In this document: piece after piece, positions 1 through 64,000 of the stretch
Position numbering within the stretch: position 1 is the first letter of the stretch
Layout: each line of letters opens with the position of its first letter
Assembly: GCF_018613155.1 (NCBI RefSeq)
Contig: NZ_JAGGQU010000013.1
Coordinates: 62,001 to 126,000, forward strand
Direction of reading: 5' to 3'
DNA length: 64,000 nt
Source: Bacillus sp. ISL-55
GTDB taxonomy: Bacteria; Bacillota; Bacilli; Bacillales; Cytobacillaceae
The notes under the pieces: generated by a model
The model's input: the letters and a program-made list of their open reading frames with translations, nothing else
What the model was told of the DNA's origin: nothing
The model's database searches: none
Translations under genes and position numbers: made by a program

Positions 1-462
1 CGCAACCAGTTGGACAATCCGCAAATTAATGACTGCCATCGCCGGCATATCTGCGCCTAGCACAAGATTGCCTCCACTCCCTGACATTCCACCCTGGACG
101 AAGGAATAGAGTCTGTGGCGGGCAATTTGCTGCCTGGCAATGAATTCAAGTTGTTCAATCGGCAGCTCCCTTAAATCATGAATGGTTTCAAGGTCGGGCT
201 GGAAAACCCGCCCTGCAGAAAGAATCCGTTCCTTGGCATCCATCTGCAGCTGTGAACCCTGAATTAGGGAGTGAAGATGGAAAAGCCAGCCGTCGAATAA
301 AGTGAAAAAGCGATCCTGCACCTCTTCAGGCAAAAGCGAAAAAGATCGTTCAAGGTAGCGGTCATACGCTAATTCAAAATCATTCGGTTCATACTCGTAG
401 AGATTGTTTTCCCAAGCACTTAATTCATCCAGTACCTTTTGTTCCCGTTGAGTCAAAGGCAT
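1..462 (-). CDS. EcsC family protein, N-terminal part (runs off the window edge)
   Basis: An open frame enters the left edge without a stop and gives 154 residues from ATG at 462. The start is supported by a GGAGG-type site (rc of cctcc at 470-474). The fragment contains R-H-R-L-Y-S-F-V-Q-G-G followed by a Gly/Ser stretch and then L-G-A-D-M-P-A and L-R-I-V-Q-L, which is the typical signature of the EcsC family. EcsC proteins are named after the third gene of the ecsABC ABC-transporter operon of Bacillus; stand-alone homologues like this one have no firm function. The C-terminal part is missing only because the window ends. Confidence 0.8.
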   Translation of the reverse strand, partial: MPLTQREQKVLDELSAWENNLYEYEPNDFELAYDRYLERSFSLLPEEVQDRFFTLFDGWLFHLHSLIQGSQLQMDAKERILSAGRVFQPDLETIHDLRELPIEQLEFIARQQIARHRLYSFVQGGMSGSGGNLVLGADMPAMAVINLRIVQLVA

Positions 463-507
463 TGAAAAACCTCCAGCATATGTGAATTTTCTTCCAGTAT
501 AGCACAA

Positions 508-752
508 GAAAAGCGGAAGCGCCTTGGTCAGCCCCGACAAGCGCTGGAGGGCTGACCAGTGAAATCGTTCTTTGACTTCATTGGGCAGACCGAAATCGAA
601 AAGCGGAGGCGACTGTCCAACTCCGACAAGCGCTGGAGGGCCTGACAGCGAAGTCGGTTTTTGAGTTCATTGGCAGGACCGAAACGTCTCGAGGAGTTAG
701 GAGCCACAGCTAGACAAGCGTCTCGAGGGGCTAGGTGCTGAAGCTAGACAAG
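508..752 (+). repeat. Compound copy of a dispersed Bacillus-type repeat (family A)
   Basis: One unit starts at 508 (gaaaagcggaagcgccttgg) and a diverged second unit at 597 (gaaaagcggaggcgactgtc). Both contain the shared core ccgacaagcgctggaggg. The tract ends with two short copies of ctcgagg-n-gctag-type sequence and agctagacaag. Related copies occur at 14322, 33640, 40782 (reverse) and 46992. The tract fills most of the 343 bp between the EcsC-like gene and ackA, and I see no gene in it. Confidence 0.85.
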
Positions 753-765
753 CTTTATCACCACA

Positions 766-796
766 TAAAAAGGCAGAAGCTTGTACGCTTCTGCCT
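766..796 (-). terminator. Rho-independent terminator of ackA
   Basis: Perfect stem aggcagaagc (771-780) with gcttctgcct (787-796) and a 6-nt loop. On the minus strand it is followed by a run of T (positions 771-766), ten bases beyond the ackA stop codon. Confidence 0.85.
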
Positions 797-805
797 GAAA
801 GTGAT

Positions 806-1993
806 TTATTTTGCCAAACGCACGACGTCACGGGCGATCATGACTTCCTCGTCTGTCGGGATAACCATTACTTTTACCGGAGAGTGCGGGTAGCTGATGA
901 AAGCTTCTTCGCCGCGCACTTTGTTCAAAGCTGGATCCCAGTAGATGCCCATGAACTCAAGGCCCTGAAGGACACGAGCACGGATTGCCGAACTGTTTTC
1001 TCCAATACCGGCAGTAAAGATGATGGCGTCAACACCGCACATGCGGGCTGCATATGAACCGATGTATTTATGGATTCTGTCCGCGAAAACTTTCAGTGCA
1101 AGCTCTGCACGATCATTTCCTTTTTCTGCTTCGTCTTCGATGTCACGAAGGTCACTTGAGAATCCGGATACTCCTAGCATACCGCTCTCTTTGTTTAGGA
1201 CGTCCAAAACTTCATCAGCAGTTTTATCTGTTTTTTCCATGATGTATGGAATCAATGCTGGGTCGATGTTACCTGAACGAGTTCCCATCGTCACACCTGC
1301 AAGCGGAGTGAATCCCATTGATGTATCGATTGACTTGCCGCCTTCGATTGCTGCGATACTTGCACCATTTCCAAGGTGGCAGGAAATTAGGCGCAGGTGT
1401 TCAACAGGACGGCCAAGCATTTCAGCTGCACGCTGGGAAACATACTTGTGTGAAGTACCATGGAAGCCGTACTTACGGATTCCATACTTTTTATAGTAGT
1501 CGTATGGAAGACTGTATAGGAAAGAGTTTTCAGGCATTGTCTGATGGAAAGCTGTATCAAACACAGCAATCGCAGGAACATTCGGGAGCACCTGCTGGAA
1601 TGCACGGATACCAGTCAAGTTAGCTGGATTATGCAGTGGCGCAAGCTCTGAAAGCTCTTCGATTTTTTTCAGAACCTCTTCAGTGATCAATACTGAATCA
1701 CTGAATTCTTCACCGCCGTGAACAACACGGTGACCGATTCCTTCGATTTCATCAAGTGACTGAATGATTCCCAAAGAAGTCAGTTTATCAAGAAGGATTT
1801 TTACCGCAACCTCATGATTCGGTATATCAGTAACTTCCTTATTCTTTTCTCCATTTACTGAGATTGTAAAAATTGAATCTTTAAGACCGATTCTTTCAAC
1901 AATTCCTTTAGTGATGACTTCTTCGCTTGGCATTTCGAATAATTGGAACTTAAGTGACGAACTGCCGGCATTGATTGCAATTATTTTAGACAT
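806..1993 (-). CDS. ackA: Acetate kinase
   Basis: Converts acetyl phosphate and ADP to acetate and ATP in the cytoplasm, the last step of overflow acetate production (Pta-AckA). The 395-residue product has the length of B. subtilis AckA. Visible family motifs are N-A-G-S-S-S-L-K near residue 8, G-H-R-V-V-H-G-G around 90, F-D-T-A-F-H-Q near 145, F-H-G-T-S-H near 178, T-M-G-T-R-S-G and G-I-G-E-N. The ATG at 1993 has an AAGGAGCGG site. It is a single-gene unit with its own terminator. In B. subtilis CcpA activates ackA; here a candidate promoter is visible upstream but only a poor cre match. Confidence 0.97.
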
Positions 1994-2072
1994 TTGTACC
2001 GCTCCTTTTATATAACAACCTGATTAAAAATACAGTGAAATAGTACACCATTATTGTGTGCCACAGGCCGCA

Positions 2073-2101
2073 ATTATATCTCTCATTTTCCCATTTAAAC
2101 A
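2073..2101 (-). promoter_or_regulatory. Candidate sigma-A promoter of ackA
   Basis: On the minus strand a TATAAT box (2078-2073) follows a poor -35 (TGTTTA, 2101-2096) at 17 bp. A weak -35 suits a gene that needs an activator, as ackA does in B. subtilis. A degenerate cre-like palindrome (TTGGAAAAGCTTTGC, 2136-2122) lies about 60 bp upstream of the expected start, but it departs from the consensus at three positions. Confidence 0.45.
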
Positions 2102-2210
2102 CTGTCTTTTTCACATTTCAAGCAAAGCTTTTCCAAATAGGAAATGAGTTTTTATTCAGATACTTCTAATGATTAGAAAAAAACATTAGCATGTTTTATA
2201 TACCACAAAC

Positions 2211-2244
2211 AAATGAAAAAAGAACCGGTTATGCAGCCGGTTCT
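2211..2244 (-). terminator. Terminator of ytxK
   Basis: Stem agaaccgg (2221-2228) with ccggttct (2237-2244), followed on the minus strand by a run of T. The stem overlaps the ytxK stop codon. Confidence 0.85.
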
Positions 2245-3238
2245 ATTGCTGTGCATTTTTATTTTCGTTAAACCATAGATCGATTTTATTTAGCATCCTG
2301 TTCACGGCTGCTCCGTCCGATAGTTTTGGAAGCTCGGCAAGGAGAGCCTGTTTTGGTGCTATTACTTCTTCACCGTTTTTCTGTAGTATAAGGATACTTT
2401 TAGCTGCCTGCTTGTTTTTAAACAGTGATGCTGGAAGCTGTAAAACACCCTGGACAATCAAATGGTTTTTAATGAACTCATGAAGCATCGGGGCTTGTTC
2501 ACTTTCAAAAAGGCCATTAGGTATCATGAAGAACAAATATCCGCCTTCTTTCACATGCTTCGTACTTTGCTCGATGAACATGTGATGAGAGTACGTATGG
2601 CCCTCTTTTGCTTTTACTTCATATTGTTCCGCTCTGAGGTCATTAGGATAGTAGCCCACTGGAAGATCACAAATGACCGCATCGGCAGGATCGACAAACA
2701 ATGGTTCAAGACTGTCCTGATTGAAAAATTCGACCGGATGCTTCTGAAGGTTGGCATTCACGAAGGCCAGACGGATCAGTAGGTCATCAATCTCAACACC
2801 GACGGACTCGATTTCCTTGTCGGTCTGCTGGTTCAATACCGTAGCGAGAAGGTTTCCAGTTCCGACCGCAGGGTCAAGGAGTCTAAATGATTTCTTGGCG
2901 ACAAACTTATTGACCAGGTAGCCAATGAACATGCCGACAGAATCAGGTGTCATTTGATGGTTCGGCTGGGTATGCTCCTTCATTCCCTTTAAAATCGCAA
3001 GCTGGAAGCCTTTGCGGATTTCTTCTTTGCTAAAGGAATCAAGGTTGATCTCCTTATATACTTTTTCTAGCCGTTTCGCTGTGACTTCATTAAGTTCGTC
3101 CTGGAGCACTGTTCCCTGAAACAAGTTTTCCCCGCTTTCAGCCAGCGCTTCCAAATATGTACATGATAACTCTTCTTTTAAAATATCTGCAGTTGTATTG
3201 AATGCAGTAAATAATTGTTCGACCGGAGTCATACTCAC
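2243..3238 (-). CDS. ytxK: Class I SAM-dependent methyltransferase (YtxK)
   Basis: Predicted N6-adenine-type methyltransferase of unknown target. The 331-residue protein has a helical N-terminal part, the SAM-binding motif D-P-A-V-G-T-G-N-L-L at roughly residues 120-130, and C-D-L-P-V-G-Y-Y at about 190 in the place of the usual N/D-P-P-Y/F catalytic loop. B. subtilis YtxK also lies next to ackA and tpx. I chose the GTG at 3238 because AGGAGG lies 7 nt upstream; ATG 3232 gives the 329-residue length of the B. subtilis protein but would sit 13 nt from that site. The frame extends to 3301 upstream without further support. Confidence 0.88.
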   Translation of the reverse strand: MSMTPVEQLFTAFNTTADILKEELSCTYLEALAESGENLFQGTVLQDELNEVTAKRLEKVYKEINLDSFSKEEIRKGFQLAILKGMKEHTQPNHQMTPDSVGMFIGYLVNKFVAKKSFRLLDPAVGTGNLLATVLNQQTDKEIESVGVEIDDLLIRLAFVNANLQKHPVEFFNQDSLEPLFVDPADAVICDLPVGYYPNDLRAEQYEVKAKEGHTYSHHMFIEQSTKHVKEGGYLFFMIPNGLFESEQAPMLHEFIKNHLIVQGVLQLPASLFKNKQAAKSILILQKNGEEVIAPKQALLAELPKLSDGAAVNRMLNKIDLWFNENKNAQQ

Positions 3239-3360
3239 TTTTCTTCCTCCTGATTTGAATAGATATTTATATATTTTAGACCTGTTTTGCTCTGTGTACA
3301 AGGTATATGGTCCGAATGGGGGCTGAATGGGGCTGAATGGGGGCGGACTGTACAGAGAGT

Positions 3361-3563
3361 CTATCGGACACTTACACTGCTTTTTGCCTTCTGTTTGTCC
3401 GATAGAGCCTTCCTATCGGACACTTCCAACGCTTTCCGCCTTCTGTTTGTCCGATAGAGCCCTTCTATCGGTCACTTCCAACACTTTCCGCCTTCTGTTT
3501 GTCCGATAGAGCCTTCCTATCGGACACTTTTCCTGGTCCCCGCTTCACGTTTGTCCGATAGGG
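3361..3563. repeat. Tandem dyad-repeat array, 52 bp period, four units
   Basis: Units begin at 3361, 3413, 3465 and 3517, an exact 52 bp step. Each starts with ctatcggaca and ends with tgtccgatag, separated by about 25 nt. The third unit has one arm mutation (cggtca). The right arm of one unit and the left arm of the next also pair across a 7-nt loop, so two alternative folds exist. The array lies between tpx and ytxK. A short ggggctgaat tandem (about 3318-3345) precedes it. A 52 bp step cannot encode a repeated peptide. Confidence 0.93.
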
Positions 3564-3609
3564 GCCTATGATATCATTAATGTTTACACATTCCTATTCT
3601 TACAGCAAA

Positions 3610-3638
3610 ACAAGCCGCAGTTTTTTTCTGCGGCTTGT
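3610..3638 (-). terminator. Terminator of tpx
   Basis: Stem acaagccgcag (3610-3620) with ctgcggcttgt (3628-3638), followed on the minus strand by TTTTGC. It lies just beyond the tpx stop codon. Confidence 0.8.
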
Positions 3639-3652
3639 TTCCTGGTTGTGTA

Positions 3653-4153
3653 TTAGTTTGCTTGCTTTGCAGCTTCTACTGCTGCTTCGTAGTTAGGGTG
3701 GTCTGTTGCTTCGCTTACATACTCAACGTATGTTACTTTGTCGTTTGAATCAACAACGAATACTGCGCGTGCAAGCAGGCGAAGTTCCTTGATTGCTGCT
3801 CCGTAAGCTTCACCGAATGAAAGCTCGCGGTGGTCTGATAGAGTCTGGACATTATCAATTTCTGCTGCACCACACCAGCGCTTTTGCGCGAAAGGAAGGT
3901 CAACGCTGACTGTCAAAATCTTAACGTTATCAAGGTTTGCAGCTTCTTCATTGAAGCGGCGAGTCTGCGCATCACAAACTCCTGTGTCAAGTGAAGGAAC
4001 AACGCTGATCAAACGTACTTGTCCTTTTGAATCCTGAAGTGTCACTTCAGAAAGATCGTTTGCAAGCACTTTGAAATCCGGTGCCTGGTCTCCAACCTTT
4101 ACTTCATTTCCTAGCAATGTAACTGGGTTCCCCTTAAATGTAACAGATGCCAT
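3653..4153 (-). CDS. tpx: Thiol peroxidase
   Basis: Atypical 2-Cys peroxiredoxin that reduces hydrogen peroxide and organic peroxides with thioredoxin. At 166 residues it has the family's usual length. P-S-L-D-T-G-V-C-D holds the peroxidatic cysteine near residue 60, and R-W-C-G near 93 holds the resolving cysteine; Q-T-R-R-F-N follows the first. The start is ATG at 4153 with a good GGAGGATGA site. It is flanked by its own terminator and transcribed separately from the ytfJ cluster. Confidence 0.97.
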
Positions 4154-4253
4154 ACCTGCTCATCCTCCTTGTCCATTATATGTACAGTGTTAATATATCT
4201 TTTAAAGAATTTTTTTGCAATTATTTTACTAAAAGGATACAAAGTACATAGCT

Positions 4254-4283
4254 AAGCTGCCTTCCCGCTGGAAAAGGCAGCTT
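4254..4283 (-). terminator. Probable terminator of ytfJ
   Basis: Inverted repeat aagctgcctt (4254-4263) with aaggcagctt (4274-4283), just downstream of ytfJ. No clear T-run follows, so termination may be partial. Confidence 0.45.
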
Positions 4284-4325
4284 CCTGCTAAATAGTTGTT
4301 TTTCGCAGTTCCGTGTATTCACCTG

Positions 4326-4838
4326 TTAAAATTCCAGGTCAGTTTTCGGACCGTTGTAATCAGCCTGAGAATGGCCTTGGTTTTTGTTCTGGCTGCCTTC
4401 CTGGCTGTTCTGGTCTTTCTTCGACATCATGTTCTGGATTTTTTCTACAACCTGCGGGGCAAGGTCTAGTATCTTCTCATACAAATGTGTATTTTCATCA
4501 AGGTGAAGCATTTTTACACCCTTAGAGTTGACGATCAAGAAAGCAATCGGCGTGATTGAAACACCGCCACCGCTACCTCCTCCGAATGGGTGCTGGGAAC
4601 CTCCAGACTGTCCTCCTGAGCCGCCAGAACCGCCAGAGCCACCTGATCCTCCTTTAGAGCTTTCCAAAACGAATTCGCTTCCGCCAGCGGCAAAACCGAA
4701 ACCTACCTTTGAAACTGTCAGGATCACGCTTCCATCCGGTGTTTCTACGGGGTCTCCAATGATTGTGTTAACATCAATCATTTCTTTCAAGCTTTCCATG
4801 GCAGTTGTCATTAATCCTTGAATTGGATGGTCGGACAT
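4326..4838 (-). CDS. ytfJ: GerW family sporulation protein YtfJ
   Basis: The 170-residue protein matches the GerW/YtfJ family. The N-terminal part carries D-V-N-T-I-I-G-D-P-V-E-T and a conserved K-V-G-F-G-F-A-A-G-G segment near residues 50-60. A Gly/Ser-rich insert (S-G-G repeats, residues about 63-92) follows, then a second conserved block (S-I-T-P-I-A-F-L-I-V) and a charged Asn/Gln tail. In B. subtilis GerW is made in the developing spore and is needed for normal germination. The ATG at 4838 has AAGGAGG 8 nt upstream. It follows ytfI by only 18 bp, as in the B. subtilis ytfI-ytfJ operon. Confidence 0.93.
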   Translation of the reverse strand: MSDHPIQGLMTTAMESLKEMIDVNTIIGDPVETPDGSVILTVSKVGFGFAAGGSEFVLESSKGGSGGSGGSGGSGGQSGGSQHPFGGGSGGGVSITPIAFLIVNSKGVKMLHLDENTHLYEKILDLAPQVVEKIQNMMSKKDQNSQEGSQNKNQGHSQADYNGPKTDLEF

Positions 4839-4856
4839 TCCTGTTTCCTCCTTATT

Positions 4857-5552
4857 TTAGACAGAATTAGTATTATCACCAGAAAGGGCGGATAATGGCT
4901 TAGATTTAAATTCCGGCCAGCCGCCTTTCCAATATTTAACCAGCTTTATTCCTGCTAAAATAGCATGCCCGACTCTGAGTTGAATCATACATTTAAAGCT
5001 AGTAATTGAAACAGTTTGCTGAAAGCTTGGTGTAATCGTCATGACAGGCATTTCTTTCATTTTCATATAGTTGCTCAGGAGTCCGATTACTCCGCCTTTG
5101 ACTGCCCAGAAGGCACCGGTAATCACACCTGTCGCCGCTGCATCTGAAACACCAACCATGGTGTGCCATTCAATATTCCGAACCGTAACTTTCTTTAAAA
5201 AATTCCTGATAATTTTATGAAAACCGGCGATGTGGGTGATCAGCTGCTTGAAATCATGAAGGCTGCTAAGTAAATCATTTTTGTCAACTTGAGTTGTTTT
5301 TTGTTGTTTCATATTTTCATCGGTCCCTGTTTTGATTTTTTGCTCGGCCACGATAGTGGGAGAATCATCATCGATTTTCACAACGGGCACTTCGATCTTG
5401 AACTTGATTAATCCGCCCCATGCCTTAATCGTTACCTTAAAATGATCATTATCATTGCCGTGGTAATAATCTAAATAAATCTTAACTTTGGTAAAAAGGA
5501 TTATAAGTATAAGCACCGTGAGAAGCAGTATGGCAAGCAGCACCCATTTCAT
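4857..5552 (-). CDS. ytfI: DUF2953 domain-containing membrane protein YtfI
   Basis: A 231-residue protein of unknown function with one N-terminal transmembrane segment (W-V-L-L-A-I-L-L-L-T-V-L, residues about 3-22). The rest is a soluble region with a helical stretch near the middle. The DUF2953 segment lies in the C-terminal half. It is the immediate upstream partner of ytfJ in this genome and in B. subtilis, which suggests a sporulation role. I chose ATG 5552; GGAGG lies unusually close (3 nt). A TTG at 5564 in frame is the alternative. Confidence 0.82.
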   Translation of the reverse strand: MKWVLLAILLLTVLILIILFTKVKIYLDYYHGNDNDHFKVTIKAWGGLIKFKIEVPVVKIDDDSPTIVAEQKIKTGTDENMKQQKTTQVDKNDLLSSLHDFKQLITHIAGFHKIIRNFLKKVTVRNIEWHTMVGVSDAAATGVITGAFWAVKGGVIGLLSNYMKMKEMPVMTITPSFQQTVSITSFKCMIQLRVGHAILAGIKLVKYWKGGWPEFKSKPLSALSGDNTNSV

Positions 5553-5626
5553 CGTCCTCCACAACCTTTCAGCCTATTATTATCAACAAAAGGGCAAAAA
5601 AATAAACCTGCCGCAGCAGGTTCATT

Positions 5627-6247
5627 CTAACGTGGTTCGTATATGACGGTTGTATCAGCAAACAAATCATGCAAGCCCTGTTTCTTTTTTGTAAAAGCAA
5701 CGACCACATACAAAACTATGATGGTCGCTGAAATGAAACGTCCGATCCACTCGCGGAAAATAACGCTTCCCCAGGTTAGACCCTTGCCGTCCAGCTCTAC
5801 CACCTTCAAGCCAAACACCATTTTTCCGAGGGTCTGGCCAAAGTACTTTGTCATTAACACAAAATATAAATAGAAAATGACAGCTGTCGCGATGGCTATC
5901 GGGGAAAGGACCCCCTCCTCAATCAACGGTACATCCAGTGCCCGAAACACAGGATTAATGATCATTCGGTTGACGCTCCCAATTACAATCAAGTCAAGCA
6001 AATACGCCCAAAAACGTGTCCAGAAACCGGCATAGAGACCAGCGTATATATGTTTCACGGGTTCAGCTTTGTCAAGTACATAACCATCAGGTTGTGAGTA
6101 ATTGCTAGATTCAGGCTGAGATATTTGATGTTCCTTTTCAGTCTTAAAATGAGACTTGTCATCTAGGGTTTCGGACCCATCCATGTCTTCTTTTGGTTCA
6201 GATTGAGAGGATACATTGTCGCGATCTTTAAAATCATCCGAATTCAT
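5627..6247 (-). CDS. yteJ: RDD family membrane protein
   Basis: The 206-residue protein has a charged, low-complexity N-terminus (about 80 residues rich in Asp, Glu, Ser and Lys) followed by an RDD domain with Y-A-G-F-W-T-R-F-W-A-Y-L-L-D-L-I. There are three hydrophobic segments, and F-G-Q-T-L-G-K-M-V-F-G-L typical of the family. The role is unknown; RDD proteins are thought to act in transport. It is 13 bp downstream of sppA and the pair is conserved in Bacillus (yteJ-sppA, also called yteI). Start ATG 6247 follows AAGGAGGG. Confidence 0.9.
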   Translation of the reverse strand: MNSDDFKDRDNVSSQSEPKEDMDGSETLDDKSHFKTEKEHQISQPESSNYSQPDGYVLDKAEPVKHIYAGLYAGFWTRFWAYLLDLIVIGSVNRMIINPVFRALDVPLIEEGVLSPIAIATAVIFYLYFVLMTKYFGQTLGKMVFGLKVVELDGKGLTWGSVIFREWIGRFISATIIVLYVVVAFTKKKQGLHDLFADTTVIYEPR

Positions 6248-6260
6248 ATTTTATCCCTCC

Positions 6261-7271
6261 TTATTCCGCATATAAATACATCAGGCGAGGAGAATTAGGC
6301 TGGGACAATATCTTCATTAATCCTGCCATTTCTGCGTCTTTCCCGATGATTTTTTGTGCGCTCAAGCTGAAGAACGAACCAAAGCCCATGCTTTCTGTGT
6401 ATTTGACGACAGTAGCATCACCTAGTTTTTGATCTTTCCTGACACTGTCGATGACATCTTCAAGATAACCAAATCCATCGATCAAATTCAGCTGCTTTGC
6501 CTGGCGACCATCATAAATCCGGCCATCGGCAATTTCCTTGACTCGTTCAACAGACATTCCGCGTCCTTCTGAAATGACTTTCACGAATCCCTCATATGAG
6601 TTATCAATCATCGATTGAAGGATTTTGCGCTCATCCTCTGTCATCGGCCTTGATGGGCTCATGATATCCTTGTATGGCCCGCTTTTGATGGTCGTGAATT
6701 CAACGCCATACTTTTCGGCAAGGCCGGCATAATTAACTCCCTGCATGATGACACCAAGCGACCCGGTAAGCGTTTCAGGGCTGGCAAAAATTTTATCAGC
6801 CGGCGCAGACACATAATAACCACCGGAAGCGGCCATTGACCCCATCGATACATAAATCGGCTTTTTCGTTTCCTTCTGGATCTCCTTGATCTTGTCATGG
6901 ATTTGCGCACTTTCCACGACACCGCCGCCAGGTGAGTTCACCTGCAGGATGATCGCCTTAACATCCTTTGCTTCTTTAACATGATCAAGCTGTTCCATGA
7001 ATGCTTTATGATTATAGAGTGGACTTTCAAAGAATGATTCAGCATCACCTGTATCCTGGATTACCCCATTGATGGACAATACCGCTATTTTGCTAAGCAT
7101 GTCACCTTCTTCGATTATTTCTTCAGCAAACATTTCTTCCGATACGGCAAACATATCCGTAAAAGCATTTTCCGCGTCACTAAATGCCACTGTAGACAGA
7201 AGATTTATAACTGTTGACGCAATGAATAATCCGACGGCTATTCCTAAAGCCGCCCATCTTTTCCCATTCAT
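6261..7271 (-). CDS. sppA: Signal peptide peptidase SppA
   Basis: Membrane-anchored serine protease (peptidase S49) that degrades cleaved signal peptides; in Bacillus it also contributes to resistance to some antimicrobial peptides. The 336-residue protein has one transmembrane anchor (residues about 6-28) and a single protease domain. Catalytic residues are visible: Ser149 in A-A-S-G-G-Y-Y and Lys201 in P-Y-K-D-I-M-S-P, matching Ser147/Lys199 of the B. subtilis enzyme. S-P-G-G-G-V, the oxyanion region, lies at 113-118. The ATG at 7271 has AAGGGGG upstream. Confidence 0.96.
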   Translation of the reverse strand: MNGKRWAALGIAVGLFIASTVINLLSTVAFSDAENAFTDMFAVSEEMFAEEIIEEGDMLSKIAVLSINGVIQDTGDAESFFESPLYNHKAFMEQLDHVKEAKDVKAIILQVNSPGGGVVESAQIHDKIKEIQKETKKPIYVSMGSMAASGGYYVSAPADKIFASPETLTGSLGVIMQGVNYAGLAEKYGVEFTTIKSGPYKDIMSPSRPMTEDERKILQSMIDNSYEGFVKVISEGRGMSVERVKEIADGRIYDGRQAKQLNLIDGFGYLEDVIDSVRKDQKLGDATVVKYTESMGFGSFFSLSAQKIIGKDAEMAGLMKILSQPNSPRLMYLYAE

Positions 7272-7414
7272 CTTGAAGCCCCCTTGTAAGTTTCTTGTAC
7301 TTTCAAAACCTTATGAAAAAATGATAAACTGATGTCAATAACATTTATTTTAGCAAAAGATTTCAAAAGTGGGTAAAATTATGGAAGAAATACGAATTGT
7401 TTGGAGGAATTTAT

Positions 7415-8215
7415 ATGCCAGATCGCCGTAATATTTATTTTCACCATACACCCGACACAACTATGTTGGAAAAAGTTGAGCCCCTTTATGAGCTGGCTCG
7501 CCGTTATGATTTCAATATCGTGTCCGACTATCGCACAGCAAATATTATCGTAAGCATTGGTGATGACGGTACCTTCCTGCAGGCTGTCAGAAAGACCGGT
7601 TTCCGGGATGATTGCCTATATGCCGGCATTTCAGTTACTGGCTCCCTGAATATGTATTGCGATTTCCATCTCGAGGATACAGATAAAATGATTGAAGCAA
7701 TCACAAATTCACAAATCGAAGTCAGACGCTATCCGACGATCGAGGTAACAATCGATGGTGATACAACTTTTGTCTGCCTGAATGAATTCAGCGTCCGTTC
7801 TGCGATCATTAAAGCTTTTGTCATGGATGTTTATATCGATGACAAGCATTTTGAAACCTTCCGTGGAGATGGAATGATCGTCGCTACTCCTACAGGAAGC
7901 ACAGCGTATAACAAGTCGGTCAACGGAGCCGTTGTCGACCCGCTGCTGCCTTGCATGCAGGTGAGCGAGCTTGCTTCAGTGAACAACAATGATTACCGTA
8001 CACTCGGCTCATCCTTCATCCTGAGTGGAGACCGGAAGCTTACCTTCAAGGTTGCCCAGGATGGAAATGATTATCCAATCATGGGAATGGATAACGAAGC
8101 TTTGAGTATCCAACATGTTGAAAAGTTTGATGTGAAACTTAGTAACAAAATCATCAAGACTGTCAAACTGAAGGACAACTCTTTCTGGGAAAAAGTGAAG
8201 AGGACATTCTTATAA
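7415..8215 (+). CDS. nadK: NAD kinase
   Basis: Phosphorylates NAD to NADP. The 266-residue product carries the family's G-D-D-G-T-F-L motif near residue 50 (a GDDG variant of GGDG), N-E-F-S-V near 122 and T-P-T-G-S-T-A-Y near 160. It corresponds to the second Bacillus NAD kinase (ytdI, also ppnKB/nadK2), which has the same neighbours. ATG 7415 has GGAGG at 7403-7407; a TTG 18 bp upstream in frame is not supported. It is transcribed alone and converges on rarD, sharing a terminator. Confidence 0.95.
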   Translation: MPDRRNIYFHHTPDTTMLEKVEPLYELARRYDFNIVSDYRTANIIVSIGDDGTFLQAVRKTGFRDDCLYAGISVTGSLNMYCDFHLEDTDKMIEAITNSQIEVRRYPTIEVTIDGDTTFVCLNEFSVRSAIIKAFVMDVYIDDKHFETFRGDGMIVATPTGSTAYNKSVNGAVVDPLLPCMQVSELASVNNNDYRTLGSSFILSGDRKLTFKVAQDGNDYPIMGMDNEALSIQHVEKFDVKLSNKIIKTVKLKDNSFWEKVKRTFL

Positions 8216-8217
8216 TA

Positions 8218-8253
8218 GAAAAGAGCTGCGGAAAAATCCGCAGCTCTTTTCTA
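8218..8253. terminator. Bidirectional terminator between nadK and rarD
   Basis: A 12-bp perfect stem, aagagctgcgga (8221-8232) with tccgcagctctt (8237-8248), and an AAAA loop, with T-rich flanks on both strands. Confidence 0.9.
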
Positions 8254-9189
8254 TTACATTGGCATTCCCTTTTCTTTTTTCCACTTAACTGTCATAGCTG
8301 TGGCCATTTTTGTCCTTGATAAAGAGTATAGGATCAAAGCTGACCAGATAAAGGTGAAGGCAAGCAGGTGGATTGACGAGAATGTTTCGTGATAGACGAA
8401 AACTCCAAGGATGAGTGTTAATGTCGGTGCAATATATTGCAGGATACCAAGTGTCGCGAGCGGAATCCTTTGAGCTCCTTTAGCAAAAAAGAGCAGTGGT
8501 ACTGCCGTAGCCGCTCCTGCCCCTGCCAGCAGCAGCGTAGTCGACAAGGAACCAGCAAACAGGGAGTTCGTTCCCTGGTTCATAAGATAGCCAATGTAGA
8601 TTGCTGAGAGCGGCATGACGACCAATGTTTCGAGCGCAAGCCCGACAGCAGAATCTACCTTGATCAATTTCTTCGCCAATCCGTAAAGACCAAAGGAAAT
8701 TGCGAGTGATAGTGCAATCCACGGAAATTGTCCGTACGAAATCGTCATGATCAATACACCGATTGCTGCGAGCGCAAACGATAAATATTGCAATAAAGTT
8801 AAGCGTTCCTTCAGAAATACCATTCCTAGCAGGACACTTACAAGCGGATTGATATAATAGCCAAGGCTTGCTTCGATCATCTGGTCTGTATTCACAGCCC
8901 ATATATACATGAACCAGTTAATGCTGATTAGCATGGATGCCACAGCAAGGGCGGCTAATTGCTTTTTGTTTTGGGCCAGCCCTCGCATTGTCCCTTTGAA
9001 AAGTCCCCATTTCTTATTAATGACCAGAATAAGGGCGATGAAGAAAAACGACCAGAATACACGATTAGCCAGGATTTCATCAGCATTTACATGATCTAAA
9101 AGCTTCCAATAAACAGGAAGGAATCCCCACAATATATAAGAAAAAGCTGCGTACAGGACACCAGCTTGTTGTTCGGTCCTTTTATTCAT
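8254..9189 (-). CDS. rarD: EamA family transporter RarD
   Basis: Drug/metabolite-type permease of the RarD subfamily, with about ten predicted membrane-spanning segments and two EamA repeats. The N-terminus (Y-A-A-F-S-Y-I-L-W-G-F-L-P-V-Y-W-K) and L-G-Y-Y-I-N-P-L near residue 110 are typical. The substrate is unknown. Length is 311 residues and the start is ATG 9189 behind AGGGGGC. It is not part of the B. subtilis gene order between nadK and mbcS as I remember it, so it may be a local addition. Confidence 0.9.
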   Translation of the reverse strand: MNKRTEQQAGVLYAAFSYILWGFLPVYWKLLDHVNADEILANRVFWSFFFIALILVINKKWGLFKGTMRGLAQNKKQLAALAVASMLISINWFMYIWAVNTDQMIEASLGYYINPLVSVLLGMVFLKERLTLLQYLSFALAAIGVLIMTISYGQFPWIALSLAISFGLYGLAKKLIKVDSAVGLALETLVVMPLSAIYIGYLMNQGTNSLFAGSLSTTLLLAGAGAATAVPLLFFAKGAQRIPLATLGILQYIAPTLTLILGVFVYHETFSSIHLLAFTFIWSALILYSLSRTKMATAMTVKWKKEKGMPM

Positions 9190-9312
9190 CCGAACAGCCC
9201 CCTAATCTTTCTAGACTCGAAATAATATCATTATAAAGGGGAACTCGGCGGGCTGACAATCTTTTTTTATGATCAATAACAGACAATTTGCGCACACTGT
9301 TTAATTCAATAA

Positions 9313-9341
9313 TGAAAAATAACCCTGACCGGGTTATTTTT
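9313..9341 (-). terminator. Terminator of the HesB-like gene
   Basis: Stem aaaaataaccc (9315-9325) with gggttattttt (9331-9341), overlapping the stop codon at 9334-9336. The minus strand ends in a T-rich stretch. Confidence 0.7.
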
Positions 9342-9654
9342 CATTTCGTGGTTTTAACTTGAAGTTATAGCCAAATGTCTCTTCGGCAGAGGATATTTTA
9401 TAGCCGAAACCTGGCTTAAAATCCAAGAATATCTTACTTGGAAGAGATTCCAGCGATTTTTCTGGTACGAAAAAGTTAAAACCGCTTTCTGTAATCACTT
9501 CATCATCTGCCTGCTTTTCTTCAATTTGCAGTTGAATATCCGTTGCGATTGAACAAGTCCCAACAAACTCTGCTAAAATCCTTATTCCTTCATGAACACT
9601 GAATTGGACCTTGTTTAACTCCTCCAATGCAGCCTCTCTGATTTCAATGTTCAT
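9334..9654 (-). CDS. HesB/IscA-like iron-sulfur biogenesis family protein
   Basis: A 106-residue protein with the HesB-like fold pattern: I-R-E-A-A-L-E-E-L at the start, a central L-Q-I-E-E block, then F-F-V-P-E-K-S-L and F-L-D-F-K-P-G-F-G-Y-K-I. Only one cysteine is seen (G-T-C-S near residue 34), and the C-terminal C-x-C of true A-type carriers is absent. It therefore probably is not a standard Fe-S carrier. Several such HesB-like proteins with lost cysteines exist in Bacillus. Start ATG 9654 with AAAGGGTGA. It is a single-gene unit. Confidence 0.72.
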   Translation of the reverse strand: MNIEIREAALEELNKVQFSVHEGIRILAEFVGTCSIATDIQLQIEEKQADDEVITESGFNFFVPEKSLESLPSKIFLDFKPGFGYKISSAEETFGYNFKLKPRNEK

Positions 9655-9751
9655 AAATAATCACCCTTTCTAATTTAAATATACCCAAGTTTTCAACCTC
9701 AACGCATCCACTGCTTTTTGGTATGATCCTCACTGAAATTAAACTAAATAG

Positions 9752-9776
9752 AAAAAGCAGACCCAGCGGCCTGCTT
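9752..9776 (-). terminator. Terminator of mbcS
   Basis: Stem aagcag (9755-9760) with ctgctt (9771-9776), followed on the minus strand by TTTTTC. It is short but well placed after the stop codon at 9789. Confidence 0.55.
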
Positions 9777-9788
9777 CTTGTTAAGAAT

Positions 9789-11369
9789 TTATTTTGCACC
9801 TTCCAATTCCTTTTTCCTTAATTCAATACGGCGGATTTTACCAGATGTTGTTTTTGGCAGTTCTTCAAGGAACTCAATCTTTCTCGGATACTTATATGGA
9901 GCCGTTAATTCCTTCACATGCTGCTGCAGCTCAGCCACAAGGTTTTCCTGTTCAGGGCTTACGCCATCACGCAGGACAACAAATGCTTTGACGATATGGC
10001 CGCGGATTTCGTCCGGTGACGCGACTACCGCACATTCTTTTACATAAGGATGTTTTACTAGTGCGTCCTCAACTTCAAAAGGCCCGATTGTATAACCAGA
10101 GCTGATAATGATATCATCGCCGCGCCCCTCAAACCAGAAGTAGCCTTCTTCATCTTTGCTTGCCTTGTCCCCTGTTACGTAATAATCTCCGCGGAACTGC
10201 ATTGCTGTCCGCTCTGGATCCTTGTAATAGTTTTTGAACAACGCAGGTGTTTCAACATGGACAGCAATGTCCCCAACTTCTCCTGGGGCACAAGGCTCAC
10301 CATTTTCATTGATAATCTCGACCCTGTTTCCAGGCGTTGGCTTGCCCATCGATCCCGGTCTCAATTCCATGCCTTTTGTCACGCCGACAAGCAATGTGTT
10401 TTCTGTCTGTCCATAACCGTCACGCACTTCTACATTGAAATGCTTTTTAAATGTATCAATTACTTCACGATTAAGCGGTTCTCCAGCAGAAACCGCACTG
10501 TGAAGCCCTGGCAGATTAAAATCATTCAAGTTTTCTACCTTCGCCATAAGACGGTATTCTGTTGGTGTGCAGCAAAGGACATTCACATTGTATTTTTGTA
10601 AAAGTGATAAATACTTTTGCGGCTCGAATTTCCCCTGGTAAACAAGGCCGGTTGCTCCGGTTCCCATAACGGATAAAAACGGACTCCAGATCCACTTTTG
10701 CCAGCCCGGACCTGCAGTGGCCCAGACAGTGTCACCGTCCTGGATACCAAGCCAGTTTGCCGCTGCTGTGCGAAGGTGGGCATATGCCCATCCATGTGTA
10801 TGGACGACCCCTTTTGGATTGCCAGTCGTTCCGGAGGTGTAGCTAAGGAATGCCATGTCATCGCGTTCTGTATCAGCCAGCGGAAGGTCGTCCGAAGCAG
10901 ATTTCATTTCGGCATCCAGATGGATCCATCCTTCCTTTTCGTCTCCTATAACGAATTTAGGCAGGTCATTCGCTTCCTCGATCCCATTGAATTCATTGGT
11001 AAAAGGAGCATAGCTGACAATCGCTTTTACGTCGCCATGGTTGATTCGATATTGAAAGTCCTTCGTTCTTAGCATTTCTGAACTTGGAATGACAACTAAC
11101 CCCATTTTCAAGGATGCAATATAAACCTGATAGGCCTCAATCAATCTTGGTACGACGACCAAAACGACATCACCCTGCTCTAAGCCATGTTTCGAGAAAA
11201 CGTTTCCAATCCTATTCGCATTATTCAGTAGTTCACGGTATGTAATCTCTTTTGTGCTGCCTGCTTCATTTTCCCAGATTATTGCTTTTCTTTCCTGATC
11301 CTGAGCGAAACGCTCCATTTCAGATACAAGGTTATACTTTTTCGGTGCAATCAATTGTTCCCTGTTCAT
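9789..11369 (-). CDS. mbcS: Medium/branched-chain acyl-CoA synthetase MbcS
   Basis: AMP-forming acyl-CoA ligase, 526 residues. The P-loop is Y-T-S-G-T-T-G-N-P-K-G near residue 180; G-Y-G-Q-T-E-N near 330, Y-Y-V-T-G-D-K and G-R-G-D-D-I-I near 400-430, and the catalytic lysine in T-T-S-G-K-I-R near 515 are all present. B. subtilis MbcS (YtcI) makes acyl-CoA from branched and medium-chain acids such as isobutyrate, feeding branched-chain fatty acid synthesis. Start ATG 11369 has AGAGGGGG. About 400 bp upstream, beyond a divergent-free AT-rich gap, lies sspA on the same strand. Confidence 0.9.
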   Translation of the reverse strand: MNREQLIAPKKYNLVSEMERFAQDQERKAIIWENEAGSTKEITYRELLNNANRIGNVFSKHGLEQGDVVLVVVPRLIEAYQVYIASLKMGLVVIPSSEMLRTKDFQYRINHGDVKAIVSYAPFTNEFNGIEEANDLPKFVIGDEKEGWIHLDAEMKSASDDLPLADTERDDMAFLSYTSGTTGNPKGVVHTHGWAYAHLRTAAANWLGIQDGDTVWATAGPGWQKWIWSPFLSVMGTGATGLVYQGKFEPQKYLSLLQKYNVNVLCCTPTEYRLMAKVENLNDFNLPGLHSAVSAGEPLNREVIDTFKKHFNVEVRDGYGQTENTLLVGVTKGMELRPGSMGKPTPGNRVEIINENGEPCAPGEVGDIAVHVETPALFKNYYKDPERTAMQFRGDYYVTGDKASKDEEGYFWFEGRGDDIIISSGYTIGPFEVEDALVKHPYVKECAVVASPDEIRGHIVKAFVVLRDGVSPEQENLVAELQQHVKELTAPYKYPRKIEFLEELPKTTSGKIRRIELRKKELEGAK

Positions 11370-11510
11370 ACTCTTCCCCCTCTTAATAATTAGTTAAGGC
11401 AAATTCCGCTTATGTACGTCTTGCCTTCTTATCCCCAATCCCTATTATACAAAATTATTTAAAAATTTAAAATTATAAGATAAAACTTTTTCAATATAAT
11501 AATTCAATGC

Positions 11511-11540
11511 AATAAAAAGAGCGGGGCATCTGCCCCGCTC
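11511..11540 (-). terminator. Terminator of sspA
   Basis: Ten-bp stem gagcggggca (11519-11528) with tgccccgctc (11531-11540), followed on the minus strand by TTTTTATT. Confidence 0.9.
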
Positions 11541-11566
11541 CTTGTAGCCATATTATTAATTTTTAA

Positions 11567-11773
11567 TTAGCGAGAGAATCCGCCACCAAGTTGCTGTTCA
11601 GCCATTTGAACTAAACGCTTAGTGATCTCTCCACCTACAGAACCGTTAGCGCGAGAAGTAGTTTCTCCGCCTAGTTGTACACCAAATTCAGAAGCGATTT
11701 CGTACTTCATTTGGTCAAGAGCTTGTGATACTCCAGGTACTAGAAGTTGATTTGAGCTGTTGTTGTTTGCCAT
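11567..11773 (-). CDS. sspA: Alpha/beta-type small acid-soluble spore protein
   Basis: DNA-binding protein that coats and protects spore DNA. The 68-residue product contains the germination protease cleavage region ([10 protein letters not shown]) and the conserved G-G-E-I-T-K-R-L-V block. ATG 11773 follows AAGGAGGTGA; the frame upstream to 11815 is the untranslated leader. B. subtilis has sspA at the same site, next to thiI. The predicted sigma-G promoter at 11796-11826 fits forespore expression. Confidence 0.95.
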
Positions 11774-11795
11774 GTGTTTCACCTCCTTGTGAGTA

Positions 11796-11826
11796 TAGAG
11801 TGTGTAAAAACACATGGCTTAATTCA
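11796..11826 (-). promoter_or_regulatory. Candidate sigma-G promoter of sspA
   Basis: On the minus strand TGAATT (11826-11821) and CACTCTA (11802-11796) are separated by 18 bp. This is close to the forespore sigma-G pattern (TGAATA, about 17-18 bp, CATACTA), with the expected distance to the sspA start. Confidence 0.6.
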
Positions 11827-11864
11827 AATCTTTAATTGGTAATTGTTCACAAATTTATCATAAA

Positions 11865-13073
11865 TTAAAATAGATTATCCATTGAATCATCTTCTCGTTC
11901 TGAAGCAGGTTTTAAAACGATAATCTCCGTTCCTTCAACTGCTTTTTGAACCAATTCCTCGAAGTCGAAGAAGCTTTCAAAGTGTTGAACCTTATCAAGC
12001 TTTGGTTTTGTTTTAGGTGATGCAGGAACAAAAACCGTGCAGCAATCCTCATATGGGCGGATCGATATGTCATGGGTATCGATATCTTGGGCAATATCCA
12101 TGATTTGAAGTTTGTCCATTGTAATCAAAGGTCTGATGATTGGTGTAGAAGTCACATCATTGATCGCATACATACTTTCAAGTGTCTGGCTCGCTACCTG
12201 CCCTAGACTTTCACCTGTGATGATTGCAAGTCCGCCCTGTTTTTCCCTGATGGCGTCCGTTATACGGAGCATCATTCTTCTTGTCGTTGTCATCGTATAG
12301 TTTTCAGGTATTTGCTTGTGAATGGCCTGCTGGATTTCCGTGAATGGCACAATGTGAAGTGCGAAATGGCCATTTACCTCTGCCAATTTTTCCGAAAGAT
12401 CGAGAACCTTTTGTTTTGCTCGCTCACTTGTAAATGGAGGACTGAAAAAATGGATGCCTTCAACCTCGAGACCTCTCTTCATTGAAAGGTAACCTGCTAC
12501 TGGACTGTCAATTCCCCCGGAAAGCATCAGCATTCCTTTGCCCGCAGAGGCAGCAGGGAGTCCGCCAGCACCTTTTATCGTTTCTGCTGAAATATAGGCG
12601 GCTTCTTTCCTGATTTCAATCTGAAGATTTATATCAGGTTTGCGGACGTCTACTTTCAAGTCATCAACATTCCTTAAGATGTGGCCGCCGAATTCTGAAT
12701 TGATTCCGTTTGTATCCAATTCAAATGTCTTGTCCGAACGTTTGGCAGTGATTTTAAAAGTCTGGCCATGCTTATAAATCTTCCTGAAAAGTTCTAGTGC
12801 AGCATCTTTCATTTTATCGAGATCTTTTTCAACTTTTACAGCCGGACTGAAGGATTGAATCCCGAATATTTCTTTCAGCTTCTCTCCCACTCCGTCGCTA
12901 TCCTCACCATTAAGAAGGATGAACATTCGGTCGCGTTCTGCCTTTATCGCTACATTCGGATAGTTGTATAAAGCTCTTTTAATATTTTTTCTCAGTCGAT
13001 CAATGAATTTATTCCTGTTTCTTCCTTTTGTCGATATTTCTCCATACCGAACCAAAATACGGTCATACATCAT
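11865..13073 (-). CDS. thiI: tRNA 4-thiouridine sulfurtransferase ThiI
   Basis: Installs 4-thiouridine at position 8 of tRNA. The 402-residue protein has an N-terminal ferredoxin-like region, a THUMP domain (residues about 60-165) and a PP-loop ATPase starting with L-S-G-G-I-D-S-P-V-A near 185. There is no rhodanese domain, which is normal for Bacillus ThiI; sulfur is passed directly from the desulfurase NifZ. The ATG at 13073 overlaps the nifZ stop (ATGA), indicating translational coupling. Starting here aligns with the B. subtilis N-terminus. Confidence 0.96.
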   Translation of the reverse strand: MMYDRILVRYGEISTKGRNRNKFIDRLRKNIKRALYNYPNVAIKAERDRMFILLNGEDSDGVGEKLKEIFGIQSFSPAVKVEKDLDKMKDAALELFRKIYKHGQTFKITAKRSDKTFELDTNGINSEFGGHILRNVDDLKVDVRKPDINLQIEIRKEAAYISAETIKGAGGLPAASAGKGMLMLSGGIDSPVAGYLSMKRGLEVEGIHFFSPPFTSERAKQKVLDLSEKLAEVNGHFALHIVPFTEIQQAIHKQIPENYTMTTTRRMMLRITDAIREKQGGLAIITGESLGQVASQTLESMYAINDVTSTPIIRPLITMDKLQIMDIAQDIDTHDISIRPYEDCCTVFVPASPKTKPKLDKVQHFESFFDFEELVQKAVEGTEIIVLKPASEREDDSMDNLF

Positions 13074-14215
13074 TTTTTTACTACCTCGCTTAAATGTTTT
13101 ACTGTTTCAGCAATTGCCTTTGTTGCTATTTCCGCTTCTTCTGCTGTATTGCTGTATGTCAGGCTGACTCTGATCGCGCTTTCTGCTTCCTCTTGTGGCA
13201 CTCCCATTGCCAGCAAAGTCTTGCTTGCAGCTTTCTTTTTGGAGGAGCAGGCGCTTGTAGTTGATACATAGATATTTCTTTCTTCCAGTGCATGTACAAT
13301 TGTTTCTGCCTTCAACCCCTTGATTGAAAAGTTCAAGATGTGGGGGGCACGATTCTCCATTGGCGTGTGAATGGTAATTTCCTTGATTTGGCTGATACCG
13401 CTTCTTAATCTTTCCATCGCTTCTTCCATTTGATTCAGCTTTTCTTTACTCTGTTCAAATGTCATTCTCAGAGCCTTTGCCATTGCAACCACGCCTGCTA
13501 CATTTTCCGTTCCGCTTCGCTGCTTCCATTCTTGATTTCCGCCGGAGAATAATGAAGACAAATGAACGCCTTCTTTTATAAACAATGCACCTGTCCCTTT
13601 CAATCCATGGAATTTATGCCCCGATATGGTAGACAAATGGATTCCGGCTTCATAAAAGTTCAATGACACCTTTCCAACTCCCTGAACGAAATCAACATGG
13701 AAAAACGCTTTTGGATACTTTTTAAGCATGGTGCCAATTTCCTTTATAGGCTGAATCGTGCCAATTTCATTATTGACATGGATTACAGACACCAGGATGG
13801 TATCATCTCGCATTTCATTCTGAATTGATTCCGCGCTGATAAAGCCGTTCCTATCTGGTTTTACATATGTTATATCATAGCCGAGCGATTCAAGCTGTAC
13901 CATGGCATTGTGGATGGATGCGTGTTCAATGCTTGTGGTTATGATATGCCTGCCTCTTTCCCGGTGGGCCATCGCGATTCCTTTAACCGCAAGATTATTG
14001 CTTTCCGTTCCTCCGGATGTGAACAGGATTTCCGTTTCTTTTACATTCAGCAGCTTGCCAACCTGAGAACGTGCCTGCTGAAGCAGCCTCTCTGCCTGCC
14101 CGCCGATTTTATGAAGTGATGAAGGATTTCCGAAAAAATCCTCTGAAACTGTTACAAATGAATCCAATACTTCCTTATAGGGTTTAGTTGTTGCGCTGTT
14201 GTCTAAGTAAATCAC
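13070..14215 (-). CDS. nifZ: Cysteine desulfurase NifZ
   Basis: PLP-dependent enzyme that takes sulfur from cysteine and hands it to ThiI. The 381-residue protein has the PLP lysine in S-G-H-K-F-H-G near residue 200 and the catalytic cysteine in T-T-S-A-C-S-S near 325; the Cys is within the short flexible loop typical of class II/NifS-IscS proteins. Start is GTG 14215 with AAGGGGGG 6 nt upstream. It is the first gene of a two-gene unit with thiI and overlaps it by 4 bp, as in B. subtilis (nifZ, also yrvO-like). Confidence 0.94.
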   Translation of the reverse strand: MIYLDNSATTKPYKEVLDSFVTVSEDFFGNPSSLHKIGGQAERLLQQARSQVGKLLNVKETEILFTSGGTESNNLAVKGIAMAHRERGRHIITTSIEHASIHNAMVQLESLGYDITYVKPDRNGFISAESIQNEMRDDTILVSVIHVNNEIGTIQPIKEIGTMLKKYPKAFFHVDFVQGVGKVSLNFYEAGIHLSTISGHKFHGLKGTGALFIKEGVHLSSLFSGGNQEWKQRSGTENVAGVVAMAKALRMTFEQSKEKLNQMEEAMERLRSGISQIKEITIHTPMENRAPHILNFSIKGLKAETIVHALEERNIYVSTTSACSSKKKAASKTLLAMGVPQEEAESAIRVSLTYSNTAEEAEIATKAIAETVKHLSEVVKK

Positions 14216-14321
14216 CTTATCCCCCCTTGTTTCAATACGTTTTTGCTAACTAGAAATCTTATCATATGAAGTAATTAATGAAAAATAATCGAAATTGACA
14301 TTATATAGTATGCCCGGAAGA

Positions 14322-14362
14322 TCGAAAAGCGCAAGTGCCCGGGTCAGCCCCAACAAGTACTG
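14322..14362 (+). repeat. Partial copy of dispersed repeat family A
   Basis: A fragment beginning gaaaagcgcaagtgcc and continuing gggtcagccccaacaagtac matches the left half of the repeat at 508, with several substitutions. It lies between nifZ and the ezrA terminator. Confidence 0.7.
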
Positions 14363-14368
14363 CCCGCA

Positions 14369-14396
14369 TAAAAACAGGTCTCCATGACGGAGACCT
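14369..14396 (-). terminator. Terminator of ezrA
   Basis: Stem aggtctcc (14376-14383) with ggagacct (14389-14396), followed on the minus strand by GTTTTTATG. Confidence 0.8.
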
Positions 14397-14406
14397 ACGT
14401 TTTTGA

Positions 14407-16098
14407 TCACTCTTTTTCAGCTATCATTTGCTCGATTCTCTTCAGGGCACCAGGTTCTACTTCTTCAATTGAAGTAGCCGCCTGTTCAAGCGCATCGCGA
14501 TAATCGTAATTTCGGAAATACTCTTCTGCTTCCCGAAGTCCCCGGTCAACCGAAGGATATCGGCTGCGGTACCTGTTGCCATATTGAATGACTCGCTCAG
14601 CCAGCATGACTGTCTCGACGATTTCTTCAGTCGATGCTTCAAGCTTTTCAACCGTCAGTACAGCAATTTCTAAATACTGTTGGACAACAGGAATATCCAG
14701 CGGCTTCTCCTCAAGCTTATCATTTACTTGTTTAATGCTTTCATTGGCATCTTCAAGAAGGTATTTGTATTCCTGTGACAAACCAGGCATATTGCTTTTG
14801 GAGACGATCCGGATCAGTTCTGAAATCTTTTTCGACAGATCCCATACTTTATCCCTCGCCGCCATTTCATCCTTCCTTAGAGCGCTCAACTTTTGCACCA
14901 ATACTTTTTGCTCTTCAACAAGCACATCAAGCTGCTGCTTCGCTTCTTCAAGCTCCACCTTTATCAGGCTTTGCGCTGTGTCGTTTTCAGTGATTCTGTG
15001 ATCGATTAACTCAAAGCGCTTAAGCAGGCCTTTGAGCTGTTGTTCTACATTCGTTTGTGCCGACAACTCTTTATCATTCAGGTGATAGCTCTCCTGGATA
15101 TGCTTTGTCTCTTCTTTCAGCGTCTTGCTTTCTGTTATTGCTTTTACGAGGGTTTCTTTTGCCTCGTGTTCTGTCTTCGTAATGTATTGTTTAGCCAGGA
15201 CCTCAGCTTCCAGGAGATCGAATAGCTTCTCAACACGTTCCTTTAACCCTTGAATGCCCTGTTCAGCGATTTCAACATCGCCCTTTTCCAGGGAGGTCCG
15301 ATAATCAGTCAATTCCTTTCCGATTTCCTCAACCTCTTTTTCTGCGTCCAGATGGTCAAGCACATATCCCTGTGCAGCCATCTCCCTGACTCCGTCCTTC
15401 AGGTCGCTGACTTGGGCAGGAATGACCGACTGGCAATCATGCAGCAGCGCTGGGATGGATTCCATCTTGCTCGATACCTGTTCAAGCAGGGCCTGGATGG
15501 ACAACACAGTTTCCCTTGCTTCAAGGTAATTGCCATTATCCGTTTTCTCATCAAAATCGATGAATTTTGCCTGAATGTTTTCAAGCATCGCTTCGAGACT
15601 GGCCTCTGCGCTTCCGAAACTGTGGCGGTGTGACAGAAGGTTTTTCTTATTATCCCTGTATTGCTCCTTCAGGCCATCGATTTCTTCACGGTTTTTCTCT
15701 TCGCTTCCGACAAGTTCATTCAACTCACCGAGGATTTTTTTAATCTTATCCTCTGTTTCCGTAAGCTTGCGGTCAATGACTTCAAGAGCTTCCTTCGCCT
15801 TTTTGAACCTGTATTTGTCAATGTACTCCTCCGCATCGAACAAATAGTCTTCGATGCCTGGCAGCTTGGACGTTACAAGTTCATCCCATTCCTGGCGCCA
15901 GCGCTCGAAAAGCTCCTCAGTCTGGCCTGTCATGTTCAGCTGTTTTACCTTTGACATTTCATCAAGTACCGGCCGGTTCATGATATCGATTTTCCATGAC
16001 TCATACCGGTCGACCTCACTGTAATACTTCCGTTTCATAAAATATCCGATTAAAAAAAGAATTATTAATAAAGCAATCCCGCCAATTATGTATTCCAT
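14407..16098 (-). CDS. ezrA: Septation ring formation regulator EzrA
   Basis: Membrane-anchored negative regulator of FtsZ ring assembly that also takes part in cell division and PBP1 shuttling. The 563-residue protein (B. subtilis 562) has one N-terminal transmembrane segment (residues about 4-19, I-G-G-I-A-L-L-I-I-L-F-L-I-G) followed by a long spectrin-like helical region, Glu/Lys/Leu-rich throughout. The start ATG 16098 has AGGGGGAT. It is transcribed divergently from hisJ, the B. subtilis order. Confidence 0.96.
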   Translation of the reverse strand: MEYIIGGIALLIILFLIGYFMKRKYYSEVDRYESWKIDIMNRPVLDEMSKVKQLNMTGQTEELFERWRQEWDELVTSKLPGIEDYLFDAEEYIDKYRFKKAKEALEVIDRKLTETEDKIKKILGELNELVGSEEKNREEIDGLKEQYRDNKKNLLSHRHSFGSAEASLEAMLENIQAKFIDFDEKTDNGNYLEARETVLSIQALLEQVSSKMESIPALLHDCQSVIPAQVSDLKDGVREMAAQGYVLDHLDAEKEVEEIGKELTDYRTSLEKGDVEIAEQGIQGLKERVEKLFDLLEAEVLAKQYITKTEHEAKETLVKAITESKTLKEETKHIQESYHLNDKELSAQTNVEQQLKGLLKRFELIDHRITENDTAQSLIKVELEEAKQQLDVLVEEQKVLVQKLSALRKDEMAARDKVWDLSKKISELIRIVSKSNMPGLSQEYKYLLEDANESIKQVNDKLEEKPLDIPVVQQYLEIAVLTVEKLEASTEEIVETVMLAERVIQYGNRYRSRYPSVDRGLREAEEYFRNYDYRDALEQAATSIEEVEPGALKRIEQMIAEKE

Positions 16099-16301
16099 TG
16101 TTATCCCCCTGGCCTCACAAATTCCAAGTTCAGAATCCTTCTATATAAAATGAATTTATAAATGCGTGTATAATGTATTTATATTACCATGTAAACGACA
16201 ATTTTTGACTATTAAATTCATATTTTTTGTTGAAATTATTCGAATTAAGCCGATTCAACTTAATATCAGGCATAATCTATTACTTCAGGAGGACTGAAAT
16301 C

Positions 16302-17102
16302 ATGAAAGATGGGCACGTACATACATCTTTTTGCCCGCATGGCACTAAAGATTCTATAGATGATTACATTGAGAGAGCGCTGAAGCTCGGCTATACAGAA
16401 ATCACGTTCGCTGAGCACGCCCCTTTGCCGGAAGGATTCCTGGATCCTACACCATTGAAGGATAGCGCAATGCGTTATGAGGATTTGGAGCCTTATTTTC
16501 AAACTCTGGAAGAAGCGAAGCTTAAGTACCGCGGGAAAATTAAGATCAACACTGGATTTGAGATTGATTACATCGAAGGATACGAACTTCAGACTGCCAA
16601 TTTCCTCAACGAGTTCGGTCCTCGTCTCGATGATGCCGTTCTATCCGTTCATTTTTTGAAAAACCTTTCAGGAAAATATGATTGTCTTGATTACAGTCCG
16701 GACAACTTTGGAGAAATGGTGAAGGTATATGGGGCGGCGGAAACGATCCATCGCCATTACTATCAAACTGTATTGAAATCCATTCTTGCTGACCTGGGTC
16801 CATATAAGCCAAAAAGAATCGGGCATATTACCCTTGCGAATAAATTCCGCTTAAAATACCCTATCGCGAAGGATTGTACTGATGAGATCACTGAAATACT
16901 GGAGAATGTTTCGAAGCATGGGTATGAGCTGGATTATAACGGCGCCGGTACAGCAAAACCATTATGCCGCGAGCCCTATCCACCAGAATGGGTAATAAGC
17001 GCAGCTCAAAAACGTGGAATCAGACTCGTTTACGGATCAGATGCACACCAGGCGAAAGAGCTTGGACAGGGGCTGGATAGAATGCATGTAAAACCTTTAT
17101 GA
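16302..17102 (+). CDS. hisJ: Histidinol-phosphatase HisJ
   Basis: PHP-family phosphatase of histidine biosynthesis (histidinol phosphate to histidinol). The 266-residue protein begins M-K-D-G-H-V-H-T-S-F-C, the metal-binding PHP motif. Other conserved elements are F-A-E-H-A-P near residue 45, E-I-D-Y-I near 85, H-F-L near 110, and G-S-D-A-H near the end. ATG 16302 has AGGAGG 8 nt upstream; a longer frame from 16227 is not supported. It lies apart from any his operon, as in B. subtilis. Confidence 0.94.
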   Translation: MKDGHVHTSFCPHGTKDSIDDYIERALKLGYTEITFAEHAPLPEGFLDPTPLKDSAMRYEDLEPYFQTLEEAKLKYRGKIKINTGFEIDYIEGYELQTANFLNEFGPRLDDAVLSVHFLKNLSGKYDCLDYSPDNFGEMVKVYGAAETIHRHYYQTVLKSILADLGPYKPKRIGHITLANKFRLKYPIAKDCTDEITEILENVSKHGYELDYNGAGTAKPLCREPYPPEWVISAAQKRGIRLVYGSDAHQAKELGQGLDRMHVKPL

Positions 17103-17126
17103 TTTAACCGCTCCCTACCCACACAT

Positions 17127-17160
17127 AAAATAAGGAAACCGGCAGCTTTACCGGTTTCCT
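17127..17160 (-). terminator. Terminator between hisJ and refZ
   Basis: Stem aggaaaccgg (17133-17142) with ccggtttcct (17151-17160). The minus strand ends in TTATTTTAT, so it mainly serves refZ; hisJ on the plus strand has no T-run. Confidence 0.8.
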
Positions 17161-17794
17161 AAATATTGATCAACATTTTCTCCTGCACTTTATGATCTTT
17201 ACAAAGTGTTCCTTTGATCCATTGTGAAATCTCATGGCTGAGCATATCGGCAAAGTATTTTTCATGAGGCTGCACATGGAGAACCTCGGTCACATAATGG
17301 GTATTCAAAAACGGCATCGACAGCAGCCCTTTTAATTGTAAAATGCTGAATTGGATGGAATGCTTTTTAAATTCACCGTTCCCCATTCCAGTTTCAAGCA
17401 CCTTTTTAAACATATAGCGTTCTTTCACATGATAGGTGGACATAATTTCCCTGACCACCTGCGAGTCCATTGTCATCTCTCTTAAAATAAACCTTGTCAA
17501 TTGACTGTTTTGGCACTGGTATCTCAATACATTATCAACCATCGCGTTCAGGCATAGTTCCGCACCGTATTCCAGCAATGAAAAGCCTTTTTCCAATTCT
17601 TCCATATAGCTTTCGAAGAAAACGGTAAAACAATTTTCGAGGAGTCCATTTTTATTCCGGAAGTAGTATGAGATATTCGCTGCATTTACGTCTGCCCTTG
17701 CCGCAATATCCCTTACAGATGTCCCATTGAACCCCTTCGTATTGAATAAGTAGATGGCCGCATCCATAATCGCAGCTTTTGAATTTTTTCTCAT
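17159..17794 (-). CDS. refZ: TetR-family forespore capture protein RefZ
   Basis: DNA-binding protein that in B. subtilis positions the chromosome and FtsZ during sporulation by binding palindromic motifs near the origin. The 211-residue product has a TetR helix-turn-helix (K-G-F-N-G-T-S-V-R-D-I-A and S-Y-Y-F-R-N-K, residues about 18-52) and a helical ligand-type domain. Length and neighbours (hisJ, ytsP) match yttP/refZ. ATG 17794 has GAGGGGTGG 4 nt upstream; the frame extends to 17818 with another in-frame start. I cannot tell a RefZ binding motif with confidence. Confidence 0.88.
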   Translation of the reverse strand: MRKNSKAAIMDAAIYLFNTKGFNGTSVRDIAARADVNAANISYYFRNKNGLLENCFTVFFESYMEELEKGFSLLEYGAELCLNAMVDNVLRYQCQNSQLTRFILREMTMDSQVVREIMSTYHVKERYMFKKVLETGMGNGEFKKHSIQFSILQLKGLLSMPFLNTHYVTEVLHVQPHEKYFADMLSHEISQWIKGTLCKDHKVQEKMLINI

Positions 17795-17947
17795 TGCTCC
17801 ACCCCTCGCTTTCCGCAATTAACCTTACTGTTTACCTTTCTCTGAAATCATTTAAATTCCTTTATAAAAAGCTCGACAAAGTCTCCATTGTTTCGCCGAT
17901 TTTTGATACAATGTAGATTAAAACTTCAGGAATGAGGGGGAATAACT

Positions 17948-18430
17948 GTGTTTAAAGTCGAAACATACAGCGACAGCCGTGAAAAAAATTACGATTTACT
18001 GATAAAGCAACTTAAAGCATTGGTGGAAGATGAAAAGAATGCGATTGCGAATTTTAGCAACGCTTCTGCTTTATTGAACCAATTTCTCGATCGCGTCAAC
18101 TGGGTCGGCTTTTACTTGATGGAAGATGGCGAGCTTGTTCTCGGACCATTCCAGGGCCTTCCAGCATGTGTAAGAATCCCGCTCGGCAAAGGAGTTTGTG
18201 GTACAGCCGCATCCAGGCAGGAAACAGTAAGAGTTGAAGATGTCCATGCCTTCCCGGGCCACATCGCTTGTGATGCCGCGTCACAATCGGAAATCGTCGT
18301 TCCAATCGTCAAGGACGGAAACCTGCTTGGCGTCCTTGATATCGATTCACCGGAAAAAAATCGCTTCGATGAATTAGATCAGCAAAAGCTTGAGGAATTC
18401 GTTGCAATGCTGGTGCAGTATGTCAGCTAG
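17948..18430 (+). CDS. ytsP: Free methionine-R-sulfoxide reductase (GAF-type, YtsP)
   Basis: GAF-domain enzyme that reduces free methionine-R-sulfoxide. The 160-residue protein has three conserved cysteines (L-P-A-C-V-R-I-P, K-G-V-C-G-T-A and H-I-A-C-D-A) as in the E. coli and yeast enzymes, plus W-V-G-F-Y near residue 54. It starts at GTG 17948 behind GAGGGGG. An extended -10 (TGATACAAT) lies about 25-40 bp upstream. It converges on the methionine gamma-lyase-type gene and shares a terminator with it. Confidence 0.9.
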   Translation: MFKVETYSDSREKNYDLLIKQLKALVEDEKNAIANFSNASALLNQFLDRVNWVGFYLMEDGELVLGPFQGLPACVRIPLGKGVCGTAASRQETVRVEDVHAFPGHIACDAASQSEIVVPIVKDGNLLGVLDIDSPEKNRFDELDQQKLEEFVAMLVQYVS

Positions 18431-18450
18431 TTTTTAAATAGATAACGTAA

Positions 18451-18480
18451 AGAAACCCTCCCGAATTCCGGAGGGTTTCT
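18451..18480. terminator. Bidirectional terminator between ytsP and the methionine gamma-lyase gene
   Basis: Stem agaaaccctcc (18451-18461) with ggagggtttct (18470-18480) with T-rich flanks in both directions. Confidence 0.8.
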
Positions 18481-18499
18481 TACTGAAATGAGGATTCTC

Positions 18500-19711
18500 T
18501 TAAATCGAGCCAGTCTCCATTGTACTTTCTTTCCTTACAGCTTCGAATGCTGCTTCAAGGTCATCCCTTAAATCTTCCCATGCTTCCAACCCAACTGACA
18601 GTCGGAGCATGTTGTCTGTGATCCCCATTTTTTCTCTTGCTTCTTTTGGGACTACAGCATGTGTCATTGTCGCAGGGTGCTGGATTAGTGTTTCTGCATC
18701 ACCAAGACTTACAGCTATTTTTATAAGCTTTAATTTGTTCATAAAGGCTTGCGCTTCTTTTTGGCCGCCTTTTATGTTGAAGGAAATCAGGCCGCCCGGC
18801 TTGCGCATCTGTTTTTTCGCAATTGCGTAATCAGGATGCTTAGGGTCGCCAGGGAAAATGACATCTTCGACTGCAGGATGATCAGAAAGGTATGCTGCCA
18901 ATTTTTCAGCATTGTCACAATGGCGGTCCATCCTTACCGGCAGTGTTTTCAAACCACGAAGCAATAGCCATGCATCAAATGGTGAAATCACCCCGCCAAT
19001 GTCTTTTTGCGTTGTCATCGATATTTTAGTCATGATCTCCTTTGGCCCCACTGCTACTCCGGCAATGACATCGCCATGTCCGCAAATATATTTCGTTGCG
19101 CTGTGGATAACAAAATCACAGCCAAGCTCGAGAGGATTCTGGAGATACGGCGAACTGAATGTATTATCAACAACTACCGGAATCCCTTTTTCCTTCGCGA
19201 CATCCGCGACCATTTCCAGGTCAACCAGTCTCATTGTTGGGTTGATCGGCGTTTCGATATAGATGACTCTTGTCTCTGGAGTAATGGCAGCCAATACTTC
19301 TTCTCTCGTCGACATCATCGAAAAATCATGGTTAATATCATATTTTTCTTTCATAAGCTGCAGCAGTCCGAACGTACAGCCATACACGCCCTGTGAGCAA
19401 AGGATGTGGTCGCCTGAGCGTGTCAGCGCTACTAATATCGCAGAGACAGCAGCCATCCCTGAACCAAACGCAAGAGCTTTTTCCCCTTTTTCAATCGTTG
19501 CCATCCGCTCCTCAAGCATAGCAACTGTAGGGTTTCCAAGACGTGAATAAATGAACCCTTCCTCTTCTCCGGCAAAGCGTCTTTCACCCTGTTCAGCGGT
19601 ATCGAAAGTGAACGTACTCGTTTGAAATAACGGAGGCGCAAGACTTCCCCTGTATTCGTCAGACTTATATCCAGAATGAATCACTTTTGTTTCGAATCTT
19701 TTCTCTCCCAT
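18500..19711 (-). CDS. Methionine gamma-lyase-type trans-sulfuration enzyme
   Basis: PLP-dependent Cys/Met metabolism enzyme, 403 residues, probably cleaving methionine to methanethiol, ammonia and 2-oxobutyrate. The PLP lysine lies in S-A-T-K-Y-I near residue 205, and Y-G-C-T near 112 keeps both Tyr and the Cys that mark methionine gamma-lyases over cystathionine lyases. F-G-S-G-M-A-A and Y-S-R-L-G-N-P-T are also conserved. Other trans-sulfuration reactions cannot be excluded. The start ATG 19711 follows AGGAGG. A perfect cre palindrome lies 22 bp upstream. B. subtilis lacks this gene at this site. Confidence 0.85.
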   Translation of the reverse strand: MGEKRFETKVIHSGYKSDEYRGSLAPPLFQTSTFTFDTAEQGERRFAGEEEGFIYSRLGNPTVAMLEERMATIEKGEKALAFGSGMAAVSAILVALTRSGDHILCSQGVYGCTFGLLQLMKEKYDINHDFSMMSTREEVLAAITPETRVIYIETPINPTMRLVDLEMVADVAKEKGIPVVVDNTFSSPYLQNPLELGCDFVIHSATKYICGHGDVIAGVAVGPKEIMTKISMTTQKDIGGVISPFDAWLLLRGLKTLPVRMDRHCDNAEKLAAYLSDHPAVEDVIFPGDPKHPDYAIAKKQMRKPGGLISFNIKGGQKEAQAFMNKLKLIKIAVSLGDAETLIQHPATMTHAVVPKEAREKMGITDNMLRLSVGLEAWEDLRDDLEAAFEAVRKESTMETGSI

Positions 19712-19732
19712 TACGATTCCTCCTATATATTC

Positions 19733-19746
19733 TGTAAACGCTTACA
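19733..19746 (-). promoter_or_regulatory. Perfect CcpA cre site upstream of the methionine gamma-lyase gene
   Basis: tgtaaacgcttaca is a full palindrome that agrees with the cre consensus TGNAARCGNWWWCA at every position. It lies between the likely promoter and the ribosome binding site, where CcpA would block elongation. Two copies of GGGGGTAAAT follow upstream on the minus strand, 29 bp apart. Confidence 0.85.
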
Positions 19747-19809
19747 ATTTACCCCCATAATCAGGATATGACATTTACCCCCTTATTGAAAGTAATTTCT
19801 CTCACACTA

Positions 19810-19892
19810 ATATAAAAAGTCCTGTTGTCCATTAAACGAAAAAAGCACTCACACCAGTTGAAAGCTCTGCTGTCCATAAAAAAAAGCACTCA
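19810..19892. repeat. Imperfect direct duplication upstream of the dgcP terminator
   Basis: The pattern ctgttgtccattaaacg...aaaagcactca (about 19822-19852) recurs as ctgctgtccataaa...aaagcactca (about 19868-19892). The right copy supplies the left arm of the dgcP terminator. The duplication is about 30 bp and diverged. Confidence 0.5.
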
Positions 19893-19904
19893 TTCTTGAG
19901 TGCT
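19878..19904 (-). terminator. Terminator of dgcP
   Basis: Stem agcactca (19885-19892), loop ttct, stem tgagtgct (19897-19904), followed on the minus strand by eight T. Confidence 0.85.
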
Positions 19905-21785
19905 GTTAAAAGTAAACTGTTCATCATTCTGTAAAACTACTTTATTTTTCCCTGAGCCTTTTGCTTTATAAAGAGCCTGGTCTGCTCTTTTGAACACGCT
20001 CTTGGTTGTATCTTCCTGTCCTCTGATCCATGTGGATACCCCGCATGAAACCGTGACCTTGGGGTTCGTATGCTTTTCAACTTTATCTACTAGCCTATTG
20101 GCAATCATGACACCCGTCTCAAGAGGTGCTCCTGGTAGATAAATCGCCAGTTCCTCTCCGCCCCATCTGGCACCAATATCAGTCCCGCGGATATTCTTCG
20201 CAATATGACGGGCCAGCTGGATGAGAACCTCATCTCCCACCTGATGGCCATACTGATCATTGACGCATTTAAAATTATCAATATCAATCAAAATAAAGGT
20301 TCCCTGCTGATCTTCAAGCATGGAAAGATTCATTTTATCATCCAAATATCCACGAGAATACAGCTTCGTCAAATGATCGGTCACAACCATTTTTTCCAGC
20401 TCTTCACGCAGCATTGAATTGGTAAAAGCTAATGTTGAATGGTGAATAAGAGACTGGAGCAGCTTGAATGTATCAAACGCAAAGTGATATGGCTCCTCAT
20501 GCATGACAAGCGCAAAACCCTTTAATTCCCCGCTCTGGATCATCGGGACACCCATGATCGAGTGGAAGTGTAAGGAGGCGTCTTCTCTGTCAGAGGAGAT
20601 GTCTCCGATGAATAATGGTTCCATTTCCTGTTTGATTCGTTTGGCGATCCTCAATATATAGCCGGAAGCATCCTTTGAAAAGAAAAAGCTTGTGCTTCCC
20701 TGCAGGACTGAGTAATCCTCATGGTCTTCATCAAGCATGATGAAACCGACTTCCTGAGCATTAAAGGATTTGATGATTTGTCCGCAGATAAACTTCATCG
20801 TATCCGTCAGCCGCAAGCTAGTATTCAACTGATGCGAGGTTTCATTGATTAACTGCAAATCGGCAATCAATTTCCTGGATTGCTCATATAGCTTGGCGTT
20901 TTCCAGCGCACTGCCGGCGGTATTGGCGAGCAGCTTAATGAACTCCACTTCATTTTGCGGGAAAACAAGTGAGTTCGGGGCAATCACCTGCAAAACTCCA
21001 TAAACACCCTGTTTGCCTTTTAAAGGTGCGTACATGATTGAATTCTTTTCTGTAACAGAATCCTCGAACTGGATGTGCCCGCTTACATAAGACTGCATGG
21101 CAGTCAGGTTGTCGCTATCGTATTCAAGGTCTTTAACCGGCAATCCACCATACCCCTTGTGGTCATGGGACAAAAGCAGAAAGTAGGTGAAAGAAGGATA
21201 TACTTCCCTTAGGGTGGAAATGATTTCGCCAAGCACGGCTTCCATATCCATCGTCGAATGGAATTTCTTCGTCACTCTGAATAATTGCTTATATCTTTTT
21301 TCTTCTTCCATTGTATCCGCCAGGCTACGGGCCTTCTCAATAAATACATTACACTCATAAGATAGCTTATTACAGAAACTGTCTGATAACCGGGTTAGTG
21401 AACCGCCAGTGAACTGGAAGCCAAACAACCCCTTAGATTTTTCATTAGCGGCCAGGACAAGCAACAGTTCGTACTGAGGCATAGATTCTGGATATTTAAT
21501 GAAAGAATAGGGTTTCTCAGCCAGTTCACTTACCAGACAATCAGGAAAAGGATCAATCAATTCGTCATTTGTCGATAAACGTGTTGTAGCCTCCAGGAGC
21601 ATTCCCTGTTTCCATTCCCGGCAGCCGTAGTAGTCGATTTCATCAACTTGCAGGAGTTCTTTTAAAATAACCATCATTTGCGAGAGAACTTCTAAGTAAG
21701 GAACAGATAATCTGCCAGTGCTGATCAAATCAAAAAATCGGCTTTTCAGTTCTAATATAATCTCGCGTTCCAATAATTCTTCCAT
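19890..21785 (-). CDS. dgcP: Diguanylate cyclase DgcP (GAF and GGDEF domains)
   Basis: Makes the second messenger c-di-GMP from two GTP. The 631-residue protein has an N-terminal helical region, GAF-like regions at about 190-320 and 325-475, and a C-terminal GGDEF domain with the catalytic motif G-G-E-E-L near residue 555 (in R-W-G-G-E-E-L-A). L-Y-S-R-G-Y-L and I-D-I-D-N-F-K precede it. B. subtilis ytrP/dgcP has the same neighbours, ytsP and rpsD. ATG 21785 has AGGTGA; the frame extends upstream to a GTG at 21809 without site support. Confidence 0.94.
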   Translation of the reverse strand: MEELLEREIILELKSRFFDLISTGRLSVPYLEVLSQMMVILKELLQVDEIDYYGCREWKQGMLLEATTRLSTNDELIDPFPDCLVSELAEKPYSFIKYPESMPQYELLLVLAANEKSKGLFGFQFTGGSLTRLSDSFCNKLSYECNVFIEKARSLADTMEEEKRYKQLFRVTKKFHSTMDMEAVLGEIISTLREVYPSFTYFLLLSHDHKGYGGLPVKDLEYDSDNLTAMQSYVSGHIQFEDSVTEKNSIMYAPLKGKQGVYGVLQVIAPNSLVFPQNEVEFIKLLANTAGSALENAKLYEQSRKLIADLQLINETSHQLNTSLRLTDTMKFICGQIIKSFNAQEVGFIMLDEDHEDYSVLQGSTSFFFSKDASGYILRIAKRIKQEMEPLFIGDISSDREDASLHFHSIMGVPMIQSGELKGFALVMHEEPYHFAFDTFKLLQSLIHHSTLAFTNSMLREELEKMVVTDHLTKLYSRGYLDDKMNLSMLEDQQGTFILIDIDNFKCVNDQYGHQVGDEVLIQLARHIAKNIRGTDIGARWGGEELAIYLPGAPLETGVMIANRLVDKVEKHTNPKVTVSCGVSTWIRGQEDTTKSVFKRADQALYKAKGSGKNKVVLQNDEQFTFNSTQE

Positions 21786-22019
21786 ATATATCACCTGTTT
21801 TAAAATCACTTAACAGCGATTTGTAAGTAGCTGTTTGGACAGGCAGCAGCCTGAATTAATTAAAATGATTCATCACGCGGCAAGGTAATATCCAAATATT
21901 TGAAAAATATAGCAATTACTATTCATTATACCATAGGCCTAGTAAAATAGTATGATATAAAAAGACAAACTTTTTTAGATTAGCTGACATCTTAAAAGTA
22001 TTTTATCTTAAATATAACC

Positions 22020-22049
22020 TTGACTTTATAGCACCATAAATTATATAAT
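22020..22049 (+). promoter_or_regulatory. Sigma-A promoter of rpsD
   Basis: TTGACT (22020-22025) and TATAAT (22044-22049) are separated by 18 bp. The transcript would start near 22056 and carry the S4 leader. Confidence 0.8.
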
Positions 22050-22055
22050 ACTCTT

Positions 22056-22240
22056 TGTGTAAAATATCGCAGCCTATGTGGTCTACATTATGTATGTATT
22101 TTGTTCCTCGAACCTTGTTTGATGGTGTATCTCGTAACCCGCTGCTGCTAGGGCGAAGGTACATGAAAACAAAATACCCATAAATGTTTAATCACAATCT
22201 GTTTTTATTTTACAAAATAAAAACTAAGGAGGAGTCATTC
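22056..22240 (+). ncRNA. Ribosomal protein S4 autoregulatory leader
   Basis: The 5' untranslated region of rpsD is about 185 nt. It contains a long-range stem gtattttgtt (22096-22105) with aacaaaatac (22168-22177), enclosing a region with a smaller paired element (ggtgtatc with gaaggtacat-type bases). This matches the Bacillus rpsD leader, a pseudoknot bound by S4 to repress its own translation. The exact fold was judged by eye. Confidence 0.7.
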
Positions 22241-22843
22241 ATGGCTCGTTATACCGGCCCAAGCTGGAAACTATCCCGCCGTCTTGGAATTTCACTAAGC
22301 GGTACAGGTAAAGAATTAGAGAAACGCCCTTACGCACCAGGCCCTCATGGTCCTAACCAGCGTAAAAAATTATCCGAATACGGATTACAATTACAAGAGA
22401 AGCAAAAGCTTCGCCACATGTACGGAGTTACTGAGCGCCAGTTCCGTAACTTGTTCGACAAGGCAAGCAAAATGCCTGGTAAGCACGGCGAAAACTTCAT
22501 GATCCTTCTTGAAGCTCGTCTTGACAACGTTGTTTACCGTCTTGGTCTTGCTCGCACTCGTCGTGCAGCTCGCCAGTTAGTAAACCACGGCCACATCATG
22601 GTTGATGGCGCACGCGTAGATATCCCATCTTACCGCGTAGCTCCTGGCCAGACTATCACACTTCGTGAAAAGTCTCGCAACCTTGATGTAGTGAAAGAAG
22701 CAATCGAAGTTAACAACTTCGTACCTGACTTCTTGACTTTCGATGCAGACAAGCTAGAAGGAACTTTCACTCGTATGCCTGAGCGTTCTGAACTTCCAGC
22801 TGAAATCAACGAAGCTCTTATCGTTGAATTCTACTCTCGTTAA
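22241..22843 (+). CDS. rpsD: 30S ribosomal protein S4
   Basis: Primary 16S rRNA-binding protein that starts assembly of the small subunit. The 200-residue protein begins [14 protein letters not shown] and has the S4 RNA-binding domain around residues 90-155 ([19 protein letters not shown]). ATG 22241 follows AAGGAGGAG; a longer frame from 22184 is not supported. It is a single-gene transcript with a promoter, a regulatory leader and a terminator, as in B. subtilis. Confidence 0.99.
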
Positions 22844-22856
22844 TAGAGTGCTTAAT

Positions 22857-22890
22857 AAAACCCCGGCCGTATTGGCCGGGGTTTTTGTTT
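22857..22890 (+). terminator. Terminator of rpsD
   Basis: Stem ccccggcc (22861-22868), loop gtatt, stem ggccgggg (22874-22881), followed by TTTTTG. Confidence 0.9.
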
Positions 22891-22921
22891 GTCCTCTTCC
22901 ACACTTTTTTCTGCTTTTCAA

Positions 22922-23005
22922 GTTGGTCGAAATAATTGAAAATGTGGTCGATATATTTAAAAATTCGCTTGTATATTTGAAAATGTGGTCGCTAAAGCTA
23001 AAAAC
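22922..23005. repeat. Short tandem repeats, 20-22 bp period, four degenerate units
   Basis: Units start near 22922 (gttggtcg), 22944 (gtggtcg), 22965 (tcgcttg) and 22985 (gtggtcg). Each has the form gtggtcg plus an AT-rich stretch ending in aaaat. The tract is in the convergent gap between rpsD and tyrS. Confidence 0.65.
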
Positions 23006-23016
23006 AGATATCTTTT

Positions 23017-23060
23017 TTATAAAAGAAACAGCCACCTGGGTTCCAGGATGGCTGTTTTCT
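23017..23060 (-). terminator. Terminator of tyrS
   Basis: Stem aaacagcca (23026-23034) with tggctgttt (23049-23057), with a nested cctgg/ccagg pair. On the minus strand it runs into a T-rich stretch. Confidence 0.75.
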
Positions 23061-23091
23061 TCATTATATTAGCTAATTTCCACATCGAAAT

Positions 23092-24366
<1,275 letters not shown>

Positions 24367-24401
24367 TCAAATATATATTTCGCAACCGGATTTTCGCCCA
24401 A

Positions 24402-24664
24402 TAAAAAACGCCCCTGCAATAAATGCAGGGGCGCAGTATGCGCGGTACCACCCGGCTTGAAAACAAAATAAAACATGTCTTCCACTCAATAAAATAACGG
24501 TTAACCCGTCCGCGGCTACTGATGAATATGTTTCACTGCGGCGCTCGGGGAGGTAATTCATCCTTCTGTTTGTACCGGCTCACAGCGGCCGCCGGCTTTC
24601 TGGAACATTGACAGAAGCACTACTAATTCCCTTCAAAGCTTTTTACTATAAAGTTAATAAAGCA
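24402..24664 (-). ncRNA. Tyrosyl T-box riboswitch leader of tyrS
   Basis: On the minus strand the T-box core TGGTACCGCG (24450-24441) is followed by a terminator stem cgcccctgca with tgcaggggcg (24409-24418 and 24424-24433) and a T-run (24408-24403). Upstream, a candidate specifier codon UAC (24574-24572) lies in the context CCGG-UAC-AAAC. Uncharged tRNA-Tyr would stabilise the antiterminator. This leader accounts for most of the 436 bp between tyrS and the penicillin-binding protein gene. Confidence 0.92.
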
Positions 24665-24694
24665 TTTTTACCATAAAGCAATACTTGTTGTCAA
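24665..24694 (-). promoter_or_regulatory. Candidate promoter of the tyrS T-box transcript
   Basis: On the minus strand a perfect TTGACA (24694-24689) is followed after 18 bp by TAAAAA (24670-24665), a weaker -10. Confidence 0.45.
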
Positions 24695-24750
24695 ATTCGA
24701 CATAAATTTTCAGAAAAATTCACATTAACAGCTATTCGACAGCCTGTTTA

Positions 24751-24759
24751 TGCTATAAT
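24751..24759 (+). promoter_or_regulatory. Extended -10 promoter of the penicillin-binding protein gene
   Basis: TGCTATAAT is an extended -10 box with a consensus hexamer, about 30 bp before the start codon. No good -35 is seen. Confidence 0.6.
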
Positions 24760-24787
24760 GTATGTGATTTTAGGGGGAATGATATGA

Positions 24788-27697
24788 ATGCATGAGGGAA
24801 AACAGGCTTGGAAAGAGAAGCTTAAATCCTTTGGTGCTTTTTTTACGAATAAAAAGACCGTAAAAGGAGCCCGGATTACTTATTCGGTTGTCTGGAACAT
24901 GCTGTTGTTATTGATCATTGTATTGGTTCTCGGTGGTGGTTTCGCCGCCGGTACAGGTGCCGGATACTTCGCATCCCTTGTCAAAGATGAACAAATCCGA
25001 CCTTATGAGAATATGAGGAAAGATATCTACAACTATGAAGAAACATCGGATTTATATTTTGATAACGATGTTTATCTTGGCAAGCTCCGGACGGATTTAT
25101 ACCGTGAGGAAGTAAAGCTTGACGATATGTCGAAGCATTTAGTAAATGCAGTAGTCGCAACAGAAGATGAGTACTTCTATGAGCATGATGGCGTTGTTCC
25201 AAAAGCAATCATGCGTGCACTTTTCCAGGAGGTCACAAACTCAGCGGCATCCTCTGGGGGAAGTACACTTACACAGCAGCTCATCAAGAACCAGATTCTG
25301 ACGAATGAAATTTCATTCGAGCGTAAAGCGAAAGAGATTCTGCTCGCCCTCCGTCTCGAGAAATTTTTTGATAAAAAGGAAATCCTTGAAGCCTATTTGA
25401 ATGTCGCGACGTTCGGACGAAACGCGAACGGCAGCAATATTGCCGGTGTCCAGGCCGCAGCTAAAGGCATCTTTGGAAAAAATGCAAAAGACCTGACATT
25501 GCCTCAGGCTGCTTTTATCGCAGGACTTCCACAGAGCCCATTCGGCTATACGCCGTTCAGCAGCGACCACGGCAAGCTAAAGGACCCGGCTGGACTTGAG
25601 CCCGGGCTTTCCAGATACAAGACAGTCGTCACAAGAATGCATGGAGCTGGTTTCATTTCCGATGAAGAGTTTAAGGAAGCGATCAATTATGATATCACTA
25701 AAGACTTTGTAAAAGAAGTTCCTAGTGATAATACCGTTGAGCAATACCCCTTCCTGACGTTTGAAATCGAGAAACGATCCGTTACAATCCTTGCGGAGAT
25801 TCTAGCTGAACGTGATGGCTATGAATTAGAAGACTTGAAAAAAGACGATAAATTGATGGCGGAATACCATGCACTTGCAGACCGTGATATCCGACAGAAT
25901 GGGTATAAGATTTATACGACCATCAATAAAGAAATTTATGAAAAACACCAGGAAACAGCTAATAAATACCAATATTATGGAAGTAACAAACCACAGGAAG
26001 TTCCAGATCCAGATGATTCAAGCAAGACAAAAACGATTTCGGAACAGGTGGAAGTTGGGGCAGTGTTGATTGAAAATAAGACTGGTAAGATGATCAGTTT
26101 CGTTGGAGGGCGTGACTTTAATATACAGCAAAGAAACCACGCCACCGATTCTCCAAGACAGAACGGTTCGACAATGAAGCCGCTTCTTGTTTATGCACCA
26201 GCAATGGAGCTTGGGAAACTGCATCCTGGTTCTGTCCTGCCAGATGTCCAGGTGTTTTTGAACGGTCCTGGCAGAGCCTGGCCAAATAACTATGATATGC
26301 GGTACAGCGGATTGACTTCAGCGAGACACGCATTGACAAAGTCTTATAACGTCCCTGCTGTTCTTGCCTACAAGAGTATCCTCAACCAAAGGCCAGCAAC
26401 CTTCCTGGATAAAATGGGATTCTCTAATCTGCATAAGGATGACTATGAAAATCCATCAACAGCGATTGGCTCATTGCGCGGTGGTGTCACTGTTGAAGAG
26501 AACACCAATGCATTCGGTACATTCGCTAATGGCGGGAAATTCATAGATGCTTATATGATTGAAAAAATTGTTGATAAAAATGGCGAAGTCGTATATCAGC
26601 ACAAATCAGAACCAGTTGAAGTTTTCAGCCCGCAGACAGCTTATTTAACAATCGATATGATGCGTGATGTTATTAACCGCGGTACAGCTACAGCTGTAAA
26701 TGGCAGACTGAAATTCGGATCTGACTGGGCTGGTAAAACAGGAACAGGCCATGAATATATTGATTCGTGGTTTGTGGCTACCAATCCAAATGTCTCTTTC
26801 GGTGTATGGCTTGGGTATGACACACCAAAACCATTGGAAAAAAAATATAACGGACTTACCTATGGAGTCCGAACTCAATACATCTGGGCAGACCTGATGA
26901 ACGATGCTTATGATGTTGCTCCTCAGTTAGTCGATCCTGAAGAGCGCTTCAAAATGCCTGGAGGAATCGTCAAGAGATCTTATTGTGCAGTATCTGGTTT
27001 GCTGCCTTCAAGCGCTTGCACTAAAGCAGGACTTGTTGAATCAGATTACTTTATTGCCAAATATGCTCCAACAAAGGTAGACGACAGCCTGGTCGAGAAC
27101 AAATTCGTAACCGTCGGTGACAAGCGCTATATCGCCCTTGATTCAACTCCAGCTGAATTCACGGACACTGGAGTGATCCTGAATCCGGAATACATGGAAA
27201 ACTACATTGGCCATAAAATCAGGAATCCTCAGCAGTTGATCCCTAAAAAGGATGCATGGAACAAAATTCTCGTTGCAGATGATAAGCTGAGCGAGAATGG
27301 TAAAACTCCTGCAGCACTGGGAATCAAGCTCTCAGGCAAGACAATCACCTGGGGCAAGCATCCTGAAACTGATATTGTCGGATACAGAATCTATAACAAC
27401 AAGAAAAAAGTCGGCAGCATCAAAGCAGGGGAAGCTTTGAGTTTCAATGCTGGAGACGGCTCATTCTATGTCACAGCAGTCGATATTGCCGGGAAAGAAT
27501 CCGCTCCATCCAATATCATTGAAATTGGACAAAAGCCAGAGCCTAAGGATCCTCCAAAGGAAGACAAACCGAAGGATCCAAAACCGAAAGACCCTCCTCC
27601 AACTGATCCTAAACCAAAAGATCCTCCTGAACCACCACCTGGAGATGGTGATGGTGACGGTGAAGGTGAAGGAACCGGCAATGGCGATGGAAATTAG
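24788..27697 (+). CDS. Class A penicillin-binding protein (1A family)
   Basis: Bifunctional peptidoglycan synthase, 969 residues. Order: a cytoplasmic basic N-terminus, a transmembrane segment (about 33-55), a glycosyltransferase domain (A-T-E-D-E-Y-F-Y near 122, G-G-S-T-L-T-Q-Q-L near 157) and a transpeptidase domain with S-T-M-K near 460, S-Y-N near 520 and K-T-G-T-G near 650. A fibronectin-III-like region (about 835-900) and a Pro/Lys/Asp then Gly/Asp tail follow. The ATG at 24788 has AGGGGG 10 nt upstream. It lies between tyrS and acsA, where B. subtilis has no PBP. The tail looks exposed at the cell surface. Confidence 0.93.
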   Translation: MHEGKQAWKEKLKSFGAFFTNKKTVKGARITYSVVWNMLLLLIIVLVLGGGFAAGTGAGYFASLVKDEQIRPYENMRKDIYNYEETSDLYFDNDVYLGKLRTDLYREEVKLDDMSKHLVNAVVATEDEYFYEHDGVVPKAIMRALFQEVTNSAASSGGSTLTQQLIKNQILTNEISFERKAKEILLALRLEKFFDKKEILEAYLNVATFGRNANGSNIAGVQAAAKGIFGKNAKDLTLPQAAFIAGLPQSPFGYTPFSSDHGKLKDPAGLEPGLSRYKTVVTRMHGAGFISDEEFKEAINYDITKDFVKEVPSDNTVEQYPFLTFEIEKRSVTILAEILAERDGYELEDLKKDDKLMAEYHALADRDIRQNGYKIYTTINKEIYEKHQETANKYQYYGSNKPQEVPDPDDSSKTKTISEQVEVGAVLIENKTGKMISFVGGRDFNIQQRNHATDSPRQNGSTMKPLLVYAPAMELGKLHPGSVLPDVQVFLNGPGRAWPNNYDMRYSGLTSARHALTKSYNVPAVLAYKSILNQRPATFLDKMGFSNLHKDDYENPSTAIGSLRGGVTVEENTNAFGTFANGGKFIDAYMIEKIVDKNGEVVYQHKSEPVEVFSPQTAYLTIDMMRDVINRGTATAVNGRLKFGSDWAGKTGTGHEYIDSWFVATNPNVSFGVWLGYDTPKPLEKKYNGLTYGVRTQYIWADLMNDAYDVAPQLVDPEERFKMPGGIVKRSYCAVSGLLPSSACTKAGLVESDYFIAKYAPTKVDDSLVENKFVTVGDKRYIALDSTPAEFTDTGVILNPEYMENYIGHKIRNPQQLIPKKDAWNKILVADDKLSENGKTPAALGIKLSGKTITWGKHPETDIVGYRIYNNKKKVGSIKAGEALSFNAGDGSFYVTAVDIAGKESAPSNIIEIGQKPEPKDPPKEDKPKDPKPKDPPPTDPKPKDPPEPPPGDGDGDGEGEGTGNGDGN

Positions 27698-27714
27698 CAA
27701 TTAAGCAAAAAATG

Positions 27715-27747
27715 ACACCGCGTCCGATCTGGATGCGGTGTTTTGTT
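27715..27747 (+). terminator. Terminator of the penicillin-binding protein gene
   Basis: Stem acaccgcgtcc with ggatgcggtgt (27715-27725 and 27731-27741, with one wobble) and TTTTG after it. Confidence 0.8.
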
Positions 27748-27755
27748 TATCCAAA

Positions 27756-27790
27756 CGCAAAAAGAGCGTGAAACCAGGTTTCACACTCTT
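27756..27790 (-). terminator. Terminator of acsA
   Basis: Stem aagagcgtgaaacc with ggtttcacactctt (27762-27790, one bulge), followed on the minus strand by TTTTTGCG. Confidence 0.8.
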
Positions 27791-27802
27791 GTAATAGTTC
27801 TA

Positions 27803-29521
27803 TTAATCTTCCATTGTAGATAGGTCGCCGGTTGGGAGATCAAGTTCCCAGGCCTTCAATACTCGGCGCATAATTTTACCGCTTCGTGTCTTCGGCAGCT
27901 TATCGCGGAATTCAATTTCACGTGGAGCAGCATGTGCAGCAAGGCCTCTTTTAACAAATTGGCGGATTTCTTCGATTAATTCGTCAGACTGCTCATAACC
28001 GTCACGCAATGCGATGAATGCCTTGATGATTTCGCCTCGGACTGGGTCTGGCTTGCCAATGACACCAGCTTCAGCAACTGCAGGGTGTTCAACCAGCTTG
28101 CTTTCAACTTCAAAAGGTCCGACACGCTCGCCTGAAGTCATGATAACATCATCAATACGTCCCTGGAACCAGAAGTAGCCATCTTCATCCATATATGCTG
28201 AGTCACCGGAAACGTACCAGTCACCTGGCATGAAGTAAGACTCATACTTTTGAGGGTTGTTCCAGATTGTATGCATCATCGATGGCCAGCCCTTTTGGAT
28301 TGCTAAGTTGCCCATTCTGTATGGCGGCAATTCGTTGCCCTGGTCATCAACAATCGCAGCCTTCACGCCTGGGATTGGTTTCCCCATTGATCCAGGCTTG
28401 ATTTCCATGCTTGGATAGTTACAGATTAATTGTGCACCCGTTTCTGTCATCCACCAGGTATCATGGATGCGCAGGTTGAACACTTTCATTCCCCATCTGA
28501 CTACCTCTGGATTCAGCGGCTCACCGACACTAAGGATATGACGCAGACAGCTAAGGTCGAACTTCTTCACTATCTCATCGCCCGCACCCATCAGCATCCT
28601 GAAAGCTGTAGGAGCACTATACCAGACAGTCACTCCGTATTCTTCAATCATCTTATACCATGTCTCAGGATTAAATCGCCCGCCAATGATGACATTTGAC
28701 GTCCCTGCAAGCCATGGGCCGAAAATTCCGTATGAAGTTCCTGTTACCCAGCCTGGATCCGCAGTGCACCAGTATACATCTTCTTCTTTAAGGTCAAGTA
28801 CCCATTTTGCCGTCTGATAATGCTGGATCATCGCATTATGTACATGGAGCACACCCTTAGGTTTTCCAGTGGAACCCGAAGTATAATGTAAAATCAGGCC
28901 ATCTGTACGTTCAACCCATTCGATATCAAGCTTTTTGCTGGCTTCAGCTAGCTTTTGCTTAAAGTCAACATACTTGTCGTTTTCCACGATATTGTCGCCA
29001 ACAAGTAGAATATGCTTCAAATCAGGAAGCTCATCAACAGGAACACGCTCAAGAAGCTCAGGTGTCGTCACCAATACCTTTGCTCCACTGTCCTCCAGTC
29101 TGTCACGGACAGCACCTTCCATGAATGCTTCAAATAATGGACCCACAATCGCGCCTAGCTTGACCGCCCCGAGAACAGCAAAATACAGTTCTGGAGAACG
29201 AGGCATGAAGATAAACACGCGGTCCCCTTTTTCCACATCAGCATAAGTTTTAAAGACATTCCCGGCTTTATTGGAAAGCTCCTTCATCTCTTTAAAAGTA
29301 TATTTTTCCTTGCGTACCCCATCCTGATAATATAGCGCAATTTTATTTTTCCTGAACCCTTCTGCATGGCGGTCGATTGCTTCATATGCCATATTGACCC
29401 TGCCTGTTTCAGACCAGGAAAACTCTTTCTCCGCTTCGCTCCAATCAAATTGGCCATGAAGCTCTTGATAATTTTTTAAGTTATGATCCCCTTGTGTAAC
29501 TGGTAGCGCTTCCACTTTCAT
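27803..29521 (-). CDS. acsA: Acetyl-CoA synthetase
   Basis: Activates acetate to acetyl-CoA via acetyl-AMP, allowing growth on acetate. The 572-residue protein has the B. subtilis AcsA length, with the P-loop Y-T-S-G-S-T-G-K-P-K-G near residue 240, S-G-D near 385 and the acetylatable catalytic lysine in R-S-G-K-I-M-R near 550. In B. subtilis AcuA acetylates that lysine and AcuC removes the group; both genes lie divergently next to it here. ATG 29521 has AAGGGGGATG upstream. Expression is likely CcpA-controlled, given a strong cre in the shared upstream region. Confidence 0.97.
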   Translation of the reverse strand: MKVEALPVTQGDHNLKNYQELHGQFDWSEAEKEFSWSETGRVNMAYEAIDRHAEGFRKNKIALYYQDGVRKEKYTFKEMKELSNKAGNVFKTYADVEKGDRVFIFMPRSPELYFAVLGAVKLGAIVGPLFEAFMEGAVRDRLEDSGAKVLVTTPELLERVPVDELPDLKHILLVGDNIVENDKYVDFKQKLAEASKKLDIEWVERTDGLILHYTSGSTGKPKGVLHVHNAMIQHYQTAKWVLDLKEEDVYWCTADPGWVTGTSYGIFGPWLAGTSNVIIGGRFNPETWYKMIEEYGVTVWYSAPTAFRMLMGAGDEIVKKFDLSCLRHILSVGEPLNPEVVRWGMKVFNLRIHDTWWMTETGAQLICNYPSMEIKPGSMGKPIPGVKAAIVDDQGNELPPYRMGNLAIQKGWPSMMHTIWNNPQKYESYFMPGDWYVSGDSAYMDEDGYFWFQGRIDDVIMTSGERVGPFEVESKLVEHPAVAEAGVIGKPDPVRGEIIKAFIALRDGYEQSDELIEEIRQFVKRGLAAHAAPREIEFRDKLPKTRSGKIMRRVLKAWELDLPTGDLSTMED

Positions 29522-29555
29522 GTATCCATCCCCCTTGGCTTTATATTTAAAATCC

Positions 29556-29584
29556 ATTATAGTATAAAATTTCGATTTTCTCAA
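29556..29584 (-). promoter_or_regulatory. Sigma-A promoter of acsA
   Basis: On the minus strand TTGAGA (29584-29579) and TATAAT (29561-29556) are separated by exactly 17 bp, giving a leader of about 30 nt. Confidence 0.75.
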
Positions 29585-29734
29585 TTTTTAAAATATTAGT
29601 AGAATATAAATTGTGATTTAAAATTTTCCATGGGTAAATAAGTATTCCTGATACATACCGTTTTAAGGCGGAGCATAACGAAATTTTTGTGAATTTTCCT
29701 TTCGAAAAAATTCATATTTAAATACAGAAAATTT

Positions 29735-29750
29735 TGTGAAAGCGCTTTTA
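29735..29750 (+). promoter_or_regulatory. CcpA cre site between acsA and acuA
   Basis: tgaaagcgctttta (29737-29750) agrees with the cre consensus at all but one position and has a perfect AAGCGCTT core. It lies 17 bp before the acuA -10 box, where it would overlap the -35 and block the acuABC promoter. It may also act on acsA from about 190 bp. Confidence 0.82.
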
Positions 29751-29766
29751 TCTGTTAGATTTTATG

Positions 29767-29772
29767 TATAAT
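29767..29772 (+). promoter_or_regulatory. Candidate -10 box of acuABC
   Basis: TATAAT at 29767-29772 lies 38 bp before the acuA start codon. The -35 is poor and is overlapped by the cre. Confidence 0.55.
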
Positions 29773-29809
29773 AGAATTATCGTTTGAATTGTTGACGGGT
29801 GGTGACTGA

Positions 29810-30442
29810 ATGGAACATAAAAAGACTTATAACGCAAAAGAATTGAAAACTCCTCATGGCCGTTTAATCATTGAAGGCCCGATTTCTCCTGAAAAACTTG
29901 CAAGCTATGAATTCCATGAAGACCTAGTGGCTTTCCGTCCCCCTGCCCAGCAGCACAAGGCATTGGTTGAGATTGCCGGTCTGCCGGAGGGACGTATTAT
30001 CGTAGCGCGCTCAGGCCATATGATTGTCGGTTATGTTACTTACCTTTATCCAGACCCGCTCGAAAGATGGTCAGAAGGAAAAATGGAAGATTTAATAGAA
30101 CTGGGTGCAATCGAGGTCATTCCTGAATTCCGCGGCAGCCGAGTCGGCAAGAATTTGCTGATGGTTTCCATGATGGATGACGCGATGGAAGATTATATCA
30201 TTATCACGACTGAATACTACTGGCATTGGGACTTAAAAGGAACCGGCTTGAATGTTTGGGAGTACCGCAAAGTCATGGAAAAAATGATGAATGCTGGCGG
30301 TCTAACCTGGTACGCGACAGATGATCCGGAAATCAGCTCCCATCCAGCAAACTGTTTGATGGCGCGAATCGGCAAAAGAATTCCACCCGAATCAATCCAG
30401 CAGTTTGACCAGCTGCGGTTCATGAACCGTTTTATGTATTGA
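29810..30442 (+). CDS. acuA: AcsA protein acetyltransferase AcuA
   Basis: GNAT-family enzyme that acetylates the catalytic lysine of AcsA and switches it off. The 210-residue protein contains E-V-I-P-E-F-R-G-S-R-V-G-K-N-L, the acetyl-CoA binding motif, near residue 105-120. ATG 29810 follows GGTGGTGA. It is the first gene of acuABC, with 31 bp to acuB. B. subtilis has the same arrangement divergent from acsA. Confidence 0.95.
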   Translation: MEHKKTYNAKELKTPHGRLIIEGPISPEKLASYEFHEDLVAFRPPAQQHKALVEIAGLPEGRIIVARSGHMIVGYVTYLYPDPLERWSEGKMEDLIELGAIEVIPEFRGSRVGKNLLMVSMMDDAMEDYIIITTEYYWHWDLKGTGLNVWEYRKVMEKMMNAGGLTWYATDDPEISSHPANCLMARIGKRIPPESIQQFDQLRFMNRFMY

Positions 30443-30473
30443 TGATACCTCATCATTCAAGGAGGAAGGAACC

Positions 30474-31121
30474 ATGATCGTCGAGGAAATTATGAAAAAG
30501 GAAGTAACGACACTTTTTCCTGAAAATACAATTGCGGATGCAATCGAGCTAATGGCGAATAAAAAGATTCGCCATATCCCAATAGTAAATAAGGACAACA
30601 GTGTGATCGGACTGGTGTCCGACAGGGACATCAAGGATGCCGCCCCTTCTGTGTTTCATAGGGATGAGCATAAGGGTGATCTCGAGAATCCAGTCAAATC
30701 GATTATGACGACTAATGTGATCACTGGGCACCCTCTAGATTTTGTCGAAGAAATTTCAGCCATTTTTTATGAACATAACATCAGCTGCCTTCCAATCATC
30801 AAGGATAAAAAGCTGGTAGGCATAGTCACTGAGACAGATCTTCTGCATACACTCGTTGAGCTTACTGGCGCACATCAGCCCGGCTCGCAAATTGAAGTGA
30901 AAGTACCAAACAAAGCAGGAATGCTATGTGAAATCGCTTCTGTCATCAGCATGCGGAAAGCGAATATCCAGAGTGTTCTCGTATACCCTGACCAAAAGGA
31001 TGAACGTTTTAAAATCCTCGTCGTAAGAATCCAGACGATGAATCCAATCGCTGTAATCGAGGACTTGAAAAAGGCCGGACATCATGTACTCTGGCCAAAC
31101 CTTCCGAGAGTTTCATCATGA
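30474..31121 (+). CDS. acuB: Acetoin/acetate utilization protein AcuB (CBS-ACT)
   Basis: Two CBS domains (residues about 1-60 and 70-135, with V-S-D-R-D-I-K and V-T-E-T-D-L-L) followed by an ACT domain (about 140-210, N-K-A-G-M-L-C-E-I-A). This points to a small-molecule sensor, but its exact role in acetate or acetoin metabolism is not settled. The start has AAGGAGGAAGG. The stop overlaps the acuC start by 4 bp (ATGA). Confidence 0.93.
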   Translation: MIVEEIMKKEVTTLFPENTIADAIELMANKKIRHIPIVNKDNSVIGLVSDRDIKDAAPSVFHRDEHKGDLENPVKSIMTTNVITGHPLDFVEEISAIFYEHNISCLPIIKDKKLVGIVTETDLLHTLVELTGAHQPGSQIEVKVPNKAGMLCEIASVISMRKANIQSVLVYPDQKDERFKILVVRIQTMNPIAVIEDLKKAGHHVLWPNLPRVSS

Positions 31122-32290
31122 GCGATCGCTCTGTATTCGTCTTTTCTGAAGAGCTGCTGAATTATCGTTTCAGCAGCCATCATCCTTTCAACCAGATGAG
31201 GTTGAAACTTACGCTGGATTTGCTGCGTAAAATTGGCGCAATCGATGAGGAACATATTGTTGCGCCTCGGATGGCAACGGATGAGGAACTTCACCTCGTT
31301 CATGACCCCAATTTTGTAAACGCTGTTAAGCTTGCTGGCCAGGGAAAGCTTAAGGGTGAATCCGCGGAAGGATATGGATTGGGAACGGAAGATACACCGA
31401 TTTTTGCAAATATGCATGAAGCGAGCTCTTTGCTTGTCGGAGGCACCCTGACAGCCGTGGATTATGTCATGACCGGCAAAGCCAACCACGCACTTCATCT
31501 GGGCGGCGGGCTGCATCACGGCTTCAGGGGAAAAGCGTCAGGCTTCTGTATTTACAATGACAGTTCTGTAGCAATCAAGTACCTTCAGGAAAAATACAAT
31601 GCCCGCGTACTCTATGTCGATACTGATGCCCACCATGGAGATGGTGTACAATGGTCATTTTACGATGATCCTAATGTATGCACTCTATCGATTCATGAAA
31701 CAGGACGTTATCTTTTCCCGGGTACAGGAAATGTGAATGAGCGCGGCCAGGGCAAAGGCTATGGGTATTCTTTCAATATCCCCGTCGACGCCTTCACAGA
31801 GGACGAATCGTGGTTAGATGCCTATAGGAGTGCCCTGAGGGAAGTTGCCGAGTTCTTTCAACCCGACGTGATTCTTACGCAAAATGGGGCAGATGCCCAT
31901 TATCTTGATCCATTGACCCATTTATCGTCTACGATGAAAATTTATCGGGAAATACCAAAGCTGGCCCATGAAGTGGCCCATAAATACTGCGACGGCAAAT
32001 GGATTGCTGTCGGGGGCGGAGGCTATGATATTTGGCGCGTCGTGCCGAGAGCCTGGTCACTGATCTGGCTTGAAATGATTGAAAACTCAAACTGTTATGG
32101 CAGCTTGCCGCAGGAGTGGATAGAAGACTGGAAGGATCAAGCACCTGTAGAATTGCCACAGGAGTGGGACGATCCTGAAGACTTATATCCGCCCATCCCG
32201 CGCAAACCGGAAATCACCGAAAAGAATGCCCAGACAGTGGAGAAAGCTCTGTATCCAATTCGATCAAATAAGAAATCTGAAACAGTGTAA
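31118..32290 (+). CDS. acuC: Acetoin utilization deacetylase AcuC
   Basis: Zinc-dependent histone-deacetylase family enzyme that removes the acetyl group from AcsA and reactivates it. The 390-residue protein has the H-L-G-G-G-L-H-H-G and D-T-D-A-H-H-G-D-G motifs near 128 and 170, and G-A-D-A-H near 255, which place the zinc ligands. ATG 31118 overlaps the acuB stop codon. It ends the operon, followed by a terminator. Confidence 0.95.
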   Translation: MSDRSVFVFSEELLNYRFSSHHPFNQMRLKLTLDLLRKIGAIDEEHIVAPRMATDEELHLVHDPNFVNAVKLAGQGKLKGESAEGYGLGTEDTPIFANMHEASSLLVGGTLTAVDYVMTGKANHALHLGGGLHHGFRGKASGFCIYNDSSVAIKYLQEKYNARVLYVDTDAHHGDGVQWSFYDDPNVCTLSIHETGRYLFPGTGNVNERGQGKGYGYSFNIPVDAFTEDESWLDAYRSALREVAEFFQPDVILTQNGADAHYLDPLTHLSSTMKIYREIPKLAHEVAHKYCDGKWIAVGGGGYDIWRVVPRAWSLIWLEMIENSNCYGSLPQEWIEDWKDQAPVELPQEWDDPEDLYPPIPRKPEITEKNAQTVEKALYPIRSNKKSETV

Positions 32291-32295
32291 GTTAG

Positions 32296-32328
32296 AAACC
32301 GGGAGATTCAATGGCCCGGTTTTTTTCG
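32296..32328 (+). terminator. Terminator of acuABC
   Basis: Stem aaccggg (32297-32303) with cccggtt (32315-32321) and a seven-T run. Confidence 0.85.
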
Positions 32329-32380
32329 TTAGGCAGGTTTATTTATTCTATATAAAACAAAATAAGCAGATTCCAATGAA

Positions 32381-32409
32381 AAGCCCCTTGCATCCGCTGC
32401 AAGGGGCTT
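32381..32409 (-). terminator. Terminator of ccpA
   Basis: Stem aagccccttgca (32381-32392) with tgcaaggggctt (32398-32409), 12 bp perfect; a short T tract follows on the minus strand. Confidence 0.85.
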
Positions 32410-32415
32410 CTCACA

Positions 32416-33414
32416 TTATTTTGTTGAATCTCTGTTCTCAATTCTGTGCGGCAGGACGACGATATTCTCATCTACATTTTCTTTATTCATATACTTCGTC
32501 AGTAAGCGCATCGCAACTGCCCCGATATCGTACAAAGGCTGGACAATCGTTGTAAGCTGTGGACGTACCATCAATGTCAATCTTGTATTGTCTGAAGCAA
32601 TTACCTCGAAATCTTCTGGAACGCTGTAGCCGCGGTCAAATGCACCATGGATTACGCCAAGTGCCATTTCGTCCGATCCGACCAGGATTGCTGTTGGCTT
32701 TTTATCAAGCTCAAGGATTCTTTCAATAGCCTCGAGGCCTGAATCATACGTATAATCCCCTTCAACTACAAGCTCTTCGTTGTATTGTATTCCGGCATCT
32801 TTTAATGCACGCTTATAGCCCTCAAGCTTTTTATCCTTGTTGATTGGCTCCTGCTGAGGCCCAATCACGAATGCGATCTCTTTATGGCCTTTTTCAATAA
32901 AAGTGGATACAGCATCAAAGGTTGCCTGTTCGTAGTCAATATTGACGGATGGGATTTCACCCGTTTCCTCGATTGATCCAGCCAAAACGATTGGTACAGG
33001 GGACTTCTTGAATTGTTCTACATGCTCAGCCTTGATATTGCCGCCCATGAAGACAATTCCATCAACTTGTTTGCCAAGCATTGTATTTAACAGATGCAGT
33101 TCTTTTTCAATATTTTGGTCTGAGTTGCTCAGGATAATATTGTATTTGTACATCGTGGCAATATCTTCAATTCCTCTTGCCAGCTCAGCAAAGAACGGGC
33201 TAGCGATATCGGGGATGATGACTCCGACAGTCGTCGTCTTTTTGCTTGCCAGTCCTCGGGCAACAGCATTCGGGCGGTATCCGAGACGGTCAATGACTTC
33301 CATGACTTTCTTCCTTGTAGCTGGCTTTACATTCGGGTTTCCATTGACAACACGTGAAACCGTTGCCATTGAAACGTTTGCTTCCCGTGCCACATCATAT
33401 ATTGTAATATTCAT
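32416..33414 (-). CDS. ccpA: Catabolite control protein A
   Basis: LacI-family master regulator of carbon catabolite control that binds cre with HPr-Ser-P. The 332-residue protein has the helix-turn-helix [16 protein letters not shown] near the N-terminus and a periplasmic-binding-like sensor domain. It likely acts on the two cre sites of this window. ATG 33414 follows AAGGAGTGA. It is followed at once by its terminator; the motPS genes that follow ccpA in B. subtilis are absent here. Confidence 0.97.
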
Positions 33415-33639
33415 CTATTTCACTCCTTCAGGTAATAAACGGCGCTTTTCAGTTAGTTTACAGCAAAAATTGCCACAATAATCATTTTTTAAGTTTGTGA
33501 TTATATGTACAAGCTTAATTATGTTATTAATCATACGACATCCTTATCAATCCCGCAATCTGAACAGCTTAATTAATTTATTTTTATCACTAATTCTGTT
33601 AAATCACTTCTTTTTACGTTACCCTAAAATATTCAATAT

Positions 33640-33690
33640 GAAAAGCGCAAGCGCCTTGGTCTGCTCCGACAAGCGCTGGAGCTAGACACT
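33640..33690 (+). repeat. Partial copy of dispersed repeat family A
   Basis: A fragment gaaaagcgcaagcgccttgg, then ccgacaagcgctggagctagacac, is an internally deleted version of the repeat at 508. It sits in the 360 bp between ccpA and aroA, with no gene seen in the rest of that gap. Confidence 0.8.
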
Positions 33691-33730
33691 AATCTAAGTG
33701 GATAAGTTTATCTTTCTTATCCATTAAAAC

Positions 33731-33766
33731 CATAAAAAAAACCTTCCTAAAAAGAAAGGAAGGTTT
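33731..33766 (-). terminator. Terminator of aroA
   Basis: Stem aaccttcct (33740-33748) with aggaaggtt (33757-33765), followed on the minus strand by eight T. Confidence 0.88.
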
Positions 33767-33774
33767 CAAGAAAT

Positions 33775-34848
33775 TTATACTCTCACAAACGGAGTATTTT
33801 TTAATCCTTCTAAAAACTCGTCGAACTGCTTCAGATCCATCTGCTGGGCATTGTCGGATAAAGCTACCGCTGGATCTGGATGAACCTCTGCCATGACTCC
33901 ATCTGCCCCAATTGCAAGTGCAGCTTTGGCTGCAGGGAGCAAAAGGTCTCTCCTGCCTGTGGAGTGCGTGACGTCAACCATAACTGGAAGATGTGTTTCT
34001 TTTTTCAAAATTGGCACTGCAGAAATATCAAGTGTATTCCGTGTAGCCCTTTCGTACGTCCGGATTCCACGTTCACACAGAATGATCTGGCCGTTGCCCT
34101 GTGACATAATATATTCAGCCGCGTTGATGAACTCCTCAATTGTGGCGGAAATACCACGTTTTAGTAAAATAGGTTTGTTCACGGCTCCTGCTGCTTTTAG
34201 AAGCTCGAAGTTTTGCATGTTACGTGCGCCGATTTGGATCACATCAAGGTAATCGACAGCGACCTCGATATCGGCAGGTGTGACAATTTCACTAATGACA
34301 GCGAGATCATATTCATCTGCTACTCTTTTTAAAATCTTAAGTCCTTCTATACCCAGACCCTGGAAGTCATAAGGTGAAGTCCGCGGCTTGAAAGCTCCGC
34401 CGCGCAGCAGCTTGAACCCTTTCGCTTTAACGGCTTCAGCCACAGTCGCCACTTGTTCATATGATTCAACTGAACATGGTCCGAAAACAAAGTCCGGGGT
34501 ACCATCGCCGATTTTCAAGCCCTTAATATCAATGATTGTATCCTCAGGCTTCTTCTTCCTGGAAACGAGAAGAGCTTTACGGTGGTCATCTGATTGAAGC
34601 TCAAGGCCCGCCTTGAAAACTTCCTTGAAAATATGTTCTATTGTTGAATTCTCAAAAGGACCGTCATTTTTTTCCTTGATTAAATCAAGCATTTCTCTCT
34701 CGCGCACAGGGTCATAACGGTAGACACCCTGAGTTTCTTTTGCACGGCCAATTTCCTGGACGAGCAGGGCTCTCTCATTAATTAATGATAAAAGCTCTAA
34801 ATTCAATTCATCCACACGATTTCTAAGCTGGTCAAGATTTTTACTCAT
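33775..34848 (-). CDS. aroA: Bifunctional DAHP synthase / chorismate mutase
   Basis: First enzyme of the shikimate pathway (phosphoenolpyruvate and erythrose 4-phosphate to DAHP), fused to a chorismate mutase domain that acts as the feedback sensor. The 357-residue protein has the mutase domain in residues 1-90 (L-R-N-R-V-D-E-L-N near the N-terminus) and DAHP synthase from about 110, with [12 protein letters not shown] near 170 and V-D-V-T-H-S-T-G-R near 295. ATG 34848 has an AAAGGACGG site; the longer frame to 34926 is not supported. B. subtilis has it next to ccpA. The transcript appears to carry a 245-nt leader. Confidence 0.95.
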
Positions 34849-35099
34849 TTTCTGTCCCGTCCTTTCGGAATTCATTTTAGTCCTAACCCTAAGACTTTTC
34901 AAACAAGAGAAACCTGTTACTTTCACTGCACTCTGGAAATTCGATTAAATTTGTAGCACCTGAATTTCTGGTGAAGCAATTTTTCTGCGGCTCCGATCCT
35001 AAAGCATTGTCACTCCAAAGCCGATAATAGAATAGAAGCCAGATGTAATAAAATGCAGCAAATGTGCTATGAATCAAGCTGTATAATATGATAAAGGTA

Positions 35100-35128
35100 A
35101 TTATATCTGAAAAAATATTGATTGTCAC
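35100..35128 (-). promoter_or_regulatory. Candidate sigma-A promoter of aroA
   Basis: On the minus strand GTGACA (35128-35123) and TATAAT (35105-35100) are separated by 17 bp. It would start transcription near 35093, about 245 nt upstream of aroA. Confidence 0.7.
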
Positions 35129-35204
35129 GTAAAAATTCTTTAATAATTAAACGCTTTTAAGTGATAAAGCATCGTATGAGATCTTAAGTTAGAGGGTGCA
35201 TGAA

Positions 35205-37358
35205 TTGCATGTGAATAATAAACTGTTTGCGTTAGATATAGGAACCAGATCTGTGGTGGGAATCATCCTGGAAGAATCAGATGGACATTATGAAGCCGTC
35301 GACATCATTGTCCGTGAACACAAGGAAAGATCGATGCTGGATGGCCAAATCCATGATGTTTTGTCTGTATCAGAAATCATCACTGAAATTAAAGAGGCAA
35401 TGGAAGTTTCACATGGTCCCTTAACAAAGGTCTGTGTAGCTGCAGCTGGCCGGGCCCTGAAAACTGAACAATCAAAAGCTCTAGTCGATATTTCCGGCAA
35501 GCCGATGTTTTCAAAGCAGGATATCCTCCACCTTGAATTAAGTGCAGTCCAGCTGGCACAAGCTGCTGTTGCTGGTGAAAAACACAATGATCATCACTAT
35601 TATTGTGTCGGGTACTCAGTACTCTATTACCAGCTTGATGGAGAAGAAATAGGAAATCTTATTGACCAGCGGGGAAACGAAGCATCTGTAGAAATCATCG
35701 CGACCTTCCTGCCAAAAGTTGTCGTTGAATCACTGTTATCTGCCTTAGACCGGGCTGGTCTTGAAATGGACGCTCTTACTCTTGAACCAATTGCTGCCAT
35801 CAATGTGTTGATTCCTGCTTCTATGAGGAGACTGAATGTTGCTCTTGTTGATATAGGCGCAGGTACATCCGATATCGCGCTCACTGACTCAGGAACGGTA
35901 ATCGCCTATGGAATGGTCCCAGTAGCGGGGGATGAAATCACTGAAGCGGTTAGTGAAGAGTTTTTGCTGGACTTCCCTCTTGCTGAAAAAGCAAAGCGGG
36001 ACCTACTTGAAAATGAATCTATTTCAATCACAGACATACTTGGCTTTGAAACAGAGATCAGCAGGGATGAAGCTGTTGAACGTATCGCTCCTGCGGTCAG
36101 CCGTTTGGCAGATACAATCGGAGAGGAAATCCTGAGGCTCAATGGGAATAAATCCCCTAAAGCAGTGATGCTTGTTGGGGGCGGAAGCCTTACTCCTGAC
36201 CTGCCCAGGAGGCTTGCTGCCAAGTTGAACCTGCCTGAAAACAGGGTCGCCATCCGCGGACTTGATGCCATCAATTCCGTTTCATTTGCAGATCATATAA
36301 CGAAAGGCCCTGAACTGGTGACGCCAATCGGAATTGCCATTGCAGCGAAGCAATCTCCTGTCCAATATCATACCGTTCATGTGAACGGCCAGCCGGTGAG
36401 GCTGTTTGAGGTCAACAAACTGACGGTGGGAGATTGTCTGCTGGCTGCCGGGATTAAAATGAATAAGCTATACGGCAGGCCGGGGCTCGCCATGATTGTC
36501 AGCCTGAATGGCAAAAATGTGACCATACCCGGTAAGCATGGACAGCAACCCGTATTATTGAAAAATGGTTTAGCTTGCTCATTTGATGATCAGGTAGATG
36601 GAGGAGATAAATTAACTGTCCAAAAAGGCGAGGATGGGGTCAGGCCAGAGATGACACTTGGTGAGTTGATCGGTGAACTTCCTTCCAGGACCGTCATAAT
36701 CAACAGTAAAAGATATGAAGTAAGCGCAGGTTTAACCTGCAATAGCCTTCCAGCTTCGATGTCCCAACCAGTCGAAGACAGAGACGAGATCATTTTTGAA
36801 ATGGCCGACACTGTCGAAGACGTTCTGAAGGAACTTAAACTCGCAGAACTCCTTAATGATACTCGCCCATTTTTTATAAAGGTTGACGGTATAGAACACA
36901 AAATCACAGCGCTTACGGGAAGTATTTTTGTAAACGGCTTAGCATCAAAGTTGCAAAACAAAATAGACCATCTTGATGACATCCGTTTTGAAAAGGGAAC
37001 GGAACCTACACTTAGAAGATTGGCAGAAATACTGGGGATTCCTGTTACTGAATCATTGCCGATTTTTTTCAACGGGCAGCAAATTCAACTGGAACAGGAA
37101 TTGATTGAATTCACGCGAGGGGGCATTAAGCTTGGGTTGGACGAACGCATATATGACGGCGACCATCTATCCACAAAGCAAAAGGATGTCCAGCTGTTTA
37201 TCTTTCAGGACTTATTCAACTTTGCACAGATTGATATCCCTAAAGACAGCCGCGGGTTCACCCTATTGAGGAACGGAGAAAAAGCAGCGTTTGATGACCG
37301 TCTTGCACCTGGTGACGAGTTAAATATAATATTCGAAAGCCCAATAAGTTTAAAGTAA
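35205..37358 (+). CDS. FtsA-like actin-fold protein with repetitive C-terminus
   Basis: A 717-residue protein with an FtsA/PilM-type actin fold in the first 380 residues: phosphate 1 motif D-I-G-T-R-S-V near residue 9, an SHS2-like insert, phosphate 2 motif V-D-I-G-A-G-T-S-D near 205 and adenosine motif V-G-G-G-S near 325. About 320 residues follow that contain at least four copies of a small module ending in D-x-(I/L/V)-x-x-G-D-x-L (near 463, 588, 649 and 700). FtsA is a membrane tether of FtsZ, but this is not the ftsA of the dcw cluster. The function is unknown. The start is uncertain: GTG 35196, TTG 35205 or GTG 35211; I chose 35205 for its spacing from GAGGG. Confidence 0.85.
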   Translation: MHVNNKLFALDIGTRSVVGIILEESDGHYEAVDIIVREHKERSMLDGQIHDVLSVSEIITEIKEAMEVSHGPLTKVCVAAAGRALKTEQSKALVDISGKPMFSKQDILHLELSAVQLAQAAVAGEKHNDHHYYCVGYSVLYYQLDGEEIGNLIDQRGNEASVEIIATFLPKVVVESLLSALDRAGLEMDALTLEPIAAINVLIPASMRRLNVALVDIGAGTSDIALTDSGTVIAYGMVPVAGDEITEAVSEEFLLDFPLAEKAKRDLLENESISITDILGFETEISRDEAVERIAPAVSRLADTIGEEILRLNGNKSPKAVMLVGGGSLTPDLPRRLAAKLNLPENRVAIRGLDAINSVSFADHITKGPELVTPIGIAIAAKQSPVQYHTVHVNGQPVRLFEVNKLTVGDCLLAAGIKMNKLYGRPGLAMIVSLNGKNVTIPGKHGQQPVLLKNGLACSFDDQVDGGDKLTVQKGEDGVRPEMTLGELIGELPSRTVIINSKRYEVSAGLTCNSLPASMSQPVEDRDEIIFEMADTVEDVLKELKLAELLNDTRPFFIKVDGIEHKITALTGSIFVNGLASKLQNKIDHLDDIRFEKGTEPTLRRLAEILGIPVTESLPIFFNGQQIQLEQELIEFTRGGIKLGLDERIYDGDHLSTKQKDVQLFIFQDLFNFAQIDIPKDSRGFTLLRNGEKAAFDDRLAPGDELNIIFESPISLK

Positions 37359-37390
37359 AAAAAACATCCTGTGCGGATGTTTTTTTACTT
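37355..37390. terminator. Bidirectional terminator between the FtsA-like gene and ytxJ
   Basis: Stem aacatcc (37363-37369) with ggatgtt (37375-37381), with A-run and T-run on either side, so it serves both converging genes. Confidence 0.85.
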
Positions 37391-37714
37391 TGCATTTTCT
37401 TCTTTAGCTGCCGCCAATGATTTTGCGGTGATTTTAAAATGAGAAGCATGCCATGCAACATCTGAATTCACGAATAAAATTGCCTGAGGCGATTCATGTT
37501 TAACATGGAATTTCTCAGCAATATGGTTGGATAGATCACGTGAATCCTGGACTGTTAGATAATATAGATTATCATTGCCATCGTTTTCGAACTTCGCGAA
37601 TTCATCATATCCAGCAGCGCTGATTGGGCAGGTCGTGCTGTGCTTCAGCATGAAGAATGTTTCACCGGAATCGACAAGTGCGTTAAACTGTTCGATTGAA
37701 TCAATCTTTTTCAT
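37385..37714 (-). CDS. ytxJ: Bacillithiol system redox-active protein YtxJ
   Basis: Thioredoxin-fold protein of the bacillithiol system (monothiol bacilliredoxin class). The 109-residue protein has the active-site T-C-P-I-S-A near residue 28. It is the last gene of ytxGHJ, 85 bp after ytxH with a hairpin in between. ATG 37714 follows AAAGGAGAG. In B. subtilis this operon is part of the general stress regulon. Confidence 0.93.
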   Translation of the reverse strand: MKKIDSIEQFNALVDSGETFFMLKHSTTCPISAAGYDEFAKFENDGNDNLYYLTVQDSRDLSNHIAEKFHVKHESPQAILFVNSDVAWHASHFKITAKSLAAAKEENAK

Positions 37715-37748
37715 CCTACTCTCTCCTTTTATTCAAGCCTTTTTTATA

Positions 37749-37788
37749 AAAAAATAAACGGTGAAGCTATCTTACCACTTCACCGTTT
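37749..37788 (-). terminator. Hairpin terminator between ytxH and ytxJ
   Basis: Stem aaacggtgaag (37756-37766) with cttcaccgttt (37778-37788), then a T tract on the minus strand. It should lower expression of ytxJ relative to ytxGH, unless ytxJ has its own promoter. Confidence 0.75.
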
Positions 37789-37799
37789 CATTGACAAAC

Positions 37800-38279
37800 T
37801 TACTGATTTAGCTTGTTTTCAGTATCATCGAAAGCCTTTTGTGTTTCTTCAAGCTTCTTTTGGATTTCTTCTCCAGTAGCAGTGTGTGTGTGTTCCATTG
37901 TGCTTGTCTCTGCCATGGATGTTGGTACTTCTTGAAGTTCAGCTTCGTCAACTTCCGTGTTCTGTGAAGTATTACCGTTTTTGTTCTTCATGTCCTTCAC
38001 TTTGTTGGCAATTGTAGAAGACTGCTGTGAAACAGTTTCTTTCAAGCCGTTTGCCTTTTCCTTCGCTACCGATGCAAGGTCAGCACTCTTGTTCTTTAGT
38101 GTAGAAGTTTGCTCATTAAGCGATCCTCTTAACTCTTTGCCTGACTTAGGAGCAAGCAATAATGCTGCCAGTGCTCCGGCAAGCCCGCCAACAATTGCTC
38201 CAGTGACAAAATCCCTGGAATTATTGTTGTCCTCTTTCATCTGTCCGTTTACATCATATTGGCTTTGTTCTCTGTTCAT
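37800..38279 (-). CDS. ytxH: YtxH-like general stress protein
   Basis: A 159-residue protein with one transmembrane segment (G-A-I-V-G-G-L-A-G-A-L-A-A-L-L-L, residues about 26-41) ending in L-L-A-P-K-S-G-K-E-L-R, then a long Lys/Glu-rich helical region predicted as coiled coil. YtxH family; function unknown. I chose ATG 38279, spaced correctly from GGTGGAG; the longer frame begins at 38300 inside the end of ytxG. It is the second gene of ytxGHJ. Confidence 0.9.
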   Translation of the reverse strand: MNREQSQYDVNGQMKEDNNNSRDFVTGAIVGGLAGALAALLLAPKSGKELRGSLNEQTSTLKNKSADLASVAKEKANGLKETVSQQSSTIANKVKDMKNKNGNTSQNTEVDEAELQEVPTSMAETSTMEHTHTATGEEIQKKLEETQKAFDDTENKLNQ

Positions 38280-38299
38280 AATTTTATCTCCACCTTTCA

Positions 38300-38779
38300 T
38301 TAATACCGAACACGTTCACGCTGCCTCGTTACCATCTCTTCGCCTTCTAGCTGATGGTCAATCTTGGCTGTTTTTTTTGATTGCCACTTATCCTTCAACT
38401 CAAGGAATACGTTGCTCCACTGAACAACCTGGGAAATCTTGTCCTTATTTTTGTCAATCTGAAGATCCACCATTGTTTGGACATTATGAATAGATTGATT
38501 GAATCTCTGAACCGAATTTCCTACATCCTTCACAGCATTCACGACACCGTTCAAGCTTTCAGATTTTCTCGAAATATCGTCGGCCAAATTATTTGTTTTG
38601 TGCAGAAGCTCCGTCGTTTCACGAGTCACTCCATCCAACTGCTTTTCCAGGCCATCAAGTGTGCCTGATACACTGTCTAAAGTTGTTTGTAAGGATTTTA
38701 GAGTTTTGGATAACGACACGACCAAAACCAAGAATGCAATTGCTATGACAGCAACACTTAAATACAAAATAATTTCCAT
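38300..38779 (-). CDS. ytxG: DUF948 membrane protein YtxG
   Basis: A 159-residue protein with an N-terminal transmembrane helix (I-I-L-Y-L-S-V-A-V-I-A-I-A-F-L-V-L-V-V, residues about 3-22), then a coiled-coil-like segment (T-L-D-S-V-S-G-T-L-D-G-L-E-K). DUF948/YtxG family; function unknown. It is the first gene of ytxGHJ. A sigma-B-type promoter is visible at 38811-38835. ATG 38779 follows GGAGGTG. Confidence 0.92.
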   Translation of the reverse strand: MEIILYLSVAVIAIAFLVLVVSLSKTLKSLQTTLDSVSGTLDGLEKQLDGVTRETTELLHKTNNLADDISRKSESLNGVVNAVKDVGNSVQRFNQSIHNVQTMVDLQIDKNKDKISQVVQWSNVFLELKDKWQSKKTAKIDHQLEGEEMVTRQRERVRY

Positions 38780-38810
38780 TGTTGAACACCTCCGTTAGCA
38801 TATGTACATT

Positions 38811-38835
38811 TTACCCCGCAGTTAGCGACGTAAAC
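38811..38835 (-). promoter_or_regulatory. Candidate sigma-B promoter of ytxGHJ
   Basis: On the minus strand GTTTAC (38835-38830) and GGGTAA (38816-38811) are separated by 13 bp. This is close to the general stress promoter pattern (GTTTAA, 12-14 bp, GGGTAT) and fits the known stress control of the operon in B. subtilis. Confidence 0.7.
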
Positions 38836-39070
38836 CACCTTGTCTAATATGTATTTCAATATAATCATACCCTTTTCCTTCCTGAATAAGAATATCTTTC
38901 TACAAATTCCATCATTCATAGTTTTTATAGGAGATTGTTTAGTAAATCTGATGAGAAGAACGGCAGCCTTCAGTTACTTGGCACAACCAATGCAAGCTAA
39001 GTCTCCTTTCATGCCTTAGAGTATTTGTAATTTTAATTGTAATTCTGCCAAATAACTACTCCATTGGTAG

Positions 39071-39376
39071 AAACGGATTGACTTTGCTTACATAAGGGTT
39101 GCTTTCGGCTTGTACGGGACCCTTATAGAAGCGGATTGCCTTACATATGGGTCTCTTTCAACTGGAACGGGACCCTTATAGAGGCGGATTTGCTTACATA
39201 AGGGACTCTTTCGACTGGAACGGGACCCTTATAGAGACGGATTTGAACGCATAAGGGGCTCTTTCGACTGGAACGGGACCCTTATAGAGGCGGATTTAAC
39301 CGCATAAGGGTCCCTTTCGCCTTGAACGGGACCCTTATAGAGGCGGATTTGACCGCATAAGGGCCTCTTTCCAATA
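39071..39376. repeat. Tandem dyad-repeat array, 53 bp period, five full units plus a partial
   Basis: Full units begin at 39116, 39169, 39222, 39275 and 39328, an exact 53 bp step, preceded by a partial unit from 39071. Each unit has gggacccttat and then ataagggtccc-type arms about 18 nt apart, with a nested gcgg...ccgc pair. The unit at 39275 folds perfectly in both ways: within the unit, and with the next unit. The array lies in the 798 bp gap between ytxG and the aminopeptidase gene (divergent). The rest of that gap shows the sigma-B site and no gene. Confidence 0.95.
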
Positions 39377-39577
39377 GCGATACACTTAAAAGCTCCATTG
39401 GTGACCTGTTTTTCTATTTACTTCTATTTCCGTTCCTCAACCGGCGATCGATTATATCTTCTTGCAGCTAAACTAAATTGATTATTCTCAATCTCCTGAA
39501 AGGAAATGAGTACAAACATTACCCTTTCGGTTACAATATGATTATGTGCTTTATTTTAATACATAGGAGTGATATCG

Positions 39578-40693
39578 GTGAAAGACCCACGTATTCAAAA
39601 ACTGGCAAAAAACCTTATCAATTACTCGGTCAAGCTTCAAAAGGGTGAAAAGGTCCTGATTGAAAATTTCGGTCTCCAGCGTGAGCTTGTTACGGCTTTA
39701 GTGAAAGAAGCATACGAAGCAGGCGGATATCCATTCGTATCATTGAAGGACCACCAGGTGGACCGTTCATTACTTATGGGAGCCCAGCAGGAGCAATTTG
39801 ACATGATTGCTGAATTTGAAGCAAATGTGATGAGTAAAATGGATGCTTACATTGGCCTTCGTTCTGGAGATAATATCAATGAACACGCTGATGTTCCGGC
39901 AGATAAAATGAAAATCCATGGCAATACAATCGGCAAGAAGGTACATAGGGACATTCGTGTTCCAAAAACAAAATGGGTTGTCCTGCGTTACCCTAACTCA
40001 GCAATGGCACAGCTTGCGAAGATGAGTACGGAAGCGTTCGAAGATTTCTACTTCGACGTCTGCAACCTTGATTATGGAAAAATGGATAAAGCAATGGACA
40101 GCCTGGCAGATCTGATGAACCGCACAGATAAGGTAAGGATTACCGGACCAGGAACTGACCTGAGCTTCTCAATCAAAGATATCCCGGCTGTAAAATGTGC
40201 CGGTGAGCTGAATATCCCTGATGGTGAAGTTTACACAGCACCTGTTCGTGATTCAGTCAATGGCGTGATCACCTACAATACACCATCTCCTTACCAGGGG
40301 TTCACTTTCGAAAATGTGAAGCTTACTTTCAAGGATGGCAAAATCGTTGAAGCGTCTGCGAACGATTCAGAGCGCATCAACAAGATTTTTGATACAGATG
40401 AAGGCGCTCGTTTTATCGGAGAATTCGCAATCGGCGTGAATCCATATATCTTGCATCCAATGCAGGACATCCTGTTTGATGAAAAAATTGATGGAAGCTT
40501 CCACTTCACTCCTGGACAATGCTATGAGGATGCATTCAATGGCAACCATTCCAATATCCACTGGGATATGGTCAACATCCAGCGACCTGAATACGGAGGC
40601 GGAGAGATCTATTTCGATGACGTACTGATTCGCAAAGATGGACGCTTTGTTATTCCAGAACTTGAAGGCTTGAACCCTGAGAACCTTAAATAA
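39578..40693 (+). CDS. Aminopeptidase, M29 family
   Basis: Metallo-aminopeptidase of the AmpS/AmpT type, 371 residues. Visible elements are G-L-R-S-G-D-N-I near residue 92, A-G-E-L-N-I-P-D-G-E-V-Y near 210 with the metal-ligand Glu, G-E-F-A-I-G-V-N-P near 284, and H-F-T-P and N-I-H-W-D-M near 310-335 with histidine ligands. GTG 39578 lies 8 nt after AGGAG; the GTG at 39569 overlaps that site. The protein likely trims N-terminal residues from peptides in the cytoplasm. Confidence 0.9.
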   Translation: MKDPRIQKLAKNLINYSVKLQKGEKVLIENFGLQRELVTALVKEAYEAGGYPFVSLKDHQVDRSLLMGAQQEQFDMIAEFEANVMSKMDAYIGLRSGDNINEHADVPADKMKIHGNTIGKKVHRDIRVPKTKWVVLRYPNSAMAQLAKMSTEAFEDFYFDVCNLDYGKMDKAMDSLADLMNRTDKVRITGPGTDLSFSIKDIPAVKCAGELNIPDGEVYTAPVRDSVNGVITYNTPSPYQGFTFENVKLTFKDGKIVEASANDSERINKIFDTDEGARFIGEFAIGVNPYILHPMQDILFDEKIDGSFHFTPGQCYEDAFNGNHSNIHWDMVNIQRPEYGGGEIYFDDVLIRKDGRFVIPELEGLNPENLK

Positions 40694-40711
40694 GTGAGAG
40701 TCGAAGAACAT

Positions 40712-40748
40712 ACAAAAGGATGCGGACCAATTGGCCGCATCCTTTTGT
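40712..40748 (+). terminator. Terminator of the aminopeptidase gene
   Basis: A 14-bp stem, acaaaaggatgcgg (40712-40725) with ccgcatccttttgt (40735-40748). It may also stop murC read-through from the other strand. Confidence 0.85.
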
Positions 40749-40781
40749 ATGTCAAAAAATATGGATTTTCCACTTCGAGAA

Positions 40782-40901
40782 TTGTCCAGCTGCGGCTCCT
40801 AACTCCTCGGGACGCTTCGGTCCTGCCAATGAAGTCAAAGAACGACTTCACTGCCAGGCCCTCCAGCGCTTGTCGGAGTTGGACAGTCGCCTCCGCTTTT
40901 C
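40782..40901 (-). repeat. Dispersed repeat family A, reverse copy
   Basis: A near full-length copy in reverse orientation, related to the second unit at 597-718. It contains ccctccagcgcttgtcggag (rc of the shared core) and ends in cgcctccgcttttc, immediately next to the murC stop codon. Confidence 0.9.
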
Positions 40902-40902
40902 T

Positions 40903-42204
40903 TTACACTTGTAACTGATTTTCATATGCTTGCTGGAACTTCTGAATATCGCCGGCGCCCATGAATAGGATAACGCCATTGCCGTGTTCTTTCAGACGTG
41001 TTGTATCATCTTCAGTGATGATTTCAGCGTCTTCAATTTTGTCTTTTAGATCGGTAATCGATAATTTCCCATGAATCTCACGGGCTGAACCAAAGATTTC
41101 GCACAGATAAACCTTGTCTGCCTTATTCAAGCTTTCTGCAAACTCATTCAGGAAAGCTTGAGTTCTCGTAAAGGTATGCGGCTGGAAAACTGCGACGATT
41201 TCACGATCAGGATACTTCTGCTTAGCAGCTTCAATTGTTACTTTGATTTCTGTAGGATGGTGAGCGTAGTCGTCAATGATCACCTGATCTGCAACCTTCT
41301 TCTCAGAAAATCTCCTTTTCACGCCTTCGAACGTTTCAAGCTGAGCCTGGATCACTTTTGATTCAATGTTTTCGTAATGGCACAAAGCAATGACAGCGAG
41401 CGAGTTCAGGACATTATGGTCTCCATAAGCCGGAATCGAGAAGGTGTCATAGAAGTTATTCCTTACAAAAACATCAAATGTAGTGCCTTCAGTTGACTTG
41501 ACGATATTGCGAGCCTGGAAGTCGTTTTCTTCGCCAAAACCATAAAATACAACTGGCACCTTAGCCTGGATTTTCTGCAGCTGCTCATCATCACCGCATG
41601 CAAAGATACCCTTTTTAACCTGCCATGACATCTCCTGGAAAGCGGAGAAAACGTCTTCGATATTGGCAAAGTAATCCGGGTGGTCAAAGTCGATATTCGT
41701 CATGATTGCGTAATCAGGGAAATACGAAAGGAAATGGCGGCGGTACTCACATGCTTCGAATACAAAGTATTGAGCATCTTTGTCGCCTTTCCCTGTTCCA
41801 TCGCCAATCAGGAATGATGTAGGCTTGGCGCCCCTCATCACATGCGCAAGCAATCCAGTAGTCGATGTCTTTCCATGAGCCCCAGTAACCGCAACACTTG
41901 TAAAGTTTTGCATGAAATCACCAAGGAATCGGTGATATCTGATAATTGGAAGGCCAAGCTTCATTGCTTCCTGAATTTCTTCATGGGTATCGGGATAGGC
42001 ATTGCCTGCAATAACCGTCATCCCAGGCTGTATATTTTCCTTATCAAACGGAAGGATCTTTATTCCAGATTTCTCAAGGGCTACCTGGGTAAAAAAGTGC
42101 TTATCATAATCGGAGCCCTGTACCTGATAATCCATATCATGGAGAACTTGAGCTAACGCACTCATTCCAGACCCCTTTATACCTACAAAATGGTAAATAG
42201 TCAT
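40903..42204 (-). CDS. murC: UDP-N-acetylmuramate--L-alanine ligase
   Basis: Adds L-Ala to UDP-MurNAc in cell wall synthesis. The 432-residue protein has the B. subtilis length. The N-terminal domain holds [11 protein letters not shown], and the central ATP-binding loop G-A-H-G-K-T-S-T-T lies near residue 110. D-Y-A-H-H-P-T-E follows near 340. ATG 42204 has GGAGG 8 nt upstream; the longer frame to 42222 lies on that site. ytxGHJ-murC order matches B. subtilis. Confidence 0.97.
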
Positions 42205-42486
42205 ATAAAGAACCTCCAACAACGTCTGTATGTAACACAGTATATGACAGATATCCTGAATTGCTCATTTCGCCTGTTTACTGTATCAAACAGAGCAAAT
42301 TCAATAAAAATTTATATCTGTCTCTCATGTATTGAATCATTATAACATCATTACGGTAAATAACACAGTTACATTAATGCTGTCCCATTGTGGAGCTATT
42401 TTTAAAAAATTGCACCAAAAGCAAATTGTAAAACCGCAATGATGAATAAAAGTATATATTCCCTTTATTAGTTGCTTTCAAACTTG

Positions 42487-43587
42487 TTAAAATTCTACTT
42501 TTTCAAGACGAGGATTCGGCCTGTACTTTCTGCCTGACTTCGCCTGATGTTTTCCGTTCAACATGACATTGTCGCCAGTAAAACCTACTTTTAATTTTAA
42601 AAGGCTACCGCCTACACCATACATGTCGACTGGTACATTATGCTTTTCAAACTCCAATATCCTTTTTTCACTAAAGCCGCCGCTCACGACAATTTTCACA
42701 TGATGATAGCCTTCATCGTCAAGTGCTTTTCTTAGTGCAAAGATTAATTCTGCATTCACTCCGCGAGGATCGAATGTCCCAAGCAAGTGCTGATTGCGCA
42801 GGAAATACTGGTCGATCAGTGTACGAGAGGTATCAACCCTGACGCCCTTCAGCTTTGCCCCAAATTCCCTTGCGACTTTCAATGAGTCAGTAATCGCATC
42901 ATTATTATAATCAACAAGAGCGATCAAATCATCATTAGGGAAGGTTTCCTGATAAGCCCGGGTTGCTGCGACGATATCGCCATTGAACATTTGGATCAAT
43001 GCATGCGGCATCGTTCCCATCCCATGCTTGCCCCACCATTCATTCATCGCATGTGTGGCCTGGGCAGTTGCGCCTCCAATATAGGCTGCATAACCATCCC
43101 CAGCCTGTGTCGTATAATGGTCGTCACGGTCTCCCATGAAAATGACCGGCTTTTGATGGCCTGAATAACTTGCTGCCTTTACGACATTATAAACATTCGT
43201 TGAGACAGACGTTCTTCTAGCCAGGATGCCATCAATGATTCCCTCAAGGTAACCAAAACTCTGGTATGGCCCTGTTATGGTCAGGACGGTTTCAAACGGT
43301 GAGATTTTATCTCCATCCTTAAGTGAATGAATCTCCAGCTCCTCAGGACGGTCAGCAAATGTTTTTACCAGGGCGATCACTTCATCAGTGCCGCACAAAA
43401 CAGCTTCGTCCTTCTGGAAAAACTGCATCGTGATGATATTGTCTTCATGGTATTTCTTTACAAGCTCACGAGTTTTTAGAAAATACACAGCTGAAAACCA
43501 GCCATCACGAATCCTTTCATCAAACTTAAATGTATGATTGGTCAGACGGCTGATTTTCCCCTGCATTTTCAATTCGATTTCTTTCAT
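42487..43587 (-). CDS. Nicotinate phosphoribosyltransferase
   Basis: Forms nicotinate mononucleotide from nicotinate and PRPP in NAD salvage. The 366-residue protein has R-D-G-W-F-S-A-V-Y near residue 27, D-R-D-D-H-Y near 152, M-F-N-G-D-I-V near 200 and a phosphate-binding V-S-G-G-F-S-E near 305. It is shorter than the B. subtilis YueK-type enzyme (about 490) and looks like the compact type. It is placed between murC and sftA, where B. subtilis has no such gene. ATG 43587 follows AAGGAGC. Confidence 0.9.
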   Translation of the reverse strand: MKEIELKMQGKISRLTNHTFKFDERIRDGWFSAVYFLKTRELVKKYHEDNIITMQFFQKDEAVLCGTDEVIALVKTFADRPEELEIHSLKDGDKISPFETVLTITGPYQSFGYLEGIIDGILARRTSVSTNVYNVVKAASYSGHQKPVIFMGDRDDHYTTQAGDGYAAYIGGATAQATHAMNEWWGKHGMGTMPHALIQMFNGDIVAATRAYQETFPNDDLIALVDYNNDAITDSLKVAREFGAKLKGVRVDTSRTLIDQYFLRNQHLLGTFDPRGVNAELIFALRKALDDEGYHHVKIVVSGGFSEKRILEFEKHNVPVDMYGVGGSLLKLKVGFTGDNVMLNGKHQAKSGRKYRPNPRLEKVEF

Positions 43588-43670
43588 CCAAAAAGCTCCT
43601 TCAATAACAACCCAGCATCTATAGTTATTTATCCTTATTATAAGTACATGCTAATAAAGAATACCATTTA

Positions 43671-46600
43671 TTAATTGAATGTACTAGTTTCCTGGAGGGC
43701 CTCAAGATCCGAAGCAGTAATCAGGACATCCCTCGGCTTGCTGCCCTTGCCCTCAGAAATGAATCCTTGCTGCTCCATCATCTCGATCAGTCTCGCCGCA
43801 CGGTTATAGCCGATCTTAAAGCGGCGCTGGACGCTTGAAGTTGAAGCGCCGCCCTGGTCGATGACAAATTCACATGCTTCATAGAAAAGCTCATCTTCTT
43901 CTTCCGTGACCTGAGCCTTCTTGAGCAGTTCTTCTTGTTCAAACAAGTATTGTGGAGCACGCTGCTCCCTGACAAAGGCGACAATGTCATCAATCTCATT
44001 GTCGGTAACGAAGTTTCCCTGCAGACGGAATGGTTTTGATGATCCATTTTCCAGAAACAGCATATCCCCGCGGCCAAGAAGCTTTTCTGCCCCGCTGATA
44101 TCAATGATTGTCCTTGAATCCACTTGTGAGGAAACAGAGAAGGCAATCCTTGTAGGAACATTCGCTTTAATCAGGCCTGTAATGACATCGACGGATGGAC
44201 GCTGTGTCGCGATGATCAAATGGATTCCGCAAGCCCGTGCCTTTTGGGCAATCCGGCAAATAGCCTCTTCCACATCGCCTGGAGCCATCATCATCAAATC
44301 TGCCAGCTCATCGATGACAATGACGATATACGGAAGCTTATCAGAAAACCTGCGATATTTCTCGGCAAGTTCATTGAACCTGCCGATATCACGGACACCT
44401 GTATGCGCGAACAATTCGTAACGGCGTTCCATTTCCTCAACTGCCCACTTGAGCGAGGCTGTCGCTGCTTTTACATCAGTGATGACCGGGCTTACCAGAT
44501 GAGGAATTCGGTTATAAGGTGCCAACTCAACCATTTTCGGGTCAATCAGCAGCAGCTTCACCTCATCTGGATGTGCTTTATAAAGCAAGCTGACAAGCAT
44601 CGTATTGATGCAAACACTCTTTCCAGATCCAGTGGCACCGGCAATCAATCCGTGAGGCATCTTTTTCAGGTCAGTCACAATCGGATTTCCGGCGATATCA
44701 AGTCCAAGCGCTACCGATAAAGGAGACTCAAGCTCCATAAAACCTGCAGACTGTAAAATTTCACTTAACAATACCGGCCTGCTTGAATGGTTCGGCACTT
44801 CAATCCCGATTGTGTGCTTTCCTGGTATTGGAGCTTCAATTCGGATATCTTTAGCAGCTAAGCTCAGCTTTATATCATCTGAAAGATTAGTAATTTTATT
44901 GACTTTAACACCTGGTTCCGGCTGTACCTCAAAACGGGTAACCGATGGCCCCTGTGTCACATTGACCACTTTGGCGCCTACATTAAAATTCCTCAACGTC
45001 TCATTGAGCATATGCTCCTGCTCTGAAAGCCATTCAGGATCAGGCGCTTTAAAAACAGGCGGGCTCAAAAGGTCCAGAGGCGGGAAGTCGTATACCGCAG
45101 CTGGGTGGACTTCTGGCTGTATAGCCACTTCTACATCATTCGATTGGGTTTCTTCCCGTTCAGACTGACGGTTCATTTGTGCAGAAGAGGAATTCGCCAC
45201 AGACGGTTCGGCTTGCGTTTGCTCTTCGCTTTTTGATGGAACCGTCACTGGGACAACTTCAACTGATAAATTTTTCTGCTGATTTTCGGCCGTATCCGGA
45301 ATTGCTGCAGCTGTTAATATATCCACCTGTGTTTGAGTCTTTTCAGGTTCCTGTGGGGAGACTGCCAGCTCATCTTGTTGCATTTGCTGGAAATCTGAAC
45401 TGCTGCCTGATGATAAAACTTCTTCTCTATGTTTTTCCATCTCTCCAGCAACAGTTGTTGGGGATTCTTCTACATCAGCCCGGTTTTCGCTATCTGCACC
45501 CCTGGATGCGCTTGTCTTTCTTCCTTCAGTCATAAAAGAAGGATATTTAGACGTGTTCCGCTCTTCCCACTTCCTCTTATCCTGCTTAAGCATGAGAACA
45601 TTGAATGGAAGCTGCCTTTTTGGTTCTGCCGGCTTAACCTCTATTTTCGGTTCAGGGTCAGGACTGTGTTCAGTCTCTGACTTCTCATTAAGGTCTTCCG
45701 TTTCCGAGATTTGTTCCCCCGCAATATCAACAGGCTGATCGTTTACCTCATCCGTGGTTTGTTCCACTTCAATATCAACAGGCTGATCGTTTAGCTCATC
45801 CGTACTCTGCTGATAGCTTATTACTTCGGCCTCTTCCAGGCTATTTTGAATTTCGAGTACTTCGACCTCTTCTGGTTTATCTTGCATACCGGATGCTGCT
45901 ATTTCTTCTAGGTCATGCTGATAACCGGCCAATTCTGTCTTTTCGGCACCCTGCTCAAGCTCAACTTCAGTTATCGTATCAATTTGAGAATCTACACTAC
46001 TATACTCTGGTCCAGGCTCGCTATTAAGAATGATATCGAGCGCCTCTGTTTCCAACTCTGATTGTTCTACTTTTTCATCTGTTTCAGTGACCCCAAGATC
46101 CTGAGTTTCAGCAAGATCATCATCTATGTATATATCTTGCGTCGCTGCTTCTTCATGACTTTCTATTGAAACCGGAGCTTCCTTTAAATCCATAGATTGC
46201 GACTTTATCTGTTCAACTGCACTGCTCTGATTCTTTTCGAAACCCGCCAGTTCATATTCAACATCCTCCAGGTCCGTTTGGGTCTTACTTTTTCTAGGAG
46301 GTCTATTAAATGCATAAATCGGGGACGGAATTTCGGTTGGTTTAAAAGGCTGCCGGAATTTCGGTCCGATGTCTTTCCGATTTTCATACTGGAATTTCGG
46401 TGCAGATTCCACAGGTTTTTTAGGCTTGTATGGTTCAATTGGTTCTTTCGCAGTATCACGTTTGACTTTGCTCCTGGCATCCACGGCTGGCTCCCGGCGT
46501 TGATTGTGGAAGGACTCACTCTCAGATTGCCGCTCATTCTTAATTCTCAGTGAACCTTGCTCTTTAATGAACGGTTTGATTTCAACATCCTTGCTGACCC

Positions 46601-46829
46601 TCTCAGGACGCCCTTTTCTCGGCTTGGATTTTTCAGGCGCTGCCTCCTCATCCGGAATCAAAGGAAAACGAAACTGACCTTTTGGATATTGGTATAATAC
46701 CTTTGCTTCTATATCCCTTTTTTCATTCTGCTCTTTTTTTAATGGCTTCGAAACAGGTTGCTCTTGTTCAATATCATTAAATTCATCATCATTTTGGAAC
46801 ACGCTAAAAATCTTTTTAATCCAACTCAA
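43671..46829 (-). CDS. sftA: DNA translocase SftA (FtsK/SpoIIIE family)
   Basis: Septum-associated, soluble DNA pump that clears chromosomes from the division site. The 1052-residue protein (B. subtilis about 950) has a long disordered, acidic N-terminus (residues about 1-580) with no membrane helix. The motor follows, with Walker [10 protein letters not shown] near 720, Walker B V-I-D-E-L-A-D-L near 825, and a C-terminal winged-helix (gamma) region that reads KOPS/SRS-like sequence. The N-terminal tail contains a 16-residue duplication (N-D-Q-P-V-D-I twice). The start is ATG 46829. Confidence 0.95.
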
Positions 46830-46991
46830 TATAAATCACTCTTTCTTTCGCATTTCATTATTATTTTAACAGTAAATCAATATTTTTCGAGATAAAATGA
46901 AAGAATGAGCATTTTTTACGAGAAGAAATCTTCCTTAACAATCAACTTTAGGCTCAGTTATTTACAAAACATTACATCATATGTATATAAA

Positions 46992-47111
46992 GGAAAGTGT
47001 AAGCGCCTTGGTCAGCCTCGACAAGCGCTGGAGGGCCGACCGGTGAAGTCGTTCTTTGACTTCATTGGGCGGACCGAAGCGACTCGAGGGGCTAGGCGCT
47101 GGAACTAGACA
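46992..47111 (+). repeat. Dispersed repeat family A, full copy
   Basis: A copy starting gtgtaagcgccttggtcagc with ccgacaagcgctggaggg-type core and ending ctaggcgctggaactagac. It fills much of the 326 bp between sftA and ytpQ, where B. subtilis has ytpR. Confidence 0.9.
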
Positions 47112-47141
47112 AAGGAAAAAAGCCCGTTAATTCCGGGCTTT
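47112..47141 (-). terminator. Terminator of ytpQ
   Basis: Stem aaagcccg (47119-47126) with cgggcttt (47134-47141), followed on the minus strand by a T-run. Confidence 0.8.
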
Positions 47142-47155
47142 CTCTTCTTTCGTAA

Positions 47156-47956
47156 CTATTCCTTTTTTGTTTTACCTAAAATAAAGATTGGCTCCAATTC
47201 TCCTTCTTCATACAGGAAGCTTAGGGCAGTAATTGGCACTCTTCCACTCGCAAAAAAGCTCATCGTCATCTGGGCCAATATATCATAACCTGTGTTATTT
47301 TCCACATCTGCGATGATCAAAACATCTTGATGGGGAACGGCCACAGTCATGGTTCCCTTCATCTTTTTCTTCATTTCATTCAAGAAACTTGTATTCAAAA
47401 TCCTGCTGGCATCATAGCCGTCATTCGAATTGAGGAAATAAAATGTGTTATCTGCTACACGGTCCTCTTTTAATTTTACGGAGAGTGAACGGACATTGAA
47501 CAAAGCCGTCTCACGGACCTGGCCTGCTGACCATCCTTCTTTTTTCAAAAGCTTCGAATCAATAAGCCTGTATGTAGTGCCTAAATCCAAAGCGTAATAT
47601 ATCCTTGTTTCCGCGGTATGATCATCATAAAGGAAAGGAACCCCTTCCTCGGCTTCTGATGGAAATGACGTCGACCGGATGACAGGAAAAATATTTTTTT
47701 CCTTTCCTGACAGCTCGACCTGGCTTTCCATCGCATTCAGACCTTCAGTTACATAATAGACGACCTCATCAATCGCTTTTTCCTTATGATCCTGCCACTT
47801 GGCGACAATCCCAGGAATAGCAATGGTGATGCCGCGGCCCGTATTTTTGTTTTCAATTCTCAACTGATCCTTTTCCCGGTCATAGGAAAAAGTCCGATCA
47901 GGATGTTGAAGACGATCCTCCAGCTCTTTCCGCATTTTTCTGCTATCCATTTTCAT
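47156..47956 (-). CDS. ytpQ: DUF1444 family protein YtpQ
   Basis: A 266-residue soluble protein of the DUF1444 family. No catalytic motif is recognised. It is predicted cytoplasmic, with mixed alpha/beta composition. It lies 89 bp downstream of ytpP on the same strand, a conserved pair in Bacillus. ATG 47956 follows GGAGGG 8 nt upstream. The function is unknown. Confidence 0.9.
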
Positions 47957-48007
47957 TTTCTTATCCCTCCATTTCTACAGGAGTTTCTGCAACTCATTTT
48001 ACATGAA

Positions 48008-48039
48008 ATTTCCCTCCACCTCAAAAGATGGAGGGAAAT
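48008..48039 (-). terminator. Hairpin between ytpP and ytpQ
   Basis: Stem atttccctcca (48008-48018) with tggagggaaat (48029-48039). No T-run follows, so it is more likely a processing or attenuating hairpin than a strong stop. Confidence 0.5.
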
Positions 48040-48045
48040 GATTAA

Positions 48046-48360
48046 TTAGGCCAGACCTTCAATGAAGTTTTCGATTTCAGATTGTGTCTTTCTATTCTTG
48101 CTGACAAAACGGCCAAGCTCTTTGCCGTTTTCAAATGCAACAAAGCTAGGAATGCCATATACATCCAGCTGGATGCAGAGATCGATGAAATCATCACGAT
48201 CCACAGAAACGAATGCGTATTCGCTGTATTTACTTTCAATTTCAGGCAATACCGGTTCGATTACACGGCAGTCTGGACACCAGCCAGCAGTAAATAAAAA
48301 TATATGTTTTCCATCGTTTTTCAACGCTTCGAACTGTTCCATTGATTCCAAGTTTTTCAT
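48046..48360 (-). CDS. ytpP: Thioredoxin-family protein YtpP
   Basis: A 104-residue thioredoxin-fold protein with the active site W-C-P-D-C near residue 27 and the cis-proline region G-I-P-S-F near 69. It probably reduces disulfides, possibly mixed disulfides with bacillithiol; the partner is unknown. The C-P-D-C motif differs from C-G-P-C of TrxA. ATG 48360 follows GGGAGG. It is the first gene of the ytpPQ pair. Confidence 0.93.
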   Translation of the reverse strand: MKNLESMEQFEALKNDGKHIFLFTAGWCPDCRVIEPVLPEIESKYSEYAFVSVDRDDFIDLCIQLDVYGIPSFVAFENGKELGRFVSKNRKTQSEIENFIEGLA

Positions 48361-48476
48361 AAGAAAACCTCCCGGGAAAATCTCATTGTACTTTACTTAT
48401 TTTACCCATGCATTGAAAAAAAAGAAACTAATCTGATTAAAGCTTTTTTGATAACGTGAAGAAGCGAGATAAAAAA

Positions 48477-48502
48477 AAACGCCATCATTAGAATGGCGTC
48501 AC
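48477..48502. repeat. Left copy of the 25-26 bp direct repeat flanking the IS element
   Basis: The 26 bp from 48477 to 48502 are identical to 50241-50266. They contain a complete terminator hairpin (acgccat...atggcgt). A nine-A run (48471-48479) lies on the outer side, giving the original T-run on the minus strand. I read it as the duplicated insertion target. Confidence 0.9.
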
Positions 48503-48513
48503 AGTTTGTAGAC

Positions 48514-48551
48514 AAAAGGGGTTCGGAATGCTCTCATTCCGAACCCCTTTT
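48514..48551 (-). terminator. Terminator of the IS transposase
   Basis: A 17-bp perfect stem, aaaaggggttcggaatg (48514-48530) with its complement at 48535-48551, and a CTCT loop. It lies close to the left end of the element. Confidence 0.85.
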
Positions 48552-48600
48552 TGAATTTTATCGTATTTCACAAATGAAATAGACTCACTTTACTATACTT

Positions 48601-49959
48601 TTAGGCCATTTCTGGACTTCTCCATGTCCAGTTGGCCATCTTCTTCAAGTTCAAGGCAGCGAAAGTAAGCATCGCCTGCATCGACAATTTTTTAAGTCCC
48701 CTCAGGGTTGTCCAACGCATGCCATGCTTTTCTTTTGCATCTGCGAATACACGCTCAATGGTTTCCTTGCGCTTCGCATAGATTTGTTTTACTTCTGGTT
48801 TGTGCCTTAAGTGATCTGCCTCTTCCACATACTCCTGCCAGATATGGCGGGTTACCACCTTTTGGTGGTCTTTGCTTTCTGTGCATTGCGCTAAAAACGG
48901 GCAGGTTGCACAGATCTGTTTGGGGGATTTATATTCACGATATCCCTCTTTCGATGTGGTCGAGTACTTTAGGACCTCACCGGCAGGACACAAATAACAG
49001 TCGTAGAATTCGTCATATACATATTCGTATTTACGGAAGAATCCGTCCTTCGTTCGTGGTCGGGTATAAGGCAAAGCTGGAGTCATTTCATTTTCTAACA
49101 GAAACTTCGTTATAGCTGGAGTTTTATAGGCTGCATCGGCCGCAACGGCATTAGGCTTTCCGACTTTCTCTATCACTTGTTCTACCAGTGGCTCAAGGAT
49201 CAGGCTGTCATGCGTATTCCCAGGTGTCACAATGGTTCCTAAGACAAATCCGTTTCGGTCTGATGCCGCATGGAAAGAGTAGGCAAACTGCTTTGTTCGC
49301 TCGTCCTTAACGTAGTATCCACTCTCAGGATCAGTCGTGCTTTCCTTGATTTCCTTCGTTTCTTCCTTCTCGAACTTATCGGGAGGAAAAGGTTTCTTCC
49401 CGTGGTCTTCTCGATCCTGATTGATCTCTTCCTGGAGTTTCTCTTGATACGCGCGTGTTTCCTTTCGCACCACTTTCTTCTCGAATTTACGCTTATTCGC
49501 ACTTGCTTTTACATGGGTTGAATCAATAAAGACATGTTCTGCACTAATAAGTTTCTGATCAGCTGCGGTCTTAAGAATTCGATAGAAGATCTGTTCAAAC
49601 AAATCAGTGTCTTTAAAACGGCGTTCGTAATTCTTCCCGAAGGTGGAGAAGTGGGGCACTTTATCATGGAATCCATAACCCAAAAACCAGCGGTAGGCCA
49701 TGTTCGTTTCTACTTCGGCAATGGTCTGGCGCATGGAACGGATACCGAATGTATATTGAATGAATGAGAGTTTAATCAGAATAACAGGGTCAATGCTTGG
49801 GCGTCCTACTTCCGAATACACATCTTTCACCAAGTCATAAATGAAAGAAAAATCAAGGGCAGCTTCCATCTTACGGACTAAATGTTCCTGAGGAACCAGC
49901 TGGTCTAAAGCAACCATTTCTAATTGATCACGTTGGATTGGATTATTTTTCGAAAGCAT
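48601..49959 (-). CDS. IS1182 family transposase
   Basis: A 452-residue DDE-type transposase. The N-terminal DUF772-like region contains F-G-I-R-S-M-R-Q-T and Y-R-W-F-L-G-Y near residue 75-95, and the DDE catalytic domain follows (H-V-F-I-D-S-T-H-V-K near 145, A-D-A-A-Y-K near 295). A Cys-rich segment near 330-370 (Y-L-C-P-A-G, C-A-T-C-P-F-L) is usual for the family. ATG 49959 has GAGGTGAT; the GTG at 49968 overlaps it. The gene is intact, so the element may be active. Confidence 0.93.
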   Translation of the reverse strand: MLSKNNPIQRDQLEMVALDQLVPQEHLVRKMEAALDFSFIYDLVKDVYSEVGRPSIDPVILIKLSFIQYTFGIRSMRQTIAEVETNMAYRWFLGYGFHDKVPHFSTFGKNYERRFKDTDLFEQIFYRILKTAADQKLISAEHVFIDSTHVKASANKRKFEKKVVRKETRAYQEKLQEEINQDREDHGKKPFPPDKFEKEETKEIKESTTDPESGYYVKDERTKQFAYSFHAASDRNGFVLGTIVTPGNTHDSLILEPLVEQVIEKVGKPNAVAADAAYKTPAITKFLLENEMTPALPYTRPRTKDGFFRKYEYVYDEFYDCYLCPAGEVLKYSTTSKEGYREYKSPKQICATCPFLAQCTESKDHQKVVTRHIWQEYVEEADHLRHKPEVKQIYAKRKETIERVFADAKEKHGMRWTTLRGLKKLSMQAMLTFAALNLKKMANWTWRSPEMA

Positions 49960-50034
49960 CTTTATCACCTCAAGCGTTATATATATCTATTTTAAAATAG
50001 ACTTATCGTTAGTTCCACGTTAAGTTTGAATGTC

Positions 50035-50170
50035 CTGTTGATTGGAGTGGAAGGCGCGTAGACTCCTGCGGGATCAGCTGGACAGGTGAGACCCCGCAGA
50101 CGCCAACGGCGGTGAGGAGGCTCACCGCCAGCCCCGCGGAAAGCGAAGCGCCTGGAACGGAAATCAACAG
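50035..50170. repeat. 136 bp structured dispersed repeat inside the IS element
   Basis: The tract runs from ctgttgatt to aatcaacag, a perfect 9-bp terminal inverted repeat, and holds ggagtggaaggcgcg-type sequence, gcgggatcagctggacagg and a self-complementary ggcggtgag...ctcaccgcc core. I recognise it as a repeat seen widely in Bacillaceae genomes. It is more GC-rich than its surroundings and could fold into a structured RNA, but it has no reading frame of note. Confidence 0.8.
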
Positions 50171-50196
50171 CCCCCATTCCAGCACCAACAAAAAAA

Positions 50197-50238
50197 GACT
50201 GTAGACAAGCTCGATTTCCATCGAGTTTGTCTACAGTC
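50197..50238. repeat. 42 bp hairpin at the right end of the IS element
   Basis: gactgtagacaagctcgat pairs with atcgagtttgtctacagtc around a short loop. Its outer arm is the right terminal repeat of the IS. A similar hairpin (gactgcagac...gtctgcagtc) is found at 63061-63100. Confidence 0.8.
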
Positions 50239-50240
50239 TG

Positions 50241-50266
50241 AAACGCCATCATTAGAATGGCGTCAC
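50241..50266. repeat. Right copy of the IS flanking direct repeat
   Basis: Identical to 48477-48502. It keeps the lipoprotein stop codon (50263-50265) and hairpin arms but has only three T left of the original T-run, because the IS begins right there. Confidence 0.9.
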
Positions 50267-50766
50267 TTAATATTGACAGAGTTGGCAATTTGCATCATCG
50301 CTTCTGCGTCTTCTCTCACATTCTCAGTTTCTGTAGTCAGCTTGACGCCGCCAATCCCAACAATCAGTTGAAACTGGTTTTCTTTCAGCTCTTTTACAAG
50401 CATATAGCCAAATTTGCCATCTTTACTGAACGTTTCGTTAGCGTCCCATTCCTTCTGTTGCTTCACAGTGGAGTCATAGACGACTTTACTATCTTCTTTT
50501 TCATGCTGATTATAAAAAAGAATATAAGTTTTTGAGCCATCTTTTAGCAATACATTATTAGGTGTTTCTTTTTCCACCTTGACATCGGACGGCAAGTAAT
50601 AATCTATATCTTTAGTACTATTATTTGTTTTTTCTGGTTGGCTTTCAAAAGTAGACGCAACTTCCTTTTTGATCTCAGCCTTCTGTTCGGAAAAAGAGGC
50701 AGAACAAGCGCTTAGCAGAAATAACCCCACTATAATAAGCCCAAATGCCCTTCTGAACTTTATCAT
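50263..50766 (-). CDS. Putative lipoprotein
   Basis: A 167-residue protein with a lipoprotein signal peptide: a basic start, a hydrophobic stretch and the lipobox L-S-A-C (cysteine near residue 21). The rest is a Glu/Lys-rich extracytoplasmic region without a recognised domain, with L-I-V-G-I-G-G near the C-terminus. The ATG at 50766 follows AAGGGGGA. The IS element inserted in its terminator has left the coding sequence intact. Function unknown. Confidence 0.85.
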   Translation of the reverse strand: MIKFRRAFGLIIVGLFLLSACSASFSEQKAEIKKEVASTFESQPEKTNNSTKDIDYYLPSDVKVEKETPNNVLLKDGSKTYILFYNQHEKEDSKVVYDSTVKQQKEWDANETFSKDGKFGYMLVKELKENQFQLIVGIGGVKLTTETENVREDAEAMMQIANSVNIK

Positions 50767-50956
50767 ACTTTTTTCCCCCTTGGTAAGGACTTAACCACTT
50801 CTTTTCTATCATACCTTTCTTGTTTGGCGGGTGACAAGGCTTGCCGGGCATTTTTTGTTGGAATTTATGTTATTTTTCAGAAATTTGTCGAGAAATTTCT
50901 TTTATGGGACTATTTTATAAAATCCACTAGAGATTCATTTTCCAATTTCATCCTAG

Positions 50957-51102
50957 TTGGTGACCTTTTTTCTATGATTCGGATTTTCAGGACACTAATA
51001 CGCTTCATTGATGACCTATTTTTCCATTATCCGAATTTTTAGGGCACCAATACACCTCATTGGTGACCTGTTTTTCCATTATCCGAATTTTTAGGGCACC
51101 AA
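50957..51102. repeat. Tandem dyad-repeat array, 51-52 bp period, three units
   Basis: Units begin at 50957, 51008 and 51060 (ttggtgacc or ttgatgacc). Each ends with gggcaccaa or gacactaa, so ttggtg and caccaa form arms. Between units cacaat-type arms pair across a 7-nt loop (caccaat with attggtg). The last two units are nearly identical. It lies between the DUF84 gene and the lipoprotein gene, in a 401 bp gap with no other gene. Confidence 0.85.
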
Positions 51103-51152
51103 CATGATCTAGGCCTTTTTCTGAGAGTCTGAATGCATTTAAAGGAGTCATG

Positions 51153-51176
51153 CAAAAAAACAGCCCATCAGACTGT
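51153..51176 (-). terminator. Terminator of the DUF84 gene
   Basis: On the minus strand ACAGTC pairs with GGCTGT (51160-51176, one wobble), followed by seven T. It overlaps the stop codon. Confidence 0.65.
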
Positions 51177-51695
51177 CTCTTTACCTTGTCCTGTTTGATA
51201 TTCATATTGTCCAACTAGCAATTTCATGACATGTGTGAACATTTCGCTTCTGTTGATTTGTCCATTCGTGAAAATTCCGACTGCGCCTTCGTTTTTGCGG
51301 ACGTTTTGCTTTTTTGCGTATTCATCCATTACTGGTCCAAGTTCGGCACCCATTAGTAACTGTTGGGCAATTTCGTCAGGGAGCGGGATCCTTGCGCCAC
51401 CGGAAATGATTGGATCCATTCCTTTGGCAGCCAGAGCTCCCCAATTGCAAAGCATCAGCCCATATGGTGTCTGCTGAACGCCACCTTCGAGTCCGATGCC
51501 AATTTCCGCTTCACCCATTTCAGCCGCCTGTATGGCCCTGATGACTGCCCCTTTGATAGTTTCCAAATCAGACATCGGCTGTTCGCTTACACCTGATTCA
51601 GCATCGACAGAAATGATCTCGCACTGATACTCTTTAAAAGCTTCTTTTACTGCATTAATTTTAGCCGGATTTTTTGAGCCAACTGCAACTTGCAT
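51168..51695 (-). CDS. DUF84 family protein, probable inosine/xanthosine triphosphatase
   Basis: A 175-residue protein of the DUF84/YjjX family, which hydrolyse non-canonical ITP and XTP. The N-terminal V-A-V-G-S-K-N-P-A-K-I-N-A-V and G-I-G-L-E-G-G-V near residue 65 are the family's hallmark. ATG 51695 has GGTGG 8 nt upstream; the GTG at 51707 overlaps that site. It follows ytoP by 66 bp with a hairpin between them. Confidence 0.88.
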   Translation of the reverse strand: MQVAVGSKNPAKINAVKEAFKEYQCEIISVDAESGVSEQPMSDLETIKGAVIRAIQAAEMGEAEIGIGLEGGVQQTPYGLMLCNWGALAAKGMDPIISGGARIPLPDEIAQQLLMGAELGPVMDEYAKKQNVRKNEGAVGIFTNGQINRSEMFTHVMKLLVGQYEYQTGQGKETV

Positions 51696-51718
51696 TATGT
51701 ATGCCACCTTTCAATCCA

Positions 51719-51746
51719 TGAAAAAGGAGCAGTTTTACCTGCCCCC
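51719..51746 (-). terminator. Terminator of ytoP
   Basis: On the minus strand GGGGCAG pairs with CTGCTCC (51726-51732 with 51739-51745, one wobble), followed by TTTTTC. Confidence 0.65.
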
Positions 51747-51761
51747 TCATATCTCTTTTCA

Positions 51762-52835
51762 TTAGCTATTATTCTTGATTGTTTCCACAGTCGTTCTATC
51801 TGCTGCTTTTACAAGCTTGACTAGTAGTTCCTTGGCTGCCGCATAATCATCAACATGGATCATGGATGCTGCAGTATGGATATAGCGTGAGCAGATACCG
51901 ATTACTGCACTTGGAACTCCCTGATTGGATGTATGAACTCTTCCTGCATCCGTTCCGCCCTGGGAAACGAAGTACTGATAAGGGATATCATGCGTTTCAG
52001 CCATATCAAGAATGAACTCTCTCATGCCGCGGTGCGTAACCATTGAGCGGTCAAGGATTCTCAACAGCGTTCCCTTGCCGAGCTGTCCGAATTCGTTCTT
52101 GTCACCTGACATATCATTAGCCGGACTTGCATCCAGTGCGAAGAAGATGTCCGGGTCGATCATATTCGCTGCAGTCTGCGCGCCTCTTAAACCTACCTCT
52201 TCCTGGACTGTAGCACCTGAGTACAGCATGTTTGGCAGCTGGATGTCCTTCGTTTCTTTTAAAAGCTCGATTGCCAGGCCGCAGCCGTAGCGGTTATCCC
52301 AAGCTTTTGCAAGGATCTTCTTCTCATTTGCCATCGGAGTGAATGGACAGATCGGTACGATTTGCTGTCCTGGTTTGATGCCGATCTTGATGGCATCTTC
52401 TTTATCATCTGCACCGATATCAATCAGCATATTCTTGATTTCCATCGGCTTATTGCGTTTTGACTCATCCAGTAGATGAGGAGGAATCGAACCGATGACA
52501 CCTGTTACCGGTCCATTGTTCGTGATGATCTGGACGCGCTGTGCCAAAAGCACCTGGCTCCACCAGCCGCCTAGTGTTTGGAATCTGATCATGCCGTTTT
52601 TCGTAATGGATGTAACCATGAAGCCAACTTCATCCATGTGGCCGGCAACCATGATTTTTGGGCCGTTCGGGTCACCTTTTTTAACGCCGAACACACTGCC
52701 TAATCTATCCTGGATCAGTTCATCTGAATACTGTTCTAATTGCTCGCGCATGAATTTTCGTACTGCGTGCTCGTTTCCCGGTGCTCCAGGCAATTCTGTC
52801 AACGTTTTAAACAGGCTCAATGTTTGCTCGTTCAT
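51762..52835 (-). CDS. ytoP: M42 family aminopeptidase YtoP
   Basis: Metallopeptidase of the glutamyl aminopeptidase/TET family, 357 residues. Metal and catalytic residues visible: A-G-H-M-D-E near residue 67, W-D-N-R near 180, T-V-Q-E-E-V-G near 211, L-D-A near 234 and I-H-T-A-A near 320. It probably degrades short peptides in the cytoplasm. ATG 52835 has AGAAGGAG. B. subtilis has ytoP next to ytzB. Confidence 0.95.
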
Positions 52836-53038
52836 TTATTTTCTCCTTCTCACCAAAAATTTAGATTCACTAAAGATTATGTATTTATAGATACCATTTT
52901 ACAGAACATTCATTATCCTTGCCAGTCTTAATCCTGTCATACACATTTTTTGCGGTATTAATTCTTTGCTACACCTGAGTGATTTGTTATGATGAAGGTA
53001 ACTTGAAATTCCATATTTAACCTTGGAGGTCCTTGACT

Positions 53039-53353
53039 ATGAACTGGAAAGCCTTTTTCATTGGCGTTGGCGCAGGCCTGGCAGGTGCGTATGCTGTAAA
53101 GGAACTTGCTTCACAAAAAGAAACCGTGTCAGCTGATAAAGTACTGAATCATGCGAAGGCGGCCTTTAAAAAATCAGGGCCAATCAGTGGCTCATGGATC
53201 AATATGACTCCCGAGCCTTATTCAATAGCTCCCCTTGATTACCAGGTATATAAAGGCGGCATCTCCCGCAATAACGACGGCAAGGTGGAACAATTTGAAT
53301 TCATCGCCGACGCTTCCACTGGAGCGATACTCGATGCTTATCCGTTAGATTAA
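53039..53353 (+). CDS. ytzB: PepSY domain protein YtzB
   Basis: A 104-residue protein with an N-terminal hydrophobic segment (W-K-A-F-F-I-G-V-G-A-G-L-A-G-A-Y-A, residues 2-18) and a PepSY domain in the C-terminal half (Y-Q-V-Y-K-G-G-I-S-R and F-I-A-D-A-S-T-G). PepSY domains can inhibit proteases. The start is ATG 53039 behind GGAGG, with the longer frame to 53033 unsupported. It is transcribed divergently from ytoP. Confidence 0.92.
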   Translation: MNWKAFFIGVGAGLAGAYAVKELASQKETVSADKVLNHAKAAFKKSGPISGSWINMTPEPYSIAPLDYQVYKGGISRNNDGKVEQFEFIADASTGAILDAYPLD

Positions 53354-53367
53354 TATTAATTGGAATC

Positions 53368-53396
53368 TAGACCTGCTTCGCGCAGGTCTATTTTTT
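53368..53396 (+). terminator. Terminator of ytzB with UUCG-type loop
   Basis: Stem tagacctgc (53368-53376) with gcaggtcta (53382-53390), loop ttcgc, then six T. It also overlaps the stop codon of the converging ytnP. Confidence 0.9.
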
Positions 53397-54227
53397 CCGC
53401 TCAATTGTTTGCGTTATTTTACCATCCTGATCAAATTTTACTGCGCGATAGACTGCATCATGGTAAAAAGTGAACCATGCGTCCTTGCTGATTCCAAATT
53501 CAAGCCATTTCTGCTTGGCGAAAATCGAATCCATTGGGTAATCATCGTACGCCAGCACCCAAAGAGGATTCTGGTGAGCATGTGTAGGCATGATATCAGC
53601 CATATGGACAATTGTTAGGTCTTCATCTTCAATAATCAGGATTGAATGTCCATCACTATGGCCACCTGTGTGGAGCATTTTGATTGGGCCAAATGACCAT
53701 TCCTTCTCAAATGTCTCAACCTGCTGTTCAATCCCCTGCCAGTTTTCTTTCCAATATGTACTTTTGGACCTGATATTCGGATTGCGCATCTCATCCCACT
53801 CTACCTGGGAAGTGATAATTTTCGCGTTCGGGAAAACCGATACAAGTTCCCTTTCTGAATCCTTCGTCAACCCGCACGCATGGTCAAAATGCATGTGTGT
53901 CATCAATACGTAATCAATATCTTCAGTCGATAAACCAAGTCGATTCAGATCTGAATCCAGGTTTGATTCCTCCAGCACGCCAAAATTGCGTTTCTGCTTC
54001 TCGTTAAGTTTTCCGTTACCCAAGCCGCTTTCTACAAGGAAATTTTTGCCGGAGGCCTGGATCAAAATGGGATCTGTCCGCAGCTCAATCTGGTTTTTGT
54101 CATTCACAGCATATTTGCGTGACCATAACGGTTTCGGGACAACCCCAAACATCGCTCCGCCATCAAGATGAGTGACTCCACCGTTCAGCCATTCCAGTTT
54201 AACATTCCTAAGCTCAAGCTTTTCCAT
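53388..54227 (-). CDS. ytnP: MBL-fold hydrolase YtnP (probable quorum-quenching lactonase)
   Basis: Metallo-beta-lactamase-fold enzyme, 279 residues, with T-H-M-H-F-D-H-A near residue 110, G-G-H-S-D-G-H near 195 and an aspartate in M-A-D near 215. B. subtilis YtnP hydrolyses N-acyl-homoserine lactones and interferes with Streptomyces signalling. The ATG at 54227 follows AGGGGGATG; the longer frame to 54260 has no site. It converges on ytzB with 34 bp between the stop codons. Confidence 0.9.
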
Positions 54228-54339
54228 CTTGCATCCCCCTTTTTTACTTGATTGTAACACTAGGATTTTTAATTTTTAAATAATTCATCTTGTTATTGCT
54301 AAAAAAACAGTAATTAGTGGTGCGGTTTTTCAAAAAAAT

Positions 54340-54450
54340 TTATTGGCGAAGTTCACAATTTTATTGGCGAAAATCTTATTTTATTGGCGATATCACAGGT
54401 TTATTGGTGGAAATTTGATTTTATTGGCGGTTTTCACAATTTTATTGGCG
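54340..54450. repeat. Tandem repeat of ttattggcg, 20-21 bp period, six units
   Basis: The motif ttattggcg (one copy is ttattggtg) occurs at 54340, 54361, 54381, 54401, 54421 and 54442. The 11-12 bp between copies are mostly different. It lies in the gap between ytnP and the trmB terminator. The step of 20-21 bp is about two helical turns. Confidence 0.9.
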
Positions 54451-54502
54451 AACTGGGAAATTCCCTCGCTTTTTTTCCAATTAAGGTGGTATTTTTTCCA
54501 TA

Positions 54503-54531
54503 CAAAAAGCCGATCGATAAACTCGACCGGC
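54503..54531 (-). terminator. Terminator of trmB
   Basis: On the minus strand GCCGGTCGA pairs with TCGATCGGC (54523-54531 with 54509-54517, one wobble), followed by TTTTTG. Confidence 0.75.
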
Positions 54532-54539
54532 CACACTGC

Positions 54540-55184
54540 TTATTTAGATTGAAACTGTACCTCACAACGATAAATGCGGCTGCCGCGTGAAGAGAATTTC
54601 TCTTCGTATTCAGTCATGACATTGCCTTCGAATTCACTTTTGTGAAGATCGAGGCTGACATAGTTAAGCTTCATGCCATAATGCGAGAAGCTGACAAGAG
54701 AGTACTCGAACAATCCCTGGTTGTCTGTTTTGAAGTGGATCTCTCCATTTTTGACAAGTATTGCTTCGTAGACTTCAAGGAAGGACTTGAATGTCAATCT
54801 TCTTTTTTCATGGCGTGTCTTTGGCCATGGATCAGAGAAATTCAAGTAAACGCGGCTGACATCTCCGCTTTCAAAGTACTTGGCAAGCTCTGCACCATTT
54901 ACGTTCATTAGTTTACAGTTTGGCAAGTCTACCTCAATCAGCTTGTCCAGCGCGCTGACGATGACGCTTTCCTGCAATTCAATACCAATATAGTTAATGT
55001 TCGGGTTGGCTTTTGCCATTCCAGTGATAAACTGGCCTTTTCCAGTCCCGATCTCGATGTGGAGGGGCTGATCCTTCTCAAAAACCTGACCCCATTTTCC
55101 ACGGTGTTGTTCTGGTTCATGAATCACAAAATTCGAATACTCACGTAATTTATCTTTAGCCCAAGGCTTATTTCTTAGTCTCAT
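54540..55184 (-). CDS. trmB: tRNA (guanine-N7)-methyltransferase
   Basis: Makes m7G at position 46 of tRNA with SAM. The 214-residue protein has [10 protein letters not shown] near residue 42 (SAM motif I), N-F-S-D-P-W-P-K near 116 and a C-terminal E-Y-E-E-K-F that fits the family. ATG 55184 follows AGAGGTG. B. subtilis has the same ytnP-trmB-ytzH-ytmP order. Confidence 0.96.
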
Positions 55185-55342
55185 CCTGACACCTCTGTAC
55201 TATTTTCATTCGTTTCAAACAATATCATGCAACCCATATGTTTTCAAGATTAAATTTATCCTGGCTGGCTGCTCGATGCATAAACACAAAAAGGAATCCA
55301 CAATCTATATGTGAATTCCTTTAAAACGAAAGGGTGATCATC

Positions 55343-55621
55343 GTGCCTTTAAGCCACCATGACCAGGTAAATTTATTAAAGGATATATTAAGCAACCAGC
55401 AAACTGACTGCTGCGGTTCGGTTGCGGAGTATCAACAGTTGGAACGCCTGATCAAATCGCTGATGGTCAACACTAATGTTGACGGAAACATCAAATCGAT
55501 TCTGCAGGATGTTTATCAGTATAGCCAAAATGGCGTCAATGCCTCTGACTTGGAACAGCATATCCAGACAAACCAGGGTCAGCTGTCACAATGGGTTAAT
55601 GACATTGGGAGTTTTTCGTAA
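55343..55621 (+). CDS. ytzH: YtzH-like family protein
   Basis: A small 92-residue cytoplasmic protein with H-H-D-Q-V-N-L-L-K-D-I-L near the start and a C-C pair near residue 24. Mostly helical; function unknown. It starts at GTG 55343 behind AAAGGGTGA; a longer frame from 55334 overlaps that site. It stops 3 bp before the converging ytmP. Confidence 0.85.
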   Translation: MPLSHHDQVNLLKDILSNQQTDCCGSVAEYQQLERLIKSLMVNTNVDGNIKSILQDVYQYSQNGVNASDLEQHIQTNQGQLSQWVNDIGSFS

Positions 55622-55624
55622 AAA

Positions 55625-56398
55625 TTAAATAAGTGCTTTTAGAAAATCAATCCATTTGTCCATTTCTGGAATGCGATTCTGGTTTTTATGCCACTGGATT
55701 GCTGAGAGTGATTGTGCAATTGCATACCATTTCATTCGCAGCTTAAGGTTTTCTGTCAGAATGATGCCGTATTTATCCAGCCATTCCTTCCATTCCCCTT
55801 CCGGTATATAAGAATACAGGAGAAGTCCAAGGTCGATGGCAGGGTCGGCAATCATCGCTCCATCCCAGTCAATTAAATACAACTGGTTGTCTTCGGTAAG
55901 CAGCCAGTTGTTATGATTTACATCACAATGGCAGACGACCTTTTCGTCCACATCAATATTGCCAACATGTCCAGTTAAAAACTTTAATGATTCTATGACA
56001 GCTTGCTTCGTGCGAAGCTCCTCATCCAATTCCTCATTCAGCGCTGAAAGGAACATCTCGGGTTTCAGCGGACTTTTTCCCAGCCTGGTAAGCATCCCAA
56101 GAAGCGGATCTGAAGCATGGATCTTCTTCAACAGCTTGGCCACACGATCGTTGTTCATATCCCCGGGCTTAAGCTCTCGTCCATTCATCCATTGCTGTGC
56201 CGTAATGACATCTCCGTTTTCTAACCTTTTCGTCCAAACAAGTTTGGGTACAATTCCTTCTGCGGAGAGAACAGCAAGAAAAGGGGATGAATTGCGTTTT
56301 AGAAATAGCCTTTGTTCTTCATGCTGAGCAAAATAAGCGGCACCGGTTGCACCACCTGCAGGAACGATCTCCCAATCCTGTCCAAATAAATGTTCCAA
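55625..56398 (-). CDS. ytmP: Phosphotransferase family protein YtmP
   Basis: Aminoglycoside/choline kinase-like fold (APH family), 257 residues. The catalytic region reads C-H-C-D-V-N-H-N-N-W near residue 155 and the metal-binding L-I-D-W-D-G near 175. The substrate is unknown; choline or a related small molecule is possible. It starts at TTG 56398 behind GAAGGTGA. It lies next to ytzH, as in B. subtilis. Confidence 0.88.
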   Translation of the reverse strand: MEHLFGQDWEIVPAGGATGAAYFAQHEEQRLFLKRNSSPFLAVLSAEGIVPKLVWTKRLENGDVITAQQWMNGRELKPGDMNNDRVAKLLKKIHASDPLLGMLTRLGKSPLKPEMFLSALNEELDEELRTKQAVIESLKFLTGHVGNIDVDEKVVCHCDVNHNNWLLTEDNQLYLIDWDGAMIADPAIDLGLLLYSYIPEGEWKEWLDKYGIILTENLKLRMKWYAIAQSLSAIQWHKNQNRIPEMDKWIDFLKALI

Positions 56399-56500
56399 AG
56401 TTAGTCACCTTCATTTATCACTATTTCCCTTATGCTAAAACCGGAAATGGATTCTATAAAATCAAAATTCACTGTTGTTGTCTTTATTATCGGAAATAAA

Positions 56501-56541
56501 AAGACAGCTATTGATAGAAAAATACACACAATAGCTATCTT
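56501..56541 (-). terminator. Probable terminator of the pullulanase operon
   Basis: Stem aagacagctatt (56501-56512) with aatagctatctt (56530-56541), followed on the minus strand by TTTTTATT. It lies about 140 bp beyond the pullulanase stop codon. Confidence 0.7.
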
Positions 56542-56681
56542 ATAAATTTTATCCCCTAGAGGATGAGTACGTCAACCCCATGGAACCTAAATTAATATTG
56601 TGAAAAAGTTATCATATGAAAAGCAGAAGCGCTTTATTTTATATCTATAAGGGTTCGTTACTTGACAATTGGAGACTTCCC

Positions 56682-58832
56682 CTACTTTGCCAGCACAAAC
56701 AGCGAGCATGGCTCCAGCAGCACCTTATCTCCTTCTATATGGCGAAATGGCTGTGCGGAGGCTTTTTCATGGTCAGCAAGGACACTCCATCTCGCATCTT
56801 CTGTCAGATCCACAAGCTGCTGGTCCATTGATGGGTTTAAGAACACGAGAATTTTTTCCCAATGTCCACTTGGTTTTATTTCTTTCAGCGAAAAGCCGAT
56901 CAACGGTGCTGGCAATGAGAAAAATTCCATTTTCCTGCGGATTTGTTCACTGTCAGGAAGCCGGAAAGCTTCGTTTGATTTGCGTATATCGATGATTCCT
57001 TTGATGTATTGGACATTATCCATGTTTGCATCACGAAGGTCCCAATCCAGCCAGTTTATTTCATCGGGAGAACGGTAACTGTTGCCAATTCCTTTTTTCG
57101 ACCTGAAAAATTCCTGGCCGCTATGCAGAAATGGTACTCCCTGGGCCAGCAATACCATTGAAGTAGCCAGCCTGTGCTGCTTTTTCAAAATAGCTTCATC
57201 CTGATCAGGGGCACTAATTTTCAGCTTATCCCACAAAGTATGGTTATCATGCGATTCAATGTAATTCACGGATTGCCCCGGCTGCAAAAAGAGACCATGT
57301 TTCCGCTTGCCGACTCCAATGCTGCCAGCCATCACCTGTTTTGCCGCTTCCAGGTAACGTTCATTCCCTAATGCGTAGCCTTTATCATAAATGTTAAAAG
57401 TACTGCCTTTAATGGAGTCGCGGAACCAATCATTAAACTGGCCTATTCCTTGCAGCTTTGCCTGATTCGAAATATTTGCTTTTCGCTCAGGCGGGAGCGG
57501 GGTATTCAGGTCCCAGCCTTCCCCTATGATCAAAATGTCTGGACTTACGCTATTTACTGCCTTCCTGATATCAGTCATGGTATCGATATCTAAAATGCCC
57601 ATCAAATCAAAGCGGAAGCCATCAACATGATATTCATTCAGCCAATACATGACTGAGTCAACGATGTACTTTCTCGCCATCAGCCTTTCGGAGGCAATAT
57701 CGTTGCCCACTCCGGTTCCATTTGAGGGAAGGCCATGTGCATCGTGACGAAAAAAGTAACCTGGAACAATTTTTTCAAAAGGAGAGTCTTCACGTATATA
57801 GACGTGATTATAGACGACATCCATAATGACACCCATTCCCTGGCTATGGATGGCAGAAATCAACTGTTTAAGCTCCACGATCCGATTATAAGGTTCCCCG
57901 GGATCAGAAGCATAGCTCCCATCCGGGGCATTATAGTGAACCGGATTATACCCCCAGTTATAGTCCCTGGCCCGATCCAGTTCATCCACTCCCTCGAAAT
58001 CATGAACTGGAAGGAGCTCTATATGCGTGACACCGAGATTTTTAATGTAGGAGAGCCCGGTATCCATTCCGCTTGCGCTTTTTGTTCCCGTCTCCGCTGC
58101 ACCCAGGTATGTTCCCTTCATGGAAGCTCCACTGTTCGGGTGCATCGTCAGGTCCCTGATATGAGCTTCATAGATGACCGCATCAACCGGCCGTTTTAAT
58201 TTTGGGGCATCAATGTTGGGTGTCTTTGCCTTTGAGAGGTCTATCACAACGCCATATTCACCATTGACGCTTAAAGCCGTTGCATATGGATCAACAGCTT
58301 CTCTCCACTCAAGGTTGATACAAACCAGGAACGAGTAGCGATATAGCTCCAGATTCCGGGCTACCTCTAAGCTCCACACGCCCTTATCAATCCTAGTCAT
58401 ATTGATCAGCTCGGGGTTTTGGTCATCTTCCTTGAAAAGCCTGAGCTTTATTTTTGTAGCGGTAGGCGCCCATAGCTTGAAAGTCGTTTTTTCAAGTGTA
58501 TAGCTGACACCGAGATCATTTCCGCCGTAAAAAAATAAAGAATCAAATTCATCCGTTCGAATGACGGCTCCTATTTGCAGATCTGTTTGACCGCCGTGCT
58601 CATCTGAAATGACATAAGTTTTGCCGATCTCAGGCCTGATGCTTGATAAGCAAATGTATTTTACTGCATCCTTCAGCAATACCTTCTCCTGGATTGCCAA
58701 TGGCAAATCAACGCCTTCTCCTTTTAGGCGGAACTCAATGGAGTTTCCTCCAAAATATAAATAAGGAAGCAATACGGTAATAACATCCACTTGATCAAGA
58801 TAGGCGTTAAATTCCCTTTCAATGGCAATCAT
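56682..58832 (-). CDS. pulA: Type I pullulanase
   Basis: Hydrolyses alpha-1,6 links in pullulan and glycogen-type glucans (glycoside hydrolase 13, as AmyX of B. subtilis). No signal peptide is seen, so it is probably intracellular. The 716-residue protein has an N-terminal CBM48-like region (about 110-200), the type I marker Y-N-W-G-Y-N-P-V near 310, and catalytic residues in G-F-R-F-D-L near 412 (Asp), G-E-G-W-D near 441 (Glu) and E-S-H-D-N-H near 530. The start overlaps the ytlR stop by 14 bp. It is the last gene of thpR-ytlQ-ytlR-pulA. Confidence 0.95.
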   Translation of the reverse strand: MIAIEREFNAYLDQVDVITVLLPYLYFGGNSIEFRLKGEGVDLPLAIQEKVLLKDAVKYICLSSIRPEIGKTYVISDEHGGQTDLQIGAVIRTDEFDSLFFYGGNDLGVSYTLEKTTFKLWAPTATKIKLRLFKEDDQNPELINMTRIDKGVWSLEVARNLELYRYSFLVCINLEWREAVDPYATALSVNGEYGVVIDLSKAKTPNIDAPKLKRPVDAVIYEAHIRDLTMHPNSGASMKGTYLGAAETGTKSASGMDTGLSYIKNLGVTHIELLPVHDFEGVDELDRARDYNWGYNPVHYNAPDGSYASDPGEPYNRIVELKQLISAIHSQGMGVIMDVVYNHVYIREDSPFEKIVPGYFFRHDAHGLPSNGTGVGNDIASERLMARKYIVDSVMYWLNEYHVDGFRFDLMGILDIDTMTDIRKAVNSVSPDILIIGEGWDLNTPLPPERKANISNQAKLQGIGQFNDWFRDSIKGSTFNIYDKGYALGNERYLEAAKQVMAGSIGVGKRKHGLFLQPGQSVNYIESHDNHTLWDKLKISAPDQDEAILKKQHRLATSMVLLAQGVPFLHSGQEFFRSKKGIGNSYRSPDEINWLDWDLRDANMDNVQYIKGIIDIRKSNEAFRLPDSEQIRRKMEFFSLPAPLIGFSLKEIKPSGHWEKILVFLNPSMDQQLVDLTEDARWSVLADHEKASAQPFRHIEGDKVLLEPCSLFVLAK

Positions 58833-59799
58833 TCATTTTCAACTCCTCGGTATGCCCTGGATTGTTTTTACCAGATAGAATTTTCAAGGCTTTTGGACAT
58901 GCCTGGATTTTCAGCGGTGTATGTCCGATCGCTTCACCATCTGCATGGGCTAAAACTTCACCCGTGGATTCAATGGTAATCGACTTGCCTGTAAACTGCT
59001 CAACTTCCTTGTATCTGGTATGCTTTCCCCAGAAGACGCTGATAAAAACCAGTAACAGCTTCATTCTCGAGATCTGATGCACAACCGTTATGTCAAGGAT
59101 CCCGTCATCTGGGAGAGCAGCTGGGGCAATTTTCATGCCACCTCCGTAGTATGGCTGGTTCGAAACGGTGACAAACCAGGCGTTGCTGTATTTGTATACT
59201 TTTCCATCAACCGTCACCTCAATTGGAACCGTCCTGAAGGTGAGAAGTTTTTTGACAAGAATATATACATAAACCAGCCTGCCGAGTGAAAAACGGTTCA
59301 GCAGCTGTTTCATCCTGGATTCATTTGAATCCTTCGCGACAGCAGCATCAAAGCCTACTCCCATATTATTCATAAAATAGGTTTCCGGTAATTCTTTGTG
59401 CTGAATTTTTCCGATATCGATTTCCGAGGTGTGGCCATAATTCTTATCAACAATTAAACGCAAAGCATGTACGGCCTTTTGAGGTATTTCAAATCCTCTT
59501 GAAAAATCGTTCCCTGACCCGCCGGGAATGAATCCCACAGTAATGTTCGAATAGGATGCGACGCCGTTCACCACTTCATGGAGGGTACCATCCCCTCCGA
59601 CTGCACAAATCAATTCCGGAGTTCTGTCAGCCTTACGGGCAATTGACTCTGCAAGTTCCTGAGCATGACCCGGATACTCAGTAAAAAATGCAAGATACGG
59701 AATGTCCAGATTCTCCAGCTCTATCTCTATGTTTCTCCAAATCTCCCGGCAGCTCCCATTTTTTGCATTCGGGTTGACGATAAAATAGATCTTCTTCAT
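58819..59799 (-). CDS. ytlR: YegS/DagK-family lipid kinase YtlR
   Basis: Diacylglycerol/lipid kinase family, 326 residues. The nucleotide-binding motif G-G-D-G-T-L-H-E-V lies near residue 71, and P-G-G-S-G-N-D-F near 100. It could phosphorylate a lipid such as diacylglycerol or undecaprenol; the substrate is not known. The start ATG 59799 has AAAGGTTGA. It overlaps pullulanase and follows ytlQ by 40 bp. Confidence 0.9.
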   Translation of the reverse strand: MKKIYFIVNPNAKNGSCREIWRNIEIELENLDIPYLAFFTEYPGHAQELAESIARKADRTPELICAVGGDGTLHEVVNGVASYSNITVGFIPGGSGNDFSRGFEIPQKAVHALRLIVDKNYGHTSEIDIGKIQHKELPETYFMNNMGVGFDAAVAKDSNESRMKQLLNRFSLGRLVYVYILVKKLLTFRTVPIEVTVDGKVYKYSNAWFVTVSNQPYYGGGMKIAPAALPDDGILDITVVHQISRMKLLLVFISVFWGKHTRYKEVEQFTGKSITIESTGEVLAHADGEAIGHTPLKIQACPKALKILSGKNNPGHTEELKMNDCH

Positions 59800-59839
59800 A
59801 TGATCAACCTTTATCTATTTATTAGGTTTCTGAAACTTT

Positions 59840-60796
59840 TTATTCGCTCTTAGGATTGTTTTCCCACTCAAGCCTTCTGACGGATGTTGTCTGGCAGTAT
59901 TGCAATAGAACCTGTGCTGCTTTTAATTGCATATGCTTCAATGGAGATTTCATGCCTCTCAGGGACATGAACCATGCCTCAAAATTACGTTTTTCAATAA
60001 ATTGCACGCCATAAGGCTGGAGAGGATAGTCAAAGAATCCATTCCTGCTGATCAGCAGCTTTTGCACAGGAAGATCGACACCGTACATGTCAAAAAGAGT
60101 CTTGACGATTTTCTCTGTCCGATTGAGCGCAATCAACGGATTAAGGATTTTCTTTTCCAAATTTCTCGTTTTCTTGATCCAGAAGCGGTCCTTTGACCCG
60201 ACATAAGCAGCATCCTCTTCGGCTTCGATGAACGAAATGCACATGGCTGCTGCAGGAGTGATGATGATTAACTCCGCCTCGACCGGCGCTTTTTTTAATA
60301 AAAATATAGGTTTATATAAAATGAGGAAGGTATCAGGAAATCGCTGCAGCAAAAACTTTAATGTCGGATCATTGTTGTATTCTTTTGCGACAAAAGACCT
60401 TTCCGTCAAAGTCGAGCTGGCCCATTTCAGCTGGAATGGCAGCAACCCATCAAGGAAATGTTGTTTTAATTCTTCGATCGTTTTTATGTTAGTGATTGAA
60501 TTCAAAGAACCAGCGTCCAACAAATTCTCTTGGTCTTCCATGTTCCCAGGGACACTCTCCTCATACACCGGCTCAGGCTGTCGCACCATGCCTTTGAGCT
60601 TATGAAGGATATTATTAGGCTGCTCTGCCTGTTGTGAATTAATGAAGCTTTCAATATTTTGTTCAGGACCGTTTTCCCATTTATTCTTAATGCCATCCCA
60701 TTGCTTTTTTTTCAGGCGGACATATCTTGATGGGTAAAGGTAAATGTCCTGGGCATAGCGTGATACATAGTCTTGGAGCTTGATTAATTGTGCCAT
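59840..60796 (-). CDS. ytlQ: Uncharacterised protein YtlQ
   Basis: A 318-residue soluble protein that I recognise from its place between ytlR and thpR rather than by a domain. It has a basic N-terminal region (Y-V-R-L-K-K-K-Q-W), a central hydrophobic segment (F-L-I-L-Y-K-P-I-F-L-L-K) and D-R-F-W-I-K near 215. A NERD-like nuclease fold has been suggested for related proteins, but I see no clear motif. The start has AAAGGCAGG. Confidence 0.78.
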   Translation of the reverse strand: MAQLIKLQDYVSRYAQDIYLYPSRYVRLKKKQWDGIKNKWENGPEQNIESFINSQQAEQPNNILHKLKGMVRQPEPVYEESVPGNMEDQENLLDAGSLNSITNIKTIEELKQHFLDGLLPFQLKWASSTLTERSFVAKEYNNDPTLKFLLQRFPDTFLILYKPIFLLKKAPVEAELIIITPAAAMCISFIEAEEDAAYVGSKDRFWIKKTRNLEKKILNPLIALNRTEKIVKTLFDMYGVDLPVQKLLISRNGFFDYPLQPYGVQFIEKRNFEAWFMSLRGMKSPLKHMQLKAAQVLLQYCQTTSVRRLEWENNPKSE

Positions 60797-60810
60797 AGAT
60801 TGACCTGCCT

Positions 60811-61386
60811 TTATTCCTGCATAGCAAGCGGGAATAGTGTAATTGGTTCATATTTTGGACTTTTCCCCAAATGAGTCTTGTACAAAACGACCCTTTCAGC
60901 ATGAAAAGTTAATTCTTTTTTAAATGGGTTCATTGCCTCTAACAGATCAGAAGTGAAAACTTCCTCGCCGACCCATTTCCTTGCGATTGTGATATGCGGG
61001 CTGAACGGCCGTGTTTCAAGGGCAAAACCCGCAGTCATACATGCAGAAAACACAGTATCTCTAATTTCATTCAATTCTTTGGATTTTTTCAGCCCTCCCC
61101 AAAAAATCCTTGGAGAGTCCTTACGACCGAAGATGCCTAGATGATCGATTTCCATTTTAAATGCCGTTGTTTTATTTAGTGCCAGCTCGATCACTTCATT
61201 GGCAGCCTGTATTTTAGCTTCAGGCGCATTCCCGAGGAAAGCGAGCGTAATATGTAAATCCTGCGGATGAACCCAGGTTTTAAAAGGCAATTTACTTTGA
61301 AGGTTGTGGATTGTGCCCTCCAGGATTTCTTTTGTCTCCCCAGGAAGTTCGAGAGCATAGAAATAATGTGTTTGCTGACCTGTCAA
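60811..61386 (-). CDS. thpR: RNA 2',3'-cyclic phosphodiesterase ThpR
   Basis: 2H phosphoesterase that opens 2',3'-cyclic phosphate ends of RNA (also called 2'-5' RNA ligase). The two H-x-T motifs are visible: H-I-T-L-A-F near residue 45 and H-I-T-I-A-R near 132. Length is 191 residues. The start is TTG 61386 behind AAAGGGTG. It is the first gene of the operon that ends in the pullulanase gene; B. subtilis has it as ytlP. Confidence 0.92.
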   Translation of the reverse strand: MTGQQTHYFYALELPGETKEILEGTIHNLQSKLPFKTWVHPQDLHITLAFLGNAPEAKIQAANEVIELALNKTTAFKMEIDHLGIFGRKDSPRIFWGGLKKSKELNEIRDTVFSACMTAGFALETRPFSPHITIARKWVGEEVFTSDLLEAMNPFKKELTFHAERVVLYKTHLGKSPKYEPITLFPLAMQE

Positions 61387-61607
61387 TCAAATACACCCTT
61401 TCTTGTCCACTTGAATTTATTGTAGCAAATGGCAGGTTACATTGGCAGAATTTCCTTATAAACAATTTATAATCCCCACAAGTTGATAGGAATAGTCTTT
61501 TTTTATATGATAAAAAGAAGCTAATATTATTTTTCAGTTGCTTATCATCATTTATTCACTTAAATGGAAATACTAAAGCAGTCGATATCGATCAAGGAGG
61601 CTATCAT

Positions 61608-62543
61608 ATGAGAGTCGTTAACAATATTGCTTCATTAATTGGAGAAACCCCACTTGTAAAATTGAACAAATTGGCGCCAGAGGGAGGTGCAGCGGTATAC
61701 CTTAAGCTAGAATACTTCAACCCTAGCAAAAGTGTAAAAGACAGGGCAGCGTTCAACATGATTGTTTCTGCCGAAAACGAAGGAAAGCTGAAACCTGGCT
61801 CTACGATCATTGAGCCCACCAGCGGCAACACAGGCATTGGCCTCGCCATGAACGCTGCAGCAAGAGGCTACAAAGCGATTCTAGTCATGCCGGACACGAT
61901 GACAGAAGAGAGAATCAATCTTTTAAAAGCGTATGGAGCAGAAGTCGTGCTCACTCCTGGCGACGAAAAAATGCCTGGTGCGATCAAAAAGGCGGAAGAA
62001 TTAGTAACAGAGATTCCCAACAGCTTTATGCCGATGCAGTTTGAAAATGGAGCGAATCCAGACGCCCACAGGCAAACAACAGCAAGAGAGATTATCGAGG
62101 CGATGGAAGAATTGAAAAAGCCGCTCAGCGCATTCGTGGCTACCGCTGGAACCGGCGGGACAATCACCGGTACAGGCGAAGCTCTAAAAGAAGAGTACCC
62201 TGACCTTGCAGTACACGTTGTTGAGCCGGCCGGGTCGCCTGTGCTCTCCGGCGGCAAGCCCGGAAAGCATAAACTCGTCGGCACAAGTCCAGGCTTCATC
62301 CCAAAAATCCTCAACCAGGATGTATATGAAAAGATCCATAAAATCGAGGATGAAGATGCTTATGAAACGGCACAAAGACTGGCAAAAGAAGAAGGTATCC
62401 TAGTCGGTCCATCATCCGGAGCCGCTTGCTTCGCCGCCATCAATGTCGCCAAGGTCCTAAAGCCCGACGAAGTCGTCATCTGCATTGCCTGTGACACAGG
62501 AGAAAGATATCTATCCAGTGATTTGTTCAAATTTGAGGATTAG
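61608..62543 (+). CDS. cysK: Cysteine synthase (YtkP type)
   Basis: PLP enzyme that makes cysteine from O-acetylserine and sulfide. The 311-residue protein has the PLP lysine in P-S-K-S-V-K-D-R-A near residue 43, the phosphate loop T-S-G-N-T-G-I near 71 and G-T-G-G-T-I near 178. It corresponds to B. subtilis YtkP, a paralogue of CysK with the same 311 residues, so the true substrate may differ from CysK. ATG 61608 follows AAGGAGG. It is a single-gene unit. Confidence 0.93.
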   Translation: MRVVNNIASLIGETPLVKLNKLAPEGGAAVYLKLEYFNPSKSVKDRAAFNMIVSAENEGKLKPGSTIIEPTSGNTGIGLAMNAAARGYKAILVMPDTMTEERINLLKAYGAEVVLTPGDEKMPGAIKKAEELVTEIPNSFMPMQFENGANPDAHRQTTAREIIEAMEELKKPLSAFVATAGTGGTITGTGEALKEEYPDLAVHVVEPAGSPVLSGGKPGKHKLVGTSPGFIPKILNQDVYEKIHKIEDEDAYETAQRLAKEEGILVGPSSGAACFAAINVAKVLKPDEVVICIACDTGERYLSSDLFKFED

Positions 62544-62550
62544 TCGTGAA

Positions 62551-62582
62551 GAAAACTCGCCATTGTGATGGCGAGTTTTTCA
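62551..62582 (+). terminator. Terminator of the cysteine synthase gene
   Basis: Stem aaaactcgcca (62552-62562) with tggcgagtttt (62569-62579), followed by a T-run. Confidence 0.88.
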
Positions 62583-62665
62583 CTTTAAAGAGGATATGAA
62601 ATAGATACGTTTTGACGTTTTAGTACCTTATCCTTTGCGTGCCCCGGGTAGCTTTTTGCTTGAAT

Positions 62666-63030
62666 GAGACCCTTATGCAGGCTTTGCGCGTCACATAAGG
62701 GTACCTTTCCGACTGAACGAGACCCTTATGCAGGCTTTGGGCGCCACATAAGGGTACCTTTCCGATTGAATGAGACCCTTATGCAGGCTTTGCGCGTCAC
62801 ATAAGGGTACCTTTCCGACTGAATGAGACCCTTATGCAGGCCTTGGGCGTCACATAAGGGTACCTTTCCGACTGAATGAGACCTTTATGCAGGCTTGATA
62901 CACCACATAAGGGTACCTTTCCGACTGAATGAGACCCTTATGCAGGCTTTGCGCGCCACATAAGGGCACCTTTCCGATTGAATGAGACCCTTATGCAGGC
63001 TTTGGGCGCTACATAAGGGTACCTTTTTTA
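62666..63030. repeat. Tandem dyad-repeat array, 53 bp period, seven units
   Basis: Units begin at 62666, 62719, 62772, 62825, 62878, 62931 and 62984, an exact 53 bp step. Each has gagacccttat and ataagggta-type arms 18 nt apart, followed by cctttccgactgaat. Arms and period agree with the array at 39.1 kb. It lies in the 584 bp convergent gap between cysK and speD. A few single-base substitutions occur, for example acctttatg at 62881-62889. Confidence 0.96.
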
Positions 63031-63055
63031 AATCCCACATTTAATCTTTGACTAT

Positions 63056-63100
63056 AAAAAGACTGCAGACAAACCATTTATAAATAGTTCGTCTGCAGTC
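63056..63100 (-). terminator. Terminator of speD
   Basis: Outer stem gactgcagac (63061-63070) with gtctgcagtc (63091-63100) and an inner AT stem, followed on the minus strand by TTTTTAT. It resembles the hairpin at the right end of the IS element. Confidence 0.8.
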
Positions 63101-63127
63101 TGTAAAATATCTCAGCCACACGCTTTT

Positions 63128-63982
63128 TTACTCGTTGTTTTCCATTTCTTCTTCATCATCCTCAAAAATCGTACCAGAATGGAGTGTCACTCCTGACACG
63201 ATTTCTTCCATTTCAGCTTGGATTCTCTCGGTGATTTCTTCCCGTTCTTCTGGTGAAAGTGACTCCTTTGTATAACCGAATAGATAATTATCCAAGTCAA
63301 ATTCTCTTAGCTTGCACTTTGTATGGAAGATGTTTTCCTGGTACACATTGATATCGACCATATCGTATTGTTCTTTTACATTTTCCGGGATGTAATTTTG
63401 AATCGAGCTTATGTCATGATCGATGAACAACTTGTTGCCATCTTTGTCCCTCGTGAATCCCCTTACCCTATAATCAATCGTCATGACATCTGTTTCGAAG
63501 GAGTGAATCAGGTAATTCAAGGCTTTCAATGGCGTAATCTCCCCGCAAGTGGAGACATCGATATCGGCACGGAACGTACTGATTCCTTCATCAGGATGGA
63601 ATTCAGGATACGTATGGACGGTGATGTGACTTTTATCAAGCTGTAAGACTACATTATCAGGAAGCGGTCCAGGCGACTCATCATATGCTTCATCAGGAAC
63701 CTCGACGACCGGTCCTTCAGATACTAAAATCGTCACACTTGCACCCTGCGGGACATAATCCTGCTTGGCCACATTCAGTACATGGGCCCCGATAATGTCG
63801 GAAACATTCGTAAGTATTTTCGTCAGACGATCGGCACTATACTGTTCATCAATATATTCAATATAAGCTTCGCGCTCTTCTTTTGTTCTCGTATAACAGA
63901 TGTCATACATATTAAAACTTAATGATTTCGTCAGATTATTGAATCCATGCAATTCTATATGCTGTTCAGAAGTGAATTTCAT
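63128..63982 (-). CDS. speD: S-adenosylmethionine decarboxylase proenzyme
   Basis: Pyruvoyl-dependent enzyme that makes decarboxylated SAM for spermidine synthesis. The 284-residue proenzyme is of the larger E. coli type. It probably self-cleaves in [10 protein letters not shown] near residue 115-124 at the serine, giving the pyruvoyl group; the downstream C-G-E-I-T-P holds the conserved cysteine near 147. A Glu-rich tail ends the protein. ATG 63982 has AGGGGG. It converges on cysK. Confidence 0.95.
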
Positions 63983-64000
63983 TACTGTTCCCCCTGTTCG

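Follow-up and report, generated by a model that had tools for sequence, protein, structure and literature searches.

Why should seven copies of one 53-bp unit stand in exact register in the gap between the convergent genes cysK and speD, and what might they do there? The array lies near one end of the window, by which we mean the whole 64,000-nucleotide stretch of Bacillus sp. ISL-55 analysed here, part of a 4.5-Mb draft genome (Table 1). The exact step of the seven units, already pointed out in a preliminary description, was confirmed by TRF (period 53, 6.9 copies, score 606), by direct reading and by a mismatch search, which gave seven CCCTTATG arms, one of them reading CCTTTATG, and seven CATAAGGG arms, each stepping by 53. 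Every unit thus holds two inverted half-sites, CCCTTAT and ATAAGGG, with a gap of 18 bases inside the unit and 21 between units, and we agree that an arm can pair inside its own unit or with the next one. The flanking genes score above the NCBIfam cut-offs for cysteine synthase A (TIGR01139) and adenosylmethionine decarboxylase (TIGR03331), and the non-coding array is placed in their gap between two terminators, as had been proposed; the speD terminator was found by a scan and that of cysK by eye. The units themselves were considered as intrinsic terminators and rejected, since on reading the sequence no T-run follows the arms. In an Rfam search of the window the only match above the gathering score was a T-box leader, none falling on the array, and the array had no match in the plasmid and phage collections.

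Table 1. Features of the window, in window coordinates
Feature	Position	Strand	Basis
Imperfect interspersed repeat	508-753		
GGACA-family array, period 52, same class with other arms	3361..3561	.	TRF
T-box leader	24424-24645	-	Rfam RF00230, 140 bits
Second CCCTTAT-family array, period 53, in a divergent gap	39083..39371	.	TRF, DNA search of own genome
Array with third arm type, TTGGTG/CACCAA, period 52	50957..51102	.	TRF
Array of a 10-base motif at 20-bp steps	54339-54452		
cysK, left neighbour, 3' end faces array	61608..62543	+	TIGR01139 above cut-off
cysK terminator-like hairpin with T-run, precedes array	62552..62579	+	by eye; absent from terminator scan
Array of seven 53-bp units	62661..63026	.	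TRF, direct reading, mismatch search
speD terminator-like hairpin, opposite side of array	63060..63101	-	terminator scan
speD, right neighbour, 3' end faces array	63128..63982	-	TIGR03331 above cut-off

The array is not unique, as it would have been had it occurred once only. A DNA search of its own genome returned 24 matches, which merged into the cysK-speD array and 15 further places with the same arms and spacing. Loops and spacers are alike within an array and differ between arrays, while CCCTTAT/ATAAGGG and the spacings stay constant. When the order CCCTTAT-ATAAGGG-CCCTTAT was searched with free gaps (5-35 and 8-38 bases), the same genome gave 134 matches and the reversed control none, and because of this difference a chance origin of the arm spacing is excluded. 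The gaps were exactly 18 and 21 in 127 of these 134 matches, and across the genus the exact spacing was found in 1668 of 1783 CCCTTAT matches, summed over genomes. Within the genus, matches occur in 16 of 21 genomes (15 of the 20 besides this one), with counts per genome from 0 to 249, and those with exact spacing in 15; among the 25 genera searched, the CCCTTAT geometry is limited to this one genus (15 of 193 genomes). The named records with repeated 53-bp matches, among the matches listed, come from Bacillus sp. ISL strains and from species of Mesobacillus, and Mesobacillus is accordingly the genus to which we assign these genomes. Records titled Chryseobacterium sp. ISL-80 (L075, L104, L112, L143 and others) also carry CCCTTAT 53-bp arrays, otherwise a Mesobacillus feature, and this label, which names a genus of Bacteroidota, is probably wrong.

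The orthologous gap could be followed through the whole genus, in which cysK adjoins speD in 21 of 21 genomes. Twelve congeners carry an array there, with 1-18 correctly spaced arm pairs and species-specific loops, and in the other nine the gap is without one. Far from being random in length in relatives, the units show no drift: the inner spacing was exact in 73 of 74 cases (searched within 20-30 bases) and the outer one in 61 of 64 (searched within 24-32 bases). These observations bear on the possibility that the arrays are a neutral satellite, functionless and grown from ancestral units by slippage or unequal crossing-over. A satellite of this kind could account for the homogenised units within arrays, for a copy number between 1 and 18 pairs and for the array-free gaps at this locus, but not for arms and spacing that remain constant while the loops diverge. 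An imperfect interspersed repeat elsewhere in the window (Table 1; GACAAGCGCTGGAGGGC...GACTTCATTGG...) resembles the sequence that the congener G010 has in its cysK-speD gap; this repeat type is a different dispersed element, able to occupy the same kind of gap.

Constant size with variable sequence is the mark of a published class. In its accessible portions, the study of Subirana & Messeguer 2021 (PMC8161180) describes Bacillus tandem repeats of 52 nt, constant in size, variable in sequence and of unknown function, and as far as that portion defines the class the cysK-speD array belongs to it. The class comprises at least four units of 51-53 bp, falling within a genome into several families that differ in sequence but not in size, outside coding sequence, and with presence or copy number that varies among relatives. 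Here the period is 53 with 6.9 copies. Several families share the size in a 464-kb sample of the genome (400 kb fetched plus the window), which contains period 50-53 arrays with many arm types, including CCCTTAT, GGACA, TTGACAGCTTT and TTGGTG, as well as classes of 20-42 bp. The array sits in a gap, and in stretches from twelve genomes, this one included, periods of 51-53 were found in 28 of 53 intergenic arrays versus 0 of 11 intragenic ones; the arrays of relatives vary as described above. The published repeats likewise have periods of 51-53 and short characteristic sequences, often also present in reverse in the same repeat, and vary between strains. Moreover, Table 1 of that paper lists 82 repeats of B. 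selenatarsenatis common to B. boroniphilus and B. subterraneus, and these three are species of the genus that carries the CCCTTAT arrays. What we add to the class, judged against the accessible parts of the literature, are the half-site spacing, the A/T phasing, gene-orientation statistics and a covariation test; we found none of its structural features (A/T phase, spacing, placement) in print.

The GGACA family shows that fixed spacing is not peculiar to one set of arms. At fixed gaps of 25 and 17 bases it is present in 122 of 193 genomes, which span 16 of the 25 genera of the family, the control giving 0 in all 193, and outside the family in only 3 of 295 Bacilli genomes, all three from one other family. 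When two of the gaps were left free and only the third was kept constant, 870 of 931 matches in three genomes had the exact spacing (one control match). The intergenic arrays outside the 51-53 range cluster at periods of 20-21 and 39-42 in the same twelve genomes, and the periods of the 39 intergenic arrays with at least 2.5 copies, from families that are not independent, fit a spacing of 10.4-10.6 bp (R 0.91-0.92).

Several further arrays deserve mention in their own right. One in the window repeats the 10-base motif TTTATTGGCG at 20-bp steps, which is two helical turns, and represents the 20-21 nt class that PMC8161180 also describes; in the accessible portion of that paper, two helical turns are noted for that class only. 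Arrays of 20-42 bp with other motifs occur elsewhere in the genome too. G012, a congener with neither CCCTTAT nor GGACA arrays, has its own set of 52-bp arrays, built on different arms and reaching 17.9 copies (L283 10739-15872), found in a scan covering all but one (L276, 2.7 kb) of 20 fetched stretches. In the own genome, L202 10755-11315 is a mosaic array in which CTTCGGACA units give way to CTTCGGACAGCTTTT units, a hint that one arm type can evolve into another. In records of Bacillus sp. P14.5 (L107, L125, L148) and Paenibacillus (L096, L124, L130, L150), palindromes like AATAAGGGGAATTTTCCCCTTATT recur at steps of about 50 bp; they represent yet another arm type, whose layout differs. Variable-gap matches in these and other records were not used, since on reading their spacings and palindromes differ.

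What unrelated arm families have in common is a helical rhythm of A/T. Over 74 CCCTTAT arrays (398 units) the A/T peaks lie near positions 4.5, 15.5, 26.5, 37 and 47, and over 37 GGACA arrays (104 units) near 7, 17, 27, 37 and 49; at the centre of the CCCTTAT loops A and T together make up 84-87 per cent, no base being fixed. At non-arm positions the five-per-unit phasing reached z 15.2 in the CCCTTAT arrays, z 15.7 in the GGACA arrays and z 13.3, with its peak at 10.5 bp, in the 30 GGACA arrays of other genera alone, although these z-values overstate independence, arrays within one genome being related. In all three sets 0 of 2000 shuffles reached the signal outside the arms, and in both families it exceeded the shuffles in each loop alone as well. 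When 31 arrays of period 51-53 were taken together regardless of their arms, the fifth harmonic (z 12.5) was the only one to rise above the rest (next z 1.9), and it did so too in the 15 of them with neither CCCTTAT nor GGACA arms (z 6.2; next 1.8). Note that the fifth harmonic is the largest in 19 of the 31 and another harmonic in 12, and that in CCCTTAT arrays it is equalled in strength by harmonics 3, 7 and 10. Array-free intergenic 52-mers had a five-per-unit signal of 0.257 versus 0.230 when shuffled, and arrays 0.793; array-free coding 52-mers had almost none. Literature searches did not find this five-turn phasing in print, including in the accessible portions of PMC8161180 and PMC6749651. 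One period and one A/T rhythm common to unrelated arm families again count against a neutral satellite.

A wedge model predicts that this rhythm would curve the DNA: predicted curvature exceeded that of shuffled units in 25 of 31 arrays, or 28 of 31 with other shuffles. The figures were 0.747 for the cysK-speD array, 0.652 for the array at 39083 and 0.988 for the array at 3361, which is predicted to be straight. As expected, the model with mirrored wedge directions gave no curvature effect (13 of 31) and did not pass the A4T4/T4A4 control.

The arrays are also placed in a particular way relative to genes, and the suspected bias to convergent gaps was found. CCCTTAT arrays with genes on both sides (n=55) lie in 25 convergent, 27 co-oriented and 3 divergent gaps, and GGACA arrays (n=27) in 11, 16 and 0, compared with 29, 159 and 49 among 237 baseline gaps. 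The enrichment in convergent gaps (Fisher p 1.6e-7 for CCCTTAT, 5.6e-4 for GGACA) and the depletion from divergent ones (p 0.006 and 0.004) refer to arrays from many genomes and a baseline from the own genome only, with gene calls from a simple purpose-made caller, and the counts leave out 19 of 74 CCCTTAT and 10 of 37 GGACA arrays, which have one side without a called gene. This enrichment is the third observation that a neutral satellite does not predict, and we consider that explanation unlikely. Between the 3' end of a facing gene and the array, a terminator-like hairpin was present at 66 of 105 ends versus 5 of 105 shuffled segments, and before the array at gene starts in 4 of 38. The terminators at facing gene ends agree with the earlier proposal that the array lies outside the main transcripts.

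Do the arms then act by pairing, either in RNA (a 3' UTR, a small RNA or a sponge) or as extruded DNA? The arms are perfect inverted repeats, and on neither strand did any of 100 shuffles of the cysK-speD array fold equally well (z -5.3 and -7.1). Moreover, transcription has been reported for the 52-nt repeats of B. coagulans, according to the accessible part of PMC8625621. Nevertheless, the loop bases of the CCCTTAT family do not covary: comparing complementarity within and between arrays gave z 0.3 for the front (beyond the arms) and z -4.1 for the back (inside the unit), and arm changes were one-sided in 182 cells and matched on both sides in 3, cells that overlap in that both dyads share half-sites. 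The GGACA family behaves differently, since the outer arms of one array match each other far more than those of different arrays do (z 8.7), while its inner gap gives z -0.8. In G000 the first outer positions matched at 0.89/0.67/0.92 within arrays versus 0.71/0.49/0.26; in G040 the fourth outer position was mismatched oftener than chance (0.17 versus 0.42), and one array there has an identical first-position mismatch in all nine units listed (in these single-genome comparisons some arrays are split in two). The statement that arms never covary thus held for CCCTTAT and failed for the GGACA outer arms, whose matching within arrays lowers our claim against pairing; pairing, or different proteins for each arm type, may possibly lie behind it.

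These results also bear on the suggestion that a transcript could switch between two chains of hairpins. Its foldable arms stood, and the match of the GGACA outer arms leaves room for it. In the CCCTTAT family the switch is weakly supported, because the loops are no more complementary within an array than between arrays and arm changes are mostly one-sided; nor do hairpins account for loops in which A/T recurs every 10.4-10.6 bp. For the pairing explanation as a whole, the systematic mismatches of G040, the fixed loop length and A/T phase, which pairing does not predict, and the terminators that precede the array weigh on the other side, and we regard it as rather improbable.

The arrays also recall two known repeat systems. 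As in BIME-2/REP elements, palindromic units alternate here in clusters that lie outside genes; their sequence is unrelated, and BIME-2/REP units differ in size from the 52-53 bp units of our arrays. A RAYT/REP-like system that copies palindromic units would explain dispersed extragenic palindromes, and Y1_Tnp proteins were found in 18 of 21 congeners. G016, G019 and G020 gave no Y1_Tnp match, yet they carry GGACA arrays (161, 39 and 159 matches per strand), and G016 and G020 carry CCCTTAT arrays as well. Because Y1_Tnp is missing from these three array-bearing genomes, we think it very improbable that the arrays are the product of a mobile element, and filing them as BIMEs was rejected on the same three genomes. 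Constant and variable parts alternate regularly, which is reminiscent of CRISPR; in contrast to CRISPR, the loops of an array are near-identical rather than unique spacers, the constant parts span 7-8 bases and there are many arrays per genome.

The reading that we favour, with confidence that is evenly balanced, is that the arrays are platforms of phased, curved double-stranded DNA for a DNA-wrapping protein. A unit of 52-53 bp would make five helical turns, so that all units show the same face, each presenting a pair of inverted half-sites (ATAAGGG in this array) a constant distance apart, and the A/T-rich steps, which recur at 10.4-10.6 bp, would, in the model, bend the DNA in one plane. 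A putative bending or wrapping protein could then bind unit after unit, forming a curved complex beyond the gene terminators, and the array itself would have been amplified by local tandem duplication of its units. By analogy, such a complex may be a chromosome-organising or topology-handling site, working as BIME-2 does in E. coli. As far as the sequence can tell, a site for a protein or a chromosome-organising factor, one of the functions put forward in the preliminary description, would be the best-fitting class.

Which protein this might be is a separate matter. In the accessible portion of PMC6379681, the E. coli gyrase motif has a phased 10-bp variation in G/C, and gyrase sites are overrepresented in BIME-2; gyrase binding would be a candidate feature of our arrays. 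That gyrase or topoisomerase IV is the binder is a special case that we judge quite doubtful: gyrase is universal, yet GGACA arrays are so rare in Bacilli outside the family. A nucleoid protein is another candidate. Several points speak against the platform itself. Within an array the outer arms of GGACA units agree with each other, the pattern expected of a hairpin or cruciform, and a group of proteins that differ in specificity is the less simple alternative; the fifth harmonic is not the largest in every array, and the array at 3361 is predicted to be straight; and nine congeners lack an array at this locus. More tentatively still, the arrays may be satellite-like DNA selected for a physical property and not for sequence, in which unrelated arms would offer the same continuous curved path, five turns per unit, to a single conserved protein that wraps DNA (gyrase, topoisomerase IV or a nucleoid protein) in convergent gaps, absorbing transcription supercoils or setting domain borders.

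Finally, the constant size of the 52-nt repeats stands as an enigma in the accessible portion of PMC8161180. The common helical A/T rhythm, the fixed half-site spacing and the placement at convergent 3' ends turn it into a testable question, namely which protein reads curvature and phase. If the platform reading is true, some bacteria would have DNA-wrapping sites built in by the hundred, and these would shape the chromosome in the stretches between genes.
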